Shown in pieces: positions 1-64,000 of a stretch of 64,000 nucleotides of DNA; the first letter of the stretch is position 1; each line of letters begins with the position of its first letter. The notes beneath the pieces were generated by a model, which did not search any database, was not told the DNA's origin, and saw only the letters and a list, made by a program, of their open reading frames with translations. The DNA comes from Collinsella aerofaciens (GTDB lineage Bacteria > Actinomycetota > Coriobacteriia > Coriobacteriales > Coriobacteriaceae), in assembly GCF_015558785.1 (NCBI RefSeq), contig NZ_JADMOP010000001.1, positions 62,001-126,000 of the forward strand, in the 5' to 3' direction. Position numbers and translations under genes: made by a program.

Positions 1-2008
1 CGCCGGCGCTCACCAGCAGGTAGGGGCGCACGTCGTCCACGTCGGGCTGCGTCATGACCTCGGTCGTAAAGCTCAAAAAGCCGAGCTTGCCGGCGAGCAA
101 GTTGTCGAGTTCCTCGGCCGAGTGCTCGCGCGTGGGCAGCTGCTTGAGCAGGCGGCAGAGCAACGTCACGTAGGGCAGGTCCTCAAATGCGACGCAGCTC
201 AGGTCGAAGTACTGCATGGCGTAGGCCAGGCGGTTAGTGGGGATGCCATGGCGCAGGCAGGGGATGGGCGCGGTTGTGTCCACAACGAGCGGCGGCTCGG
301 GGCGTGCCTCGCCAATGTCGGACACGCGCAGGCGCGGTAGCGTGGCCTTGGCCTCGGGCGTGTCCTCGGCCTCCTGCGCGGCACGCAGCGCGGCCGTGCG
401 CTCGGTCACGTCCGCCAGCTCGGCATCGGTCATGGCGTCGCGCTTGGCAGCTAGCTCGGCAGCTTCGGCACTCTCCGCACCCTCGGCAGCGTCCACCGGC
501 ACCAGCTCGACCAGCGCCATGTGATCGTTTTCCAGCACGAGCTCGCGCAACAGGTCCTCAAAGTAAGTGCCGTTCAGCTCGCCGCGCAGCTTCTCGTACA
601 CCGGGCCGTACTTGAGCGCCAGCGTCGCGGCGTCGTCATCGTAGAGCCACGTGCTCAGTGCGTCGCACGCAATGGCCACGCCGTCGGCGATGCCATAGTC
701 GCGCTGGCGCAGGTCGTATTCGTTGCTGCTGATGATGGCCTCCAGGCGCTCGCGCGGAACGCCGTGCTCACACAGGTCGCGGCAGGCGTCTTGGAACACG
801 CGACGCAGCTCGCGCGCCACGCCGGGCTGCGCGTTTTGCAGCATGATGAGCTCGTAGGGCTGCAGGCTCTCGGCCGCGGTGTAGCTCACCACGTTGCCGC
901 CCAGGCCGGCGGCCAGAATGGCCTTCTTAACCGGCGCTTCGTTGGAGCCCAGCAGTGCCTCAAACAGGATGTCCGCCGCGATCGTGCGCTTGCGATCGAG
1001 CGCACTGCCCAGCACCAGGCCCAGGCCCACCAGGGCGTTCTCGGGCGTGGTGGCCATCTCGATGCGCTTGTACTCGCAGGTCACGGGTACCTGCACGCCC
1101 AGTGGATTGGGTGCCAGCGCGGACGGGTCCTCGCCGGCGGCAACGGCGGCGTCCATGCGGCGGCTCGCAGCGCTCGGCTGCGACAGATAGCGCTCGTCCA
1201 AAAACGCCAGCGCGCGGTCCACATCCAGGTCGCCGTAGAGCGTTATATAAGAGTTGGAAGGATTGTAGTGGCGCGCGTGCGTGTCCAGGAACTGCTCGTA
1301 GGTGAGCGCGGGAATCGCGCGCGGGTCGCCACCGCTCTCGTGTGCATAGGCGGTGTCGGGATAGAGCGCGGCGTTGACGGCATCGTCCAGCACACTCATG
1401 GGGTCGGACAGCGCACCTTTCATCTCGTTGAACACCACGCCGTTATAGCGCAGCGTGCCCTCGCGCAGGCTCGCGGAGCCGCCCTCGCCCTCGCCCTCGA
1501 CGCTCTCCGGCAGGTCCAGCTCGTAGTGCCAGCCCTCCTGCTCAAAAATGGTGGGCTTGGTATAGATGGCCGGGTTGAACACCGCGTCCAGGTACACGTC
1601 CATCAGGTTGTACAGATCCTGCTCGTTGGTGGTGGCAACGGGGTAGATGGTCTTGTCGGGGTAGGTCATGGCGTTGAGAAACGTCTGCATGGAGCTCTTG
1701 ATCAGATCGACAAACGGCTCCTTGACGGGGAACTTAGCCGATCCGCACAGCACCGAGTGCTCAAGAATATGGAACACGCCGGTGGAATCGGCCGGCGGCG
1801 TCTTAAAGCCAATGGCAAAGGCCTTGTTTTCGTCGTCGCATGCCAGGTACAGCAGGCGAGCGCCCGAGGCAGTGTGTCGCAGCACGTAAGCGTCCGAGTC
1901 GAGCTCGGGCACGGTCTCGCGGCGCTCGACGGCAAAGCCGTGGCAGGTAGTGCCGGGCACCAGCAGTGTAGCGGCTGCGGCGCGCGGGTCGGTTGAGGTG
2001 GTGGGCAT
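1..2008 (-). CDS. M16C zinc metallopeptidase (PreP/insulinase-like), 3' end outside window
   Basis: The reading frame is open from ATG at 2008 to the window edge, giving about 669 residues without a stop. Residues 80-84 read HILEH, the inverted zinc motif HxxEH of M16 peptidases, followed by SVLCGS and a K-EPF stretch typical of the M16C presequence-protease subfamily. A second acidic ligand is expected near the NEQDLY stretch about 70 residues later. M16C enzymes are usually near 970 residues, so roughly the last third lies outside the window. They degrade short unstructured peptides in a closed chamber made of two homologous halves. A strong AGGAGA ribosome site sits 6 bases before the start. 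No signal peptide is visible, so a cytoplasmic enzyme is likely. Family assignment is firm; the substrate is unknown. Confidence 0.9.
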   Translation of the reverse strand, partial: MPTTSTDPRAAAATLLVPGTTCHGFAVERRETVPELDSDAYVLRHTASGARLLYLACDDENKAFAIGFKTPPADSTGVFHILEHSVLCGSAKFPVKEPFVDLIKSSMQTFLNAMTYPDKTIYPVATTNEQDLYNLMDVYLDAVFNPAIYTKPTIFEQEGWHYELDLPESVEGEGEGGSASLREGTLRYNGVVFNEMKGALSDPMSVLDDAVNAALYPDTAYAHESGGDPRAIPALTYEQFLDTHARHYNPSNSYITLYGDLDVDRALAFLDERYLSQPSAASRRMDAAVAAGEDPSALAPNPLGVQVPVTCEYKRIEMATTPENALVGLGLVLGSALDRKRTIAADILFEALLGSNEAPVKKAILAAGLGGNVVSYTAAESLQPYELIMLQNAQPGVARELRRVFQDACRDLCEHGVPRERLEAIISSNEYDLRQRDYGIADGVAIACDALSTWLYDDDAATLALKYGPVYEKLRGELNGTYFEDLLRELVLENDHMALVELVPVDAAEGAESAEAAELAAKRDAMTDAELADVTERTAALRAAQEAEDTPEAKATLPRLRVSDIGEARPEPPLVVDTTAPIPCLRHGIPTNRLAYAMQYFDLSCVAFEDLPYVTLLCRLLKQLPTREHSAEELDNLLAGKLGFLSFTTEVMTQPDVDDVRPYLLVSAG

Positions 2009-2192
2009 ATGCAGTCTCCTTTGACGCCCCAGCGGGGGCGAATCGAGTCGAATCCTCGAGAGTATACCCATATGGGGCCGCGACCCTGCGGCGAACTGGA
2101 GACGATGCAGCCGGATTGGGCATAGGTCCCGCGTGCCCGCCGCACGAGCGTGGAAAATTGGACACTCGCCAAACGAGAGTGGATATTCGGAC

Positions 2193-2322
2193 GGACGAGC
2201 GAGGATTTCCGGATACCTATCGAACGAGAGTGGATATTTGGACGGAATTTGCCGCAAAAGCCCCAAAAACCGTCCAAATATCCACTCTCGATATCCGACC
2301 GTCCGAAAATCCTCGCTCGTCC
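2193..2322. repeat. 130-bp foldback (two nested perfect inverted repeats)
   Basis: Bases 2225-2245 are a perfect 21-bp inverted match to 2270-2290, and outside them the 16 bases from 2194 (GGACGAGCGAGGATTT) pair perfectly with 2307-2322. The sequence GAGAGTGGATATT also occurs twice on the left side (from 2175 and from 2227). It lies between the M16C gene and the AlbA_2 gene and codes for nothing convincing. It could be a small non-autonomous element or a strong transcription barrier. Confidence 0.75.
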
Positions 2323-2393
2323 ATCACTCGCGTATCTCTCGTCTCTCATTCGTCTCTAATATGAGAGATGACAGGAAGATGAGAGAAAAATAT

Positions 2394-2572
2394 GAGAGAT
2401 AACTGAGCAGCAAAGAGACAGGCAATCATGGTATTGTCTCAATACCGATTGTTCTACCAGCAAAAATATGTATAAATGAAGCAAATGGTAGACATTCCAT
2501 CTCTATCTATCTCTTATCTCTAAGCCGAGAGATAGAGAGATAGATGAGAGATAATTACGAGAGATAACTGAG
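2394..2572 (+). promoter_or_regulatory. Promoter region with repeated GAGAGATAA boxes
   Basis: The 14-mer GAGAGATAACTGAG occurs identically at 2394-2407 and 2559-2572, and shorter AGAGAT copies lie between and before them on both strands (2364, 2512, 2526-2550). A perfect palindrome GGTATTG-TCT-CAATACC spans 2430-2446. A promoter-like pair follows: TTGTTC at 2449-2454 and TATAAA at 2471-2476, 16 bases apart. The arrangement looks like an operator array for the DNA-binding protein encoded just downstream. Autoregulation is inference. Confidence 0.55.
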
Positions 2573-2629
2573 AGACGAAGGAAATCCATTCGCGGCATTC
2601 TTCGCAGAACCGAGCGAAAGGACGTGCAG

Positions 2630-4096
2630 ATGAACGAAAACGAACTGACCGGTCTGCTCGAGTCTTTAAGGCGCATGGGCTCGGACGATCTTAACGTCGA
2701 GGTCAAGGAGAGCGCCACGACGCTTTCCCGCGACGTATGGGAAACGGTCAGCGCTTTCGCAAACACCGCCGGCGGCATCATCGTACTCGGAGTGAGCGAG
2801 CGCGCGGGTTTTGTCCCAGTTGCAAACTTTGAGACCGAGAAAGTGCTCAACCAATTCGTGGCGGGCATGGGTGATGCCGGCGGTCGCGGAAAGCTGGCCA
2901 ATCCGCCCAAATACACCATTGAGCGCGTGGAGCTCCAGGGCACCGTGGTTCTGGTCATCACGATTGAGGAGCTCGACCCGTCGAGCAAGCCTTGCTATGT
3001 CATAGAGCGGGGCGCTCAAGGTGGCAGCTACAAACGCATCGATGACAAAGATGTCCCGCTTTCGTCGACCGAGGTGCTCGCATTGGCGTCATACGGTCGA
3101 GCGACTCCGAGTGATCGCGACGCGGTGGCGGGCGCGGGCGCGGACGATCTCGACGAGATGCTGGTCGACCGTACGATAGATCGGGCTTTCTCGTTGACGC
3201 CCCGGGCAATGCGCGGCGCGCCGGACAAACAAACGAAGCTGGAGCGCCTAAATTTCCTTGATTCCCAGGGCAATGTCACCAAGGCTGGACTCCTAGTTGC
3301 GGGCACCTACCCTCAGCAGTTTTATCCCAAGCTCTTTATCGACATGGCTGTCTATGCGGGGACCCGGAAAGGCACGGCGGGGTCGCTGAGGTTCATGGAC
3401 CGCACAATCTGTGAGGGAACGTTGGGCGAGATGATCTCGGATGCTGTCGCGGCCGTCGCCAAGAATTTGCGGCGAACCTCGACCGTCCAAGGCGTCTCGC
3501 GTGTCGACTCGCTGGAGATTCCCGAGGAGGTTCTGCGCGAGGCAATCGCCAACGCCGTAATCCATCGAGAATACGGGGATCGGTTCTGTGGACAATCGAT
3601 TGCCGTCGACGTCTTTGACGATCGTGTCGAGGTGACGAATCCTGGCGGCCTTTACGGGGGAAAGACTCGCGAGAACTTGTTTGACGGCAGCTCCCGATGC
3701 CGTAACGCGACGCTCGTGAAACTCATGTCGATTGTCCCGCTGCCGGATGGCGCAGGTTCGCCGGCTGAGGGCAATGGCTCGGGCATCCCGATGATGATCG
3801 ATGCCATGCGCGCGCATGGTCTGGCCGAGCCCCTGTTCTGCCCGGGGTTCGATCGGTTCAAGGTCGTACTTTACCGTTCAAAGATCGAGCCGGTCGATCA
3901 TGGCGGGGGCTTAATTGTGACGGCACTCAAACACTACGGCGAGCTGGGGACGCGTGAGCTGGCAGAACGTACGGGGCTTACGATTTCCCAGGTTAGGTCG
4001 CGCGTCAACGCGCTCATTGCTCAAGGCGAGCTTGAGCCCACGGCGCCGGCGACGAGCCGCAACCGCAAGTATCGACTGTCAGAGCGCGTGGAATAA
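2630..4096 (+). CDS. AlbA_2 domain / GHKL-like ATP-binding transcriptional regulator
   Basis: The 488-residue protein begins with an AlbA_2 (Schlafen-like) nucleic-acid-binding domain over about residues 10-130, recognised by E-KES near the start and ETVSAFANTAGGIIVLGV. Residues about 280-400 carry the HATPase_c_4-type module (REAIANAVIHREY, then NPGGLYGG and GSGIPMMIDAM). The last 60 residues form a winged helix (TRELAERTGLTISQVRSRVNAL). Such proteins are usually annotated as ATP-dependent regulators, and some act in phage or stress response. ATG 2630 has AAAGGA 7 bases upstream; a GTG at 2624 is too close to it. Repeated boxes upstream suggest self-control. It stands alone, followed by a hairpin at 4102-4150. 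Target genes are unknown. Confidence 0.85.
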   Translation: MNENELTGLLESLRRMGSDDLNVEVKESATTLSRDVWETVSAFANTAGGIIVLGVSERAGFVPVANFETEKVLNQFVAGMGDAGGRGKLANPPKYTIERVELQGTVVLVITIEELDPSSKPCYVIERGAQGGSYKRIDDKDVPLSSTEVLALASYGRATPSDRDAVAGAGADDLDEMLVDRTIDRAFSLTPRAMRGAPDKQTKLERLNFLDSQGNVTKAGLLVAGTYPQQFYPKLFIDMAVYAGTRKGTAGSLRFMDRTICEGTLGEMISDAVAAVAKNLRRTSTVQGVSRVDSLEIPEEVLREAIANAVIHREYGDRFCGQSIAVDVFDDRVEVTNPGGLYGGKTRENLFDGSSRCRNATLVKLMSIVPLPDGAGSPAEGNGSGIPMMIDAMRAHGLAEPLFCPGFDRFKVVLYRSKIEPVDHGGGLIVTALKHYGELGTRELAERTGLTISQVRSRVNALIAQGELEPTAPATSRNRKYRLSERVE

Positions 4097-4101
4097 ATGC
4101 G

Positions 4102-4150
4102 TTAGTGGACGAGGCGACCCAATAATCGACCCTCGATTGGCGCCCACTAA
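4102..4150. terminator. Hairpin without a T tract after the AlbA_2 gene
   Basis: TTAGTGG at 4102-4108 pairs with CCACTAA at 4144-4150, GGCG at 4113 with CGCC at 4141, and an inner stem CCAAT-TCGA/TCGA-TTGG closes the loop. No run of T follows, so it may be a weak terminator or a processing site between the convergent genes. Confidence 0.4.
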
Positions 4151-4196
4151 GGCAAAGCGGTTGTTGCCCAGTCGACAGTGATGCTAAAGACTCGGC

Positions 4197-4688
4197 TTAC
4201 GCCGGCATGGCCCCAAACCCGTCCATCAAGAACAGCCTAAGAACCAGCTTGATGACATATCCCGGTTTGACTTCAGCCGCGTCAAAGACGTGGCGCTCGG
4301 CGAGTTCGCTGCAGTATGCATAGATGTCGCGGATAAGGTCCGCGCCCGAAAGCGTAAACATGTAGCCTGCGTCCGAAAGTGCATTGGGCGCGGCGGGCAA
4401 CTTGGCCATGTGGCAGAACGTTTGCAGGTCGGGCGCCATAACATTCTGGTAGTCGAGGTGGCCGTTGGCATCCTGTTCGGCAAGCTCCAATTGGCGCACA
4501 AAATCCAGCGCCGCTGCTAACACAAAGCTCGGTGTAGGCGCATTGACGTCCTGAGTGGTCGCCACAAGCCTGCCCGCCGCCTGCGTGACAAGCCAAGCGA
4601 CCTCGCGCTGGCAGCGCACGGCCTTGCGCGTAACCGGCTTGATGGACGAAGAAGAAACGCTCCCCTTAGGCGGATTCGAAGCAGCCAT
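4197..4688 (-). CDS. Hypothetical protein, 163 residues
   Basis: I do not recognise the family. The start at 4688 has a good GGGAGGG ribosome site 4 bases upstream and the frame has normal GC-rich codon use, so it is a real gene. The first 20 residues are polar and Ser/Pro/Lys-rich. The rest is predicted mostly helical, with a C-terminal segment YVIKLVLRLFLMDGFGAM that is hydrophobic but short for a membrane span. It is convergent with the AlbA_2 gene and divergent from the HNH endonuclease gene. It could be a histone-like or cofactor protein (a middle stretch reads AGYMFTLSGADLIRDIYAY), but nothing in the sequence decides this. Confidence 0.75.
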   Translation of the reverse strand: MAASNPPKGSVSSSSIKPVTRKAVRCQREVAWLVTQAAGRLVATTQDVNAPTPSFVLAAALDFVRQLELAEQDANGHLDYQNVMAPDLQTFCHMAKLPAAPNALSDAGYMFTLSGADLIRDIYAYCSELAERHVFDAAEVKPGYVIKLVLRLFLMDGFGAMPA

Positions 4689-4903
4689 AAGACCCTCCCA
4701 TGAACAATCCGGTCCAACAAGCCCGGATGAAACACGTGCTACATCAGTATACAGGGGAGTGGGGTAGCGGGGTACGAGCGCGCCAGCGGCAAACCGAGAG
4801 CATCAACGATGTGCCGATCGCGGAATGAGATCTCGTAATAATTGACTCTCGGTCATATTATTGAGGGGCATGACTCGCGTTCGTATGGTTGTAGGTGCTG
4901 GCG

Positions 4904-5986
4904 ATGAACGACATTGACCTTGCTGTTCCGTTGATGGATGGACCAAGCTATGACCGTGCCTGCAGTCTCGTGCCTTCTGAATACGTTGAGGCATGGGAGT
5001 GGTTTCTGGGTGAGGAGCAGCGCGGCGGCGTTTGGACCAGCCTTCCGCACCACACCAAGGAAGATAGCCCTCAGTATCAGTATCGTTTGAGAATTGGCTC
5101 GGACTTCTTTCCCGTAACGCGGGATTCAGGGATCTTCTGGCCGGGCCAGGATCGGGTGAAGCAAGATCCCAATAAGATCTTTGCGCTCTCGGTCCATAAC
5201 TCTAAAAAGAGCTTCTACACCGATGTGCCTCCGCTCTATTTGGACGATGGTACGTGGGTCATTAAGTACTCGGTTCAAGCGCCGGGTACCGTTGGTTTTC
5301 GAGACCAGAATTACAACCGTAAAATGCTCAACTGCATGGAATGCGGCGTTCCAGTCGGAGTCATATTTGCAACCGAGGTGGGCTATAAGGTGCTCGGCCT
5401 TGCGTTTGTTGAGCGGTTCGAGCCCGAAAACGGATGGTTTGTTCTGCACGGTCCTGTTCATAAAGGCGGGCCGGACCCTCGTTTTGCGCCCGACATGAGT
5501 TATCTGAAGCGCATGCCCGTCGATATTGAGTTTGCCGGACAGGGTGCGACCGACGACGAAAAGGTCCGCTATGCGTTAAGGCGCGAGCGATTGGGGCAAC
5601 AATGGTTCCGCAAGCAGCTCGTTGCCGCCTATGACGGCCGTTGCGCGGTGTCGGACTGTGGCGTCAGCGAAGCTCTGGAGGCTGCGCATATCGAGAATTA
5701 CTCGGGACCCAAATCGCAGGTTGCCAGCAACGGCATTCTGCTTCGGCGCGACCTTCATTCCCTATTTGATGCTCACCTGATTTCGTTTGAGCCTGTTTGC
5801 GGCGAATATCGGCTGTGCGGATCGTACCTGCTGGATAAGACCGACTACGCTTCCTTTGCGGGTGCGACGCTAAGGCAGCCGAATGAGCGTCAGTGGCGAC
5901 CCAATACGGTGTTTCTTGAGGCCCATCGCATTGAGTTCGATCGCTCGGAAAAGAAGCGTGAAAAGGCGGGGCTTCTGCCGTATTAG
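4904..5986 (+). CDS. HNH endonuclease (orphan restriction-type)
   Basis: The 360-residue protein ends in a clear HNH_2-type nuclease domain at about residues 240-300: a pair of cysteines (CAVSDC), then AAHIENYSG, SNGILLRRDLH and SLFDAHLISF. This is the arrangement seen in many solitary restriction-like endonucleases. The first 200 residues show no family I can name; in similar proteins this part binds modified or specific DNA. No methyltransferase gene lies nearby, which would fit a modification-dependent (type IV) enzyme, though this is inference. ATG 4904 follows a weak AGGTG site; a GTG at 4895 in the same frame is an alternative. GC content is lower than that of the housekeeping genes, consistent with transfer. 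Confidence 0.82.
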   Translation: MNDIDLAVPLMDGPSYDRACSLVPSEYVEAWEWFLGEEQRGGVWTSLPHHTKEDSPQYQYRLRIGSDFFPVTRDSGIFWPGQDRVKQDPNKIFALSVHNSKKSFYTDVPPLYLDDGTWVIKYSVQAPGTVGFRDQNYNRKMLNCMECGVPVGVIFATEVGYKVLGLAFVERFEPENGWFVLHGPVHKGGPDPRFAPDMSYLKRMPVDIEFAGQGATDDEKVRYALRRERLGQQWFRKQLVAAYDGRCAVSDCGVSEALEAAHIENYSGPKSQVASNGILLRRDLHSLFDAHLISFEPVCGEYRLCGSYLLDKTDYASFAGATLRQPNERQWRPNTVFLEAHRIEFDRSEKKREKAGLLPY

Positions 5987-6108
5987 CGTATTTGGTTTTG
6001 GCATTCTTTGACGATCGTGTTGTTTGATCGGATCGCGTGGCGATGCAATCTCGCGCACGCCCGCCGGTGCATGCTCTTTCTGATTTGTATAGCGAGAGGG
6101 GAGCGTGT

Positions 6109-6393
6109 ATGAGCTGGCGAGGCGATATTGCAATGGGGAAGTACGGAAAACTGCCGTGTGCCCTTATAGACAACAATATGTTTCCGAGCGTAGAGGTTGA
6201 TTGCGGGTCGTTTGTCGTCGCCTGTCCTTGCTGCGGCTCGCAAATACCGTGTCTCGACATTCGGTTCATCGATGCGCGCGACAGGCTCAGCGACGAAGTG
6301 AGAAAACGGACAGGCGTTCATATGCCGGTGTATCCGGAGAAATGCCCTGTTTGTGGCCTCGATATCGTGTATGACGCCGGCGACGAGGGATAG
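6109..6393 (+). CDS. Small protein with two CxxC knuckles
   Basis: This 94-residue protein has two cysteine pairs, CPCCGSQIPC at about residues 39-48 and KCPVCGLDIVYD near the C-terminus, about 38 residues apart. Together they could bind one zinc ion. ATG 6109 follows AGGGGAG at 6 bases. It lies 122 bases after the HNH gene on the same strand and may be co-transcribed with it. It resembles uncharacterised zinc-ribbon proteins common in this group of bacteria. A nucleic-acid or protein-binding role is possible but unproven. Confidence 0.7.
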   Translation: MSWRGDIAMGKYGKLPCALIDNNMFPSVEVDCGSFVVACPCCGSQIPCLDIRFIDARDRLSDEVRKRTGVHMPVYPEKCPVCGLDIVYDAGDEG

Positions 6394-6431
6394 GTGATGC
6401 GGAGGAGCTGGCTGTGAAGGCCTCTTCGTCT

Positions 6432-7118
6432 CTACAAATAAATCCCCTCACCGAGCTGCTTGTGGAACTCGGCGTGATGGTCGCGTGCCCAGGTAAAGAG
6501 CGCCTGGTCAAAGTCAGTGCGCGTGGCCGGGACGCCAAAGACGCCGGCAACTTCGACGCGCACAAACTCCAGTGCCGGCAGCTTGTTGATGGCAGTGAGG
6601 GCAAACGGGGACGAGGGCTCCTCGAACAGATAGCGGCTGCCTTGCAGCGCGTCGCAACTGGTGCACGTGTTGCCGAGCGACGGGGCTTTGGAGGTTCGCG
6701 CGCCTACGGGCTTGTAGCCGCAGCGCTTATGAAGGTAGTCGCGGATCTCGCCCGGCACACAGCCAAGAGCGGGCACGATGGCGAGCGCGTTGGCGTTGGC
6801 CGTGTCGATGGCAATGTGCCCGGCTTCGTTGGGTGCGTGCGCGATGGCGATGCTCTCGTCGTTATCGGTTCGATAGGGAATGCCGAAGGCCGCGACCGAG
6901 GTCTCTTTGTGACACTTCCAGCATTCGCGCTTGCCCAGTACTAGATATATATACGGCGCTGAGGGGTCGGATCGGTCAACACCGGGCAGCCATTCGGCAA
7001 AGGGCTCGGGGTTGACGCCGCTGGGTACATACCAGATCTTCTTGGTCCGGTCCCATTTGGCGCCCAGCGCCTTGGCTTCTTCTTTGTGCGAAAAGGGGAC
7101 ATCGAGCTCGGTGCGCAT
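6432..7118 (-). CDS. DUF5710 domain protein with zinc-knuckle cysteines
   Basis: The 228-residue protein opens with a DUF5710 domain (residues about 3-45): LDVPFSHKEEAKALGAKWD then KIWYVP, a motif also found in plasmid primases and TraC-like proteins. Two CxxC pairs follow, CWKC near residue 66 and CTSC near residue 157. The C-terminal 60 residues are unassigned. The start at 7118 has AAGGAG 5 bases upstream; an upstream ATG at 7154 lacks a ribosome site. It is convergent with the 94-residue gene. The domain suggests DNA contact; function is unknown. Confidence 0.75.
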   Translation of the reverse strand: MRTELDVPFSHKEEAKALGAKWDRTKKIWYVPSGVNPEPFAEWLPGVDRSDPSAPYIYLVLGKRECWKCHKETSVAAFGIPYRTDNDESIAIAHAPNEAGHIAIDTANANALAIVPALGCVPGEIRDYLHKRCGYKPVGARTSKAPSLGNTCTSCDALQGSRYLFEEPSSPFALTAINKLPALEFVRVEVAGVFGVPATRTDFDQALFTWARDHHAEFHKQLGEGIYL

Positions 7119-7166
7119 GGCGGCTCCTTGGTGCTGCAGGTGCAAGTGGCTCAAGGATACCGCAGG

Positions 7167-7310
7167 GTGTGGACGTTGTGGCGTTTTGCCGAGAAGCTGC
7201 GGCTCGGATGGGTTCGAGACGCGTTGGTCTCGGCCTCGGTGGCTATTGAGCGGTTGGAACAGCTTGCGGCGCAGTTTTGTGCCTGGCTATTGTTGCTGTT
7301 GGGGTATTGA
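7167..7310 (+). CDS. Possible 47-residue small protein
   Basis: A GTG-started frame with AAGGA 8 bases upstream encodes a helix-rich peptide ending in a leucine-rich hydrophobic segment (CAWLLLLLGY). It fills most of an otherwise gene-free stretch between the DUF5710 gene and tRNA-Val. Codon use is compatible with coding but the frame is short and no homologue is recognised. Treat it as a hypothesis. Confidence 0.22.
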   Translation: MWTLWRFAEKLRLGWVRDALVSASVAIERLEQLAAQFCAWLLLLLGY

Positions 7311-7390
7311 ATTTGTTTGGCAGCCATTCGTCAGGTGAATTGATGTTACGTTGCGATGACGGTTGGAGCTGCCAGCGGATTTGGCGACAT

Positions 7391-7426
7391 AAAACAAAAC
7401 AGCCCAGAGGACATAGCCTCTGGGCT
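7391..7426 (-). terminator. Rho-independent terminator of tRNA-Val
   Basis: Perfect 10-bp stem AGCCCAGAGG/CCTCTGGGCT at 7401-7426, followed on the minus strand by GTTTTGTTTT. Confidence 0.85.
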
Positions 7427-7435
7427 GTGAACATT

Positions 7436-7510
7436 TGGTGGGCGTTAGAAGATTTGAACTTCTGACCTCTTCCGTGTCAGGGAAGCGCTCTCCCCCTGAG
7501 CTAAACGCCC
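7436..7510 (-). tRNA. tRNA-Val (GAC)
   Basis: Read on the minus strand it begins GGGCGTTTAGCTCAG and closes with AACGCCC, then discriminator A and an encoded CCA. The anticodon loop CTGACAC gives anticodon GAC. A strong terminator follows immediately. Confidence 0.93.
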
Positions 7511-7799
7511 GATCAAGGGTGCGCAAGCGCGCAAGGGATAATATAACGGAGCCTGAACTCGGTGGCAAGAACATTTTTAAAAATCGCTTACATTGTGGAA
7601 TTCGGGGGCTTTGTCATATCCATTTCAAAAGAGCCTGCTGCCGCGATTTGGCTGTCGCATAATGCAAGCCCATTGTGGTATCGAGCTATGGAAAGACGTC
7701 TGCGGAATTGTCCTACCGATAAACGGACAAGCCTCCAGCTGGTGCCTTTGCCGTGGTAAGGTAAGCCGAATTGCTTCCAGACTGTTTCGGGGGAGTGGA
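7511..7799. other. Gene-free spacer
   Basis: This 289-base stretch separates tRNA-Val from the permease gene. It contains GGATAATATAACG near 7535, a plausible AT-rich promoter element, but no convincing gene. Frames reading into the permease gene from here lack ribosome sites. Confidence 0.5.
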
Positions 7800-8822
7800 A
7801 TGAGCAAAGAGTGTGTCGAGCAGGTCGAAGGCGCAGGGGCTTCGGTGCCGATGACCGATATATCGAACATTGATGTGCCCGAGGGCACCGACGAGCTCAG
7901 CCGCAGCACCCGTCGCGCCTGGCGCGACCGTCTCAACGACGCCCAGACGCGCAAGATGATCACGGGTGTTTTAGCCACGCTGGTGGGCGGTTCGTTTTGG
8001 GGTTTCTCGGGTACCAGCGCGAGTTTTTTGTTCGATACCTACCATGTCGATACGCTGTGGCTTATGAGCATACGGCAGATTCTCGCCGGCCTGCTCTTTA
8101 TGACTGTGGTTGTTACGCGCGACCGCGCACGCCTGGTCAAGCTTTGGACGACGCCCGCTGATCGCAAACAGCTGCTGTTCTTTACCGCCTTTGGCCTGCT
8201 CTTTAACCAGTTTTGTTATCTTTCGGCCGTGCGCCTGACCAATGCCGGAACTGCGACGGTGCTCCAGTGCCTGCAACTGGTCATCATTATGGGCTACACC
8301 TGCGTGGTCGACCATCGCATGCCTCGCGTGCGTGAGGCCGTTGGCATTGGGTTGGCCCTGGGCGGCACCTTTTTAATCGCTACCGGCGGCGACCCGACCA
8401 GTCTGAGCATATCGCCGCCTGGCCTGGTCGCAGGCCTTATGTGTGCGGTCAGCGCCACCTGCATGGCGGTGATTCCCGCCAAGATTCTGCCCGAATACGG
8501 CAGCCCTATTGTTACGGGCTCGGCTATGCTCACGGCGGGTGTCGTTTCGAGTGTCTTTGTGCAGCCGTGGGCTCATATGCCGGCCCTCGATGCTGCCGGC
8601 GTCGAAGCGCTCGCGGTGTTTGTGATCGTGGGCTCTTTCCTGGCGTATATGCTCTATATGGAGGGCGTCAAGGATATTGGCTCCGTACGCGCGAGTCTCA
8701 TCGGAACTGTGGAGCCGGTCTCGGCAACCATCACCAGCGCCGTTATGCTGGGCACGGTGTTTTTGCCGACCGACTTAATTGGCTTTGCCATGATCATCGT
8801 GATGATGTTCCTGACGGTATAG
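7800..8822 (+). CDS. EamA/DMT-family permease
   Basis: The 340-residue protein has an N-terminal cytoplasmic region of about 55 polar residues and then about ten hydrophobic segments in two repeats, the usual layout of drug/metabolite transporters. Recognisable are LVGGSFWGFSGTSASFLF in the first helix, NAGTATVLQCLQLVII in the first repeat and GSVRASLIGTVEPVSATI in the second, which match the EamA repeat signature. ATG 7800 follows GGGGGAG. It is the only gene in its unit. EamA proteins export amino acids, nucleotides or similar small molecules; the substrate cannot be read from the sequence. The polar N-terminal extension is longer than usual. Confidence 0.88.
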   Translation: MSKECVEQVEGAGASVPMTDISNIDVPEGTDELSRSTRRAWRDRLNDAQTRKMITGVLATLVGGSFWGFSGTSASFLFDTYHVDTLWLMSIRQILAGLLFMTVVVTRDRARLVKLWTTPADRKQLLFFTAFGLLFNQFCYLSAVRLTNAGTATVLQCLQLVIIMGYTCVVDHRMPRVREAVGIGLALGGTFLIATGGDPTSLSISPPGLVAGLMCAVSATCMAVIPAKILPEYGSPIVTGSAMLTAGVVSSVFVQPWAHMPALDAAGVEALAVFVIVGSFLAYMLYMEGVKDIGSVRASLIGTVEPVSATITSAVMLGTVFLPTDLIGFAMIIVMMFLTV

Positions 8823-8961
8823 CTCACGCCGCTTCCAAGACGGACACGGTGTTGCACCACAATTCCGCGAATTGGTGCCTGCATCTGGAGTTTAACTGAC
8901 GATGCCAAATATGCCATAAACTAATAGCGTTATTGACTTTTAGTATTGCGAGGACTCCTCT

Positions 8962-11301
8962 ATGGCTGGTAACCACTTTAAGAACGGCGACGGCGAGCGC
9001 TCTGCAGTTCCGCCGCGTTCAAATGGGGCTGGAAACGCTGGCGTACCGAGTGGATCCAGCCAAAACGGTGCTGGCAACCGTACGTCTCCGGGCGAAACGG
9101 CGATGTTTGCCGCTCTGTACGAACAGTCTCAAAAGGCAAAACAGGCTGGTCGCGTAGGCAGGCAGGCATTTCCGGGCGGGGCGGGCTCTGCGGCTTCGTC
9201 GGCCGGGGTCCGTCCGGCGCCAACGGGCGGTGCGAATGTTGCCGGTCCCACTGGCCCCGCTAACAACGCAAATCGCGCCCACAACGCCAGCCCCATCAAC
9301 TCTGCCAATCCCGCCAATAGTGCTTCTTCTGCTGGAGACGCAGGGCTTACGGGTAACCTAGGCACCATCTATACAGGCGCTTCCGAAACCGGCACGTTTG
9401 CCCGTCTTGATGACGACGGTGCCGAGTTTAAGGGTTCGGGCTCTAAAGAAGATTATTACGATTTTGGCTTGAACTACGGCGGCGATTCCTCGACGAGCTC
9501 GACCTCGAACGGCCTGGTTCGTCATCGCCATCGCAAAGGCGAGCGCAAGAAGCGCCGCGTTACAGCCGTTGTCGCTGCCATCGTTGTGGTGGTTCTTGTC
9601 GCGTTTGGCGTGAGCGGCTTCATGCTGCTTAACTCGGCAAAAACCGTGAAGAGTCAGGCAAAGGAAACTGTCGAGATTGTCGGTGGCCTTAAGGACAAGG
9701 TCACGTCGGGCGATTTTTCGACCCTGCCCGACGATGCGAAAAAGATCGACGAGCTCTGCAGCAGCATGAAGAAGGAGACCTCGAGCCCGGTGTGGACGAT
9801 GGCTTCATTCATCCCAGTGTACGGCAGCGACATTAACGCCGCCCGCACCATGGTCGACGCTCTGTCCGATGTTTCGAGCGGCGCGCTGGTCCCCATGGCC
9901 GATAATCTCGCTCAGGCAACGCCCGGCAAGCTGTTCCAGAACGGGACAATCAACGTGTCCGCGCTGCAGGCGGTCGCCGATTCGCTCTCCGATGGCTCAA
10001 AGGTGTTCAAGAGCGCCAACAAAAAGGTGCAGAGTATTGGCGATACGCATATCGCCCAGGTGACCGAGCTGGTCGATAAGGCAAAGGACGGCTTTGCCGT
10101 CCTGGACGGTGCAGTCGACGCGGCGGAGAAGGTCGCCCCCGTTCTGCCCCAGATGCTCGGCGCCAACGGCCAGACGCGCAACTATCTTGTGTACGCCATG
10201 AACAACGTCGAGATCCGTGCTTGCGGCGGTTTTGGTGGTTCGCAAGGTTTGATTTCAGTCACCGATGGCCAGATGTCAATCGGCGACTTTGTTCCCCGCA
10301 TTGGACTCAGTGAGGACGAGGCGGTCGAGAGCGTCGACGAAGAGGACGAGGCGCTGTTTGGTGACCACAGTAACCTATACAACTCTGGTAACACGTATTC
10401 GCCCGATTGGCCCCGCAACTCGCAGCGTGTTGCCGCACTGTGGAAGTCCCAGTATGGGCAGGACGTCGATGGCGTCGTCGGCATCGATCCGGTGTTCTTG
10501 CAGTACCTGCTGGGCCTTGTCGGTAATGTCTCGCTGCCCGATGGCACGGTCGTCGACGGTACCAACGCGGCGAAGGTTCTCATGCACGATGTGTATTGGA
10601 ACTATCCGGTCGAGGAATCGGACGGCATCTTTGCATCTGTTGCCAGCGCCGCCTTCGACAAGATTCTCGGTGGCATCGGTGACGTCGACGTTACGAAGCT
10701 TGTCGGTGCATTCGAGCGCGGTGCCGAAGAGGGCCGTCTGATTGCTTGGATGAGAAACGATGATGAGCAGAATGCCATCAAGGAGATGGGCATTGACGCT
10801 TCGCTGCCCGATCCGGATGACCCGAGTGCCGATCCCGTTGCCGGCGTTTACTTTAACAACCTGAGCTTCTCCAAGCTCGACTGGTACCTGAACGCCGACA
10901 CGCAGATTGGCCAGGGCGTGAAGAACGGCGATGGCACGTACTCCTATCGCATCACCGTTACCCTGAAGAACATCATGACGCAGGAGGAGGCTGGCAAGCT
11001 GCCCGACTACGTTGCGGCGAGCGCACGCGATGCCGCACGTGACGACGAACGTCTGAATGTCTCGCTGTTTGCCCCGACGGGTGGCAGCATCAGTGACCTT
11101 ACGGTTGAGGGGACCCAGTTTGGGCTAGGTGCCGCAACTTGGCATGGAATTCCCTTCTATTCGGGAACCGTTGACCTGCATGCGGGCGAGACGACAACGA
11201 TCACGTATACGTTGACCACGTCGGCTGAGGCGGGGGACAAGCCGCTTGCGCTGCGTCAGACTCCTACGTGCCAGGCAGCTCGCGACAGCGCTTCGGCGTA
11301 G
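8962..11301 (+). CDS. DUF4012 membrane-anchored protein
   Basis: The 779-residue protein starts with about 180 low-complexity residues rich in Gly, Ala, Asn and Ser (including several Asn-Ala-Asn-Pro-like repeats), then a basic patch RHRHRKGERKKRR and one transmembrane helix at about residues 195-217 (VVAAIVVVVLVAFGVSGFML). The outside part, to the C-terminus, is a DUF4012 domain, with the typical LVYAMNNVEIRACGGFGGSQG near residue 410. DUF4012 proteins occur in Gram-positive bacteria next to cell-surface polysaccharide genes; their activity is unknown. ATG 8962 is preceded by GAGGA. A terminator at 11339-11372 separates it from glmM, so the two genes share cell-envelope context but not necessarily a transcript. 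Confidence 0.85.
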   Translation: MAGNHFKNGDGERSAVPPRSNGAGNAGVPSGSSQNGAGNRTSPGETAMFAALYEQSQKAKQAGRVGRQAFPGGAGSAASSAGVRPAPTGGANVAGPTGPANNANRAHNASPINSANPANSASSAGDAGLTGNLGTIYTGASETGTFARLDDDGAEFKGSGSKEDYYDFGLNYGGDSSTSSTSNGLVRHRHRKGERKKRRVTAVVAAIVVVVLVAFGVSGFMLLNSAKTVKSQAKETVEIVGGLKDKVTSGDFSTLPDDAKKIDELCSSMKKETSSPVWTMASFIPVYGSDINAARTMVDALSDVSSGALVPMADNLAQATPGKLFQNGTINVSALQAVADSLSDGSKVFKSANKKVQSIGDTHIAQVTELVDKAKDGFAVLDGAVDAAEKVAPVLPQMLGANGQTRNYLVYAMNNVEIRACGGFGGSQGLISVTDGQMSIGDFVPRIGLSEDEAVESVDEEDEALFGDHSNLYNSGNTYSPDWPRNSQRVAALWKSQYGQDVDGVVGIDPVFLQYLLGLVGNVSLPDGTVVDGTNAAKVLMHDVYWNYPVEESDGIFASVASAAFDKILGGIGDVDVTKLVGAFERGAEEGRLIAWMRNDDEQNAIKEMGIDASLPDPDDPSADPVAGVYFNNLSFSKLDWYLNADTQIGQGVKNGDGTYSYRITVTLKNIMTQEEAGKLPDYVAASARDAARDDERLNVSLFAPTGGSISDLTVEGTQFGLGAATWHGIPFYSGTVDLHAGETTTITYTLTTSAEAGDKPLALRQTPTCQAARDSASA

Positions 11302-11338
11302 GGTTTTTCTGGTAGCCCAGATAATCGAGTACCATTTT

Positions 11339-11372
11339 GGGGCGGACAGGCAATCTGTTCGCCCCTGTTTTG
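11339..11372 (+). terminator. Terminator between the DUF4012 gene and glmM
   Basis: GGGGCGGACAG at 11339-11349 pairs with CTGTTCGCCCC at 11355-11365 over a 5-base loop, followed by TGTTTTG. It ends 12 bases before the glmM start, so it could also act as a leader attenuator. Confidence 0.75.
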
Positions 11373-11384
11373 TAAGGAGAGTAC

Positions 11385-12716
11385 ATGAAGTACTTTGGCA
11401 CCGATGGCTTTCGCGGCGAGGCCAACGTTGGGCTGACGGTAGAGCACGCTTATAAGATCGGCCGCTTTGTGGGTTGGTATTACGGTGCCAACCGCGGGGC
11501 CAAGGCGCGCGTAATCGTGGGCAAGGACACGCGCCGCTCGAGCTATATGTTCGAGGCGGCGCTGGTGAGCGGTCTGGTCGCGAGCGGCGCAGACGCCTAT
11601 ATGCTGCACGTGATTCCCACGCCGGGCGTGGCACATCAGACCGTCGAGGGCTGCTTCGATTGCGGCATCATGATCAGTGCGAGCCACAATCCGTTTTGCG
11701 ATAACGGCATTAAGCTCGTCAACAGCGACGGCTTTAAGATGGATGAGGACGTGCTGGAACTCATCGAGGACTATATCGATGGCAAGAGCGAGGTGCCGCT
11801 GGCCACGGGTAACCACATTGGTGCCACAGTGGACTACATGCAGGGTCGCAACCGCTATATTGCCTCGCTCATTGCAAGCGCGAACTTTTCGCTGCAGGGC
11901 GTCAAGATCGGTCTCGACTGTGCCAACGGCTCGGCTTCCTCGGTTGCCAAGCCGGTGTTCGATGCGCTGGGCGCCGATGTGCGTGTAATCAATGCCGCGC
12001 CCGATGGCTTTAACATTAACGTCGACTGCGGCTCCACGCATATGGAGCGCCTGCAGCGCCACGTGGTGGAGCAGGGCCTGGACGTGGGCTTTGCCTATGA
12101 CGGCGATGCTGACCGCTGCCTGGCGGTGGATGAACGCGGCCGCGTGGTCGACGGCGACCAGATTCTGTACGTGTGCGGCGTGTATCTGAACAAGCACGGG
12201 CGTCTCTCGGGCGGTACCGTGGTGCCGACGATTGCCAGCAACTTTGGCCTGATCAAGTCACTGGAGCTTGCCGGCCTGAGCGCCGTGACCAGCGGCGTGG
12301 GCGACCGTCACGTGTATGCCAAGATGCGCGAGGGCGGCTACAGCCTGGGCGGCGAGCAGACGGGCCATACGATCTTTGGCGATATCGAGCGCACGGGCGA
12401 CGGCATTATGACCTCGCTGCGCGTGATGGAAGTGATTCGTGCCGAGCGCGAGACGCTCTCGCAGCTTACGGCTCCGTGCAAGCTGCTGCCGCAGGCGCAG
12501 ATTGCCGTGCGCGTGGCGGACAAGGACGCCGCGCTCGAGAACATGGGCGTGCAGAACGCCATCGCCGAGGCCGAGGCGTCGCTGGCGGATGAGGGCCGCG
12601 TGCTCGTGCGCAAGAGCGGAACCGAGTCGGTGATTCGTGTGCTGGCTGAGGCTCCGGACCAATCGGCCGCCGACGCCGCCATGAAGCGCATCGCCGCCGC
12701 ACTGGAAGCTCTGTAG
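11385..12716 (+). CDS. glmM: Phosphoglucosamine mutase
   Basis: The 443-residue enzyme converts glucosamine-6-phosphate to glucosamine-1-phosphate on the way to UDP-GlcNAc for peptidoglycan. The N-terminus KYFGTDGFRGEAN is the family signature. The phosphoserine loop reads MISASHNPF at about residues 98-106, the metal-binding loop is AYDGDADRCLAVD at about 234-246, the sugar loop is GGEQTGH near 323, and the phosphate loop is VRKSGTESVIRVLAE near 410. Length matches the family. TAAGGAG lies 5 bases before ATG 11385. It appears to be a single-gene unit followed by a perfect hairpin at 12717-12742. Confidence 0.97.
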   Translation: MKYFGTDGFRGEANVGLTVEHAYKIGRFVGWYYGANRGAKARVIVGKDTRRSSYMFEAALVSGLVASGADAYMLHVIPTPGVAHQTVEGCFDCGIMISASHNPFCDNGIKLVNSDGFKMDEDVLELIEDYIDGKSEVPLATGNHIGATVDYMQGRNRYIASLIASANFSLQGVKIGLDCANGSASSVAKPVFDALGADVRVINAAPDGFNINVDCGSTHMERLQRHVVEQGLDVGFAYDGDADRCLAVDERGRVVDGDQILYVCGVYLNKHGRLSGGTVVPTIASNFGLIKSLELAGLSAVTSGVGDRHVYAKMREGGYSLGGEQTGHTIFGDIERTGDGIMTSLRVMEVIRAERETLSQLTAPCKLLPQAQIAVRVADKDAALENMGVQNAIAEAEASLADEGRVLVRKSGTESVIRVLAEAPDQSAADAAMKRIAAALEAL

Positions 12717-12742
12717 TTACGCGGTTTTACCAAACCGCGTAA
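12717..12742 (+). terminator. Perfect hairpin abutting the glmM stop
   Basis: TTACGCGGTTT and AAACCGCGTAA form an 11-bp stem with a 4-base loop starting at the first base after the stop codon. No T run follows, so termination strength is uncertain. Confidence 0.5.
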
Positions 12743-12791
12743 CTGCTCGACGTTGCCAAGACGTCGGCGTCAACCTAGTTGGCGTTCAAAG

Positions 12792-12911
12792 AGTAGTCAT
12801 TGGGGACGTTCTTAAACGACTAGTCATCGGGGACACTCTTCGTCATCCGTGCTTCTGGCTGGCAAAGAGTGTCCCAAACGACTGGTCATTAAAGAACGTC
12901 CCCAACGACTA
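12792..12911. repeat. Compound palindromic intergenic repeat
   Basis: Two arms of nearly 50 bases (12792-12840 and 12865-12911) are inverted copies of each other. Each arm holds two related subunits built on GGGGAC-TTCTT and GGGGACACTCTT joined by ACGACTAGTCAT-like sequence. It lies between convergent genes and looks like a REP/BIME-type dispersed element. Confidence 0.7.
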
Positions 12912-12916
12912 GGTGG

Positions 12917-12952
12917 AAAAAGGGGCGCCGCGGATAGATCCTGCGGCGCCCC
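12917..12952 (-). terminator. Terminator of the M32 carboxypeptidase gene
   Basis: GGGGCGCCGC and GCGGCGCCCC form a 10-bp stem around an 11-base loop, and on the minus strand a run of five T follows. Confidence 0.8.
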
Positions 12953-12978
12953 TCTTGCGTTGGCGTGTTGCCTAGGCT

Positions 12979-14555
12979 TTACAGCTCGTAGAGCGTGGTG
13001 AACTTGTCCTGCAGGTAGCTGCAGTAGTAGCGGGCGTCGAATGCCATGCCGCAGGCGCCCTTGATGAGCTCCGGCGCGTCCTTGGCGCGGCCCCACTGCC
13101 AAATGTGCTCGCCCAGCCAGGCGCGGACGGGTGTCAGGTCGCCGCTCGCGCAGGCGCTGGTAAGGTCGACACCGTCGCGGCACATGGCCGGCACGAACAT
13201 GGCGTCGTAGGCGCTGCCCAGCGCATAGGTGGGGAAGTAGCCAAACGAGCCGCCGCTCCAGTGCGTATCCTGCAGGCAGCCACGCGTGTCGTCGGGAACC
13301 GGAATGCCCAGGTACTCGTCCATAAAGCGATTCCAAAGCGCGGGGATATCCTTGGCTGTAGCCTCACCGGCAAACAGCATGCGCTCAATCTCGTAGCGCA
13401 CCATAATATGCAGCGGGTAGGTGAGCTCGTCGGCCTCGGTACGGATCAGCGATGGCTGAGCGATGTTCACGGCGTGGTAGAGCGCATCTTCGTCCACGTT
13501 ACCGTAGACCTCGGGCGCGTGACGGCGCAGCACCTCGAGCAGCGGTCCCATAAAGGCGCGGCTGCGACCCACGGTGTTCTCAAAGAAGCGGCTCTGGCTC
13601 TCGTGGATGCCCATGGAGGTGCCACCCTCCAGGCACGTGCGCGCATAGGCGGGGTTCACGCCCAGCTCGTACATGGTGTGACCGGCCTCGTGGATGATGC
13701 TGTAGACGTTGGAGATGCAGTCGTCCTCGTAGATGTGCGTGGCGATGCGCGCGTCACCCACGGCAAAGCCCTCGCTAAACGGATGCTCGGTAAAGGCAAG
13801 CGTGGTGTCGTCCAGGTCTAGGCCGACGAGCTTCATAAGGTCAAAGCTCATGGCGCGCTGGGCGGCCTCGGGCACGCGGGCATGCAAAAAGTCGGCAGCG
13901 GGCTGCTGGCCGCGCTCGCCGATGGCGTGCACGAGCGGCACGACCGTGGCCTTAACCTCCTCGCAAAACGCGTCGAAGCTCTTGGCAGAAAGGCCGCGCT
14001 CGTACTGGTCGAGCCAAACGTCGTATGGGTCGCGCTTGGGGTCCATGAGCTCGGCCTGATGCTTAAGCTGGGCGACGATTCTATCCACATAGGGCTCAAA
14101 GCTCGCCCAGTCATTGGCCGTCTTGGCCTTGTGCCACACGGCGTCGGCCTCGCAGGTGAGCCTGGTCCAGGCCTCGGCTTCTTCGGTGGGAATGGCGCTT
14201 GCCTCGCGCTGGTCGCGGCCGAGCACGCGAATCTCGTCGAGCAGCTGCGGGTCGTCGATCTTGCCGCCTGCAACCGTCTCACGCGCGAGAGAGAGCGCAC
14301 GAGCTCAACGGACTTTTTGCTGGTCAGGAGCTTGTGATGTTCGCCGGCAAGGGTGCCCATAGCATCGGCGCGGGCCGCGGCGCCGTTGGCGGGGGCAATC
14401 GTCGCGCCATCGAACTCGGCAATCTTGAGCAGGTACTCGCGGGTCCACAGTTTGCCTTCGAGCTTGCGGAGCTTCTTGACGGCCTTGCCCGTCTTGGCGC
14501 TCTTAGAGGCCTTGGCCACGGCGGCCTTGGCCTTCTTATCGAGTTTCTTTCCCAT
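12979..14555 (-). pseudogene. M32 carboxypeptidase, frameshifted
   Basis: Two overlapping frames together encode one M32 metallocarboxypeptidase of about 525 residues. The N-terminal part (ATG 14555) has a Lys/Ala-rich 35-residue extension, then LWTREYLLKIAEFDGATIAP and RADAMGTLAGEHHKLL, equivalent to the family start. The C-terminal part holds the catalytic HEXXH (HEAGH), the following GGTSMGIHESQSRFFEN, and ends in CSYLQDKFTTLYEL. The frames join near 14285-14300, where the plus strand reads GCGCGAGAGAGAGCGC. In the downstream frame the sequence continues upstream sensibly as LARETVAGGKIDD, so a one-base gain or two-base loss in the GA tract is the only lesion. It may be a real broken gene, a phase-variable switch or a sequence error. 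The intact protein would trim peptides from the C-terminus. Confidence 0.85.
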
Positions 14556-14697
14556 ACCTATATCCTTGATCTCGCAGACCGGACGCCACGGGTGGGCGTG
14601 CGGCCAGTTTGCACAGCTACCTGTCTTGTACCCAGTGCGAACAAAACGGAACGCGGCGATATACTCGCAGAATGTGTTATCCTATAGCCCAATGCGT

Positions 14698-14975
14698 TGA
14701 CGGAGAGGGTTTTGCCCGCCGCGTCGCCGGCAAGAGAGGGAAGGTCATGGGCTGCAAGCCTTCCTACGGTGGCAAGGGCCAAGCGTTCACTCCCGAGCAG
14801 CAACCTCAACGGGCGCGCGGCCAGCGGCAGCGAAGCCCCAGTAGGGAAGCCGTGAGCCTCGCGATAAGGGGCGCAGAGTGGGCACGGCGGGCCAGACATC
14901 CGCCGGGTCAAACAAGGTGGTACCGCGGAATTCAACCGTCCTTGGGCAATGCACATGCCCGAGGGCGGTTTTTTG
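14698..14975 (+). promoter_or_regulatory. T-box leader for phenylalanine upstream of pheS
   Basis: The T-box core AAGGTGGTACCGCGG lies at 14914-14928, and a terminator (CCGTCCTTGGGC/GCCCGAGGGCGG then six T) spans 14936-14974. In Stem I, GGAG at 14702 can pair with CTCC at 14790; the triplet just before it is TTC at 14786-14788 followed by A, the expected place for a phenylalanine specifier. The bulge TGGT is complementary to ACCA, the 3' end expected of a tRNA-Phe with discriminator A, as found at 39533. Uncharged tRNA-Phe would therefore stabilise the antiterminator and switch on pheS. Confidence 0.9.
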
Positions 14976-15059
14976 TTACCGAACCGGGCCGCGTTTTCGC
15001 AGCGCCAAGCGGCATCGGTCGCCCCGGCAAGCGAATGCGCGAGAGACGAAAGGGAAGAC

Positions 15060-16136
15060 ATGAGTCTGATTGATGATCTGGTCAAACTCGAGGAAGAGGC
15101 CAAGGAGCTCGTTGCAGGCGCCGACGACGCCGCCAAGCTCGAGGCTGCGCGCGTTGAGCTGCTCGGCCGCAAGGGCCGCATCACCGGCCTGATGCGCATG
15201 ATGGGCAAGCTCGCCCCCGAGGATCGTCCCGTGATGGGCAAGCGCGCCAACGAGATGCGCCAGCTGATCGAGGGCATGTTCGACGAGCGCACTACCGAGA
15301 TGAAGGCCGCCGCCCTCAAGCGCGCACTGGAGCACGACGCCGTCGACATCACGCTGCCGGGCATCCGTCCGCAGATCGGTCACCAGCACCTGATCAAGCA
15401 GATCATCGAGGAGGCCGAGGACATCTTCTGCGGCATCGGCTACACCGTCGAGTCCGGCCCCATGGTCGACACCTCCTACTACAACTTCACCGCGCTCAAC
15501 GCCCCCATGGATCACCCGAGCCGCTCGGCCCGCGATACCTTCTACGTGGTCGACAACAACCCCGGCAGCGTCGCGCATCCCGAGGCTCACGCTCACGGCG
15601 AGTCCGACGTGCTGCTGCGCACCCAGACCTCGGGCGTGCAGATCCACACCATGGAGTCGCAGAAGCCGCCCATCTACATGATCTGCCCGGGCACTGTCTA
15701 CCGTCCCGACACGGCCGACGCCTGTCACCTGCCGCAGTTCAACCAGATTGAGGGCCTGGTCGTCGACGAGGGTATCACCTTTGGCGATCTTAAGGGCACG
15801 CTTGACTACTTTGTTAAGTGCATGTTTGGCGAGGACCGCAAGACGCGCTACCGCCCGCACTTCTTCCCCTTCACCGAGCCCAGCTGCGAGGTGGACGTGA
15901 GCTGCCACGTCTGCGGCGGCAAGGGCTGCAACTTCTGCAAGCACAGCGGCTGGATTGAGATCCTGGGCTGCGGCATGGTCGACCCCAACGTTCTGATCAA
16001 CTGCGGCATCGACCCCGAGAAGTACACCGGCTTCGCCTTTGGTATTGGCGCCGAGCGCGTCGCGGCACTGCGCTACGACTTGCCTGACCTTAGAACTCTC
16101 ATGACTGGCGATATGCGCTTCTTGAATCAGTTCTAG
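15060..16136 (+). CDS. pheS: Phenylalanyl-tRNA synthetase alpha subunit
   Basis: The 358-residue catalytic subunit charges tRNA-Phe as an alpha2-beta2 complex with PheT. The N-terminal coiled coil (residues about 1-85) binds the tRNA. Class II motif 1 surrounds [17 protein letters not shown], motif 2 is around [21 protein letters not shown], and motif 3 is [13 protein letters not shown] near the C-terminus. The segment [25 protein letters not shown] is typical. ATG 15060 follows AAAGGGAAG at 5 bases. Expression should be set by the T-box leader immediately upstream. Confidence 0.97.
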   Translation: [358 protein letters not shown]

Positions 16137-16320
16137 GCTGCGGCTTGCCCAAGCACGACACCTCGGCGCTCATTCGTCGCTTGCGTACCAAAGTACGCGG
16201 CGCTCCTCTTTCGGGCCGATCTGCCGCACTTGGACAACCCTCGCTTTGTAAGGAATGTTCACAAAGTTGAAGTTTCCACCTGCATCTCTTCGCAGGCTTT
16301 CAGTATGAAAGGAGAGCTAG
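16137..16320. other. pheS-pheT spacer with a small hairpin
   Basis: The two genes usually abut but here lie 184 bases apart. The spacer holds GCGTAC-CAAA-GTACGC at about 16182-16197 and two related CTGC-GC-CTTG-CAA sequences at its ends. No T run or promoter is obvious, and read-through from pheS is likely. Confidence 0.45.
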
Positions 16321-18774
16321 ATGCGTGTTTCTTACGACTGGCTCAAGACCATGATCGATATTCCGGAGGATCCCAAGACCCTTTCGGACGAATATATCCG
16401 TACCGGCACCGAGGTCGAGGCGATCGACACCGTGGGCGAGTCCTTCGACCACGTGGTGACCGCCAAGGTGCTCACCAAGATCCCGCACCCCGATAGCGAC
16501 CACATGTATGTGTGCTCGGTCGACGTGGGCGACAAGAATCTCGACGCCGACGGCAATCCCGCTCCGCTGCAGATCGTCTGCGGCGCGCAGAACTTCGAGG
16601 CCGGCGACCACATCGTCACGGCCATGATTGGCGCCGTGCTTCCCGGCGACGTCAAGATCAAGAAGAGCAAGCTTCGCGGCGTCGTGTCCATGGGCATGAA
16701 CTGCTCCGCGCGCGAGCTCGGCCTGGGTGGCGACCACTCCGGCATTATGATCCTGCCCGAGGATACGCCCTGCGGCATGCCGTTTGCCGAGTACGTGGGC
16801 TCGAGCGACACCGTGCTCGACTGTGAGATCACGCCCAACCGTCCCGACTGCCTGTCCATGATCGGCATGGCCCGCGAGACCGGCGCCATCTTCGACCGCG
16901 ATTTCCACGTTGAGCTGCCCGCCATCAAGGTCGAGACCGGCCGCGCGACCGACGACGAGCTTTCCGTCGAGATCGCCGACGAGGGCCTGTGCGACCGCTA
17001 CGTTGCCCGCATCGTGCGCAACGTCAAGGTCGGCCCGTCGCCAGACTGGATGGTCAAGCGCCTCAACGCCCTAGGCGTGCGCCCGCACAACAACATCGTC
17101 GACATCACCAACTACGTGATGATGCTCACCGGTCAGCCGCTGCACGCCTTTGACCTGGACACCTTTGCCGAGCGCGATGGCCACCGTCGTGTGGTGGTTC
17201 GTGCCGCCCAGCAGGACGAGAAGTTCACGACGCTCGACGGCGAGGAGCGCGTGCTCGACGCCGGCATGGGCCTCATCACCGACGGCGAGCGCCCCGTGGC
17301 GTTGGCCGGCGTTATGGGTGGCATGGATTCCGAGATCGAGGACGATACCGTTGACGTGATGGTCGAGAGCGCCTGCTTCAACGCCGGCCGCACCTCGCAC
17401 ACCAGCCGCGACCTTTCGCTGATCTCCGACGCCTCCATTCGCTTTGAGCGCCAGGTTGACGAGACCGGCTGCGTGGATGTTGCCAACGTTACCTGTGCGC
17501 TGATTGAGGAGATCGCCGGCGGCGAGGTCGCTCCCGGCTATGTGGACGTGTTCCCCGCGCCCAAGACCATCGACAGCATCAAGCTGCGCCTGGCCCGCGT
17601 GCACGCCATCTGCGGTGCCGACATCGAGTCCGACTTTATCGAGCGCTCGCTCACCCGCCTGGGCTGCACCGTCGAGCGCGACGGCGAGGACTTTATGGTC
17701 ACGCCGCCGAGCTTCCGTCCCGACCTGCCGCGTGAGATCGACCTGATCGAGGAGGTCTTGCGCTTATGGGGCATGGGCCGCGTGACGGCGACCATTCCGG
17801 CTGCCAAGAACCACATCGGCGGTCTGACCCGCGAGCAGAAGCTCACTCGTAAGGTCGGCGAGATCCTGCGCGCCTGCGGCCTCAACGAGACCACGACTTT
17901 TGGCTTTGCCGCCCCGGGCGACCTGGAGAAGATCGGTATGTCCACCGAGGGTCGCGGTTGCCCCGTGGTGCTCATGAACCCGCTGGTAGCCGAGCAGACC
18001 GAGATGCGCCGCTCGCTGTTGCCAGGCCTGTTGCAGTCTGTGGCCTACAACGAGGCCCACGGCACGCCCAACGTGCATCTGTACGAGGTCGGCAGCTTGT
18101 TCCACGGTCGCGAGAACGCCAGCCTGCCCAAGGAGACCAAGTCCGTGGCGGGCGTGCTCTCGGGCCAGTGGAGCGAGCGGTCCTGGAACATGAAGTACCG
18201 TAAGCTGCGCTTCTTCTTTGGCAAGGGCATTGTCGAGGAGCTGCTTGCTCAGCTGCGCATCGAGAAGGTTCGCTTCCGTCCCGTCGAGGGCGAGGGCTAT
18301 GCCTTCCTGCAGCCGGGTCGTGCGGCTGAGGTTCTGTCCGGCGGCACCGTGCTGGGCTGGGTTGGCGAGATCCACCCCAAGGCGCGCGAGGCCATGGGCA
18401 TCGACGAGGTCGTCGTTGCCTTTGAGCTCGACTTGGACAAGCTGATCAAGGGCGCCCGCAACCAGGAGAACTACCGCGAGTTCTCGCAGTACCCGGCCGT
18501 TGAGCACGACCTTGCTATCGTGGTCGACAACACTGTGACCTGCGAGGATCTTGAGCGCCGTATTACCAGCGCCGGAGGCAAGCTGCTCGAGGGCGTGCGC
18601 CTGTTCGACGTCTACCGCGATCCCGTCCGTATCGGTGCGGGCAAGAAGTCCATGGCCTTTGCGCTTACGTATCGCTCCGACGACCACACGCTCACCAGCG
18701 AAGAGGTCGAAAAAGCGCACCAGAAGATCGTCACCAAGGTGTGCAAGGGCGTAAACGGCGAGGTCCGCGGCTAG
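16321..18774 (+). CDS. pheT: Phenylalanyl-tRNA synthetase beta subunit
   Basis: The 817-residue partner of PheS has the full domain order: an N-terminal tRNA-binding (EMAP/OB) domain at about residues 40-150 (VVTAKVLTKIPHPDSDHM), the B3/B4 editing module around 210-400 (RPHNNIVDITNYVMML), the B5 domain about 400-480, the inactive class II core (EQTEMRRSLLPGLL) around 560 and the C-terminal ferredoxin-like anticodon-binding domain (YREFSQYPAVEHDLAIVV) at about 720-817. ATG 16321 follows AAAGGAGAG. No terminator is seen directly after the stop. Confidence 0.97.
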   Translation: MRVSYDWLKTMIDIPEDPKTLSDEYIRTGTEVEAIDTVGESFDHVVTAKVLTKIPHPDSDHMYVCSVDVGDKNLDADGNPAPLQIVCGAQNFEAGDHIVTAMIGAVLPGDVKIKKSKLRGVVSMGMNCSARELGLGGDHSGIMILPEDTPCGMPFAEYVGSSDTVLDCEITPNRPDCLSMIGMARETGAIFDRDFHVELPAIKVETGRATDDELSVEIADEGLCDRYVARIVRNVKVGPSPDWMVKRLNALGVRPHNNIVDITNYVMMLTGQPLHAFDLDTFAERDGHRRVVVRAAQQDEKFTTLDGEERVLDAGMGLITDGERPVALAGVMGGMDSEIEDDTVDVMVESACFNAGRTSHTSRDLSLISDASIRFERQVDETGCVDVANVTCALIEEIAGGEVAPGYVDVFPAPKTIDSIKLRLARVHAICGADIESDFIERSLTRLGCTVERDGEDFMVTPPSFRPDLPREIDLIEEVLRLWGMGRVTATIPAAKNHIGGLTREQKLTRKVGEILRACGLNETTTFGFAAPGDLEKIGMSTEGRGCPVVLMNPLVAEQTEMRRSLLPGLLQSVAYNEAHGTPNVHLYEVGSLFHGRENASLPKETKSVAGVLSGQWSERSWNMKYRKLRFFFGKGIVEELLAQLRIEKVRFRPVEGEGYAFLQPGRAAEVLSGGTVLGWVGEIHPKAREAMGIDEVVVAFELDLDKLIKGARNQENYREFSQYPAVEHDLAIVVDNTVTCEDLERRITSAGGKLLEGVRLFDVYRDPVRIGAGKKSMAFALTYRSDDHTLTSEEVEKAHQKIVTKVCKGVNGEVRG

Positions 18775-18896
18775 GTCCTGCGCTGGGGTATGGGTCAGCG
18801 GTGGCTGCTGCCGAGTCCTACGTGACTGCTGTGCCCGGTATAAGGCACCGTTGAGCCTGCATATATGACACGCGCATTACATAACGGCGTGCTGCT

Positions 18897-18925
18897 TTGT
18901 CGGCAGTGCGCCGTTTTGCTATGAT
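18897..18925 (+). promoter_or_regulatory. Promoter of the cbiMQO operon
   Basis: TTGTCG at 18897-18902 and TATGAT at 18920-18925 are exactly 17 bases apart, placing transcription start near 18932, a few bases before the inverted repeat at 18936. Confidence 0.75.
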
Positions 18926-18935
18926 AGCCCGCGGC

Positions 18936-18963
18936 GTGTTACGAATCTGACATTACGTAACAC
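18936..18963. promoter_or_regulatory. NikR-type operator
   Basis: GTGTTAC at 18936-18942 and GTAACAC at 18957-18963 are perfect inverted halves separated by exactly 14 bases. This is the known GTGTTAC-N14-GTAACAC form of the nickel regulator NikR site. It overlaps the predicted transcription start, the right place for repression. No nikR gene lies in the window. Confidence 0.85.
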
Positions 18964-19020
18964 TGGAAAGGTGATTCAAGCGGCGTTGCAATTCCGTGCG
19001 CCGATAACCGGGAGGCGTAC

Positions 19021-20106
19021 ATGCACATTCCAGATAATTATCTGTCCCCGCAGACCGATGCCGTTATGGCGGTGGCGATGGTGCCCGTTTGGATCCACTG
19101 CATCAAGAAGGTGCGCGCCACGCTCGATCGCGAGCACATGGCGTTCCTGGGCATCTGCGCCGCGTTCTCCTTCCTGCTCATGATGTTCAACGTGCCGCTG
19201 CCTGGCGGCACCACAGGCCACGCCGTTGGTGGCGCACTCATCGCGCTGCTGCTGGGCCCCGAGGCCGCGGCTATCGCGGTTTCGGTCGCGCTGGCGCTGC
19301 AAGCGCTGCTGTTTGGCGACGGCGGCATCCTGTCCTTTGGCGCTAACTGCTTTAACATGACCTTCGTGTTGCCGTTTGCCGCAGCCATCGTGTTCCGCGC
19401 GCTTAACAGCCGTTTGCACGACAAGAGCTGGGGCACCTCGGTTTCGGCCATCGTAAGCGGCTGGGTCGGCCTGTGCCTGGCGGCCCTGTGCGCAGCAATC
19501 GAGTTTGGTATTCAGCCGATGCTTTTCACGAATGCTTCGGGCGCTCCGCTGTACTGCCCCTTCCCGCTGTCCATTGCCATTCCGGCCATGATGATCCCGC
19601 ATATGTTGGTAGCCGGCGTGGTCGAGGGCGTGGCGACTGCCGCGATCTACGGCTTTATCAAGAAGACGGCGCCGAGCGTTATCGTCGGCCCCGAGGCCGC
19701 CGATGGACAGCTTGCTGCCGAGGGCGCTGCTGCCAAGAAGACCTCGCTGGTCCCCACGCTCATCTTGGTTGCCGTGCTTGTCGTGGCCACGCCGCTGGGC
19801 CTGCTGGCCACGGGTGACGCCTGGGGTGAGTGGGACGCCGAGGGCGCCGCGACCGCCGTTCAGGAGGTTGGCGACGACAGCCTGCAGGCTTCGGTCGGTC
19901 TCGACACCCCGACCTTTGCCGATGCGCTGCCTACGGGTGATTACCTGCAGGCCTATTCCGAGGAGCAGGGTCTCGGCTTTGCCGGTCAGGCTGCCATGTA
20001 TATCCTGTCCGGCGTGATTGGCGTGGCGGTGCTCACCATCGCATTCCGTCTGATCTCGCTGACGGTCAAGGAAAGCGGTGCTCATGGCGATGGTCGAGCT
20101 GCCTAG
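19021..20106 (+). CDS. cbiM: ECF metal transporter substrate-binding membrane protein CbiM/NikM
   Basis: The 361-residue membrane protein begins MHIPDNYLSP; in this family the N-terminal Met-His forms the metal site. About seven hydrophobic segments follow, with GGTTGHAVGGALIALLLGPEAA and LLFGDGGILSFGANCFNM as family landmarks. Residues about 245-361 form a fused C-terminal part with PLGLLATGDAWGEWDAE, resembling the PDGLE/CbiN-like partner that in other operons is a separate gene; no cbiN is present here. The protein presents Ni2+ or Co2+ to the CbiQ-CbiO motor. The NikR-type operator upstream favours nickel. GGGAGG lies before ATG 19021. Confidence 0.92.
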   Translation: MHIPDNYLSPQTDAVMAVAMVPVWIHCIKKVRATLDREHMAFLGICAAFSFLLMMFNVPLPGGTTGHAVGGALIALLLGPEAAAIAVSVALALQALLFGDGGILSFGANCFNMTFVLPFAAAIVFRALNSRLHDKSWGTSVSAIVSGWVGLCLAALCAAIEFGIQPMLFTNASGAPLYCPFPLSIAIPAMMIPHMLVAGVVEGVATAAIYGFIKKTAPSVIVGPEAADGQLAAEGAAAKKTSLVPTLILVAVLVVATPLGLLATGDAWGEWDAEGAATAVQEVGDDSLQASVGLDTPTFADALPTGDYLQAYSEEQGLGFAGQAAMYILSGVIGVAVLTIAFRLISLTVKESGAHGDGRAA

Positions 20107-20920
20107 CTGGCTTGCGGTCGAGCAGCGTTACGAGCCCACGGGCGCTCGTCATCGCGTGATGCAAAAGAACGTCCTGCACCTGGCGAGCCTGCTTGAGCGG
20201 GTTCGCCTGGGCGGGGGCGCGCACGAGGGCGGGTCGATGGTCGACCGCGCCCTTTCTTGCGTTTCGGCTCCGGTGCGCCTGGTGGGGATGTTCTTTTGCG
20301 TCCTGTGCGTGTGTCTGACGCAGAGCCCGCTGTACATCATGTTGATGGCGGCTATCGCGCTGGTGCTCGTTGCCGTGCGCCCTGTACGCGGGCTGCGCGC
20401 GACCTTTGTGCCGGCGTTGGCTGCCGCGGGGTTTGCCGTGGTTCTGGCACTGCCTGCCCTGCTGCTGGGCGCTTCTGCCGCGGGTGCCATGCTCAAAATT
20501 GCGCTTAAGACGTTCATTAACGTGTCGCTCGTGCTGGGTGTTTCGTGGACCCTCACGTGGAGCCGCATGTCGGCGGCGCTCAAGATGCTGCATCTACCCG
20601 ACGAAGTTATCTTTACGTTTGATATGGCGCTCAAGCACATCGAGGTGCTGGGTCGTACGGCGCACGATCTGTGCGAATCGGTCATGCTGCGCAGCGTTGG
20701 CCGTGCGCCCGAGGGATTTTCGCGTACCGATTCGATCGCGGGTATCATGGGCATGACCTTTATCAAGGCGATGAAATGCAGCCGCGCGATGGACGAGGCT
20801 ATGCTTTGCCGCGGCTTTGCCGGTGCGTATCCGGCTCCCGCGCGCGTCAGGTTTGGCTGGCGCGATGCGGCCTATGCGGCCGGCGTGGCGCTGCTGACAG
20901 TGTTGTGCGCCGTGCTGTAG
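20084..20920 (+). CDS. cbiQ: ECF transporter transmembrane subunit CbiQ
   Basis: The 278-residue T component couples ATP hydrolysis to CbiM. The first 50 residues are cytoplasmic and polar, followed by several hydrophobic helices. The C-terminal half carries the two coupling motifs with the family Ala-Arg-Gly-like signatures, here ESVMLRSVG around residue 200 and MDEAMLCRGFAG around 240. It overlaps the cbiM end by 23 bases, showing translational coupling. ATG 20084 is preferred because AAGGAA sits 10 bases upstream; a GTG at 20078 and an ATG at 20090 are possible. Confidence 0.9.
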   Translation: MAMVELPSWLAVEQRYEPTGARHRVMQKNVLHLASLLERVRLGGGAHEGGSMVDRALSCVSAPVRLVGMFFCVLCVCLTQSPLYIMLMAAIALVLVAVRPVRGLRATFVPALAAAGFAVVLALPALLLGASAAGAMLKIALKTFINVSLVLGVSWTLTWSRMSAALKMLHLPDEVIFTFDMALKHIEVLGRTAHDLCESVMLRSVGRAPEGFSRTDSIAGIMGMTFIKAMKCSRAMDEAMLCRGFAGAYPAPARVRFGWRDAAYAAGVALLTVLCAVL

Positions 20921-20948
20921 GCGCTGCTGGTTCCGACTGGGGATGCAA

Positions 20949-21737
20949 ATGGGGAAGGGCGACGTTTTGGCAAACGATACAAATGACGCGATGGGCGCGA
21001 GCGGTGCTGTTGGCGCCGAGGCAACGCCGCTCATCGAGTTTCGCGACGTGGTGTTTTCCTATGCGGGCCATACGGTGGTCGACGGCGTTTCGCTGCGCGT
21101 GGACCGTGGTGAACTCGTTGCCCTGCTCGGTCCCAACGGCTGCGGCAAGACGACGATTATGCGTCTTATTAACGGCCTTGAACTCGTGGATGCAGGGGCA
21201 TACCTGTTTGACGGGCACGTGATCGATGAGGCGTTTCTAAAGGATTCCGCGGCCGCTCAGCGTTTTCATCAGCGCGTAGGTTTTGTGTTTCAGAATGCCG
21301 ATGCTCAGCTGTTCTGCGCTACGGTGGGCGAGGAAGTTGCTTTTGGTCCCGCGCAGATGGGGCTGCCGGCAGACGAGCTCGAGCGCCGCGTGCGCGATGC
21401 CATGGGGCTGTTCCAGGTTGCCGACCTTGCCGACGCCTCTCCCTATCAGCTCTCGGGCGGGCAAAAGAAGCGCGTTGCGCTGGCTGCGGTGGTGTCGATG
21501 AACCCGGATATCTTGGTCCTCGACGAGCCTACCAATGGGCTCGACGAGGATTCATGCGACATTGTGGTCAACTTCTTGCTGGCCTACGTCGCGGCGGGTA
21601 AGACGGTCTTGATGAGCACACATCACCAGGATTTGGTGCGACGCCTGGGTGCCCGTGCAATCTATATCGATCGATATCACCATGTGATCGAGGCGCCTTC
21701 GCCGTCGTATGGAACCGAAAGCGGTGCTACGGACTAG
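20949..21737 (+). CDS. cbiO: ECF transporter ATP-binding subunit CbiO
   Basis: The 262-residue ABC ATPase powers the metal transporter. Walker A is GPNGCGKTT (about residue 62), the Q-loop FQNADAQLF is typical of CbiO/EcfA, the signature is YQLSGGQKKR, Walker B is ILVLDEPTNGLD, and the switch histidine is in MSTHHQD. The first 25 residues are a poorly conserved linker, and the start is uncertain: ATG 20943, ATG 20949 (GGGG about 6 bases upstream) and TTG 20967 (AAGGG upstream) are all in frame. It closes the three-gene operon; the next gene starts 80 bases later. Confidence 0.93.
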   Translation: MGKGDVLANDTNDAMGASGAVGAEATPLIEFRDVVFSYAGHTVVDGVSLRVDRGELVALLGPNGCGKTTIMRLINGLELVDAGAYLFDGHVIDEAFLKDSAAAQRFHQRVGFVFQNADAQLFCATVGEEVAFGPAQMGLPADELERRVRDAMGLFQVADLADASPYQLSGGQKKRVALAAVVSMNPDILVLDEPTNGLDEDSCDIVVNFLLAYVAAGKTVLMSTHHQDLVRRLGARAIYIDRYHHVIEAPSPSYGTESGATD

Positions 21738-21817
21738 TTGCTGCGTAGAGCGTGCGTAGCCGCCCGCGCGGCTTTGCCGTGATGGTATAGTTATCCAGGT
21801 TTTTTATGGGGGTGGCT

Positions 21818-22666
21818 ATGCCAAGCTGGAACATTCATATCGCTCAGACGGAGCGTTTGCTGGAGCGCACCGGTGCGCTTGCCAATAGCGTGCGCGACCG
21901 CAATGCCTTTTTGTTTGGCTGCGTGGTTCCGGATATCTTCGTGGGCTATATGGTCCCTGGCATCGCCGATCCCATCCCGTACCGCATTACGCACTTTGCA
22001 AAGCCCGAGCCTATCCCTAAGCCTCGTGAGCATGAGTTCTGGGATACCTATGTGGCACCGTTGCTTAAAAGTTCGCCCACCGGTGCGCCAGCCGCGGCCA
22101 CCTCGATTGTCGATGAGCGCGAGCGACTGAATCGCGTGCACTATCCCCAGCGCTACAGGGATGCCGAGCCGGTTGCCGGTCCCGGCGCCTGTGAGTTCTC
22201 GCTTGCATCCGAAGATGTGGCGCAGTCGTTGCTCGATTTGACACTGGGTGTCTGGTCGCATCTGGTGGCCGATACCGTATGGAATACGCGCGTGAATCAG
22301 TACCTGGAGGCGCACGGCGGCAAGCCGTGCGAGGAGTTCCGCATTAAAAAGCAAGGCGACTTTGACTGGTTTGGCAAGACGCTCGGCATTGTTTCGATTC
22401 CGCGCGCGACCGATCGCCTGTATACTGCGGCGACGCGTTTTGGGCAGTATCCCATCCATAAGGAGTATGTGCTCAAGACCATCGGCGTTATGCACGAGAT
22501 CGTGCGCGAAAACCCCGGCGAGGCCGACCATCCGCCATACCGCCTGCTGACCGAGAAATTCTTCGACGCAACGTTTACCGAGGTCATCGAGCTGACCGAG
22601 GCGGGCTTTGCGGCTCGCGTTGCCGCTTCTGGCGTTCCCGCAGTCCCCCTGATTGCTAGCTGCTAG
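21818..22666 (+). CDS. Zinc-dependent phospholipase C-like protein
   Basis: The 282-residue protein matches the zinc-dependent phospholipase C fold family: MPSWNIHIAQTERLL at the start, FLFGCVVPDIFVGYM at about residues 32-46, THFAK near 65, and LGVWSHLVADTVWN near 150, which together supply the His and Asp zinc ligands. There is no signal peptide, so it may act inside the cell, unlike secreted clostridial PLC. ATG 21818 follows GGGGGTGG; ATG 21806 lacks a site. It is a single gene, and its stop overlaps the stop of a gene fragment on the other strand. Substrate unknown. Confidence 0.75.
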   Translation: MPSWNIHIAQTERLLERTGALANSVRDRNAFLFGCVVPDIFVGYMVPGIADPIPYRITHFAKPEPIPKPREHEFWDTYVAPLLKSSPTGAPAAATSIVDERERLNRVHYPQRYRDAEPVAGPGACEFSLASEDVAQSLLDLTLGVWSHLVADTVWNTRVNQYLEAHGGKPCEEFRIKKQGDFDWFGKTLGIVSIPRATDRLYTAATRFGQYPIHKEYVLKTIGVMHEIVRENPGEADHPPYRLLTEKFFDATFTEVIELTEAGFAARVAASGVPAVPLIASC

Positions 22667-22767
22667 CCGGCCGGCTTAACGGTGAACAGTTCATCCCAAT
22701 TGACCAACAGCTCCCGTCGCAGGGCATCTTCGGTGGTACGCTCGGCATCGGAAAGGTTCGCGACTGA
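22663..22767 (-). pseudogene. Possible C-terminal gene remnant (33 codons)
   Basis: A short minus-strand frame between an in-frame TGA (22768-22770) and a TAG (22663-22665) reads VANLSDAERTTEDALRR then ELLVNWDELFTVKPAG. The composition and codon use look like the tail of a real protein, but there is no start codon or ribosome site. It may be a deletion scar. Not identified. Confidence 0.25.
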
Positions 22768-22803
22768 TCACAAATCGATGAAGCGGCATATGAAGTAGGC
22801 CCT

Positions 22804-22841
22804 AAAAAAGGGCCCGGAAGGCAAAGCCTTCCGGGCCCTTT
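22804..22841. terminator. Bidirectional terminator downstream of pyk
   Basis: GGGCCCGGAAGGC and GCCTTCCGGGCCC form a perfect 13-bp stem with an AAA loop at 22810-22838, flanked by six A on the left (T run for pyk) and TTT on the right. Confidence 0.9.
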
Positions 22842-22869
22842 GCAATGCAAGTGTGCTTGCAAGTGCGAT

Positions 22870-24330
22870 TTAGCGCACCTGAGCGACGTAAGCAACGTTG
22901 GTCGAGGAGACCTTGTCCTCGAGCTGGACGCTCATGCGGGGATCGCCAGCGGTGGCGACGGTCAGGTCGCCGGCCTCGACGTAGCCGAGCTCCTTAGCGG
23001 TCTCGATCGCCTTGACGATCGTGCCGTTGACGGTGCCCTGGGTAATCTCGGCCTGGTGCGGGATAACGCCCCAGTACATGATCATCTGCTGGACGGCCCA
23101 CTCGTGGCGGGAGAACGCGCAGATCGGCATGTTGGGACGGAAGTGCGAGATCAGGCGAGCAGTACGGCCGGTGGTCGTCGGCACGGTGATGCACTTGGCG
23201 CCAACGGTGGTAGCCATGTTCACAGCGGACATACCCACAACGTTGTTGACAACGCGGGTGCCGTGAGCGTCAGCCGGAACCTCGAGCGGAGCGTGAGCCG
23301 GGAGGTACTTCTCGGTCTCGAGAGCAATGCTGGCCTGCATCTTGACGGCCTCAACCGGGTACTTACCGGCAGCGGACTCGCCGGACAGCATGACGGCGTC
23401 GGTGCCGTCGTAGATGGCGTTAGCAACGTCGGCAACCTCGGCGCGCGTCGGGCGCGGGTTCTGCTGCATGGAGTCGAGCATCTGCGTAGCGGTGATGACG
23501 GGCTTGTAGGCCGCGTTGCACTTGGCGATGATCTCCTTCTGGATGTGGGGAACGAGCTCGGGCTTGATCTCGATGCCCAGGTCGCCACGGGCGACCATGA
23601 TGCCGTCGGATGCCTCGAGGATCTCATCGAAGTTCTCGACGCCCAGGGCGCACTCGATCTTCGGGAAGATCGTCACGTGCTCGCCACCGTTCCCACGGCA
23701 AAGCTCGCGGATACCGCGGACGGACTCGCCGTCGCGGATGAAGGAAGCGGCGATGTAGTCGATGTTCTCGGTCAGGCCAAAGAGGATGTCCTGACGATCG
23801 CGCTCGGTGATAGCGGGCAGCGAGATGTTGACGTTGGGCATGTTGACGCCCTTGCGCTCGCCGATCAGGCCGTCGTTCTTGACGACGCAGGTCATGTCCT
23901 GGCCGTCGACGGACTCGACCTCGAGGGCAACCAGGCCGTCATCGATCAGGATGAGGGAGCCCTTCTCGACCTCGGAGGGCAGAGCCAGGTAGTCGAGGGA
24001 GATGTGCTCAGCGGTGCCGTGGAAATCCTCGGTCGTGGGCTGAGCGGTGACGACGATCTTGTCGCCGGTCTTGACGGCAACCTTCTTGCCATCGACCAGA
24101 AGACCGGTGCGGACCTCGGGGCCCTTGGTGTCGAGCAGGATGCCGACGGGCATACCGAGCTCCTTGGAAATACGACGGACGCGCTCGATGCGACCGTGGT
24201 GCTCGTCGTAGGAGCCGTGCGAGAAGTTAAAACGGGCGACGTTCATGCCCGCCTTGATCATCTCGCGGATGGTCTCGTCGCTATCGCAGGCGGGACCCAT
24301 GGTGCATACAATCTTAGTGCGCTTGTACAT
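22870..24330 (-). CDS. pyk: Pyruvate kinase
   Basis: The 486-residue enzyme makes pyruvate and ATP from phosphoenolpyruvate in the last step of glycolysis. Landmarks are KIVCTMGPACDS at the start, MNVARFNFSHG near 30, the active-site lysine in FPKIECALGVENFDEI near 225, MVARGDLGIEI near 250, and ITATQMLDSM plus AEVADVANAIYDGTDAVMLS near 285-320. The C-terminal allosteric domain spans about 350-480. GGAGG lies 5 bases before ATG 24330. It is a monocistronic unit with a strong terminator. Confidence 0.97.
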   Translation of the reverse strand: MYKRTKIVCTMGPACDSDETIREMIKAGMNVARFNFSHGSYDEHHGRIERVRRISKELGMPVGILLDTKGPEVRTGLLVDGKKVAVKTGDKIVVTAQPTTEDFHGTAEHISLDYLALPSEVEKGSLILIDDGLVALEVESVDGQDMTCVVKNDGLIGERKGVNMPNVNISLPAITERDRQDILFGLTENIDYIAASFIRDGESVRGIRELCRGNGGEHVTIFPKIECALGVENFDEILEASDGIMVARGDLGIEIKPELVPHIQKEIIAKCNAAYKPVITATQMLDSMQQNPRPTRAEVADVANAIYDGTDAVMLSGESAAGKYPVEAVKMQASIALETEKYLPAHAPLEVPADAHGTRVVNNVVGMSAVNMATTVGAKCITVPTTTGRTARLISHFRPNMPICAFSRHEWAVQQMIMYWGVIPHQAEITQGTVNGTIVKAIETAKELGYVEAGDLTVATAGDPRMSVQLEDKVSSTNVAYVAQVR

Positions 24331-24623
24331 TCAGACCTCCATCTGACATCGTCTTGCGCTGATAGATAAACCATAAGAAATAAAACCGAGTTGATTATAA
24401 CGAAATGGCGTCCGAATACCCCAAAAAATCGACCGTATGCCGAATTAGAAGTTCATTTTTTGCGGAAAAACGGTATATGCAAAAACTTTACCAACCGTTC
24501 TAACCGCTGCTATCTGGGCGATATTTCAATTTGACGATGCGCCGAAGAAAAAACGTTTTATCAATGTTGAGCATCACACGGTCTGCATCGTTGCACTCGA
24601 GCCGTGTTTCCAATTGGAATGTT
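24331..24623. other. Divergent gene-free region upstream of pyk and the P-ATPase
   Basis: This AT-richer region contains the promoters of the two divergent genes. No ORF with a ribosome site is seen. Runs such as ATAAGAAATAAAA and TTGATTATAACG near 24370-24400 are plausible pyk promoter parts on the minus strand. Confidence 0.5.
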
Positions 24624-24653
24624 TTGGCTAGACGCGCCGCTTTGGGGTACCAT
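24624..24653 (+). promoter_or_regulatory. Promoter of the P-ATPase gene
   Basis: TTGGCT at 24624-24629 and TACCAT at 24648-24653 are 18 bases apart, putting the start of transcription near 24660 and giving a leader of about 110 bases. Confidence 0.55.
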
Positions 24654-24659
24654 AGCTCC

Positions 24660-24771
24660 ACTATCAACTGCCGCTCAGCACGGCAGCCTTGATGAGCCCT
24701 TGCCCTTCTCCTGGGAATTATGATCGGGCATCAATCTGCTGAGTGGCCCGAATCCCAGGAGGGGACTCTAT
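24660..24771 (+). promoter_or_regulatory. Structured leader that can hide the ribosome site
   Basis: CTCCTGGGA (24708-24716) pairs with TCCCAGGAG (24753-24761), burying the AGGAGGGG ribosome site, with CGGGC/GCCCG as an inner stem. An alternative pairs TTGATG-AG-CCC (24689-24699) with GGGCATCAA (24726-24734), breaking the inner stem. A third helix, ATCAA-CTGCCG/CGGCAG-CC-TTGAT (24663-24693), competes with that alternative. This is the logic of a riboswitch acting on translation. It matches no riboswitch class I can name. Confidence 0.6.
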
Positions 24772-27453
24772 ATGCAAAAGGAATACCTGTCCGCCGCGGC
24801 GGAGGTGCTCAGCGACCAAGGTGTCGATGAGAACCTCGGCCTGAGCGACGACGAGGCGTCGTCGCGCCTCGCTAAGACAGGCCCTAACAAGCTCGAGGAA
24901 GCCGAGAAGACGCCGCTGTGGAAGCGCTTCTTTGAGCAGATGGCAGATCCCATGGTCATCATGCTGATCGCAGCCGCGGTTATCAGCGCGCTCACGGGCC
25001 TGGTCAAGGGCGAGGCGGACTTTGCCGATGTCGCCATCATCATGTTCGTCGTTATCGTCAACTCGGTGCTGGGCGTGGTCCAGGAAGCCAAGAGCGAGGA
25101 GGCTCTCGAGGCCCTGCAGGAGATGAGCGCGGCGCAGTCCAAGGTGCTGCGCGACGGCAAGCTCGTGCACCTGCCGAGCGCCGAGCTCGTCCCCGGTGAC
25201 GTGATCATGCTCGAGGCGGGCGACTCCGTCCCGGCCGACTGCCGCGTGCTCGAGAGCGCCACGATGAAGATCGAAGAGGCCGCACTCACCGGCGAGTCCG
25301 TGCCCGTAGAGAAGCACGCCAACGTGATCGAGCTTGCCGCGGGCACCGATGACGTGCCGCTCGGCGACCGCAAGAACATGTGCTACATGGGCTCCACCGT
25401 GGTGTACGGCCGCGGCCGCGCCGTCGTGGTCGGTACCGGCATGGATACCGAGATGGGCAAGATCGCCGGCGCCCTGGCCGAGGCCAAGGAAGAGCTTACG
25501 CCGCTGCAGGTGAAGCTTGCCGAGCTCAGCCGCATCCTTACCATCATGGTGATCGTCATCTGCGTTGTGATCTTTGGCGTCGACATCATCCGCCACGGCG
25601 TAGGCAACGTCCTTACCGACCCGACTGCCCTGCTCGACACCTTTATGGTCGCCGTCTCACTCGCCGTCGCTGCCATCCCCGAGGGCCTGGTCGCCGTCGT
25701 GACCATCGTGCTGTCGCTCGGCGTGACCAAGATGGCCAAGCGCCAGGCAATCATCCGCAAGCTCTCTGCCGTCGAGACTCTCGGCTGTACGCAGACCATC
25801 TGCTCCGACAAGACCGGCACCCTTACCCAAAACAAGATGACCGTCGTCAAGCGCGAGCTCGCCGCGCCTAAGGAGAAGTTCCTGGCCGGTATGGCCCTTT
25901 GCTCCGACGCCCAGTGGGACGAGGAGCTGGGCGAGGCCGTGGGCGAGCCGACCGAGTGCGCGCTCGTCAACGACGCCGGCAAGGCTGGTCTCACCGGTCT
26001 GACTGCCGAGCACCCGCGCGTGGGCGAGGCCCCGTTCGACTCGGGCCGCAAGATGATGTCCGTGGTCGTCGAGACCCTGGACGGCGAGTACGAGCAGTAC
26101 ACCAAGGGCGCGCCCGACGTGGTAATCGGCCTGTGCACCCACATCTACGAGGGCGATAGGGTCGTCCCCCTGACCGAGGAGCGTCGCGCCGAGCTCGTGG
26201 CCGCCAACAAGGCCATGGCCGACGAGGCCTTGCGCGTGTTGGCGCTGGCAAGCCGCACCTACACCGAGGTCCCGAGCGACTGCAGCCCCGCTGCGCTCGA
26301 GCACGACCTGGTCTTCTGCGGCCTGTCCGGCATGATTGACCCTGTCCGCCCCGAGGTCGCCGACGCCATCCGCGAGGCCCACGACGCCGGTATCCGCACC
26401 GTCATGATCACGGGTGACCATATCGACACCGCCGTGGCCATTGCCAAGCAGCTGGGAATCGTCACCGATCGCAGCCAGGCCATCACCGGTGCCGACCTCG
26501 ATCGCATGAGCGACGAGGAACTCGACGCACACATCGAGGACTACGGCGTGTACGCTCGCGTCCAGCCTGAGCACAAGACCCGCATCGTCGAGGCATGGAA
26601 GTCGCGCGACCAGATTGTGGCCATGACGGGCGACGGCGTCAACGACGCCCCGTCCATCAAGCGCGCCGACATCGGCGTGGGCATGGGCATCACCGGCACC
26701 GACGTCACCAAGAACGTCGCCGACATGGTGCTCGCCGACGACAATTTCGCCACCATCATCGGTGCCTGCGAAGAGGGCCGTCGCATCTACGACAACATCC
26801 GCAAGGTCATCCAGTTCCTGCTTTCGGCTAACCTTGCCGAGGTCTTCTCGGTGTTTATCGCCACGCTCATCGGCTTTACCATCTTCCAGCCGGTGCAGCT
26901 GCTGTGGGTGAACCTGGTCACCGACTGTTTCCCCGCGCTTGCGCTGGGCATGGAGGATGCCGAGGGCGACATCATGAAGCGCAAGCCGCGCAACGCCAAG
27001 GACGGCGTCTTTGCCGGCAATATGGGTCTGGACTGCGTGGTCCAGGGCCTGATCATCACCGTGCTGGTGCTGGCGAGCTTCTTTGTGGGCGTGTACTTTG
27101 ACATGGGCTACATCCACATCGCCGATATGATCGCCGGCAATGCCGACGAGGAAGGCGTGATGATGGCGTTCATCACGCTCAACATGGTCGAGATTTTCCA
27201 CTGCTTCAATATGCGCAGCCGTCGTGCGTCGCTGTTCACCATGAAGAAGCAGAACAAGTGGCTGTGGGCTTCGGCCGCGCTGGCGCTGGTGCTGACGGTG
27301 ATCGTGACCGTGCAGCCGACGCTTGCCGAGATGTTCTTTGGCCCCGTGACGCTTGAGCTCAAGGGCGTTCTTGCCGCGCTGGGCCTGGCCTTCCTGATCA
27401 TCCCGCTGATGGAGATCTACAAGGCGATCATGCGCGCGGTCGAAAAAGAGTAA
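24772..27453 (+). CDS. Calcium-type P-type ATPase (P2 family)
   Basis: The 893-residue pump has an N-terminal cation-ATPase domain, ten predicted membrane helices, and the phosphorylation motif CSDKTGTLTQNK (about residue 345). The actuator loop TGES lies near 167, the hinge TGDGVNDAPSIKRADIG near 620, and helix M4 shows AIPEGLVAVV. M6 reads LWVNLVTDCFPALALGME, which with PEGL is the Ca2+-ATPase pattern. It would export Ca2+ or a similar divalent cation. ATG 24772 follows AGGAGGGG, the site that the leader can sequester. It is monocistronic, followed by a very large hairpin. Substrate by homology only; manganese is an alternative. Confidence 0.9.
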   Translation: MQKEYLSAAAEVLSDQGVDENLGLSDDEASSRLAKTGPNKLEEAEKTPLWKRFFEQMADPMVIMLIAAAVISALTGLVKGEADFADVAIIMFVVIVNSVLGVVQEAKSEEALEALQEMSAAQSKVLRDGKLVHLPSAELVPGDVIMLEAGDSVPADCRVLESATMKIEEAALTGESVPVEKHANVIELAAGTDDVPLGDRKNMCYMGSTVVYGRGRAVVVGTGMDTEMGKIAGALAEAKEELTPLQVKLAELSRILTIMVIVICVVIFGVDIIRHGVGNVLTDPTALLDTFMVAVSLAVAAIPEGLVAVVTIVLSLGVTKMAKRQAIIRKLSAVETLGCTQTICSDKTGTLTQNKMTVVKRELAAPKEKFLAGMALCSDAQWDEELGEAVGEPTECALVNDAGKAGLTGLTAEHPRVGEAPFDSGRKMMSVVVETLDGEYEQYTKGAPDVVIGLCTHIYEGDRVVPLTEERRAELVAANKAMADEALRVLALASRTYTEVPSDCSPAALEHDLVFCGLSGMIDPVRPEVADAIREAHDAGIRTVMITGDHIDTAVAIAKQLGIVTDRSQAITGADLDRMSDEELDAHIEDYGVYARVQPEHKTRIVEAWKSRDQIVAMTGDGVNDAPSIKRADIGVGMGITGTDVTKNVADMVLADDNFATIIGACEEGRRIYDNIRKVIQFLLSANLAEVFSVFIATLIGFTIFQPVQLLWVNLVTDCFPALALGMEDAEGDIMKRKPRNAKDGVFAGNMGLDCVVQGLIITVLVLASFFVGVYFDMGYIHIADMIAGNADEEGVMMAFITLNMVEIFHCFNMRSRRASLFTMKKQNKWLWASAALALVLTVIVTVQPTLAEMFFGPVTLELKGVLAALGLAFLIIPLMEIYKAIMRAVEKE

Positions 27454-27463
27454 CGTTCCTGTC

Positions 27464-27559
27464 CGGGCCCGACCGCCTGCGGGGTTTCCACGGGCACGTC
27501 CTCGCCGCTTTGCGGCTGCGGGATGTGCCCTTAGGAAACCCCTCCCGGCGGGCGGGCCC
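27464..27559. repeat. 96-bp imperfect hairpin after the P-ATPase gene
   Basis: GGGCCCG and CGGGCCC close the base, and GGGGTTTCC-GGGCACGTCC pairs with GGATGTGCCC-GGAAACCCC above it; the loop is GCCGC/GCGGC. No T run follows. It may be a dispersed repeat that also blocks RNA decay. Confidence 0.7.
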
Positions 27560-27618
27560 TGCGGTATCCTTGCTGGCTTTTCTCCCGTGCGGATGAAAAG
27601 GGCTGAGGGAAAGTTTGT

Positions 27619-27652
27619 GAGCTGGTCGGGCTTTGCCCGGCCAGCTCTTTTT
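27619..27652 (+). terminator. Terminator ahead of rsgA
   Basis: GAGCTGG-TCGGGC pairs with GCCCGGCCAGCTC with one bulge, followed by five T. It ends transcription from the P-ATPase gene. Confidence 0.85.
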
Positions 27653-27700
27653 GATTTAAAATACCTGCTCAGTTGTGATTTATGGTGCTGGGAGGCGCTT

Positions 27701-28885
27701 GTGGGCAAGGCTAAGGCTAAGGCGAAGAAAAAGACGACGGGGGCGCGGGCTAAGCGCGATCGTCGTCGGAAGCTTGCGACCGAGGCCCCCGCGTCTGCCG
27801 AGGAGCTGCTGGCAAGCGTACCGGGACTTGACGCGCTGCAGGACGTTCCGGCGTTTGATGACCTGCCGGTCGATGAAGCTCAGCAGGCGGCATTTGACGA
27901 CTTTTGCGCACATGCCGAGGAACCCGAGCAGATGCGGCTGGGTGCCGTTATTCGCCTGGATCGCGGGTTTCCGCTGGTGGCGACTGCCGACGATACCTTC
28001 CGCGCCGAGCATGCCGTGGGGTTTGCCAAGTCGCGCGGCGAGGACGAGGTCCTGCTGCCTGCCGTGGGCGACCGTGTGGCGGTGCGCCGCGCTCCCGGGC
28101 ACGATATGGGCGTGATTGAGTGCGTGCTGCCGCGCCGTACGAGCTTTGAGCGTTGGCGCGGCCGTGCCCGTGGAGAGCGCCAGGTGCTCTGCTCCAACGT
28201 GGATAGCGTGCTAATCGTGCAGGCGCTCGGTGCCGGTGAGGTGCTGCTCGACCGCGTGGCGCGCTCGCTGGTGTTGGCGCTTGACTGCGATGCCGAGCCG
28301 GTGGTGGTGCTTACCAAAGCTGACCGCTGCGATGCCGAGGAGCTCGAGCGCGATCTGGACCGCGTGCGCCGCCTGGTGGGTCCGGACGTGCGCGTGATCG
28401 TGACGTCCTCTGCCGAGGGCCGCGGCCTGGACGAGGTCCGTGCCTGCGTGCCTGCCGGGAGCTGCGCCATGATTCTGGGCGAGTCGGGTGCCGGCAAGTC
28501 GACGCTGCTCAATGCACTGCTGGGCCACGATACGTTGGCGACCGGCGGTGTGCGCGAACGCGACGACCAGGGCCGTCACACTACCGTCGCGCGCGTGATG
28601 GTGGCGCTGCCGGGCGACGCCGGCGTGATCGCCGATGCCCCGGGCCTGCGCAGTCTACCGCTCGTGGGTCACGAGCGGGGTCTGGCGCGCGCCTTCCCCG
28701 AGATTGTCGAGGCATCGCGCGCGTGCCGGTTTGGCGATTGCACACATACCCATGAGCCGGGCTGCGCCGTTCGCGAGGCCGAGGACGCCGGGCAGATCGA
28801 CAGCCTGCGGCTGGAAACGTTCCAAAACCTGGCGTCATCCATGCGCGTGAGCGCTCAAATACTCGATCCCGATGTTCATCTGTAA
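27701..28885 (+). CDS. rsgA: Ribosome small-subunit-dependent GTPase RsgA
   Basis: The 394-residue protein is a circularly permuted GTPase that checks late 30S ribosome assembly. Order of parts: a Lys/Ala-rich N-terminal tail longer than usual (residues 1-25), an OB fold near 90-145, then G4 TKAD (about 207), G1 GESGAGKST (about 265), G3 DAPG (about 312) and the C-terminal zinc site C-FGDC-H-HEPGC (about 347-360). GTG 27701 is preferred because GGGAGG lies 5 bases upstream and it gives a basic start. It stands alone between two terminators. Confidence 0.95.
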   Translation: MGKAKAKAKKKTTGARAKRDRRRKLATEAPASAEELLASVPGLDALQDVPAFDDLPVDEAQQAAFDDFCAHAEEPEQMRLGAVIRLDRGFPLVATADDTFRAEHAVGFAKSRGEDEVLLPAVGDRVAVRRAPGHDMGVIECVLPRRTSFERWRGRARGERQVLCSNVDSVLIVQALGAGEVLLDRVARSLVLALDCDAEPVVVLTKADRCDAEELERDLDRVRRLVGPDVRVIVTSSAEGRGLDEVRACVPAGSCAMILGESGAGKSTLLNALLGHDTLATGGVRERDDQGRHTTVARVMVALPGDAGVIADAPGLRSLPLVGHERGLARAFPEIVEASRACRFGDCTHTHEPGCAVREAEDAGQIDSLRLETFQNLASSMRVSAQILDPDVHL

Positions 28886-28903
28886 TTGATTTTTCCTATG
28901 ACA

Positions 28904-28937
28904 GCCGTCTCCCAACTGTTCGGGAGACGGCTTTTTT
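28904..28937 (+). terminator. Terminator of rsgA
   Basis: GCCGTCTCCC and GGGAGACGGC form a 10-bp stem followed by six T. Confidence 0.92.
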
Positions 28938-29137
28938 GCTGCGGAAAAGCCTCGAAACATGCAGTTTGCTGACGTGCTGGCCAAAACCTTGCCACGAGCT
29001 TGACGGGCTGGTCAGCTTTTGGTCAGCGATTGGTTTGACATCGAAAACCAAGATCGCGATTGCGCCGCTTTGCGCTCTGACCGCCCAGACAATGGTGGTA
29101 CGGGCATTCGCCCGGCACTGCCATGAGAGGAGCGGCC

Positions 29138-29797
29138 GTGAACAAGAGCAAGCGCATCGCCATCAGTCTGGTCGCGGGCGTGCTCGCTGCTCTGCTCTGC
29201 ATGGTTTACGGCTCGTCGATCCGCTCGCAAGCCGAACAGGTCCAGGCTGAGACCTTGGCCAAGTACGGTGGCGATCGCGTCGAGGTATGCGTCGCGGCGC
29301 GTGATATCGATGTGGGCGAGACCCTCGATGAGACCAATGTCATAACCCAGGAATGGCTGACGAGCCTGCTGCCGCGTGACGCGGCGACCGAGCTGCGCCA
29401 GGTGCGCGGCGACGTGACGACTTCGCGTATTCCCAAAAACGCCGTGATCTGCAATGTCTACACCAAGGCCGAGAGCCACAAGCTCGAGGTGCCTAAGGGC
29501 AAGGTCGCCGTTTCGGTGGCGGTCGATGCCGAGCACTCGGTCGGCGGTGCCACGGGCGTGGGCAGCTATGTGGACGTGTACGTGCAAAAAGATGGCGTAA
29601 CCGATCGACTGTGCGGCGCGCACGTGATCGATACCAGTGAGAATTCCGGTGCCACGCGCGAGGGCAAGATCGAATGGGTGACGCTGGCGGCTGACCCCGA
29701 AGACGTCAAGGAACTGCTGGGAGCCTCGGGCAAGGGAACGGTCAGCTTGACGATTCCCGCCACGGCGCGCGGCAAAAAGAGCGGAGGCGACGAGTGA
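29138..29797 (+). CDS. Flp pilus assembly protein CpaB/RcpC-like (SAF domain)
   Basis: The 219-residue protein has an N-terminal membrane helix (KRIAISLVAGVLAALLCMVYG) and then a SAF domain (VEVCVAARDIDVGETLDETNV and SRIPKNAVI) followed by the RcpC/CpaB domain (VSVAVDAEHSVGGATGVGSYVDVYV). In Tad systems CpaB is an early gene whose product sits at the membrane and is thought to organise the pore or bind cell wall. GTG 29138 follows AGAGGAG; ATG 29123 in frame is less well placed. It starts the Tad operon and overlaps the next start by one base. Confidence 0.88.
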   Translation: MNKSKRIAISLVAGVLAALLCMVYGSSIRSQAEQVQAETLAKYGGDRVEVCVAARDIDVGETLDETNVITQEWLTSLLPRDAATELRQVRGDVTTSRIPKNAVICNVYTKAESHKLEVPKGKVAVSVAVDAEHSVGGATGVGSYVDVYVQKDGVTDRLCGAHVIDTSENSGATREGKIEWVTLAADPEDVKELLGASGKGTVSLTIPATARGKKSGGDE

Positions 29798-31446
29798 TGA
29801 AGGCGATCTGGCTTGCGTGCTGCGCGTGCGGCGATTACGGGCTGTTGCAGCAGGAAGTCGAGGGCCGTGATGCGGGTGCACAGGTGCTTCGCGTTGGTGA
29901 CCTGGACGGGCTGGTTTCCATGGCGCGGGCGTTTCCGTCGCGCCGCGGGGCTGCCATCATCGAGGCGTCTCTGTTTGATATCGAAGATGTGCGCAAGACT
30001 GTTGCGCGCCTGACGGCCGAAGGCCGCGTGAGTCGCGTGGTCGTGTTGATAGAAGCGCTCGATCCGTCGGATATCGAGGGACTGTTTCGCGCGGGGGCGA
30101 CCGAGGTCATCGCTGCGCACAGTATATGCGGCAACGGGCGCGCGGGCGAGGGAGCGGTTGATTCCGATCGGCGCATGACGATTGAGCCCGATGCTTTTGT
30201 TGATAGGGAACCCGGGGCGCCTCGCGCTACAAGAGGCCCGCGTGTTGATGATTATGGAAAAGCGGAAGCCGAGCATGGTCGGCGCCCCCGGAACCCCCTT
30301 GTATACGATGACGCTGGAGGGCCGGCACAGCATGCTGGCGACTCCCCGGCTGTAGATATGGGATACGTGCACGGCGTGAATCTGGCGGATGAACTCGACG
30401 AAGTTGAGGGCTTTGCCGGGTGCGGCGAGTTGTCGCTGATGCGGCATGAGCAGATTGCACAGAACGAGCCTGCCTCGCAGACCGAACAAGCCGCCATGCC
30501 GGCTTGGACGCAGCGTGTGGTTGCGGCAGGGGAGACGGGGACGCTGTCGCCGACGCCCGCCCCGCCGCCTCCGATGCCGCCGGCAGACGCTGCCGCTCCG
30601 CAGCATCGAGCTCCGGTCATCTGCGCCATTTCGGGTTCGGGCGGTTGCGGCAAGTCGACGATCGTTGCCACCATGGCACACACATCGTCGCTGTTGGGCT
30701 TGCGTGCCGCCGTGCTCGACCTGGACCTGATGTTTGGAAACCTTTACGACTTGTTAGGCGTCGATGCTCCGCGCGATATGGCGGCACTTATCGAGCCGGC
30801 GGCGGCGGGCGCGCTCACCGAGCCGGATATCGTAGCCACATCGATGCGCGTGGCGCCAGGCGTTACGCTCTGGGGTCCCGTTGCGGCGCCCGAGCAAGCC
30901 GAGCTCATGGCACGTCCGGTGGAGCTACTGCTTGATGTTTTGCGTCGCGAATCCGACGTAGTCTTTATCGATACCTCGGTCTTTTGGGGCGACGCCGTGG
31001 CGGCTGCGGTGGCGGCGAGCGACCGCTGCCTGATCGTTGGCGATGCTGCGGTGTCGTCCGCGACATCGGCGTCGCGCGTCATTGAACTGGCAAGTCGAGT
31101 AGGTGTGCCGCGCACGCGCATGAGCGCCGTGTTCAACCGGTTCGGTGCGCGCGGGGCAGACGAGGACGTCGCCATGCGCTTTGAGATTGCCTGTGCGTTG
31201 AGCTCCAAGATTCGTATCGCCGATGGCGGGCAGGATCTCGCCGCGCTCATGGCGTTTGGGCGCGCTGATGAGGCAGTGGGGCAGACCAGCGCTTTTGCGA
31301 CCAGCGTGCGCGAGGCCACGCGCGAGATGCTCGTGGAACTGGGGTGCGCCGTCGGCCCTTGGAGCGATATGGTCGCCGACCGTGCAACGCGCACCGAACG
31401 CCCGCGTATCCGCCTTCCCTGGTCGCGCGAGGGTGATCAGCGATGA
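29797..31446 (+). CDS. tadZ: Tad pilus localisation ATPase TadZ/CpaE-like
   Basis: The 549-residue protein has a receiver-like N-terminal domain (residues about 1-110, with LIEALDPSDIEGLFRAGATEVI), a long disordered Pro/Ala-rich linker to about 265, and a C-terminal MinD/ParA-type ATPase (CAISGSGGCGKSTIVATMAH, then DLDLMFGNLYDLLG). TadZ places the pilus machine at the cell pole. The domain is complete. ATG 29797 overlaps the previous stop (TGATG) and a GGAGG lies 9 bases upstream. The linker is longer than in most relatives. Confidence 0.87.
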   Translation: MKAIWLACCACGDYGLLQQEVEGRDAGAQVLRVGDLDGLVSMARAFPSRRGAAIIEASLFDIEDVRKTVARLTAEGRVSRVVVLIEALDPSDIEGLFRAGATEVIAAHSICGNGRAGEGAVDSDRRMTIEPDAFVDREPGAPRATRGPRVDDYGKAEAEHGRRPRNPLVYDDAGGPAQHAGDSPAVDMGYVHGVNLADELDEVEGFAGCGELSLMRHEQIAQNEPASQTEQAAMPAWTQRVVAAGETGTLSPTPAPPPPMPPADAAAPQHRAPVICAISGSGGCGKSTIVATMAHTSSLLGLRAAVLDLDLMFGNLYDLLGVDAPRDMAALIEPAAAGALTEPDIVATSMRVAPGVTLWGPVAAPEQAELMARPVELLLDVLRRESDVVFIDTSVFWGDAVAAAVAASDRCLIVGDAAVSSATSASRVIELASRVGVPRTRMSAVFNRFGARGADEDVAMRFEIACALSSKIRIADGGQDLAALMAFGRADEAVGQTSAFATSVREATREMLVELGCAVGPWSDMVADRATRTERPRIRLPWSREGDQR

Positions 31447-32771
31447 GCCTGCAAACGAGGATTAAGGCTGCCGGCGCTGCAGCGGGGGCAGCGCCTGTAG
31501 ATGCGGGGCGTCGCCGCGCGGTGAAACGACGCACCAAGTGCGCCGTGATGGACCGCATGGGTTACGACGAAGTGGCGCGTATCAGCGCCTATATCGACCC
31601 GGCACTTGCCCGCTCGGAATTGCGTCCCGCGGTGGAGGCGGCGCTCAATGTTGAGGAACCGACCGATCTCGCGACGACCGAGCGCGAGACCATCATCGAC
31701 GAGATTTTGGATGACGTAGTGGGCCTGGGGCCGTTGCAGCCGCTCATCGAGGACGACACCGTTACCGAGATCATGATCAACGGCTGCCGCTCGGCTTTCT
31801 TTGAACGCGGCGGCGTCTTGCACCCCATCGAGCATGCGTTTGAGGATGATGAACAGATCCGTGTGCTTATCGACCGCATCATCTCGCCACTTGGCCGCCG
31901 TATCGACGAGCGCAGCCCCATCGTCAACGCCCGCCTCAAAACGGGCTATCGCGTCAACGCGGTGATTCCGCCTGTGGCGATTGACGGACCGATTCTCACC
32001 ATCCGAAAGTTCTCGGACCGCATCTGCTCGCTGGACGAGCTTGTGGGGCTGGGGTCGCTGCCGCTTTGGTATGCGCAGCTGTTGTCGTGCGCGGTGTCGC
32101 TGCGACAGGACCTGGCGGTTGCGGGAGGCACGGGATCTGGTAAGACCACCCTGCTCAACGCGTTGTCATGTGAGATTTCCACCGGCGAGCGCATCGTGAC
32201 GATCGAGGACTCTGCCGAGCTCAAGTTTGCGCATCATCCGCACGTGGTGCGTCTAGAGGCGCGCGAGGCTTCAATTGAGGGCGAGGGCGCGGTGACGATC
32301 CGCGACCTGGTGACCAATGCCCTGCGCATGCGCCCCGACCGCATCGTGGTGGGCGAGGTGCGCGGTGCCGAGTGCTGCGACATGTTGCAGGCCATGAACA
32401 CGGGCCACGACGGGTCGCTCACCACGCTTCATGCGGGTTCCGAGCAGGAGACCGTGGTGCGTCTGACGTTGCTTGCACGTTATGGCATCGATCTGCCGAG
32501 CGAGCTCATCGAAGAGCAGATTGCCATGGCGCTCGACGGCATCGTGATGTCCGAGCGCCACGCCGATGGCAGGCGCTTCGTCTCCTCGTATTCGGGGGTG
32601 CGTCGCGCCGCGTCGGGCGGCGTAGAGCTCGAGCGCTATGTGACTTTCGATGCCGCCGAGCGCACCTGGACGCTTGACCGCGAGCCGCCGTTTATCGCAG
32701 AAGGCCTGCGGTCGGGGACGCTCACACAAGAGGAGGTGGACGAATGGAGGTCGCTGTGCCCCTCGTCGTAG
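31443..32771 (+). CDS. tadA: Tad pilus secretion ATPase TadA/CpaF
   Basis: The 442-residue hexameric motor energises pilin assembly. Landmarks: [18 protein letters not shown] (residues about 83-101), the Walker A loop [15 protein letters not shown] near 230, [10 protein letters not shown] (Asp box) near 256, [15 protein letters not shown] near 298 (Walker B) and [16 protein letters not shown] near 320 with the His box. It overlaps tadZ by 4 bases (ATGA) and is overlapped by tadB by 28 bases, showing tight translational coupling. Confidence 0.95.
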
Positions 32772-33670
32772 GGGGTTTGGCAGGGTTTTCTGCCGCGGTG
32801 GCGTGCGGGGCGGAGCCTCGTGTGTCGCGCGTGCCGCCGGCGGAACTGGTCAGCCATGCGCTTGAGTCGGTTGCCGAGAGGCTGCCGCGCGAGTTGGTAG
32901 AAAACGACCTGCTAAAAAAGATTACCCGCTCCTGGGCGGCGCTGGTTCCAGCACATCGCCTTGGCCTTGTTATCGAGGATGACGAGGCGCGCCTGGCATG
33001 CTTGCTGCTATCGAGTGGTGTCTGCGGCATTGCCCTGACTGTCGTATCGCTGTCGCCCATCGGCTTTGTCCTGGGGCTGCTCGCACCGTTTGGCGTAGGC
33101 GCCGCTCGCGACACCTTCGACCGTCGCCGCGAGCAACACGATGTGGAAGAAGCCATGCCCGAGGCCTTTACGGCACTCTCTATGTCGCTCGCCTCGGGTC
33201 ATTCGCTGGCCCAGGGCATGAGGTTTGTGGGAACTCACGCGCAAGAGCCAGTGCATACCGAGTTTTTGCGCGTGGCGACGGCGATCGACTGCGGCGTCTC
33301 GGCGACTGATGCGTTGGATGACCTACTCGACCGTATCGATGCCCCCGGCCTTTCGCTTGTCACCTTGGCGCTCAAGGTGTCGCAGCGAACCGGTGCCCCG
33401 CTTGCCGACCTGTTGTCCGAGGCGTCGAGCATGGTGGGGGAGCGCATTGAGCTCAAGCGCCGCCTGGATGTTAAGACGTCGCAGGCTCGCATGTCTGCGC
33501 ATATGGTCGCGGCGATGCCGGCGGGCATGTGCGCGGTGTTGGCGCTGCTTTCGGCAGATTTTCGTCGCGGTCTTGCGACGCCTGCCGGTGCGGGCGCTGT
33601 GGTGCTGGGTCTAGCCCTCAACGTCGTTGCCCTGGTGGTTATCCGGCGCATTATGCGGGTGGAGCTATGA
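32744..33670 (+). CDS. tadB: Tad inner-membrane platform protein TadB
   Basis: The 308-residue protein is a type II secretion F-domain platform subunit. Two hydrophobic stretches at residues about 90-125 are followed by the T2SSF core at about 140-260 (MPEAFTALSMSLASGHSLAQGMRF, with a second half GERIELKRRLDVKTSQARMSA) and a C-terminal hydrophobic pair (VVLGLALNVVALVVIRRIM). With TadC it forms the membrane platform for TadA. Start overlaps tadA by 28 bases; GGAGG lies upstream. Confidence 0.92.
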   Translation: MEVAVPLVVGGLAGFSAAVACGAEPRVSRVPPAELVSHALESVAERLPRELVENDLLKKITRSWAALVPAHRLGLVIEDDEARLACLLLSSGVCGIALTVVSLSPIGFVLGLLAPFGVGAARDTFDRRREQHDVEEAMPEAFTALSMSLASGHSLAQGMRFVGTHAQEPVHTEFLRVATAIDCGVSATDALDDLLDRIDAPGLSLVTLALKVSQRTGAPLADLLSEASSMVGERIELKRRLDVKTSQARMSAHMVAAMPAGMCAVLALLSADFRRGLATPAGAGAVVLGLALNVVALVVIRRIMRVEL

Positions 33671-34308
33671 GCGCCCTGGTTGCAGTTGTGGCTTGCCTGT
33701 GTGCCCTGAGTGTATTTGTCGCGACGGGTTTGGATCGGGCGGATGCGCGCAAGATCGCAGGGGCCTGCAAGCGCGAGGCGGTGCTGGTCGCTGCCGCGGG
33801 TCGCTCGGTGGTCGATGCCCTGACCGCGCGAGTGAAGGGCGCGGTTGGAGCGGGCGGCCCGGCGCGAGTGTCGCTCGGCGAAGTGTCCGAGATGATCGAT
33901 GTTGTGCGCTTGGGTCTTTCGGCCGGCCTTTCGTTTGATGCGGCGCTTGAGATTTTCTGCGCCAACCGCCGGTCAGTGCTGGCTCTTCGCCTTGAGCGGG
34001 CCTGCATGGCGTGGCAGGTGGGCGTGGGCACGCGTGAGGACGAGTTGTTGGCCGCCGCGCGCGACCTGGACGTGCGAGCGCTCGAGACCTTTGCCATTAC
34101 GGTGGGGCAGGCACTCGCCCTGGGTGCCCCACTTGCCGAGACACTGGCCGCTCAAAGTCGCGAGATCCGTGCGGCTCATCGCGCCGCGGTCGAGCGCGAG
34201 ATTGAGCGTGCGCCCGTCAAGCTGCTGATTCCCACCGGCACGCTCATCTTGCCGGCGTTGCTTCTGTCCATATTGGGCCCGCTGCTGGGAGCAGGCGGGA
34301 TGATGTAG
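33667..34308 (+). CDS. tadC: Tad inner-membrane platform protein TadC
   Basis: This is the second platform subunit, 213 residues. It begins with a membrane helix (ALVAVVACLCALSVFVATG), contains the T2SSF motif VRLGLSAGLSFDAALEIFCA and ends in a hydrophobic pair (LLIPTGTLILPALLLSILGPLLG). It is shorter than many TadC proteins, mainly in the N-terminal part. ATG 33667 overlaps the tadB stop by 4 bases. Confidence 0.88.
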   Translation: MSALVAVVACLCALSVFVATGLDRADARKIAGACKREAVLVAAAGRSVVDALTARVKGAVGAGGPARVSLGEVSEMIDVVRLGLSAGLSFDAALEIFCANRRSVLALRLERACMAWQVGVGTREDELLAAARDLDVRALETFAITVGQALALGAPLAETLAAQSREIRAAHRAAVEREIERAPVKLLIPTGTLILPALLLSILGPLLGAGGMM

Positions 34309-34318
34309 GGAGGAATAC

Positions 34319-34552
34319 ATGAACACGATGACTGACGCTGCTGGCAAGGTCCAGGGCTGGGCGTTTTGCCGGGCGGCACATGTTCGTCAGCGCGCCAAGG
34401 AGCTACTGCAGGAGGAGAGTGCACAGGGTACCACCGAGTATGCCATCTTGGTCGGCGTGCTCGTGGTGATCGCGATTATCGCCATCGTCGCATTTAAGGG
34501 CAAGGTCCAAGATCTATGGAACGCTATCAGCGAGGGCATCAACAGCCTGTAG
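34319..34552 (+). CDS. flp: Flp-type pilin
   Basis: The 77-residue prepilin has a 36-residue basic and polar leader, then a type IVb processing site Gly before TTEYAILVGVLVVIAIIAIV; the Glu at mature position 3 and hydrophobic helix fit Flp pilins. Cleavage after Gly would release a 40-residue pilin. GGGAGGAA lies before ATG 34319, the best ribosome site of the cluster, as expected for the abundant subunit. The prepilin peptidase gene is not in the window. Confidence 0.87.
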   Translation: MNTMTDAAGKVQGWAFCRAAHVRQRAKELLQEESAQGTTEYAILVGVLVVIAIIAIVAFKGKVQDLWNAISEGINSL

Positions 34553-35079
34553 AGGGCGAGCGCCCCATCGGGGTGCTGCTGGTGTTTGCTTGCCTGACCG
34601 TGGCGATAGCGGCGGTGCTTTGGGGGCTTAACGCCGCGCGGCAGCAGCGTCCTGGGGCCGCCTTCGATTCGGGCTCAGATTCGGCGGTGGCGTCTCAAAA
34701 AGATGAGATGCGAGATGCGGACGATTCGGATGTCGCTGTCACGGCGCAAACCTTTCTGCGGACGCTCGACAAGCGGTCTGGCACTGCGACGGATTCGCCT
34801 GGGGACAACGCGATTACGGTCCGGCTTGCATGGTCTGAGGACCGACCGATGACCGAGGCAGCGGCGGATATGTTACGCGCCTACCGCGAGGTGCCAACGG
34901 CCCAGCTCGCCCTGAGCGGCTATCTTGATATTAAGGGCAACGTATGGGGCGCCATCGTGCGCGATGGGCGCGGCTGGGTCGATATGGTGACGGTTGCCGC
35001 GGATGCCGGCGATGCCTCGTGCCGCCTGCGCGTGATCCGCCTGAGCCCGCAGGCATCGAACTCAAAGGAGGGGTCGTGA
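34516..35079 (+). CDS. Tad locus membrane protein of unknown function
   Basis: The frame overlaps the pilin by 37 bases and encodes up to 187 residues. A basic N-terminus precedes one hydrophobic helix (VLLVFACLTVAIAAVLWGLNAA) and then a soluble domain with conserved tryptophan-containing strands (GYLDIKGNVWGAIV, RGWVDMVTVAADAG). The start is uncertain: ATG 34516 has only a weak site. Its position suggests a minor assembly factor. I do not recognise the family. Confidence 0.65.
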   Translation: MERYQRGHQQPVEGERPIGVLLVFACLTVAIAAVLWGLNAARQQRPGAAFDSGSDSAVASQKDEMRDADDSDVAVTAQTFLRTLDKRSGTATDSPGDNAITVRLAWSEDRPMTEAAADMLRAYREVPTAQLALSGYLDIKGNVWGAIVRDGRGWVDMVTVAADAGDASCRLRVIRLSPQASNSKEGS

Positions 35080-35080
35080 A

Positions 35081-35299
35081 ATGCATGACGTCCTGCGCGA
35101 GGAATCTGCCCAAGCGACTGTGGAATACGCCATCGTCACGGTGGCGCTGTTATCGATCGTGCTGGCGATTGTGGGACTTTGGCGTGCTGGCACCGATGGA
35201 CGCTTGGCGGCGCTGGTTGAGCGGGCGGCATCCCATGGCGTTGCCTCGACGTCGGTTATCGACGCCGCTGCGGGCGCTAAGGACATCGCGTTGTATTGA
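35081..35299 (+). CDS. Second Flp/pilin-like protein
   Basis: The 72-residue product has EESAQATVEYAIVTVALLSIVLAIVGLW, very like the pilin but with Ala instead of Gly at the processing position. It may be a pseudopilin or a TadE-like minor subunit. GGAGGGG precedes ATG 35081 directly. It overlaps the next gene's likely start region. Confidence 0.78.
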   Translation: MHDVLREESAQATVEYAIVTVALLSIVLAIVGLWRAGTDGRLAALVERAASHGVASTSVIDAAAGAKDIALY

Positions 35300-35771
35300 T
35301 ATCGCGCGCGAGGACTGGGCGCAGTCTACGGTCGAGGCCGCTTTTTTGCTGCCGACGTTTCTGACGCTCATCCTTCTCGCACTGCAACCGGTGTGCCTGC
35401 TTTATACGCGCGCGGTCATGGAGTCTGCCGCCGCCGAGACCGCGCGGCTCATGATCACGACGACGGCGGAGGACGACGATCTTAAGGAGTTCACCCGCCG
35501 CCGGCTTGCCGCAGTGCCCAACGTTTCGATCTTTCATGCCGGCGGGCCGTTGTCGTGGGATATTGAGCTTAGCCGGGCCGATGCGGGTGGCGTCTCGTCC
35601 GTGTCCGTTTCCGGCGAGGTCAAGCCGTTGCCTGTGATCGGTGCGTTTGCGCAGGCTATGGGTGGTACCGCCGAGGGTGGCTACGTTGAGCTCAAGGTCG
35701 ATGTCTCGTATCAATCACGTCCCGAATGGCTGGAGGGAGATTATGATTCGTGGATTGCTGCATGGGATTAA
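35235..35771 (+). CDS. TadE-like minor pilin
   Basis: The 178-residue product has a basic N-terminus and WAQSTVEAAFLLPTFLTLILLALQ, the TadE N-terminal helix signature, followed by a periplasmic-type domain. The start is inferred: ATG 35235 lies inside the previous gene, has no clear ribosome site, and gives an arginine-rich leader; the conserved part begins at about 35305. It overlaps the next gene by 29 bases. Role is probably pilus initiation with TadG-like partners. Confidence 0.75.
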   Translation: MALPRRRLSTPLRALRTSRCIDIAREDWAQSTVEAAFLLPTFLTLILLALQPVCLLYTRAVMESAAAETARLMITTTAEDDDLKEFTRRRLAAVPNVSIFHAGGPLSWDIELSRADAGGVSSVSVSGEVKPLPVIGAFAQAMGGTAEGGYVELKVDVSYQSRPEWLEGDYDSWIAAWD

Positions 35772-37896
35772 GCGTTTCTGGTCTAGACGCGTTTTGACGC
35801 GCCGTCCGAGCTGCCATCGCAAGCGAGGCGGCTTTATGGGCCGCGCCGGTATCGACCTGTTTATCGAAGACGGTGCCTACACCACGCTTTCTTCTGCCGT
35901 GGTCATCCTAGTGGTGCTCACGTTGTTGTTTTCGTCGACCGCGGCGATATGGAGCATGTCGCGCGCGGGGGACACCCAGGTGGCGGCCGATAGCGGCGCG
36001 CTGGCGGGTGCCAACGTAGTGTCGTCCTATCACACGGCTGCCACGGTGGTTGATGCGAGCATCTTGAGTCTGGGGCTAGCGGGGTTTGCCACGATCGGGA
36101 CGGGCCTGGTCGCCATCCTCATCCCGGGTGCCGAACCAGTTGCCGGCAATATGGTCGACACCGGGATTGAGATCATTAAAACGCGCAACAAGTTTGCCAA
36201 AAGCGCATCGGAAGGCTTGCAGAAAATCGAGACGGCTCTGCCGTATCTGATTGCCGCGCGTGCCACGCAGGCGGTGTCGGCGCAGGATACCGATAGTGTG
36301 ACCTATACCGGTACGGCGCTTGCCGTGCCCAGGACGTCCGAGTCGGATTTCGTTGCGCTCGAGGGTTCTGAGATCTCGACCGATGCCATTAAAGACACAT
36401 CGAAAGATCTGGAGCGCGCAGCAGATGAGCTGCAGAAGGCCTTGGAGGAGACGGCGAAAGCAAAAGAACGCGCCTGGCTTGCGGATTGCGGTGGATCGGT
36501 TCCGGCTTCGGTCGGTAGCTGTTCATGCATGTGGGAACGTACGAGGAGTTTGGCAAAGCTCTCGGGTGAGCAGAACCCGCATTATGCCTCGAGCATTTCG
36601 TGGGAGCCACAGGTGGCGCTCGACCGCGCGAAGACCTACTACCGTCAACGCCTGGCAGACGAAAAACCGCAGGGTTCAAGCGTCGAGACGAAGGCGGAGT
36701 CGGCGGCGCGCAAGGCGTTTTACACCTATGCGAGTACAGAGGTCAATCGTGCATATGTAACCGAGGACGGAGATGAAGTCGCTTCCTATATCCCGCTGTT
36801 GCCGCGCAACACTGACGAGGTGCGAGCGACGGAACTCTATACCGATACGGTGTGGCCAACCAGTGCCATCGATGGCAAGACGTATCTGCATTACGGAACG
36901 AGTTGCCCCAACTATAAGAAGGGGGCGCCATGCGGGCTGGCCTCGGTTGCTGCTTATGACGGGCAGGACAAATGCAATAGATGCCATTTTGGTGTTTCGT
37001 CGCTCGGTGCCGTTGCGGCTCCTTCGACTTCTATCGAAAACGGCTTTGAGTACCACTTTGATCGATTCAAAGAGGCTCTGGAAGACTACGTCGAATGCCG
37101 CAACAAAGAACTCGAACTTGAGCGTCAGACCGAGGATGAGGCCGACCGTGCGGGCAATGCGTTTGACCAGGCCATTAAAGCGCTTTCCGGCGAGCGCCCG
37201 CGTATCGCCCCACCTGGCCGCAACGGCGTGGTCGCCTTTGCAGTTTCGGGTGACATTACCAGCCCCGATCAACTTAACTCCTCGTTTAACGCGGCAGTCA
37301 GGCTTGGCGATCGCGGTGCTATCTCTGCCGCGGTGCTGGCGCCCGATGAGGCGACGGCGCAAAACAACGTGCTTTCGCGATTTTTCTCGACATTGAAGGA
37401 ACGCTCGGGCGGCGTTGCCGGCGTGCTCGACGGCGTCATGGATGTTTGGGGACGGCTACTCGTGGGATACGGAGACATCCAAGGTTCGGCCGACGAACTT
37501 ATGGACGAGATGATTAAAGACCTAGGAGGGGGCAGCGGTGCGTTGGGCTCCATTGCATCGTGGCTCGGCGATACCGTTTCGGCGTCCGTGGCGGCGCTGG
37601 GACTCGAACCGTGCGATTTGCGTCTGAGAAAACCGGTGCTGACCGATACCGCCAATGTCATCAAAAGTCCGGGGTCCGATATCGCAGGCATCTCCAAAAC
37701 TCAAGATATCCTGCGAAAAATCCCCTTGGGTGTGACTGACCCTAAGGCACTTTGCGAGGCCTTGGAATATCACGTCGAGCGCACCATCAGCAGCGCGGTG
37801 TTCACGCTTGCGGAGATCCCGCTGCCCGGTGGCCGCTCCATCCCGCTCACTGTCGATGTTGCCACGCTGGTGGGAGCTTTTGGCGGTGGGTCGTAA
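35743..37896 (+). CDS. Large TadG-like pilus protein
   Basis: The 717-residue protein has a basic 25-residue start, then the TadG-type helix with SSAVVILVVLTLLFSSTAAIWS near residue 51 and the conserved QVAADSGALAGANVV stretch that TadG/TadE relatives share. A long outside region follows, including a coiled-coil part (SKDLERAADELQKALEETAKAK) and a cysteine-rich segment (CGGSVP, CSCMWE, later CPNYKKGAPCG and CNRCHFG) that may bind metal or form disulfides. It is larger than most TadG proteins and lacks an obvious VWA domain. TGGAGGGAGA precedes ATG 35743. Confidence 0.75.
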   Translation: MIRGLLHGIKRFWSRRVLTRRPSCHRKRGGFMGRAGIDLFIEDGAYTTLSSAVVILVVLTLLFSSTAAIWSMSRAGDTQVAADSGALAGANVVSSYHTAATVVDASILSLGLAGFATIGTGLVAILIPGAEPVAGNMVDTGIEIIKTRNKFAKSASEGLQKIETALPYLIAARATQAVSAQDTDSVTYTGTALAVPRTSESDFVALEGSEISTDAIKDTSKDLERAADELQKALEETAKAKERAWLADCGGSVPASVGSCSCMWERTRSLAKLSGEQNPHYASSISWEPQVALDRAKTYYRQRLADEKPQGSSVETKAESAARKAFYTYASTEVNRAYVTEDGDEVASYIPLLPRNTDEVRATELYTDTVWPTSAIDGKTYLHYGTSCPNYKKGAPCGLASVAAYDGQDKCNRCHFGVSSLGAVAAPSTSIENGFEYHFDRFKEALEDYVECRNKELELERQTEDEADRAGNAFDQAIKALSGERPRIAPPGRNGVVAFAVSGDITSPDQLNSSFNAAVRLGDRGAISAAVLAPDEATAQNNVLSRFFSTLKERSGGVAGVLDGVMDVWGRLLVGYGDIQGSADELMDEMIKDLGGGSGALGSIASWLGDTVSASVAALGLEPCDLRLRKPVLTDTANVIKSPGSDIAGISKTQDILRKIPLGVTDPKALCEALEYHVERTISSAVFTLAEIPLPGGRSIPLTVDVATLVGAFGGGS

Positions 37897-38372
37897 TGGG
37901 CATTCGCGCGGGCTTGCGCGAGGAGCGTGCCCAGGCGACGGTCGAGATGGCCGTGGTCACGCCTGTCCTGCTCGTGCTGGCTCTCGTCGCGTACAACGTC
38001 ATGATCTTTGCAGGCGCGGTCGCGCGCTTCGACCGCGTGGTGCCCGACATCGTGTTGGCGCACGCCGTGGCGTCGGAGGGGGAGGGCGACGAAAGCTCTG
38101 CCGATGCCTCGGCGACGGTTCAGACTCAAATTCTGAATGCCATGGAAGGCTATGACTTGCAGATCGAAGTGTCGAGCGAGCAAGGCGCGGAGGCATCGGA
38201 TGGTGGCCTGCTCTCCCTATCCGGTACGTTTAGGACCTACACCTGCACCATGCACTATGAGCCGTGGCCGGCTTCTCTCAGCATCGCTGGCGTTCCGCTG
38301 GGGGCGCCGACAACGTTGTCGCACGAGCGTGCGGTGACGGTCGATCCATGGCGTCCGGGGGTGGTCATGTGA
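37896..38372 (+). CDS. TadE/TadG-like minor pilin
   Basis: The 158-residue product starts at ATG 37896, overlapping the previous TAA by one base. It has ERAQATVEMAVVTPVLLVLALVAYNVMIF, the TadE N-terminal helix, and then a soluble domain of about 110 residues. This is the third such helix in the locus. Probably a minor subunit. Confidence 0.8.
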   Translation: MGIRAGLREERAQATVEMAVVTPVLLVLALVAYNVMIFAGAVARFDRVVPDIVLAHAVASEGEGDESSADASATVQTQILNAMEGYDLQIEVSSEQGAEASDGGLLSLSGTFRTYTCTMHYEPWPASLSIAGVPLGAPTTLSHERAVTVDPWRPGVVM

Positions 38373-38728
38373 CCGCGGTCTCGTCCTACATCGTCTACGC
38401 GCGGGCACTCAATAGGCTGGGTTGGACGCCGGCCGAGTTTGTGGTGGCGGAGTCGTTTGTCGTGCGCCTGCGCGGCATGCTGGGACGGCGTCCGGTTGCC
38501 GCCAACGGCCTGCCGCTCGTCATGGCGTTTCCACGCTGCTCTTCGGTCCATACGTGTTTTATGGCCTATCCCATCGACATCGCCTTCATCGATCGCGACG
38601 GCAATATCCTCGCGCGCTACGAAAACGTCCGCCCTTGGCGCATGTGCTCCTGCCCCGGCGCCTGGGCCGTACTAGAGCGTCCTTCAATCATTGTTTCGAC
38701 CCCTGCTCTCCAACGCGTGCCGGCTTAA
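38369..38728 (+). CDS. DUF192 protein at the end of the Tad operon
   Basis: The 119-residue protein is a complete DUF192 domain: RLRGMLGRRP near 30-40, LVMAFPRCSSVHTCFMAYPIDIAFID in the middle, RPWRMCSCPGAWAVLE near the end. GTG 38369 overlaps the previous stop by 4 bases (GTGA), so it is translated with the pilus genes. DUF192 has no known activity; many members are exported, but this one has no signal peptide. Its place in the operon suggests a role tied to pilus function, which is inference. Confidence 0.85.
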   Translation: MTAVSSYIVYARALNRLGWTPAEFVVAESFVVRLRGMLGRRPVAANGLPLVMAFPRCSSVHTCFMAYPIDIAFIDRDGNILARYENVRPWRMCSCPGAWAVLERPSIIVSTPALQRVPA

Positions 38729-38746
38729 GAATTGGCGACAGTGGAC

Positions 38747-38761
38747 TTTCGTCATACGAAA
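38747..38761. promoter_or_regulatory. Palindromic operator before the toxin-antitoxin pair
   Basis: TTTCGT-CAT-ACGAAA is a perfect 6-bp inverted repeat with a 3-base centre, 25 bases before the first gene. A ribbon-helix-helix antitoxin typically binds such a site. Confidence 0.6.
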
Positions 38762-38786
38762 TTGGGTAAGATGGAGGAGAAGATGC

Positions 38787-39053
38787 ATGGATGTTGAGAT
38801 TCATCCCAACGCTAAAAAGCACCTGACGGAAAAGCAGGTGCTTAGCGCTTGGCTTGCGGTTACTGAGTGCATTCGTCGCGAGTCGAAGGACGAGCCGCCG
38901 AGATGGCTTGCGATTGGATGGCTCCCAGACGGACGAAGCGTGGAGCTTGTCGCGGTCGAGCTTGTCCGTGGGTGGCTTATCATTCATGCCTTGTCTCCAG
39001 TCCAGAAGAAATTTTGGCAGGAGATTGAACAGGCTCGGCAAAGGGGTCGATGA
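38787..39053 (+). CDS. Putative toxin, first gene of a toxin-antitoxin pair
   Basis: The 88-residue protein reads VEIHPNAKKHLTEKQVLSAW, then RWLAIGWLPDGRSVELVAVEL and WLIIHALSP. The strand-rich middle with DGR and the HA motif resemble small RNase toxins of the BrnT/RelE-like fold, but the match is not specific. ATG 38787 follows GGAGGAG at 7 bases. It overlaps the antitoxin gene by 4 bases, which is typical for such pairs. The catalytic residues are not certain. Confidence 0.6.
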   Translation: MDVEIHPNAKKHLTEKQVLSAWLAVTECIRRESKDEPPRWLAIGWLPDGRSVELVAVELVRGWLIIHALSPVQKKFWQEIEQARQRGR

Positions 39054-39337
39054 TGGGCAAGACGTATACGGCCGCTAATGGTCAGGTTGTAACGGATGAA
39101 ATGATTGACGCGTGGTGCGAGTCGTACGAGCGCGGAGAGTTTCCGGATGGCGAACACACCGTTGGTGGGATCGTGCATGGACGGCCCCCGCTCTCAGGTG
39201 AGGGGACGGCAACGCTGTCGGTCAAGATTCCTCTGGGAATGAAGGAGGCCATTCGTCGACGGGCGGCTGCCGAGGGGATGACGCCAAGTGAGTTTGCCCG
39301 TGCGGCTCTGAGTGAAAAACTTCTTGCTGCCGGCTGA
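39050..39337 (+). CDS. Ribbon-helix-helix antitoxin
   Basis: The 95-residue protein ends in a ribbon-helix-helix DNA-binding domain (LSVKIPLGMKEAIRRRAAAE then GMTPSEFARAALSEKLL), preceded by about 50 residues that would wrap the toxin. ATG 39050 overlaps the toxin stop; ATG 39053 is the other possible start and has a better spacing to AAAGGGG. It should repress its own operon through the palindrome at 38747. Confidence 0.75.
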   Translation: MMGKTYTAANGQVVTDEMIDAWCESYERGEFPDGEHTVGGIVHGRPPLSGEGTATLSVKIPLGMKEAIRRRAAAEGMTPSEFARAALSEKLLAAG

Positions 39338-39400
39338 TGCCTCTGACGTGCCGATTTATAGAACCGAGGCTGTGCTCAAAAACTTTTTTAAAATTCTCGG

Positions 39401-39428
39401 TTGACCGGAACGCGTCCTTGGTTATACT
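39401..39428 (+). promoter_or_regulatory. Promoter of tRNA-Phe
   Basis: TTGACC at 39401-39406 and TATACT at 39423-39428 are 16 bases apart, 32 bases before the tRNA. Confidence 0.75.
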
Positions 39429-39460
39429 AATCAAGCCTTGAAACAAGGCACACCTCAAAT

Positions 39461-39515
<55 letters not shown>

Positions 39516-39533
<18 letters not shown>

Positions 39534-39764
39534 CCTTGAATTGACTAGGACCTCTGCAAAGGGGTCCTTTTCTTTTATACAGCCCCCACATGGAATCGAA
39601 CCCCGTGAGGGCGCGGAGCTGAGGAAACGCGTAAGCGTTTGCCAGCGCAGCTCGCAAGGCGCGTAAGCGCCGCAGCGGTCCGTCCGCGCAGCGCGCGGAC
39701 GCGATTCCCTTCCCCGCCACCTTGAATTGTTTAGGACCTCTGCAAAGGGGTCCTTTTCTTTTAT
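39516..39764 (+). repeat. Duplicated 3' end of tRNA-Phe with terminator
   Basis: A block of about 63 bases covering the T-arm end, acceptor strand and terminator (39516-39578) is repeated almost exactly at 39702-39764, 186 bases downstream. Between them lies an inverted copy of the T-arm (GGAATCGAACCCC at 39592-39604) and several small hairpins such as AAACGC-GTAA-GCGTTT and GGCGC-GTAA-GCGCC. The second copy lacks the 5' part of the tRNA. No gene is seen from 39534 to 39998. Confidence 0.85.
39548..39576 (+). terminator. Terminator of tRNA-Phe
   Basis: GGACCTCT-GCAA-AGGGGTCC hairpin followed by TTTTCTTTT. The same structure is repeated at 39734-39762. Confidence 0.88.
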
Positions 39765-39998
39765 GTGGACCCGCGGAAAATGCATCCCAGTCTTTTGCGA
39801 AAAACGGGACGCGCTTTCCGGCGCTTACTTCCGACGTGCGTGCACATCTCGGGCCCGCCCGCTCAGACATTCCTCCCGCTTTTGCGCCACTTTACAGACC
39901 GTTCGGTCGTCTGTCCGCATGCGCGGGTATACTCAAAACGATACTTTTCCTATGCAATACGATGCAGGCTCGGCCTGCACGATCCGAAGGGGGCAGTG

Positions 39999-41060
39999 AT
40001 GGAGAGGATACTCGGCGTTAATCTCTCTGGCTGGTTTATTCCCGAGCCTTGGGTGACCCCGTCGCTATACGCGGCGACCGGTGCATCCAACGCGGCCGAG
40101 CTGCAGAAGGCCATGGGCACCGCCGCCTATAACGAGCGCATGCGCCGTCATTACGAGACGTTTGTGAGCGAGGACGATTTCCGTCGCATGGCGCAGATCG
40201 GCCTCAACGCCGTGCGCCTGCCGGTGCCTTGGTATGCCTTTGGCTCACAGGAGTCCGATGCCTCCTACATCTCGGTTGTCGATTACATCGACCGCGCGAT
40301 TGAGTGGGCTGCCAAGTACAACATTCGCGTGCTGCTTGACCTGGCGACTGTGCCCGGTGGCCAGGGCGATTCCAACGATTCGCCCGCCACGCCGGAGGCT
40401 GTTGCCGAGTGGCATTCGTCCACCAACGGTCGTCATGTCGCACTCGACGTGCTCGAGCGCTTGGCCGATCGCTACGGCGAGGCCGAGAGCCTGCTGGGTA
40501 TTGAGCTGCTGGATACGCCGCAGATGAGTGTCCGCAAGAGCCTCTTCACCATGACGGATGGCATTCCTGCTCACTACCTGCGCAATTTCTATCGCGATGC
40601 TTACGAGCTCGTCCGTTCGTATATGCCCGAGGATAAGATCGTCGTTTTCTCGTCGTCGGGGCATCCCAGCGAGTGGAAGCATTTTATGCGCGGCGCCAAG
40701 TACAAGAACGTCTACATGGACCTTCACCTGTACCATTACCGCGACGAGCATGCGCTCGACATCACGAGCCCCCGCGGGCTGACGACGGCGATTTCGCGTA
40801 ACAAGCGCGAGCTTAAAGAAGCGATTTCAACTGGGTTCCCCGTGCTGGTGGGCGAATGGTCGGGCGCGGCGATCTTTGCCAACTCGTCGGTTACGCCCGA
40901 GGGCCGCAATGCCTACGAGCGCGTGTTTATCGCCAATCAGCTGGCTTCGTTTGCGCCGGCTGCCGGTTGGTTCTTCCAAACGTGGAAGACCGAGAAGCGC
41001 ATTGCAGCATGGGACGCCCGCGCGGCGCTCGGCACGCTCGAGCGCGGCATGATTGAATAG
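39999..41060 (+). CDS. GH5-family protein with altered catalytic motif
   Basis: The 353-residue protein follows the exo-beta-1,3-glucanase branch of GH5: GVNLSGWFIPEPWVTPSLY at residues 6-24, GLNAVRLPVPWYAF near 68-81, YIDRAIEWAAKYNIRVLLDL near 96-115, HLYHYRDEH near 245, and nucleophile E286 in LVGEWSGA. The expected acid/base Glu in the usual ELLNEP is changed: residues 169-174 read ELLDTP, so Thr173 takes its place. DLHGAPGSQNG of active relatives reads DLATVPGGQGD here. It may be inactive, a binding protein or an altered hydrolase. There is no signal peptide. ATG 39999 follows AAGGGGG. Confidence 0.82.
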   Translation: MERILGVNLSGWFIPEPWVTPSLYAATGASNAAELQKAMGTAAYNERMRRHYETFVSEDDFRRMAQIGLNAVRLPVPWYAFGSQESDASYISVVDYIDRAIEWAAKYNIRVLLDLATVPGGQGDSNDSPATPEAVAEWHSSTNGRHVALDVLERLADRYGEAESLLGIELLDTPQMSVRKSLFTMTDGIPAHYLRNFYRDAYELVRSYMPEDKIVVFSSSGHPSEWKHFMRGAKYKNVYMDLHLYHYRDEHALDITSPRGLTTAISRNKRELKEAISTGFPVLVGEWSGAAIFANSSVTPEGRNAYERVFIANQLASFAPAAGWFFQTWKTEKRIAAWDARAALGTLERGMIE

Positions 41061-41066
41061 GTTGAT

Positions 41067-41945
41067 ATGACGCAAAACAGCGCCCATACGGGCAAACTCT
41101 ATGTGGTCGGCACGCCCATCGGCAACCTGGGCGACCTGTCCCCGCGCGTTGGCGAAGCCTTTGCCGCTGCCGATGTCATCTGCTGCGAAGACACGCGTGT
41201 GACGTCAAAGCTGCTGATGCACCTGGGCATTTCCAAGCCGCTTGTCCGTTGCGACGAGAATGTGATCGCCAGCCGCGCCGCCGGCCTGGTCGACCGCCTG
41301 CTGGCGGGGGAGACCCTCGCCTTTGCCTCGGACGCCGGCATGCCGAGCGTGTCCGATCCCGGCCAGGCGCTGGTCGAGGCGGCGCGTGAGGCCGATGTGC
41401 CCGTCGAAGTTATTCCCGGGCCTTCTGCTTGCGTCACGGCGCTCGTTTCGTCCGGCATTCCCTGCGAGCATTTCTTCTTCGAAGGCTTTTTGGGTCGCAA
41501 GCACGGCGACCGCGTGCGCCGACTGCAGCGTCTTGCCGTGGTGCCCGGCGCACTCATCTTCTACGAGTCTCCACATCGCATCGTGGCGACGCTCGAGGCC
41601 GTGGCGGAGGTCTTTCCCCAACGTGAGGTTGCCGTCTGCCGCGAACTCACCAAGCTGCACGAGGAGGTCTTGCGCGGGCCCGCCGCCCAGCTCGCCGAGG
41701 AGCTGCGTGCTCGCGGCGAGGTAAAGGGCGAGATTGCGCTGGTCATCGCGCCGCCGAGCGAAGATGAGGAGGCCGGTATCGTGCCGGTTGGCGCCGCGGC
41801 AGCGGATCCCGACGAGGCTCTGCGCGAGGATATCCGCGCCGCGCTCGAGGAGGGAGAGCCCGCCTCTGCGGTGGCCAAGCGCCTGTCGCAGAAGTACTCG
41901 CGCCGTAAGCGCGATGTCTATGCCATGGTGCTCGATATGCAATAG
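41067..41945 (+). CDS. rsmI: 16S rRNA (cytidine1402-2'-O)-methyltransferase
   Basis: The 292-residue enzyme methylates the ribose of C1402 in the decoding centre. Family landmarks are YVVGTPIGNLGDLSPR at the start, CEDTRVTSKLL near 38, FASDAGMPSVSDPG near 90, VEVIPGPSACVTALVSSG near 112 and FFFEGFLGRK near 135. Length is usual for the family. It starts 6 bases after the GH5 stop, and the same transcript probably continues. Confidence 0.95.
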   Translation: MTQNSAHTGKLYVVGTPIGNLGDLSPRVGEAFAAADVICCEDTRVTSKLLMHLGISKPLVRCDENVIASRAAGLVDRLLAGETLAFASDAGMPSVSDPGQALVEAAREADVPVEVIPGPSACVTALVSSGIPCEHFFFEGFLGRKHGDRVRRLQRLAVVPGALIFYESPHRIVATLEAVAEVFPQREVAVCRELTKLHEEVLRGPAAQLAEELRARGEVKGEIALVIAPPSEDEEAGIVPVGAAAADPDEALREDIRAALEEGEPASAVAKRLSQKYSRRKRDVYAMVLDMQ

Positions 41946-42014
41946 ATGGAGGATATCCAGCCCTTGCGCTAGAATCATCCCCTGTATGCAACGTTTTTCT
42001 GGAGGACAAACCCC

Positions 42015-43616
42015 ATGGATCAAAGTAAGCCTTCGTTCTTTATCACGACGCCCATCTACTACGTCAACGCCGATCCGCACCTGGGCACGGCTTATTCCAC
42101 CATCATCGCCGACGTTCAGGCCCGTTATCGTCGCTCCGCCGGCTATAACGTCAAGTTCCTGACCGGCATGGACGAGCACGGCGAGAAGGTCGCCGAGGCC
42201 GCAGCCAAGCACAACATGACGCCGCAGGAGTGGACCGACAGCCAGGCTCCGCACTTCAAGGAGCTTTGGAGCAAGCTCGAGATCTCCAACGACGACTTCA
42301 TCCGCACCACCGAGCCGCGCCAGCATCATGCCGTGCAGTACCTGTGGGAGCGCATGAAGGAGTCCGGCTACCTGTATAAGGGCAGCTACGACGGTTGGTA
42401 TTGCGTGCCTGACGAGACCTACTTCACCGATACGCAGGTCCAGAAGGGCGACGAGGAGTACGGCAGCGTCGGCCAGCACCTGTGCCCCGACTGCCACCGT
42501 CCGCTTGAGCGCGTGCAGGAGGAGTCCTACTTCTTTAAGCTTTCCGCTTTCCAGGACAAGCTGCTCAAGCTTTACGACGAGCACCCCGACTTTGTCGAGC
42601 CTGCGTTCCGCATGAACGAGGTACGTAGCTTTGTCGAGGGCGGCCTTAATGACCTTTCCGTGAGCCGTACGAGCTTTGACTGGGGCATTCAGGTCCCGTT
42701 TGACGAGGGTCACGTGACCTACGTGTGGTTCGATGCGCTGCTCAACTATATGACGGCCGTCGGCTACGGTGTCGACACCGACGAGGCGCGTGCCGAGCTG
42801 GCCTATCGCTGGCCCGCGCAGTTCCACATCGTGGGCAAGGACATCATCCGCTTCCACTGCGTCATTTGGCCCGCCATGCTCATGGCCATCGGCGAGGCCC
42901 TGCCCGAGCACGTCTTTGCCCACGGCTTCCTGACCGTGCGCAATGCCGAGACCGGCAAGGCCGAGAAGATGTCCAAGAGCCGCGGCAACGCCATCGCTCC
43001 GCAGGACGTTATCGACATGTTGGGCGTCGAGGGCTATCGCTACTACTTTATGACCGACGTCGTCCCCGGCACCGACGGTGCCATCAGCTTCGATCGCATG
43101 GAGCAGGTCTACAACGCCGACCTGGCCAACAGCTGGGGCAACCTTATCTCGCGTTCGCTCAACATGAGCGGCAAGTACTTTGATGGTTGCGCGCCCGCCA
43201 AGCCCGCATCGTTCGATGCGTTCGACAACCCGCTGGCAAAGATCGCCGATGGTCTGGTCGAGCGCTACATGGCCAAGATGGACGTGCTCGATTATGGTGG
43301 AGCTAAGGACGAGGTCATGGAGCTCATCCATGCCGCCAACCACTACATCGAGGACTCCGAGCCCTGGGCGCTTGCCAAGGACGAGGCCAAGGCTGACGAG
43401 CTGGCGTTTGTGATCTACAACCTGCTCGAGGCCATCCGCATTGCCGCTCACCTGCTGATGCCGCTCATGCCCCAGACTTCTGCCGAGGCCCTGCGCCGCC
43501 TGTCCTGCGAGGACGAGGCCGCGAGCGACGACCTCAAGGGCATTTGCGCTTGGGGCCTGCTTGCCGGTGGTCAGCCCGTCGAGAAGGGCGAGCCGCTGTT
43601 CCCGCGTCTGGGCTAA
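42015..43616 (+). CDS. metG: Methionyl-tRNA synthetase
   Basis: The 533-residue class I synthetase has the HIGH motif as HLGTAY (PIYYVNADPHLGTAY), the catalytic core, KMSKS at about residue 320 (EKMSKSRGN) and a helical anticodon domain. One zinc knuckle is seen (CPDC near 160). The C-terminal dimerisation domain of longer MetRS is absent, which is the short bacterial form. GGAGG lies 7-8 bases upstream of ATG 42015. Confidence 0.97.
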   Translation: MDQSKPSFFITTPIYYVNADPHLGTAYSTIIADVQARYRRSAGYNVKFLTGMDEHGEKVAEAAAKHNMTPQEWTDSQAPHFKELWSKLEISNDDFIRTTEPRQHHAVQYLWERMKESGYLYKGSYDGWYCVPDETYFTDTQVQKGDEEYGSVGQHLCPDCHRPLERVQEESYFFKLSAFQDKLLKLYDEHPDFVEPAFRMNEVRSFVEGGLNDLSVSRTSFDWGIQVPFDEGHVTYVWFDALLNYMTAVGYGVDTDEARAELAYRWPAQFHIVGKDIIRFHCVIWPAMLMAIGEALPEHVFAHGFLTVRNAETGKAEKMSKSRGNAIAPQDVIDMLGVEGYRYYFMTDVVPGTDGAISFDRMEQVYNADLANSWGNLISRSLNMSGKYFDGCAPAKPASFDAFDNPLAKIADGLVERYMAKMDVLDYGGAKDEVMELIHAANHYIEDSEPWALAKDEAKADELAFVIYNLLEAIRIAAHLLMPLMPQTSAEALRRLSCEDEAASDDLKGICAWGLLAGGQPVEKGEPLFPRLG

Positions 43617-43655
43617 GCCGCTGCGCGCCATATCGGCAATTTGCTGTTTAGCTGT

Positions 43656-43687
43656 AAGGGCATGGCCGCAACGGTCCATGCCCTTTT
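43656..43687 (+). terminator. Terminator after metG
   Basis: AAGGGCATGG and CCATGCCCTT pair around an 11-base loop, followed by TTTTG. It separates metG from rsmA. Confidence 0.8.
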
Positions 43688-43723
43688 GCTTTACGATGCA
43701 GCCACCATGTTAAGGAGGCAACC

Positions 43724-44584
43724 ATGACAACTTCGCCTTTGGCAAACCCCACGGCAACTAGGGAGCTGCTAGAGGAGTTTGGCCTTGCGACCAAGCATCG
43801 CCTGGGCCAGAACTTCCTGATCGACAACCATGTGATCGAACGTATCTGTGAGCTCGCTGAGCTTGCGGGCGATGAGCGCGTGCTCGAGGTCGGCCCGGGT
43901 TGCGGCACGCTGACGTTGGCCCTGCTGCAGGAGGCGGCGTGCGTTACGTCGATTGAGGCAGATCCCGAGCTCGAGCCGGTGCTCGATGCTCACGCCGCCG
44001 ACTACGCCAACTTCCGCTTTATCATGGGCGACGCGCTTAAGGTGGGCCCGGAGCAGATTGAGCAGGCCGCCGGCGGCGAGCCCACGGTATTTGTCGCGAA
44101 CTTGCCCTATAACGTGGCGGCGACGATCATCTTGCAGTTTTTTCAGACGATGCCCGCGCTCAAGCGCGCCGTGGTCATGGTGCAAAAGGAGGTTGCCGAT
44201 CGCATTGCCGCAGTGCCGGGCAACAAGACCTATGGCGGCTATACGGCAAAGCTCGGCCTGTATGCGCAGGTGACGGGTCGCTTTGAGGTGCCGCCGCGTT
44301 GCTTTATGCCAGCGCCGCACGTGGACTCGGCCGTCGTGCGTATCGACCGTGTTGACGGCGTGGTGCCCGAGGGGCTCGATCGCGAGTTCGTGGCTCGTGT
44401 GATCGACGCTGCATTTGCTCAGCGGCGCAAGACCGTCCGAAATTCCATGAGCGCCAACGGTTTTGCCAAGGACGTGCTCGATGCCGCTTTTGAGGTTTGC
44501 GGTATCGCACCCACTATGCGCGCCGAGACGCTCGATGTTGCCGACTTTGTCCGTCTGGCCCGGGAGCTAATCCATGACGCCTAA
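43724..44584 (+). CDS. rsmA: 16S rRNA adenine N6-dimethyltransferase (KsgA)
   Basis: The 286-residue enzyme dimethylates A1518 and A1519 of 16S rRNA. Motif I is VLEVGPGCGTLT (about residues 49-60), the catalytic NLPY is at about 128 (VANLPYNVAATI), and the CFMPAPHVDSAVV stretch near 195 is typical. A strong TTAAGGAGG site precedes ATG 43724. It overlaps tatD by 11 bases. Confidence 0.96.
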   Translation: MTTSPLANPTATRELLEEFGLATKHRLGQNFLIDNHVIERICELAELAGDERVLEVGPGCGTLTLALLQEAACVTSIEADPELEPVLDAHAADYANFRFIMGDALKVGPEQIEQAAGGEPTVFVANLPYNVAATIILQFFQTMPALKRAVVMVQKEVADRIAAVPGNKTYGGYTAKLGLYAQVTGRFEVPPRCFMPAPHVDSAVVRIDRVDGVVPEGLDREFVARVIDAAFAQRRKTVRNSMSANGFAKDVLDAAFEVCGIAPTMRAETLDVADFVRLARELIHDA

Positions 44585-45491
44585 TGCCGAACGCGTGACG
44601 TTTACCAAGAAAAAGAAGACGGTTGCTTGTCCCGTGCCCTTGGCGCCGCTTGCCGACACGCATGCACATCTGCTTTCGTTTTGGGGCAAGGATGTGCCCG
44701 AGACGCTCGTGCGCGCCAAAGCCGCGGGCGTCGACCTGTTGGTGACGATGTTCGACCCCATTGCCGACAAGCGCAGCGTGGCGGACTATAGCGACTGGCT
44801 GGTGCGCGAGATTCTTCCGATGCAGGATATCCCGCAGATCAAGTATCTTGCCGGCGTGCATCCGTATGGCGCGCCGGACTATACCGACGACGTTCATGCA
44901 CAGGTCGTTGCGGCACTTGATGACCCCTTATGCGCCGGTATTGGCGAAATCGGCCTGGACTATCACATGGACTATGACGACGATATCGCGCCGGCACCCC
45001 ATAACGTGCAGATTGATTGCATGGCGCGCCAGCTCGAGCTTGCCGTGCGCCGCAATGTGCCGGTGGAGCTGCACCTGCGTCACGAGGACTCGGATGGGGA
45101 GCGCACCTCGCACGTTGATGCGTACAACGTACTGCGCGAGGTGGGTGTGCCCCAGGCTGGTTGTGTGCTGCACTGTTTTGGCGAGGACCGCGCCACGATG
45201 GAGCGCTTTGTGGATTTGGGCTGCTATATCGCCTATGGCGGTGCGGCCACCTTTAAGCGCAACGACGATGTGCGCGAGGCATTTGCGGCAACCCCACTCG
45301 ATCGAATTTTGTTCGAGACGGATTGCCCGTATATGGCTCCGGAGCCCATCCGCGGTCTTGAATGCGAGCCCGCAATGATCTCCATTACGGCAAACACGCT
45401 GGTCAACGACCGTGTCGATCGTACCGGCGAGGATGCTGAGGCAATCGCGCGAGCAGCTTGGGAAAATGCCTGCAAACTTTTTCAAAAATAG
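44574..45491 (+). CDS. tatD: TatD-family hydrolase
   Basis: The 305-residue metal-dependent hydrolase has the HxH motif as DTHAHL (about residues 29-34), the bridging Glu in GIGEIGLDYH near 120, HLRHED near 165, HCFGE near 195 and the last Asp in FETDCPYMAPEP near 250. TatD proteins are 3'-5' DNA/RNA exonucleases. The first 25 residues, rich in Lys, are an extension. It overlaps rsmA by 11 bases, so the pair is one operon. Confidence 0.92.
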   Translation: MTPNAERVTFTKKKKTVACPVPLAPLADTHAHLLSFWGKDVPETLVRAKAAGVDLLVTMFDPIADKRSVADYSDWLVREILPMQDIPQIKYLAGVHPYGAPDYTDDVHAQVVAALDDPLCAGIGEIGLDYHMDYDDDIAPAPHNVQIDCMARQLELAVRRNVPVELHLRHEDSDGERTSHVDAYNVLREVGVPQAGCVLHCFGEDRATMERFVDLGCYIAYGGAATFKRNDDVREAFAATPLDRILFETDCPYMAPEPIRGLECEPAMISITANTLVNDRVDRTGEDAEAIARAAWENACKLFQK

Positions 45492-45534
45492 TTCTTGCGT
45501 TCGCGATGGCGCTCCGTTATTCTAATTCCTGCAC

Positions 45535-45621
45535 GCGGGCGTGGCGGAATTGGCAGACGCGTACGGTTCAGGTCCGTATGGGGGCAACCCCATGAAGGTT
45601 CAAGTCCTTTCGCCCGCACCA
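45535..45621 (+). tRNA. tRNA-Leu (CAG)
   Basis: Long-variable-arm tRNA starting GCGGGCGTGGCGGAATTGG and closing with CGCCCGC, discriminator A and an encoded CCA. The anticodon loop TTCAGGT gives CAG. The promoter is TTGCGT 45495-45500 and TATTCT 45518-45523, 17 bases apart. Confidence 0.93.
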
Positions 45622-45632
45622 TTAAATGAAAG

Positions 45633-45657
45633 AGCTCCCAGCAATGGGAGCTTTTTT
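45633..45657 (+). terminator. Terminator of tRNA-Leu
   Basis: AGCTCCCA-GCAA-TGGGAGCT hairpin followed by five or more T. Confidence 0.92.
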
Positions 45658-45710
45658 GTTATGGGCCGTTTTTGGCAGATTTGACATATCGATTTCGCGC
45701 GGTAGATGCC

Positions 45711-45935
45711 CCTGTGGTCAAAAAGTGGCAAATATGAGTACTGACATGAAAATAGAGACATTTCATGAAGCCATTTTTGCTCATTTTACGCAACAGATGT
45801 ACGCTAATTTGGCTCAACCTTGAGACAAAATGAAGTAATTTCGATAGACCTCGGGTTCAACGAGGCGATTTTGACCCAAATACGCTGTTACTAAACTGGT
45901 AACAGTACTCATATTTGGCCTTTTTTGACCACGGG
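45711..45935. mobile_element. MITE-like element with 33-bp terminal inverted repeats
   Basis: The 225-bp AT-rich segment is bounded by inverted repeats (45711-45743 and 45903-45935) that agree at about 29 of 33 positions, reading CC-GTGGTCAAAAA-GG outward in. The inside holds three more small palindromes: CATGAAA/TTTCATG, CCTCG/CGAGG and CTGTTAC/GTAACAG. No transposase is encoded. Composition differs sharply from the flanking genes. It occupies the gene-free stretch between tRNA-Leu and the SPFH gene. Confidence 0.7.
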
Positions 45936-46009
45936 TCCTCTTGTTGGTGTCACATAGCTGCTTCGTGCGGGTATCCTAATGCCAACGTGTGCCTATCAGA
46001 GGAGAGACC

Positions 46010-46948
46010 ATGCTGTTGTCCGGTATCATCGCCGCCCTTACCAGCCTTTTGATTCCCATCATCATTCTGTTGCTGCTGCTTCCCAACGCCTGCTATGTCG
46101 TTGAACAACAGCATGCCGTGATCATCGAACGTCTGGGCAAGTTTAACCGCATCGTCAACGCGGGCTTCCACATGAAGGTGCCCGTGATCGACCGCAAGGC
46201 CGCTACGGTGAGTCTGCGCACCATGAAAAACGGTTTTGGCATCGACGTTAAGACCCAGGACAACGTGACCATCGGCCTTGAGGTCTCTGCTCAGTACCAC
46301 GTGAGCTATGACATGGGCGCCGGCCCGGCAGATTCGGGCATCTACAAGAGCTACTACATGCTGCAGGAGCCCGTCGACCAGATGCGTGACTTCATCACCG
46401 ACGCCCTGCGCTCTTCGATCCCCGTCTACACACTCGATGAGGTCTTTGCCAAGAAGGATGACATCGCCAAGGATGTCAACGCTACCGTTTCCGAGCAGAT
46501 GGCCGCCTACGGCTTCACTCTCGTGTCGACGCTAATCACCAAAATCGCACTGCCGACCGAGGTTGAGAACTCCATGAACGACATCAACGCTGCCCAGCGC
46601 AAGCGCGCTGCGGCACAGGAGCTCGCCGAGGCCGACCGCATCAAGCGCGTCACCGAGGCGACCGCCGAGGCCGAGGCAATGGAAAAGGCGGGCGAGGGCA
46701 TCGCCAACCAGCGCAAGGCCATCGCGCTGGGTATCAAAGATTCGCTCGAGATCATCCAGGAGACGGGTGTCGGCAATGACGAGGCCAACCAACTGTTCAT
46801 GTTTACGCAGTGGTCCGAGATGATGACGGAGTTCGCTCGCACGGGTAAAACCTCGACGGTCGTGCTGCCGAGCGACTTTTCGCAGTCGTCCTCTATGTTC
46901 GAGCAGATGCTGACTGCCGGTAAGGTTCAGAACGAGTCAAAGGAGTAG
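46010..46948 (+). CDS. SPFH/band-7 (stomatin-like) membrane protein
   Basis: The 312-residue protein has one N-terminal membrane helix (LTSLLIPIIILLLLLP) and then an SPFH domain (VVEQQHAVIIERLGKFNRIV, NAGFHMKVPVID, DNVTIGLEVSAQYHV). A charged coiled coil follows (AAQRKRAAAQELAEADRIKR). Such proteins form cage-like membrane scaffolds; QmcA/HflK types are the usual comparison. GAGGAGAG precedes ATG 46010. The next gene, rlmH, starts 6 bases after the stop, and the two are likely co-transcribed. Confidence 0.9.
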   Translation: MLLSGIIAALTSLLIPIIILLLLLPNACYVVEQQHAVIIERLGKFNRIVNAGFHMKVPVIDRKAATVSLRTMKNGFGIDVKTQDNVTIGLEVSAQYHVSYDMGAGPADSGIYKSYYMLQEPVDQMRDFITDALRSSIPVYTLDEVFAKKDDIAKDVNATVSEQMAAYGFTLVSTLITKIALPTEVENSMNDINAAQRKRAAAQELAEADRIKRVTEATAEAEAMEKAGEGIANQRKAIALGIKDSLEIIQETGVGNDEANQLFMFTQWSEMMTEFARTGKTSTVVLPSDFSQSSSMFEQMLTAGKVQNESKE

Positions 46949-46954
46949 ACACGC

Positions 46955-47425
46955 GTGAAATACACCGTCGTTTGTGTTGGTAAGCTCAAGGAGCGCTTTT
47001 GGAAGGACGCGTGCGCTGAGTACACCAAGCGCCTAGGTGCCTATGCCAAGGTTGATATCCGCGAGGTGGCCGATATCGACCCGGCTATGGCGGGCGGCGT
47101 GGATGCCGCGCGCGACAAGGAGGGGGCGGCAATTCTTGCTGCCCTGCCGTCTCGAGCGCATGTGATCCTGCTGGCCATTGAGGGCAAAGAGCGCTCGAGC
47201 GAGGAGTTTTCGGCGAGGCTCGACGATCTTATGCTGCGAGGCAGCAGCGACATCGCCTTTGTGATTGGCGGATCGGACGGCGTGAGCGATGACGTGCGCG
47301 CACGAGCCGACGAGATGCTCAGCTTTGGACGCATTACCTTGCCGCATAACCTGGCGCGTGTGGTGCTGCTAGAGCAGATTTACCGTGCCTGCAAGATCAG
47401 TCGTGGCGAGCCGTATCACAAATAG
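46955..47425 (+). CDS. rlmH: 23S rRNA pseudouridine1915 N3-methyltransferase
   Basis: The 156-residue SPOUT methyltransferase modifies position 1915 in helix 69 of 23S rRNA. It shows VGKLKERFWKDACAEYTKRL at the start, AIEGKERSSEEFSARL in the middle, FVIGGSDGV near 105 and the conserved end of the family (RAC-KISRGEPYHK). GTG 46955 has AAAGGAG 8 bases upstream. Length is exactly family-typical. Confidence 0.95.
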   Translation: MKYTVVCVGKLKERFWKDACAEYTKRLGAYAKVDIREVADIDPAMAGGVDAARDKEGAAILAALPSRAHVILLAIEGKERSSEEFSARLDDLMLRGSSDIAFVIGGSDGVSDDVRARADEMLSFGRITLPHNLARVVLLEQIYRACKISRGEPYHK

Positions 47426-47498
47426 GTCGGCAATACGAAACAATGGCGTGGGACAATAGCTTTCGTTTTGAGGAATGTGTCTGAAAGGACTATGCGAT

Positions 47499-48269
47499 AT
47501 GAAGATTGGGTTTGTCGGTTTTGGCAATATGGCGAGCGCTATGGCCGATGGCTGGATCGCTGCCGGTGTAGCTGCGAGCGACATGTGCGCCTGTGCGGGT
47601 CGCTACGACGCACTGGTTGAGCGCTGCGAGGCGCGCGGCATGGTCGCCTGCCACGATGCCGCCGAGGTTGTCGCCGCATCCGATATCGTGGTCGCTGCGG
47701 TCAAACCGTACATGATCGAGAAGATATTCGCCCCGCTCAAGGATGCTCTTGCCAAAAAGGTCGTTCTGTCGGTTGCCTGGACCTGGGACAGTGCCAAGTG
47801 GGAGCAAGTCCTGCCGGGCGTCGCGCATATCTCGACGGTGCCCAACACACCGGTTTCGGTGGGCGAGGGCGTCATCGCTTGCGAGAAGGCTTCCACGCTT
47901 AGTGATGAGCAGAGCGCAGTGGTGCTTGATCTGCTTGGCAAGCTCGGTGCGGTGGTCGAGCTCGATACGAGCCTGCTGTTTGTGGGCGGCACGGTGGGTG
48001 GTTGCGCTCCGGCATTTGTCGCTATGGCAATCGAGGCCCTGGGCGATGCGGCGGTCAAGCACGGTATCCCGCGTGCCGATGCCTATCGCATTGTGAGCCA
48101 GATGGTGCTGGGTACGGCAAAGCTGCAGCTTGCAACTGGTCAGCATCCTGCGGCGATGAAGGATGCCGTATGCTCGCCCGGTGGTGCCACCATCAAGGGT
48201 GTCGTTGCGCTCGAGGACGCCGGCATGCGCAGCGCCCTGGTCAAGGCAATCGACGCAACTCTCCAGTAA
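47499..48269 (+). CDS. proC: Pyrroline-5-carboxylate reductase
   Basis: The 256-residue enzyme makes proline from pyrroline-5-carboxylate with NAD(P)H. The Rossmann motif GFVGFGNMASAM is at the start, AVKPYMIEKI at about 73, HISTVPNTPVSVGEGVIA near 117 and the C-terminal signature (DAVCSPGGATIKGVVALE) near 225. GAAAGGA lies 10 bases before ATG 47499. The gene ends in the first copy of a dispersed repeat. Confidence 0.94.
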   Translation: MKIGFVGFGNMASAMADGWIAAGVAASDMCACAGRYDALVERCEARGMVACHDAAEVVAASDIVVAAVKPYMIEKIFAPLKDALAKKVVLSVAWTWDSAKWEQVLPGVAHISTVPNTPVSVGEGVIACEKASTLSDEQSAVVLDLLGKLGAVVELDTSLLFVGGTVGGCAPAFVAMAIEALGDAAVKHGIPRADAYRIVSQMVLGTAKLQLATGQHPAAMKDAVCSPGGATIKGVVALEDAGMRSALVKAIDATLQ

Positions 48270-48412
48270 AACCGACCAAAAAAGACAGGTTTATTTTGGC
48301 AGGTTTTTCCTGCGGTTTTGTCGTATGTGCGAAAAGCGCCCCGCAACCGGATCGTTACCGGTTGCGGGGCGCTTGCGTTTGCCCAGATAAAACCGACCAA
48401 AATAAACCTGTC
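48267..48412. repeat. Foldback repeat with a central 17-bp hairpin
   Basis: GACAGGTTTATTTTGG (48284-48299) and CCAAAATAAACCTGTC (48397-48412) are perfect 16-bp inverted copies, and TAAAACCGACCAAAA occurs directly twice (48267 and 48388). In the middle, AAGCGCCCCGCAACCGG and CCGGTTGCGGGGCGCTT form a perfect 17-bp stem (48334-48374). The stop codon of proC is within the first direct copy. It probably ends transcription of proC. Confidence 0.8.
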
Positions 48413-48425
48413 CCTTTTTGGCAGG

Positions 48426-48599
48426 TTAGTCCCAGAAGCTGTCTTCCTCATCCTCGGACTTGGGGCCGCGGTCGACGTACATCTTATGGGTACGCTTCTC
48501 CATTACAAAGGCAAGAATCGCAAATAGCAGGATGCCGCCGGCGAAAAGGATGGCAAAACCGGTGCGGGTGCCAAACAAAAAGGAAAAAACTGCGTCCAT
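48426..48599 (-). CDS. Small membrane protein, 57 residues
   Basis: The protein starts MDAVFSFLFGTRTGFAILF, has one membrane helix to about residue 33 (FAGGILLFAILAFVM) and a charged tail ending in DEEDSFWD. AAGAAGG lies 6 bases before the start. It resembles small conserved membrane proteins of Coriobacteriia (a DUF6724-like protein), which I recall only loosely. It lies divergent from serS. Confidence 0.72.
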   Translation of the reverse strand: MDAVFSFLFGTRTGFAILFAGGILLFAILAFVMEKRTHKMYVDRGPKSEDEEDSFWD

Positions 48600-48710
48600 T
48601 GGGTGCCTTCTTGCGTAGTTGAGTTGGGTCGTAAACGCTCATAAGTATATACTTGCCCATACATGTACAAGGTTGCAACCTAAATGGAATGTATATCGCC
48701 GGAGGATCTA

Positions 48711-49994
48711 ATGCTTGATATCAAGTTTGTTCGCGAGAACCCCGATGCCATCGATGTCGCCATGGCTAACCGCCAGACGTCTTGGGATCGCGAGAAGTTC
48801 TTTGAGCTCGACGACGAGCGCCGTGCCGTCATCACCGAGGTCGAGGAGCTCCAGGCTACGCGCAATGCCGAGTCCAAGAAGATCGGCGCTCTGATGAAGG
48901 AGGGCAAGAAGGACGAGGCCGAGGCCGCCAAGGAGGCCGTGCGCGCCGTCAACGAGAAGATTGACGGTCTGGCCGAGCGCCGCACTGCTCTCGAGCAGGA
49001 GCAGTACGACTTCATGGCTCACCTGCCCAACATTCCTTGCGAGGCCACGCCGTACGGCAAGGACGAGGACGAGAACATCGAGCGCCGTCGTTGGGGCACC
49101 CCGCGCGAGTTCGACTTCGACTTTAAGCCGCACTGGGATTTGGGCACCGATCTGGACATCCTCGACTTCGAGCGTGGCAACAAGCTCTCCGGCAGCCGCT
49201 TCACCGTTCTCGGTGGCGCCGGCGCCCGTCTTGAGCGCGCCCTCATCAACTTCTTCCTCGATACGCACATCAGCCGTGGTTTTAAGGAGTGGTGGCCGCC
49301 CATCGTCGTCAAGCGTCAGACCATGTTTGGCACGGGTCAGCTGCCCAAGTTCGAGGACGACGCCTATCACGTCTCGGGTGACAACTTCCTGATCCCCACC
49401 GCCGAGGTCGTGCTCACCAACCTGCACGCCGGCGAGGTCCTCGATGCCGACACCCTGCCGCGCCGCTACACCGCCTTCACCCCCTGCTTCCGTGAGGAGG
49501 CCGGTTCCGCCGGCCGTGACACCCGCGGCATCATTCGTCAGCACGAGTTCGACAAGGTCGAGATGGTCAAGTTCGCTAAGCCGGAGGAGTCCGACGAGGA
49601 GCTCGAGAGCATGACCGCCGAGGCCGAGTACCTGCTGCAGCAGCTGGGCCTTCCGTATCGCGTGATTAGCCTGTGCACCGGCGACTTGGGCTTCTCTGCC
49701 CGTCAGACCTACGACGTCGAGGTCTGGCTGCCGAGCTACAACGCCTACAAGGAGATCAGCTCCTGCTCCAACTGCGGCGACTTCCAGGCCCGTCGTGCCA
49801 ACATCAAGTATCGCGACCCCGAGAACTTCAAGGGTTCGCGCTACCTGCACACTCTCAACGGTTCCGGCCTACCGGCCGGCCGCACCATGGCCGCCATTCT
49901 GGAGAACTACCAGAACGCCGACGGCACCATCACGATTCCCGAGGTTCTGCGTCCTTACATGGGCGGCCTCGAGAAGATCGAGCCGGTCGCGTAA
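48711..49994 (+). CDS. serS: Seryl-tRNA synthetase
   Basis: The 427-residue class II synthetase has an N-terminal tRNA-binding coiled coil (residues about 25-105), motif 2 as [19 protein letters not shown] (about 260), and motif 3 as [20 protein letters not shown] near 385. The catalytic FEIPTAE-like stretch here is [12 protein letters not shown] near 225. GGAGGA precedes ATG 48711. The promoter region contains AAGTATATACTT, a small palindrome. No T-box is seen. Confidence 0.96.
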
Positions 49995-50017
49995 CTTGGC
50001 TGCATAGGGGATATGCA

Positions 50018-50046
50018 AGGGCGCTCCTTCGGGGGCGCCCTATTTC
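50018..50046 (+). terminator. Terminator of serS
   Basis: GGGCGC and GCGCCC pair around a TCCTTCGGGG loop, followed by a weak TATTT tract. Confidence 0.6.
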
Positions 50047-50167
50047 GTGCGCAGGCCCATACCATGCCGTGCGGACAGCTCAATAGAAAACACGCGAACA
50101 ACTGTTCTGTATACAGCCATCTACCTGCTATGCTTTTGCTAAATAAGAGCGAGAGAAAGGGGACGCG

Positions 50168-50545
50168 ATGGAGCTGTTTGATGATCGGGTGGTTTTGTTT
50201 GAGAGCGACGAGGGCGGGGAGTACCTGCTTGTAACGTGTGAGCCGTCTGGCATGGGCGGCCTGGTGGTTCGGCAGACGAGTGAGGGTCCGTTGACACAAT
50301 GGTGCTTTGAGGAGTCGCCGCATGTGGTCGAGACCTTTGTGACGCACGAGGGACTTGTGGCGCTGGAGCATTTCTATGGAGTTGGGACTTCCAACCAGGT
50401 CGCGCGCATGCTGAGCATCTCGTTTGCCGATTATGATTGTGCCCAGCGGGTGAGATCGCTCCTGAGGGAACTTGATGCTAAGTTCGACGTGATCGAAAAG
50501 CCAATCGATCGTACGGGGAACGGCGGTATATGCGGAGCAGCATGA
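50168..50545 (+). CDS. Hypothetical protein, 125 residues
   Basis: AAAGGGG lies 5 bases before ATG 50168. The sequence starts with acidic strand-like segments (FDDRVVLFESDEGGEYLLVT), then a helical C-terminal half (ARMLSISFADYDCAQRVRSLLRELD). I do not recognise the family. The gene stands alone before the tRNA-Arg cluster. Confidence 0.65.
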   Translation: MELFDDRVVLFESDEGGEYLLVTCEPSGMGGLVVRQTSEGPLTQWCFEESPHVVETFVTHEGLVALEHFYGVGTSNQVARMLSISFADYDCAQRVRSLLRELDAKFDVIEKPIDRTGNGGICGAA

Positions 50546-50622
50546 CAAAACTGCGTTCCACAAAAAAGTTTGAGATTGTGCTTGACTCCAATAAGCTAAA
50601 GTGGTTTTATATGTCTTGCGCT

Positions 50623-50699
50623 GCGGCGTTACCTCAGCTGGATAGAGGGTCTGACTACGAATCAGAACGTCATAGGTTCGAATCCTATACGCCGCACCA
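50623..50699 (+). tRNA. tRNA-Arg (ACG), copy 1
   Basis: GCGGCGT/ACGCCGC acceptor, anticodon loop CTACGAA giving ACG, CCA encoded. First of three identical genes spaced exactly 240 bases apart. Promoter TTGACT with TTTTAT 17 bases downstream lies upstream. Confidence 0.95.
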
Positions 50700-50710
50700 A
50701 TTGAACTTGA

Positions 50711-50738
50711 AGCCTCCGGCAACGGGGGCTTTTCTTTT
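50711..50738 (+). terminator. Terminator of tRNA-Arg copy 1
   Basis: AGCCTCCG-GCAA-CGGGGGCT hairpin followed by TTTCTTTT. The stem contains one T-G pair. Confidence 0.85.
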
Positions 50739-50862
50739 ACGCCGGCACCGCACGGATTCGAACCTCGGTCGAGGCGCGAGCATCTTAATCATCACTTCGT
50801 AAAATTTTTCCAAATTGTCGCTTGACCCATCGAGGGGTCACGTGCATAATAATCCGTGCGTT

Positions 50863-50939
50863 GCGGCGTTACCTCAGCTGGATAGAGGGTCTGACTACGA
50901 ATCAGAACGTCATAGGTTCGAATCCTATACGCCGCACCA
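50863..50939 (+). tRNA. tRNA-Arg (ACG), copy 2
   Basis: Identical to copy 1. The preceding promoter is TTGACC and CATAAT, 17 bases apart. Confidence 0.95.
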
Positions 50940-50950
50940 ATTGATTTTAA

Positions 50951-50978
50951 AGCTCCCGGCAACGGGAGCTTTTCTTTT
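50951..50978 (+). terminator. Terminator of tRNA-Arg copy 2
   Basis: AGCTCCCG-GCAA-CGGGAGCT: both arms differ from copy 1 in a compensating way, keeping the stem. Confidence 0.85.
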
Positions 50979-51102
50979 ACGCCGGCACCGCACGGATTCG
51001 AACCTCGGTCGAGGCGCGAGCATCTTAATCATCACTTCGTAAAATTTTTCCAAATTGTCGCTTGACCCATCGAGGGGTCACGTGCATAATAATCCGTGCG
51101 TC

Positions 51103-51179
51103 GCGGCGTTACCTCAGCTGGATAGAGGGTCTGACTACGAATCAGAACGTCATAGGTTCGAATCCTATACGCCGCACCA
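51103..51179 (+). tRNA. tRNA-Arg (ACG), copy 3
   Basis: Identical to copies 1 and 2, with the same upstream promoter as copy 2 and the same terminator as copy 1 (51191-51218). Confidence 0.95.
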
Positions 51180-51364
51180 ATCGAACTTCAAGCCTCCGGC
51201 AACGGGGGCTTTTCTTTTATGGCAACACCGCATGGATTCGAACCTCGGTCGAGGCGCGGGCGTGAAGCGGACGATTTCTTATCGACTCGTGTAAGATTCC
51301 GAGTAGGTGTCGCGGCCCATCCGCGACCACTCCTTCTCTCAACGACTGATCAGGGTGATATTTC

Positions 51365-53806
51365 GTGGCAGAGCGTCCGACATACAAGCTCAGGTTTCTC
51401 GATCCCAAGAAGCGCTTTCCGGCGATGCCCGAGCAGCCTGCGGGGCGCTCATATGGCGTGGTCTGGAAACTCTTTGGCGAGGACCAGCATGAATCTTGTT
51501 ATGTCGTCGAATTCGTTGGCAAAAGCCATGTGTCGCTTTTGGGCTACGTAAGCGTTTCGGGTGAGGTGTACAAGGTGGACCGCCCCGTTAGCGAGGCTCC
51601 GCTGCCCAACGATCCCGACATGGAGCTGGTCCTTGACGAGTCGGATTCCGGTATTGGTGAGATTATGGTAAGGGAGGCCAACGGTGCAATGCGCGCGTGC
51701 GCGCAAACTGCCGGCTCTCCCGAAGGCCCCATGCGCGAGCAGTCCGACCACGAGACATGGAATTCGATCCGCGCCCTTCCTTACGGCGAGTTCATGGCAT
51801 CGATGTTCCTGCGCTACGTGATATTCGCTGACTCCGAAAATGCCATTGCGAGCACGGCGAACGCCGGCGGACTCGACGAGGGTATGCAAAATGTTGTCGA
51901 CAAGATCAAGCTCGTAAAGTTGCCCGAGCCGGTCGAATTGTTTTTGGGCTTTAACACGGCACCGCTACCTGACGCTATCGAGACGCTGCTCTACCGCGTT
52001 GACCATGCCGAGAATCCGAGCGGTATCGAGCGTTATGCCGCCGCCCTTATGAGTGAAATTGACTTGCCCCGCCTGCGCACCATCGCTGCCAAGTCCGAGA
52101 TGAGCTTGGCTCGCATTGATCGCTCAAAGCTTTTCTATCTCAATTTTGATCGTAGCCTGCTGGACCAGGACGAGATTGACATGCTGCTTGCAATAGAGTG
52201 CCGTCTCAACCGTCTTTCCGGCATCCTTGAGCGCATCGGGGCTGGATTGGCCCCCGCGGCATCCTCGCCGAGTCTTGAGGGCTGTGCACTCTTTGATTCG
52301 TGGCATATCGCTAAGACGACCAACGATGTTCCCCGACTGCTCGATACGGCCTCGAGCGATAACCCGTGGGCAAAGCCGGGAACGGTTTCGTGCCAACCGG
52401 GCGGCGAGTGGGACGTGCGCACCCGTTTTGCGCGAATCGTTGAGGTGCTCAACGTGGTCACGCGGCTCGACTATACCTATCGAGTAAACGTTGCCGAGGG
52501 GATTATGCTCGTTCGGTTTGGGCAGTCTGTCGTTGATGCCATGCCGCAACGTGAATACGACGCTCAAGATGACGCCTGGCGCGAGCTGGACAAGGACACG
52601 CGCGCGATCTGGGCCGCGGAGCACGATGCACGTGTGGCACTCACGCTTGCGGCAGCGTGTTTTGCCGCGGGCACCTGCATCACGCGCTGCTATGTGCAGA
52701 TTGCTGCTACCGACAGTGAGCAGGGCGAGCGCGTTGTCGCAACGTATTTCTTTGGGCGCGCGGCCTATCTGGCCGATTGCGTGCCTGTCGCCAAGGATCT
52801 TGAGAGCATGGACATGGACGATATGCCGTGCAAGCGTGTGCTTGAGGCGTATGAGTCAACCGCTCCGGAGACGATTGAGCCTGCGGAGGTTCATGCTCGT
52901 CCGCGTGATGACCATCGCACGCTGCCGCCGGCGCTGCGCGATCTGCTGCTTGCCGATACGGCTGATGAGTTGGAGGTCATGGAAGAGGACGACGACCCAT
53001 ACGTGGCCCGTGTTGTTGAATTGCGCGAGCAGGCAAAAGTCGACCGTACAGGTGCTTTTGAAGGCTTTTCCCGTCTTGTTGAGGAGTTGGAGGCTAAGTG
53101 CGCCGTTGCCGAGCTTTTGGCGACAGGTCCGGTTCAAACGCAGTTTTGCGATAACCAGCTGGTGCGCATGGTGCTACCGGTGTTGGAAGAAGACCGCTCT
53201 GTGCGAATCCTTCGTGCGCCCGATGCGCTGTACTTTGCCCAGCACGAGATCTGCAGCTTTTACGTCGAGCAAGAGGACTTTGAACGAGCGCTGCCCGAGG
53301 TGCGCCATCTTTACGATCTGGCGCGCTCGTCCATGCAATCGCACTTTGCGCTCATCAACGTGCTTGCGCGTCTGGAGCGCTTTGACGAGATTATCGAGGT
53401 GGCGCGCCACGGCCTACGTATTGCCAGCGATCGTTCTGCAATCGGCTACCTGTTCTATCGCCTGGCGTTTGCCTATTGGAATTGCGATCAGCTCGACCTG
53501 GCGCTGGCTTGTTACCGTCTGGTGCCGCGCGGCGAGGAGTCGGGCAGTAGCGCGCTGGAAGAAATGCAGGGCCTTATGAACGAGATGGGCGTTAGCGAGC
53601 CTCCGACGTTCGAGGAAGCGGTCGAGACCATCCGCAAGGCTGGGCTCGAGCTGCCGCCAGTGTCCGCCGTGACGAATCAGCTGGCAGATGCCGCTGTGCA
53701 ACTGGTCGACAACGGCTTCTTTTTCCTGGCACGCGGTTGCATCTTCCAAATGTGGCGCACCATGGGCAACGACGAGCTCGGCTCCCTCAACCGCTCGCTG
53801 GGGTGA
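51365..53806 (+). CDS. Large protein of unknown function, 813 residues, TPR-like C-terminus
   Basis: I do not recognise the family. There is no signal peptide or membrane segment. The first 200 residues look strand-rich, then mainly helical. Residues about 630-780 resemble tetratricopeptide repeats (FYVEQEDFERALPEVRHLYD, then VLARLERFDEIIEVARHGL and YRLAFAYWNCDQLDLALACY), suggesting a protein scaffold. An acidic linker (ELEVMEEDDDPYVARVVEL) sits near 540. GTG 51365 follows AGGGTGA with 6 bases of spacing. It is a single gene, convergent with the DUF234 ATPase gene. Confidence 0.75.
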   Translation: MAERPTYKLRFLDPKKRFPAMPEQPAGRSYGVVWKLFGEDQHESCYVVEFVGKSHVSLLGYVSVSGEVYKVDRPVSEAPLPNDPDMELVLDESDSGIGEIMVREANGAMRACAQTAGSPEGPMREQSDHETWNSIRALPYGEFMASMFLRYVIFADSENAIASTANAGGLDEGMQNVVDKIKLVKLPEPVELFLGFNTAPLPDAIETLLYRVDHAENPSGIERYAAALMSEIDLPRLRTIAAKSEMSLARIDRSKLFYLNFDRSLLDQDEIDMLLAIECRLNRLSGILERIGAGLAPAASSPSLEGCALFDSWHIAKTTNDVPRLLDTASSDNPWAKPGTVSCQPGGEWDVRTRFARIVEVLNVVTRLDYTYRVNVAEGIMLVRFGQSVVDAMPQREYDAQDDAWRELDKDTRAIWAAEHDARVALTLAAACFAAGTCITRCYVQIAATDSEQGERVVATYFFGRAAYLADCVPVAKDLESMDMDDMPCKRVLEAYESTAPETIEPAEVHARPRDDHRTLPPALRDLLLADTADELEVMEEDDDPYVARVVELREQAKVDRTGAFEGFSRLVEELEAKCAVAELLATGPVQTQFCDNQLVRMVLPVLEEDRSVRILRAPDALYFAQHEICSFYVEQEDFERALPEVRHLYDLARSSMQSHFALINVLARLERFDEIIEVARHGLRIASDRSAIGYLFYRLAFAYWNCDQLDLALACYRLVPRGEESGSSALEEMQGLMNEMGVSEPPTFEEAVETIRKAGLELPPVSAVTNQLADAAVQLVDNGFFFLARGCIFQMWRTMGNDELGSLNRSLG

Positions 53807-53829
53807 AGTTAGGCTGAGCCGAGCGGCCA

Positions 53830-55254
53830 TCACCCCAGCATCTCTTTGAGCGTAACAAGCTCGACATCGCCTATCGCAGCGGCGCGTTGGCGGCAGTTGT
53901 CGGTAAATCCTTCCTTTGAGAACAAGTAGTACCGTTCGATATGCTCGCCCAAAAGGGCACCGCGGCGTAGGAGTGTATCGAGCACATCGGCGTCCACAGC
54001 CTCATTTCGCCATTTACATTCGCCGACGATGAGCCCGTTATCGATACTTTCGAACACGATGTCGATTTCTTCCTGCTGCTTTGTTTGAGGATTGGTTCCC
54101 CACCACGTTCCGATTCCTTTAAATAGAATGTCCAGGTTGCCGTTGGCCACTTGCTGAGCTAACCATTGGCGACAAACGTCCTCGAATACCGGCCCAACGA
54201 ATGTCGGGAAATCGGTTTTAACGATTGCGCTCGCAATTTTATCCTCGAGTCCAACTTCGAGTGCGCCGGCGTATTTGGGAATGAAGTAGTACCAAAAACG
54301 AAAGAGGTTATCGCCGATGCGGTAGAAAACCTGACGTTTTTTGGCATGGACTTGAGGCGTTACGCGCTCAACAAGCTGAAGCTCGGCAAGGGCGTCAAGC
54401 AATTGGGATACTTGCGGGCTGTTGAGGCCAGTGGTATCGGCAATCTCCTTAGGCCTGACGTAGCCGTTTGCAATCGCAGAAATAACGGCGTTGTAAATGG
54501 CGGGATTCCGCACCTCTTGAAGCAGGTAGTTTTCGGGTTCGATATGCAAGTAGGCGCCCTGACGCATAACATGCTTTGCAAGATTGCCTGTCGTTGAATC
54601 CGAATCATCGAACTGACTGAGATACATGGGGATGCCGCCCACGGCCGCATAGAGCTCGACAAGCTTTTGAGGATCGGCTTGTGGAAGCATTTTCTTGGCA
54701 TCGAAAATGGAAAAAGGCTTGAGCTTTATCTGCAGGGTTCTGCGTCCGTATAGAGGGCTTTTATAGCCCATGACCTGGTGCTCCATAAAGCTCATTGAAG
54801 ACCCGCACAGAATAAGGAACAGCTTGCTCGATTCGCGGTTTTGGTCGATGAGAACCTGAAGGAACGACGAGATACCCGGATAGCAGGCGGCCAGATAGGG
54901 ATACTCATCGATAACAAGAACCAAACGCCCCTTTTGAGCGATCTCGAAGGCAGCGGTGAGTGCGTTAGAAATAGAGTTTGTCGTTGGTTCAGGCGTCATC
55001 AGGCCAAAAGCTGGGTCGATTTCCGAAAGGGCCTTGTTGAGCAGGCGAACGTTGTCGCCAATAGTTGTTTCGAGCGCCGTGAAAAAGCAAACTTTTGGCT
55101 TATTGGAGACAAAGGTCCTGAGCAGGCTTGTCTTGCCAACACGCCGACGTCCATAGACGACGGCAAATTGAAAAGAGTCACTGGAATAGGCAGTTTCGAG
55201 TTCATTGAGCTCGCGCTCTCGACCAACAAAGGATGGCATTTGCATCACCCGCAT
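53830..55254 (-). CDS. AAA ATPase of the DUF234 type
   Basis: The 474-residue protein has an ATPase_2 domain at about residues 5-230 (FVGRERELNELE, Walker A GRRRVGKTSLL, Walker B-like LVLVIDEYPYL, LILCGSSMSFM) and a C-terminal DUF234 nuclease-like domain at about 370-474 (EEIDIVFESIDNGLIVGECKW, the PD-(D/E)xK-like D-ECKW). A winged helix lies in between. Such proteins are common in archaea and host-associated bacteria; their role is unknown but mobility or defence is often suspected. GC content is low and upstream repeats (AAGGTATA, TATAAC) at 55261-55310 suggest its own control. The start is uncertain: ATG 55254 or ATG 55239. Confidence 0.85.
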   Translation of the reverse strand: MRVMQMPSFVGRERELNELETAYSSDSFQFAVVYGRRRVGKTSLLRTFVSNKPKVCFFTALETTIGDNVRLLNKALSEIDPAFGLMTPEPTTNSISNALTAAFEIAQKGRLVLVIDEYPYLAACYPGISSFLQVLIDQNRESSKLFLILCGSSMSFMEHQVMGYKSPLYGRRTLQIKLKPFSIFDAKKMLPQADPQKLVELYAAVGGIPMYLSQFDDSDSTTGNLAKHVMRQGAYLHIEPENYLLQEVRNPAIYNAVISAIANGYVRPKEIADTTGLNSPQVSQLLDALAELQLVERVTPQVHAKKRQVFYRIGDNLFRFWYYFIPKYAGALEVGLEDKIASAIVKTDFPTFVGPVFEDVCRQWLAQQVANGNLDILFKGIGTWWGTNPQTKQQEEIDIVFESIDNGLIVGECKWRNEAVDADVLDTLLRRGALLGEHIERYYLFSKEGFTDNCRQRAAAIGDVELVTLKEMLG

Positions 55255-55260
55255 ATAGAT

Positions 55261-55310
55261 AAGGTATAACTAATTAAACTATAACGAATTAAGGTATAGA
55301 TTACTATAAC
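55261..55310. promoter_or_regulatory. AT-rich repeats upstream of the DUF234 ATPase
   Basis: AAGGTATA occurs at 55261 and 55291, and TATAAC at 55265, 55280 and 55305. They surround the presumed promoter on the minus strand, as an operator would. Confidence 0.45.
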
Positions 55311-55467
55311 TGTGCGCCATATAGACGGAATTCACAAGGCTAGCCATGCCGGTTTAGGTTGGTCTGGCAAGTGCAGGCGTGACAAAGGAGGTGGGGGAGG
55401 TGTTTCTCGCCGTATAATCACACACATGGTTGGCGTTGCGCAACAGCGCTTTATTTGTCCAGCAGGT

Positions 55468-55530
55468 TCAAATAATTACTCGCTCAAAATCTCTTTTAAG
55501 GGATAGCCGTTTTACGTATCTTGTGAGTCA
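55468..55530 (+). promoter_or_regulatory. Promoter block of zinc-ribbon gene 1
   Basis: The stretch CAAATAATTACTCGCTCAAAATC followed 24 bases later by CGTATCTTGTG matches, at identical spacing, the region 60859-60920 upstream of the zinc-ribbon gene at 60953 (CAAATAATTACCCGGTCAAAATC; CGTATCTTATG). TATCTT is in a suitable place for a -10 element. Confidence 0.7.
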
Positions 55531-55578
55531 GCAAAAAGGACGGTCGCACGTGCGATCGAGAAAAGGGGAAGGAGTGCG

Positions 55579-56706
55579 ATGCCGATGTTTTGCCCGGTAT
55601 GTGGAACAAAAGTAGAAGACAGCGCGCGTTTCTGCACCGGTTGCGGTGCTCCGCTTGGCGCGCTGCAACAAGGTGGCCTTGATGCTTCCGTACAGCTGAA
55701 CCAAGCTGAATCCGTTAGCCCTTCATGCTCCGAGAACCCGGTGGACTTTGGGTCTTCGGCACCGATGCCTCAACAATCCAAACGCTTGAGCATGCTCGAC
55801 TTTCTCACGGAAAAGCGCCAAATCGGCAACCGCTTAGTGCCGACGTTCGCCCTCATCATTGCAAGCTTTATTGCTGCCGCAGGCATCGCCTACGCCGCAT
55901 TCATGCTTTACAAGAATGTTGTCGAGCCCCGCATTCAGCAGCCCGTCCAGCAGGAGCAGACGTCAAAAAAGAGCAAGGAGCAGCAGAAGTCTTCGGAAAA
56001 AGACGATAAGGAAAAAGCAAACAAGGAAGCCCACATTGCCTACGATGAGGTTTTAAATCAGTACCGCGAGGCATTTGCTGATGGGTCTCTGACCCAAGGC
56101 TATGAAGATAATGGATTCGTATTCGACGATGCCGTGGAATCGCCATATTGGACTGATGGCCAGAAGGATTCAAAATACCCTCTGTTCAATTACTTTATAG
56201 ACGTGCAGGGGGCTGGCATAACCGTGCAAGGAATACGTTACCTCTATAAGGATTTAGACGGTGATGGAGTAGACGAACTTCTTATTGGCTATGAAGATGA
56301 TGACATGGGGGTTAGTTGCACGTCTTCATATGTGCTGGCTATCTATACTTTTAAGGATAATCAAGCTAAAGGGCTCGTTGCCGTAACAGGCTACAGACAG
56401 TGCATGGAGCTTTGCACGGACAACGTTATTTGTCAGTGGGGCAATGGCGGATGGGCAGTAAACGATTGGGACTTTGGCCGATTTGTCGAAGGAAAAATCG
56501 AGAGCGAGACGGCAATGTCGCAGGATCGTGACGACGATACGAAGATTGCAACTGTCGAATGTTCGGGGGCAATTAACGAAACAGCGAGCGATTCGTTTGA
56601 GGGCATCTCGAACAGCGCCGATTTGGCCAATTGCAGTGCGTTAATCCAAAAAACTAAAGACGCCTATCCGGTTGATTCCTCAGCGGCCTGGCAACCGTTA
56701 ATCTAG
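55579..56706 (+). CDS. Zinc-ribbon membrane protein with outer EF-like loop
   Basis: The 375-residue protein begins with a double zinc ribbon (CPVCGTKVEDSARFCTGCG). After a disordered linker comes one membrane helix at about residues 84-113 (LIIASFIAAAGIAYAAFMLYK), then a Gln/Lys-rich stretch and an outside domain with KDLDGDGVDELLIGYED (about 235), an EF-hand-like calcium loop. Residues CMELCTDNVICQWGNG follow. Zinc ribbon inside and calcium loop outside suggest a sensor or envelope scaffold. AAGGAG precedes ATG 55579. It is followed by a related gene 13 bases later. Confidence 0.8.
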   Translation: MPMFCPVCGTKVEDSARFCTGCGAPLGALQQGGLDASVQLNQAESVSPSCSENPVDFGSSAPMPQQSKRLSMLDFLTEKRQIGNRLVPTFALIIASFIAAAGIAYAAFMLYKNVVEPRIQQPVQQEQTSKKSKEQQKSSEKDDKEKANKEAHIAYDEVLNQYREAFADGSLTQGYEDNGFVFDDAVESPYWTDGQKDSKYPLFNYFIDVQGAGITVQGIRYLYKDLDGDGVDELLIGYEDDDMGVSCTSSYVLAIYTFKDNQAKGLVAVTGYRQCMELCTDNVICQWGNGGWAVNDWDFGRFVEGKIESETAMSQDRDDDTKIATVECSGAINETASDSFEGISNSADLANCSALIQKTKDAYPVDSSAAWQPLI

Positions 56707-56719
56707 CAAGGAGCAAATC

Positions 56720-58222
56720 ATGTTCTGTCCAAAATGTGGCGTTAAACTCAATGATAATTCAAAGTTTTGCACTGAGTGTGGTGCCTCACTAGAAGGTGCG
56801 GCTCAGGTGGTGGCCGAAGTTCGCGATAGAGCGCTTGAAGACGCCTCACCATCTCAGCTTTCAAGTGAAACGTCCGCCGACAGCGCTTTGGTGACTGATG
56901 ATACGAACGTAGACATTGAGACAGAACCAGAATTCGAGAAGGCCGAGCGCGCCTCTGCCAATATCAAGCAGGCGAGTGGGCCCGTGCAGGCGTCTACTAC
57001 GGTGGATGTCGCATCTCGGGGCGCGACACCGCAGCGTAAAGAGTCCAAGGTACCCTATGTCGTTGGAATTGTCGCTGGGCTTATTGTGATTGGACTAATG
57101 TCCTGGCAGCTCTTCTTTAATAGTTCCAACGGCAATGTCGCCATGTTCGGTCAAAAGGAATCGGTGGTTTGTGCACTCGATACCAAGGTAATTCCGAAAG
57201 ATTCAGACGGTAATGCGATTACGTCTTTTGTAGCGGAGCTTATTGATGAGGACGGTCGCTCTTCGAAGGTTAAAGTAACCGGGGAATCAGGCTTTTCGAT
57301 GGGGAAGTTTAAGAATGTCAAAGAGGGACCGTATACACTCAAAGTGACCAACAAGGAGACAAAGGTCGAGTACTCGATTCCGGTAAAGCTTGTGGGCGAT
57401 AGCCGTAAGGCTGAGGCTGAAACTGAAGTCACTGTTCAAGCTCCCGCAAAGAAGCCTGCTACAGATGCTAAGAAGGATAATGCGGACGGGGAAGATGTAG
57501 ACTCCAGCCAGGTTGCTGCATTTCGTGCATACGACCAAAAGTGCCGCGAATATCTCAATAAATATGGAGAGGCACGCGTTGTTGAGACATACGGATATGC
57601 GCTGACGGGTTTTTGCGTGGCGGATTTGGTTGATTTCGACAACGATGGAAATGACGAGCTGTTAACAATAACGTGCGACCTGGATGAGGATGCATCCCAG
57701 ATGGATTGGGTCGGGACAGATTCGACCAAGCCCTATGAGGTCGAGGTCTGGTCTTATGCCGGCGGTGGCCTAAAGCGTATATATGAACAGCACTGGGTTG
57801 ATTACAGCAACGGTGGCGGTGAGTATCTCTCACTTACGGAGAGATCTGGCAAGATTTTTATCGAGAGCAACATGAGCACGATGAGCGATCAGATGAAGGC
57901 CATGTGTGAGAAAGAGAATGTTCTTTCCTCTTCAATTACGACGATGCACTGCAAAAAGGGCGACGCTTTTGAGGATGACATTTCAGTTGAATTTGCCAGT
58001 GTGTATACGCCCGATGATTACGAATCCTTCTATCTTGTGCAGGGAGAGCCTACATCGGAGGGGGAGTATGCGGATGCTCTGGAAAGTTATGACCAACATG
58101 CAGTCTACGCATTGCTGGATTTCAGTATGACACGAAACGAGTATCAAGATTCGACTTTTTTATCCTTGCAGGATGTCCAGACAAGGACTGCAGACACACT
58201 ATTAAAGCTTGATAAAGCTTAG
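56720..58222 (+). CDS. Zinc-ribbon membrane protein with Ig-like domain and EF-like loop
   Basis: The 500-residue relative begins with CPKCGVKLNDNSKFCTECG, then an acidic linker, one membrane helix at about residues 113-133 (VPYVVGIVAGLIVIGLMSWQ), an Ig-like/prealbumin-like domain (FSMGKFKNVKEGPYTLKVTN) at about 150-235, and a C-terminal domain with DFDNDGNDELLTITCDLDED (about 312-331), again a calcium-loop pattern. It starts 13 bases after the previous stop, with AAGGAG upstream, so the two are one operon. Confidence 0.8.
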   Translation: MFCPKCGVKLNDNSKFCTECGASLEGAAQVVAEVRDRALEDASPSQLSSETSADSALVTDDTNVDIETEPEFEKAERASANIKQASGPVQASTTVDVASRGATPQRKESKVPYVVGIVAGLIVIGLMSWQLFFNSSNGNVAMFGQKESVVCALDTKVIPKDSDGNAITSFVAELIDEDGRSSKVKVTGESGFSMGKFKNVKEGPYTLKVTNKETKVEYSIPVKLVGDSRKAEAETEVTVQAPAKKPATDAKKDNADGEDVDSSQVAAFRAYDQKCREYLNKYGEARVVETYGYALTGFCVADLVDFDNDGNDELLTITCDLDEDASQMDWVGTDSTKPYEVEVWSYAGGGLKRIYEQHWVDYSNGGGEYLSLTERSGKIFIESNMSTMSDQMKAMCEKENVLSSSITTMHCKKGDAFEDDISVEFASVYTPDDYESFYLVQGEPTSEGEYADALESYDQHAVYALLDFSMTRNEYQDSTFLSLQDVQTRTADTLLKLDKA

Positions 58223-58282
58223 GCGAGTAGCCAAATCAATCGTGGAAGAAGTTCCTGTCCCAGCTGCTATGCCATGAAGTTG

Positions 58283-58340
58283 CTCAAAAGTAAGAAGCCC
58301 GGATGCGCTTCGGTACGCATCCGGGCTTCTTACTTTTGAG
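58283..58340. terminator. Perfect palindromic terminator between convergent genes
   Basis: CTCAAAAGTAAGAAGCCCGGATGCG and its perfect reverse complement flank a short loop; the AAAAG/CTTTT ends supply T tracts in both directions. Confidence 0.88.
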
Positions 58341-58358
58341 CTGACCGATCTTCTGCCG

Positions 58359-59219
58359 TCAGAGCCTCGTTCCGTTCAGCACGAAGTTCGCCGATGCCAG
58401 GGAGTTGAGGAGGTCCATCTGGCTGTGGAGCTCGTCCATGTGGTCGAGAAGCGTCTGCTGGAAGAGCGCGTTGCGCTCTCGGTCCTGCTGGCTTCTCCGC
58501 CTCTCCTGCTCGGCTTCATAGCAGGCGATTGCCTCTTTGGGGTTGTCGGCCTTTCCGTCGCGGATGACATCCTCGAGTGCCTTGAGCATCCAAGGGCTTG
58601 AGTAGTCGAAACCGATGATGTAAACACCATTGATTTTATTTTCGTTGAATTTTTCGAAATTGATTTGAAGTTTCAATTTCTCTTTGATTGCCTTTTTCAC
58701 CTGAAGATCAGTATTCTCGTCGCGGAGTCTAATCTCACGCTGCCAGTGCTTTCGGCGATTGAATAGCAGCAAAAAAACGAGGAGCGGGATGGCCAGGATG
58801 ACTGCACCGGCTTTTAAATCGTCCGCTGGGCCGTCTTGATAGCCAGGGCCGAATCTTAAGATGGAGGGGATGATTTCTAAAGATACAAAAATGAGGAAGC
58901 CAATCAGGACCTTTTTTGACTTACGAAAAGCCGTATCGTTTGCAAGGGCGTTTTTCAACTCGGTTTTTTCGGCCTGATAGACGATAATCTTGGCGCAGAT
59001 GCGCTCTATTTGATCATAACAATCGTTAACTTGGAGGACGTGGTTGCGAAATCTGCTTAAGAAATCGCACCACTGAGACCGCGTCTCCAGCTCAGCGAGG
59101 TTGTGCTTGGTGGCTGGCTTTTCGATATGCAAGGTGCCGGTGGCGGAAATGGGCTTGCCGCACGCATTGCAGAAGGTGGCTCCATCTGGATTGTTGGCGC
59201 CGCAGTGATTGCAGTACAT
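58359..59219 (-). CDS. Zinc-ribbon membrane protein, 286 residues
   Basis: It begins with CNHCGANNPDGATFCNACG, a double zinc ribbon. A helical region (coiled-coil type) follows, then two membrane helices at about residues 105-165 (VLIGFLIFVSLEIIPSILRF, AGAVILAIPLLVFLLLFN) and a charged helical tail with AEQERRRSQQDRER. AAGGA lies 8 bases before the start. Codon use is less GC-rich than the neighbours. Member of the local zinc-ribbon family but with two membrane helices and no calcium loop. Confidence 0.75.
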   Translation of the reverse strand: MYCNHCGANNPDGATFCNACGKPISATGTLHIEKPATKHNLAELETRSQWCDFLSRFRNHVLQVNDCYDQIERICAKIIVYQAEKTELKNALANDTAFRKSKKVLIGFLIFVSLEIIPSILRFGPGYQDGPADDLKAGAVILAIPLLVFLLLFNRRKHWQREIRLRDENTDLQVKKAIKEKLKLQINFEKFNENKINGVYIIGFDYSSPWMLKALEDVIRDGKADNPKEAIACYEAEQERRRSQQDRERNALFQQTLLDHMDELHSQMDLLNSLASANFVLNGTRL

Positions 59220-59467
59220 GAATATGTCCTTACGTGATGTGGAACAAAGACGGCAAAATGATATTCCTATTGCTCCAAAAGGATGGCGGCTATGCCCCTA
59301 ATTTCGGTATGAAGTATTTATTTTGACGAAGACGAGGAAGCGCGATTCTCCAACCCCGCTTCACGACAGCCAAGTTGAGCCTTTGTAAGATCAGCTGTTA
59401 AACTTGTTAAAGTTTGCTAAAGTTGTTAAACTTAGCCGCCGCGACTTCGGCAACGCCCATGTCTAGC

Positions 59468-60820
59468 TTACCTATCTCCGTTTGCAATCTTTTTGAGCTC
59501 GGCTTTTCGCTTGCTGCTGAGGAGTTGGTCTAGGTTGAGGCCCTCTGATCCACAGCGCTTAAGCAGACCGGAACCGTTGAATCCGTTTTCGGCAAGATCG
59601 TCTTCCAGCTCGTGCTTGAGCTGAGTCCATTTACTCAATTGTTTGCGAATATAGTCGGGGCGGCGTTCGGTTGCCTCGGCTATTTCGTTTACCGATTGGC
59701 CTTCGGCGAATCGACGACGTAATTCGATCGTCTCTTGGCGAGTCTTTTCGTTTTTGGCGTCGGTCTTGCATTTTTCGCTGCAGTATTTACGCTCCATGCC
59801 GCGGTGCCCTGCGAGAGAAAAGGCGCGACCGCATTGCTCACAGTAGCCGATGCGAACGGTACTGAGCTTGCGCGAGAAATCGAACCACAGCCATGAGAGG
59901 TAGCTGTCAAAGGACAGAAAACCTGTGGACTCGCTGCCCTGAAACACATCGACATGCGCGCCCGAGAGGTGTGCAATCACGAGCGCCTGGACAAGTGCAG
60001 TGAGTGCGCCCTTGTCGGTGTCGTTGAGAAGGCTGCTCTGCGGAACGATGCTCGCGTCAGGGGCGATGTCGTAATAGCTCTGCTCGCTGGGAGCAAGCTT
60101 AAGATGCTGCAGCGCGGCGCGCGAGTCGTCGTCGCTCAGGGCGAGCAACAGCTTAAGGGTCTCAAAGTCTTCCAGCGTAAGTTCGTGGTCAAAGGAAAAC
60201 ACGCGAAACTCGATAGCGGCTCCCGCGGCGTCTCCGGTGGTGGAAACAAATGCGTAGAAATAGCCATCGCTCGATTCGATGCGGCGGATAATCGGCAGGC
60301 TTTTAAAGCATGCAGCGTAGCCACCGCTTATGCCCAGATAAATCGAGTACATGATGAAGGATGATCCGTCTGCCTCGCTTGAGATGACGACCTTATCAAT
60401 CTGCCTGATGGCACGTACTTTTGCGATATTGCAGTTGCCGTTGAGGAATTCCTGAATGCGAACCGCGACAAGTGCCGATACAGCGGTGTATGCCCAATCA
60501 CGAACTATCTCCGTTTCGCTGACACCGAAAAGAGGGCCTGTTTGACGTGCAAAATCAACAATGTTGCCCACATCTACGCGAATGGGGGATTCGGGGTTGC
60601 CGGTGGGCTCGACGCATGAAGCGAGTTTGATCAGGTCCGCATGGCGCTCGTTGTGCTTGGGCGCGGCGTTATGGTTAAGCTCGCTAAGTTCGATGGGTCG
60701 GTATAAATCAAAGAACAGGAGCGTGCCGCTGGCGGATTGCCTTTCGTGGGGCTCAACGGTTTTGACGTCCTTAAAGGGGATAAATCCTTGCGCCGTCTTA
60801 GTTTGCGAAAGATTGAACAT
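59468..60820 (-). CDS. CGNR-like zinc-finger and HTH protein, 450 residues
   Basis: Residues about 330-362 form a four-Cys zinc site, YCEQCG then KYCSEKC, in the style of CGNR-type zinc fingers. A helix-turn-helix follows (ELRRRFAEGQSVNEIAEATE and RPDYIRKQLSKW) near 372-400. The N-terminal 300 residues are unassigned. The zinc and HTH parts suggest a DNA-binding regulator. TAGGAG precedes ATG 60820. It is divergent from the zinc-ribbon gene at 60953, sharing the region with the conserved promoter block, which it may control. That link is inference. Confidence 0.72.
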   Translation of the reverse strand: MFNLSQTKTAQGFIPFKDVKTVEPHERQSASGTLLFFDLYRPIELSELNHNAAPKHNERHADLIKLASCVEPTGNPESPIRVDVGNIVDFARQTGPLFGVSETEIVRDWAYTAVSALVAVRIQEFLNGNCNIAKVRAIRQIDKVVISSEADGSSFIMYSIYLGISGGYAACFKSLPIIRRIESSDGYFYAFVSTTGDAAGAAIEFRVFSFDHELTLEDFETLKLLLALSDDDSRAALQHLKLAPSEQSYYDIAPDASIVPQSSLLNDTDKGALTALVQALVIAHLSGAHVDVFQGSESTGFLSFDSYLSWLWFDFSRKLSTVRIGYCEQCGRAFSLAGHRGMERKYCSEKCKTDAKNEKTRQETIELRRRFAEGQSVNEIAEATERRPDYIRKQLSKWTQLKHELEDDLAENGFNGSGLLKRCGSEGLNLDQLLSSKRKAELKKIANGDR

Positions 60821-60856
60821 AACGCTCCTACCTGGTGCTTTTTCTATAGGAAGTAT

Positions 60857-60920
60857 ATCAAATAATTACCCGGTCAAAATCACTGTAATTGGGTTATTGC
60901 AAATCGTATCTTATGTGGCG
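60857..60920 (+). promoter_or_regulatory. Promoter block of zinc-ribbon gene 2
   Basis: Same arrangement as 55468-55530: ATCAAATAATTAC-CGGTCAAAATC then CGTATCTTATG, with 31 bases between the end of TCAAAATC and the end of CGTATCTT in both. The TATCTT at 60907-60912 is the possible -10. Confidence 0.7.
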
Positions 60921-60952
60921 TCAGGAAGAGAGACGACAGAAAGGACCCTATC

Positions 60953-61630
60953 ATGTATTGCAAGCAGTGTGGATCGCAGATCAACGAAGGCGCCAAGTTC
61001 TGCGGCGTGTGCGGCACTCCTACGGTTGCGGCCGAAGCAACGCCGGAGGACGTGGCTGCTAACAGCCGCCATACCTTTTATGCTCCCCAGAGCACCGGCA
61101 TTGGAGCTATCGAGTTCATCACCTCGTACATCACGTTCTATCTTAAGGGGAGCATCGAGTTCACCAACGGCAACGTGATCGCGCAGGTGCCCAATACGAT
61201 TCTCGGTGTTATTCCGCTCGGCCGCCGTAAGCGCACGCTCGATGTTGCGCATATCACGTCAACGGTGAGCGACTTTAAGGTTGACATCAAGAAACTGCTG
61301 ATTGGTGCGGTGATTGCGCTAGTTGGCCTGTGCAGCTTGGGAGATCCGGACAGCATCTTACTCGCTCTGGCAATCATGGCGTTCGGTGTGCTCATGGTGC
61401 TCAACGCATTGGTCTCGTACGTGGCGATTTCAATGGACTCGGGCGAGCTCGTTATCATTCCGTTGGTAGTTTTTGAGCGCGACAAGGCCGATATGATTGC
61501 CGATAACATCAACAGGCTGCTGAGCGCTCGCAAGTACGACACCAACGTGCGCATCCATACCGAGAATGCTGCCGACCGCATGGCGCACGGTCAGGCACAG
61601 ATTGTCGACGCCATCAACGGGCTCCGATAG
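60953..61630 (+). CDS. Zinc-ribbon protein with PH-like domain
   Basis: The 225-residue protein begins CKQCGSQINEGAKFCGVCG. Residues about 65-105 look like a bacterial PH-like strand domain (GSIEFTNGNVIAQVPNTILG), then two hydrophobic helices near 105-170 (LLIGAVIALVGLC, LLALAIMAFGVLMVLNALV), then a soluble helical tail. GAAAGGA lies 8 bases before ATG 60953. It is followed by a hairpin at 61644-61676. Confidence 0.75.
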   Translation: MYCKQCGSQINEGAKFCGVCGTPTVAAEATPEDVAANSRHTFYAPQSTGIGAIEFITSYITFYLKGSIEFTNGNVIAQVPNTILGVIPLGRRKRTLDVAHITSTVSDFKVDIKKLLIGAVIALVGLCSLGDPDSILLALAIMAFGVLMVLNALVSYVAISMDSGELVIIPLVVFERDKADMIADNINRLLSARKYDTNVRIHTENAADRMAHGQAQIVDAINGLR

Positions 61631-61643
61631 GCTCAAATTAATC

Positions 61644-61676
61644 AAGGTGCCGTCGAGAGATGCTTGACGGCACCTT
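61644..61676 (+). terminator. Hairpin after the PH-like zinc-ribbon gene
   Basis: AAGGTGCCGTC and GACGGCACCTT pair perfectly around an 11-base loop, with no T run. Confidence 0.5.
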
Positions 61677-61749
61677 ATGATGGAATGGCTCATTACGGCT
61701 GGCGTTCCTGATGCGATGCGCCGGCCGATGCGGATCAACGGGAGAAGCG

Positions 61750-61863
61750 ATGTTTTGCACGAACTGCGGTGCCAAAATCGAAGAGGGCGCTTGCTTTTGC
61801 GGTAACGATCGTGGCGGTACGGGCCATATCTGTAGATCGATTGTGGGATACAACGGAAAGTAA
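61750..61863 (+). CDS. Truncated zinc-ribbon protein, 37 residues
   Basis: GGGAGAAG lies 5 bases before ATG 61750 and the product begins FCTNCGAKIEEGACFCG, the first knuckle of a zinc ribbon, but the second knuckle is broken (CFCGND instead of FC-xx-CG) and the protein stops after 37 residues. It may be a remnant of a longer paralogue or a real small protein. Confidence 0.5.
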   Translation: MFCTNCGAKIEEGACFCGNDRGGTGHICRSIVGYNGK

Positions 61864-61884
61864 AATCGCCTCAAAAATTCCCTC

Positions 61885-61913
61885 TTGCCCATCCTCGACT
61901 GTTTGGTTACTAT
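61885..61913 (+). promoter_or_regulatory. Promoter of tRNA-Ser
   Basis: TTGCCC at 61885-61890 and TACTAT at 61908-61913 are 17 bases apart, 15 bases before the tRNA. Confidence 0.7.
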
Positions 61914-61927
61914 AGAACGGCTGTTAC

Positions 61928-62018
61928 GGAGAGCTGACCGAGAGGCCGAAGGTGCTCGCCTGCTAAGCGAGTATGCCCCAAAAGGGCATCTGGGGTTCGA
62001 ATCCCCAGCTCTCCGCCA
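61928..62018 (+). tRNA. tRNA-Ser (GCT)
   Basis: GGAGAGC/GCTCTCC acceptor, long variable arm, anticodon loop CTGCTAA giving GCT, discriminator G, CCA encoded at 62016-62018. Confidence 0.93.
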
Positions 62019-62281
62019 GTACGAATTTGAAGAAGGGTCCCATTTGGGGCCCTTTTTTGTACGGAGAAAGGAGGCTGGGGATTCGAACCCGAGAGGGCAC
62101 GGGCGTTAAGCAAACGCGAAAGCGTTTGTAGCCCGTGGGCGAAAAGCCGCCAGGCTTTGAAGCCGGAGGGCATGCGTAGCGTGCCCGGACATCCCCAGCT
62201 CTCCGCCAGTTTAACTTTAAAGAAGGGTCCCATCGGGGGCCCTTTTTTATTATCGAGAAAGGGCGCTGGGGATTCGAACCC
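62001..62281 (+). repeat. Duplicated 3' end of tRNA-Ser with terminator
   Basis: ATCCCCAGCTCTCCGCCAGT (62001-62020) is repeated exactly at 62191-62210, 190 bases downstream, followed by a near-copy of the terminator. After each terminator lies an inverted copy of the T-arm: GCTGGGGATTCGAACCC at 62074-62090 and at 62265-62281, identical over 17 bases. The segment between has several hairpins, for example AAACGC-GAAA-GCGTTT inside CACGGGC/GCCCGTG. The same plan is seen at tRNA-Phe. Nothing else is visible between 62019 and 62283. Confidence 0.85.
62035..62058 (+). terminator. Terminator of tRNA-Ser
   Basis: GGGTCCC-ATTT-GGGGCCC hairpin followed by six T; a second copy is at 62225-62248. Confidence 0.88.
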
Positions 62282-62283
62282 TC

Positions 62284-62315
62284 AAAAAGGAGGCATCCTT
62301 TCGGACGCCTCCTTT
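62284..62315 (-). terminator. Terminator of dacA
   Basis: GGAGGCATCC and GGACGCCTCC pair, and on the minus strand a run of five T follows. Confidence 0.82.
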
Positions 62316-62339
62316 CAGTGGACTTATTATTCTTGCGCC

Positions 62340-63680
62340 CTACATCTCAGGAGCCTTGGCTACGGTCTCGCTCTCTGCCGCAAGTGGGCGGTTGTCGATG
62401 CGGCGGCCCAAGCGATCGAGCTTCACGAGCAGCCATTCAATGGGATTCGGCCCCGAGCCTTCTTCGTCGGCAACCAGGTCCATGACGGCGATCTTGGTGC
62501 CGTCCTGCTTGAGCGTAACGCTGCCCACCTTGTCGCCCACATGCACCGTGCCCGAAAGATCGTCGTAGCTAACCTTTTCGGTTACCTCGCCGGCAAGGGA
62601 AAACACGGTCGCTTGCGCCGTAGGATCGACGAGCGTGGCGTCGATCGTCTTGTCCGTCCAATCCGTCTGGCTAATGCGTGCCATAAGCGGGTTGCCGTTG
62701 GCGGTCTTTTCCTGCGTGTTGGCAATCGCGACCGTGACCTTGTGGCCGTAGTACCAATTGGCAAGGGTTGCGGTATCGGTAAAGCGCTGGTCGGTGGTGG
62801 TGGAGTTCAAAACGACGGTGTAGATCTCGTCGCCGTCGCGGTTGTAGGCGCTCGTAAAGCAATAGCCCGCGTCGTCGGTGGTGCCGGTCTTGCCGCCGAT
62901 GTTGCCATCTTGGCCCAGCAAATAGTTATGCGTGTCCATGGAATGCGAATGGTCGGTGCCGTCGGCGCCCGTGACCTCGATCCAGGAATCCTCGCTCGCT
63001 AAGACCTCGCGGATCGTGTCGTTTTTCATGGCCTCCTGCATCATCAGCGCCACGTCATGTGCGGTTGAGTGCATATCGCCAGCCCACTCATCAAAGTCCA
63101 GACCATGCGGGTTTTCAAAAAGCGTACCGGTACAGCCGAGCTTCTTAGCGCGCTCGTTCATGGCCTTCACAAAGGTGGCCTCGGCGTCTTTGGTCTTAGG
63201 GTCGATCTTCTTGCCCACATATTCGGCGAGCACGATGGCGGCGTCGTTGCCCGAGGGAATCATCAGGCCGCGCAGCGCCTGCTCCACGGTAAGCTTGTCG
63301 CCTTCGAGCAAGCCGGCGGTCGAATTGCCCACTGTGGCTGCGGCGTTGCTCACCGTGACCTTCTCGTCCATCTTGCAATTCTCGACGGTTAGGATTGCGG
63401 TCATGACCTTGGTGATCGAGGCAATTTTGACCTGCTCATCGGCGCCGCGGGCATAGTAGACGGTGCCGTCTTTGCCCATGACGAGGGCATTGGTCGCATC
63501 GATATCGGGCAGGTTTTCGGCCGTGATGCCGCGCGCATCGGCGGTTTTGCCGCAAACATTGTCGGTCGTGAGCACTTGGGCGCCGGCGACGGTGGGCGCG
63601 CCAACGGCAAGGGCGATAGCGCAGACAAAGCCGGCGGCAAGCTGGGCTGAGCGCTTTGCAAAAGAGGTGAGGGACTTCAC
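62340..63680 (-). CDS. dacA: D-alanyl-D-alanine carboxypeptidase (PBP5-like)
   Basis: A 446-residue serine DD-carboxypeptidase trims the terminal D-Ala from peptidoglycan stems. Catalytic SxxK is SITK, followed by SGN and KTGT, spaced as in class A low-molecular-weight PBPs. A signal peptide begins at the chosen GTG 63680 (FVCAIALAVGAPTVAGA, cut after AGA). The C-terminal PBP5-type beta domain follows (VSYDDLSGTVHVGDKVGS). The start is uncertain: an ATG at 63749 gives a longer, non-signal-like leader, and a -10-like TATACT near 63721 would place the transcription start inside that longer frame. Confidence 0.88.
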   Translation of the reverse strand: MKSLTSFAKRSAQLAAGFVCAIALAVGAPTVAGAQVLTTDNVCGKTADARGITAENLPDIDATNALVMGKDGTVYYARGADEQVKIASITKVMTAILTVENCKMDEKVTVSNAAATVGNSTAGLLEGDKLTVEQALRGLMIPSGNDAAIVLAEYVGKKIDPKTKDAEATFVKAMNERAKKLGCTGTLFENPHGLDFDEWAGDMHSTAHDVALMMQEAMKNDTIREVLASEDSWIEVTGADGTDHSHSMDTHNYLLGQDGNIGGKTGTTDDAGYCFTSAYNRDGDEIYTVVLNSTTTDQRFTDTATLANWYYGHKVTVAIANTQEKTANGNPLMARISQTDWTDKTIDATLVDPTAQATVFSLAGEVTEKVSYDDLSGTVHVGDKVGSVTLKQDGTKIAVMDLVADEEGSGPNPIEWLLVKLDRLGRRIDNRPLAAESETVAKAPEM

Positions 63681-63877
63681 GGATTTCGCTTTCGACGGGA
63701 TGGTCTCTTCTGGAACTAGAGTATATCGTTTGCCGGCGTCGGCGATCATCGCGTGCGCGCTTGGCCCACATCCGCACCCGAACGGGCACAAGGGTGCTTA
63801 AGGCCGACTTAATCACCCACGCTTGTTGTGTGTGGCGTGCGTCGCCTCGGGCATAATGGAGCGCGAGAGGAGCACGC

Positions 63878-64000
63878 ATGAACGAGCACATTTTGGTAGT
63901 TGATGACGAGAAGGCCATCGCCGACTTGGTTGGCATCTACCTTACAAAAGAGGGCTTTGATGTCCAGATTGCCTATAGCGGGGCCGATGCTGCCAAGGCG
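63878..64000 (+). CDS. Response regulator, 5' end only
   Basis: The first 41 residues read HILVVDDEKAIADLVGIYL and GFDVQIAYSGADAAKA, the start of a receiver domain with the acidic pair DD at 9-10; it probably belongs to an OmpR-type regulator of a two-component system. GAGAGGAG lies 5 bases before ATG 63878 and CATAAT near 63852 is a plausible -10. The rest lies outside the window. Confidence 0.85.
   Translation, partial: MNEHILVVDDEKAIADLVGIYLTKEGFDVQIAYSGADAAKA

Follow-up and report, generated by a model that had tools for sequence, protein, structure and literature searches.

A conserved leader upstream of a SERCA-like Ca2+-ATPase gene

The window, meaning the whole 64,000-nucleotide stretch of a Collinsella genome that was analysed, contains a leader sequence between a cation pump gene and a divergently oriented pyruvate kinase gene. 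Near-identical leaders are carried by C. aerofaciens and its relatives. The locus is organized as follows:

22870-24330, minus strand: pyruvate kinase gene, divergent, on the other flank of the leader
24624-24653, plus strand: candidate promoter TTGGCT-18 nt-TACCAT (-10 box), from sequence reading and the upstream column of 76 relatives
24660-24771, plus strand: leader, 112 nt, 5' of the SERCA-like Ca2+ P-type ATPase gene
24772-27453, plus strand: SERCA-like P2A Ca2+-ATPase, 893 aa, the sole gene type seen behind the element

The candidate promoter places the likely RNA start near 24660, and its -10 part, 'GGGTAnnAT', recurs 5' of the element in most of the 76 relatives compared. The promoter assignment is weak because a sigma-70 scan called no promoter at this site. 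The predicted folding energy of the leader is -47.7 kcal/mol, compared with -38.2 kcal/mol for dinucleotide shuffles (z -2.66).

The ATPase is closest to Listeria LMCA1 and to the SERCA/SPCA Ca2+ pumps. The equivalents of SERCA N768, E771, T799 and E908 (site I) and of E309, N796 and D800 (site II) are kept in all orthologues covered (53-67 per residue), while LMCA1 lacks E771, T799 and E908 in the same alignment. By the ion-site residues of both sites, the protein is thus a P2A (SERCA-type) Ca2+-ATPase. It scores below the NCBIfam equivalog cut-offs of both the PMR1 and the SERCA models and therefore represents a bacterial branch of its own.

Conserved architecture and covariation of the leader

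Read from aligned sequences, the relatives share one conserved predicted architecture: a helix P1, a helix P2 with a GA bulge, an asymmetric UUG/AAUUAUGAUC internal loop and a hairpin P3. An alternative 5' hairpin (P0) can also be drawn. The elements are:

24663-24693, plus strand: P0, alternative 5' hairpin ATCAACTGCCG/CGGCAGCCTTGAT, in the MFE structure, exclusive with P1 and P2
24670-24680, plus strand: P1 5' strand GCCGCTCAGCA, pairs with 24737-24747 (RNAalifold)
24689-24699, plus strand: P2 5' strand TTGAT-GA-GCCC, pairs with 24726-24734, GA bulge at 24694-24695
24700-24702, plus strand: UUG, forming the internal loop on its 5' side (candidate ligand pocket), nearly invariant across 74 distinct copies
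24703-24715, plus strand: P3 hairpin CCC-TTCTCCT-GGG, with CCC/GGG pairs 24703-24705/24713-24715
24716-24725, plus strand: AAUUAUGAUC, forming the internal loop on its 3' side (candidate ligand pocket), nearly invariant
24726-24734, plus strand: P2 3' strand GGGC-ATCAA (RNAalifold, covariation)
24737-24747, plus strand: P1 3' strand TGCTGAGTGGC (RNAalifold, covariation)

P1 comprises 11 bp (RNAalifold drew 10), and P2 is built of 5 bp, the GA bulge and 4 bp. The near-invariant core reads GCCC-UUG-CCCC...GGGG-AAUUAUGAUC-GGG, in which a 3/10-nt asymmetric internal loop lies between two G-C helices and a two-purine bulge precedes the core. P3 is CCCC/GGGG in most relatives, with a loop of variable length and 97% of cells paired, and it is lengthened into a long hairpin in one relative (L033). 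P0-like 5' hairpins are drawable in most relatives in varying register. The sequence of P1 is free to vary while pairing is kept, and the helix is absent or off-register in some groups (L034-L038, L110, L111, L145 and L147); the core is therefore the P2-loop-P3 hairpin. In the C. intestinalis type (L034-L038), P1 seems to be missing because the promoter occupies its site.

When 21 distinct leaders were aligned with plain MAFFT and folded by RNAalifold with no structural hint, P1, P2 and P3 were recovered; in 11 pairs both partners had changed and still paired. Among 74 distinct copies, two-sided changes occur in 17 of 24 pairs, including all 11 pairs of P1, and 91% of cells pair. The covariation score of these copies is 0.365 compared with 0.172 in shuffles, none of 500 shuffles reaches the observed value, and sliding the partners by 1-3 columns reduces the score to 0.07 or less. 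We also applied a stricter null, written for this analysis, in which substitutions are re-dealt along the tree and column rates are kept. Significant column pairs then fall solely within the structure (three on the model-fitted alignment, one on the plain MAFFT alignment), the most significant being 24693-24730, which switches between U-A, C-G and A-U. The inner P2 pairs and P3 hardly vary, so that they are supported by conservation and covariation cannot vouch for them. The leader thus has a conserved 5' structure supported by covariation, as is general for riboswitches. The original prediction of an unassigned, switchable leader on a Ca-type P-ATPase, which proposed covariation in homologous leaders as a check, is borne out in this respect; it had missed P1 (24670-24680/24737-24747) and the small P3 hairpin.

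The same alignment bears on leader-peptide attenuation, which would involve an upstream ORF starting within TTGATGAGC (ATG AGC CCT TGC ...) and ending in TGA at 24740-24742. The window has this reading frame open, and the start position is occupied by ATG or GTG in 50 of the 74 copies; the other 24 have ACG, ACA, AAG or another non-start codon, several of them with compensating changes in P2. Furthermore, the length of the P3 loop runs through all three frames and no SD precedes the ORF. As neither start codon nor frame is conserved, we rejected this explanation as extremely improbable.

Exclusive pairings and predicted sequestration of the ribosome-binding site

Three further features define the predicted coupling of the core to translation:

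24708-24716, plus strand: anti-SD CTCCTGGGA, which in the putative OFF state pairs with 24753-24761
24753-24764, plus strand: SD region TCCCAGGAGGGG, which in the putative OFF state is hidden by 24708-24716
24757-24764, plus strand: SD AGGAGGGG, 7 nt 5' of the ATG at 24772

It had been proposed that three mutually exclusive helices can form, the third burying the ribosome site. All three are present and share strands: helix (i) pairs ATCAA-CTGCCG (24663-24673) with CGGCAG-CC-TTGAT (24681-24693), helix (ii) pairs TTGAT-GA-GCCC (24689-24699) with GGGC-ATCAA (24726-24734), and helix (iii) pairs CTCCTGGGA (24708-24716) with TCCCAGGAG (24753-24761) and indeed covers the SD. Helices (i) and (ii) share TTGAT and helix (iii) uses CTCCTGGG of the P2 loop, and the helices therefore compete.

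Across relatives, the P3 arm (CCCCUCCUGGGG) can pair with the SD stretch (CCCAGGAGGG) over 8-12 bp in most copies; the mean complementarity score is 23.2, whereas shuffling the SD regions gives 11.2 (sd 2.8). Because this complementarity spans the whole P3 arm, beyond the loop, P3 and SD pairing are mutually exclusive. Joint changes preserve the anti-SD/SD pairing in L097 and L099 (CUCCC/GGGAG) and in the second copies L032 and L118 (UUCUU/AAGAG or similar). The best-scoring folds pair at least 80% of the SD in 63 of 76 leaders; with P1-P3 forced, at a median cost of 7.9 kcal/mol, this holds for three of 76. The OFF state is thus several kcal/mol more stable in the computed folds, and binding or co-transcriptional folding must compensate. 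Sequence and computed folds together indicate an expression platform that is exclusive with the aptamer fold, another general property of riboswitches. There is good support for a cis-acting translational switch, which we consider highly probable.

An RNA thermometer, or a plain SD-sequestering hairpin without a ligand, would also bury the SD in a stable helix, as the best-scoring fold does. It would leave unexplained both the near-invariant 13-nt internal loop and the second, covarying fold, and we consider it very unlikely.

The anti-SD is absent in a few copies (L033, L106, L108, L114 and L122), which must use another expression platform. In L106 and L122, GCCCGAUC lies just 5' of the SD and matches the complement of the loop/P2 3' strand GAUCGGGC perfectly; judged from this complementarity, it is a putative alternative coupling of the same core to the SD. 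Terminator and sigma-70 scans were uninformative.

Distribution and gene linkage

Of 37 genomes of the genus (the source genome included), 34 gave a match to the leader in a DNA similarity search, as did three genomes of a sister family. With a covariance model (R1), the element was detected in 163 of 398 genomes of the class Coriobacteriia. Save one weak match, these are confined to Coriobacteriaceae and Atopobiaceae, and the element is present in essentially every tested genome of the Collinsella family and of Atopobiaceae. One absence (G003) is a contig cut, and G323 carries a divergent copy. No second copy was found in the source genome, where a match at E 0.2 (L271) was taken as chance. 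The Eggerthellaceae homologues of the ATPase, only ~45% identical, have no such leader. In one Atopobiaceae genus, two loci (L132 and L133, in G140 and G145) encode an ATPase orthologue of 67-68% identity and show no recognisable element.

The same ATPase lies directly behind all 76 sampled copies, and behind all 73 named-genome copies with enough downstream sequence. This consistent linkage to a transport function, with a single gene type, is also general for riboswitches. The basis is narrow, being one gene type and two bacterial families.

A scan of 84,980 species genomes with the core pattern gave at least 80 matches. Seven of the 80 matches listed lie outside Coriobacteriia; we read them as coding or chance matches and rejected a spread beyond the two families. 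Weak outliers from two model searches (phylum and class) were likewise rejected, as L273, L274 and L276 sit inside unrelated coding frames, and none of six fetched outlier loci contains the ATPase.

A highly conserved loop linked to a single gene would also fit a binding site for a trans-acting protein or small RNA, which would be expected to leave a similar footprint with no ligand-binding aptamer. No RNA-binding protein, whether autoregulated or a partner, is known to accompany P-type ATPases, the element is found before no other gene, and the varied platforms on the same core (L106 and L122 compared with the rest) suit an aptamer better. We regard a trans-acting factor as distinctly unlikely.

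Comparison with known RNA families

No model of Rfam 15 (4227 models) matches the leader at gathering or permissive (E<=10) thresholds. In particular, RF00080 (yybP-ykoY) has no match in the leader at E<=10 or in 20 relatives at E<=5, and the NiCo, Na+-I (DUF1646) and Li+ (nhaA) models match neither the leader nor the 20 relatives. The original prediction had seen neither the yybP-ykoY nor the NiCo core and had named Rfam models as a check; both observations agree with these searches. Searches of main texts, outside a 2017 survey of 224 motifs, found no published account of the element.

The NiCo (czcD) riboswitch resembles the element in sensing a divalent metal and controlling efflux genes. 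However, NiCo is a four-way junction, whereas the present element is a linear helix stack. The yybP-ykoY family (RF00080, Streptococcus mgtA) is also a cis leader switch, presumed ON, on a divalent-cation efflux P-type ATPase; in contrast, the present element is a linear hairpin with a UUG/AAUUAUGAUC loop and a translational SD platform, restricted to two Coriobacteriia families. Na+-I (the DUF1646 motif) likewise senses an ion through a compact, hairpin-type structure and lies on cation-transport genes (PMC9337991), but its conserved sequence and architecture differ, and its genes include Na+ transporters and V-type ATPases. The nqrA-II, mgtE and other strong riboswitch candidates of a 50-genome survey are also orphan leader RNAs of cation-transport genes supported by covariation only; by that paper's descriptions, their genes and structures differ, and its main text does not name Collinsella, Olsenella or Atopobium (PMC11109978).

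A yybP-ykoY-like leader that scores below threshold (15 bits compared with a gathering score of 45; E 0.029 in 301 bases) precedes an ATPase homologue of 46% identity from a different family of the class (L136:1310-1463).

A proposed ion-sensing mechanism

We propose that the leader probably acts in cis as an RNA switch on translation of the Ca2+-exporting P-type ATPase, and that this switch is most likely a riboswitch sensing an ion. The aptamer would be the P2-asymmetric loop (UUG/AAUUAUGAUC)-P3 hairpin, usually closed by P1. A cytosolic ion, with Ca2+ as the best guess and Mn2+ as the main rival, would fill the loop and allow P2 and P3 to form; CUCCUGGG would then be locked and the SD free, and the pump would be translated. 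Without the ion, P0 would take the 5' strand of P1/P2, and CUCCUGGG would pair with CCCAGGAG and hide the SD. The mutual exclusivity of the pairings, together with the pump's role in efflux, leads us to infer the ON direction.

The simplest interpretation, that the RNA directly senses the ion transported by the pump, appears reasonably likely. The suggestion of a new or divergent metal-sensing class is supported as far as the element being new and unassigned is concerned; we infer metal sensing itself from the exclusive linkage to a cation pump, the near-invariant internal loop and the ON-type platform. Ca2+ is, tentatively, the likeliest ion.

Alternatively, the same architecture could bind Mn2+ or another divalent ion, the pump being chiefly an Mn2+ or Mn2+/Ca2+ exporter and the counterpart of yybP-ykoY/Streptococcus MgtA. 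In S. pneumoniae, mgtA is under a yybP-ykoY riboswitch described as Mn/Ca-sensing (PMC11434433). No yybP-ykoY match was found in 19 Coriobacteriaceae/Atopobiaceae genomes, so that the niche of an Mn2+ switch looks empty, and the sub-threshold leader of the remote homologue also fits this alternative. However, both SERCA Ca2+ sites are intact in the pump, whereas the Mn2+-transporting PMR1/SPCA pumps have the second site only, and the RNA core is unlike RF00080. On balance, an Mn2+-type ligand seems unlikely.

Validated ion riboswitches respond to Na+, Li+, Mg2+, Mn2+, Ni2+/Co2+ and F-. Ca2+ goes unmentioned in a survey of riboswitch ligands published in 2022 (PMC9971707), and no paper describing a riboswitch that senses Ca2+ came up in a text search. 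With Ca2+ as the ligand, the element may be the first natural riboswitch class dedicated to this ion, a UUG/AAUUAUGAUC hairpin aptamer switching on translation of a two-site SERCA-like pump. The sensing and control of cytosolic Ca2+ in bacteria are poorly known, and the element provides a short candidate, with natural variants at hand for binding tests, from bacteria that are abundant in the gut (Collinsella) and the mouth (Atopobium, Lancefieldella).

Two-copy genomes and other observations

Genomes of the Collinsella tanakaei group carry two copies of the element (L032, L118, L149 and L150; for example G036:C55, G022:C21, G007, G012, G017 and G097). The copies are 3-7 kb apart in several cases, and each lies 5' of its own ATPase start. 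In the second copy, outer P2 is broken (CUCUAGAG compared with GCAAAA) and the loop reads AAUUAAGAUC, changes that perhaps reflect an altered specificity.

Elsewhere in the window, three tRNA-Arg(acg) genes (50623-51179) have an exact 240-nt spacing and equal model scores, forming a tandem repeat of the tRNA unit.
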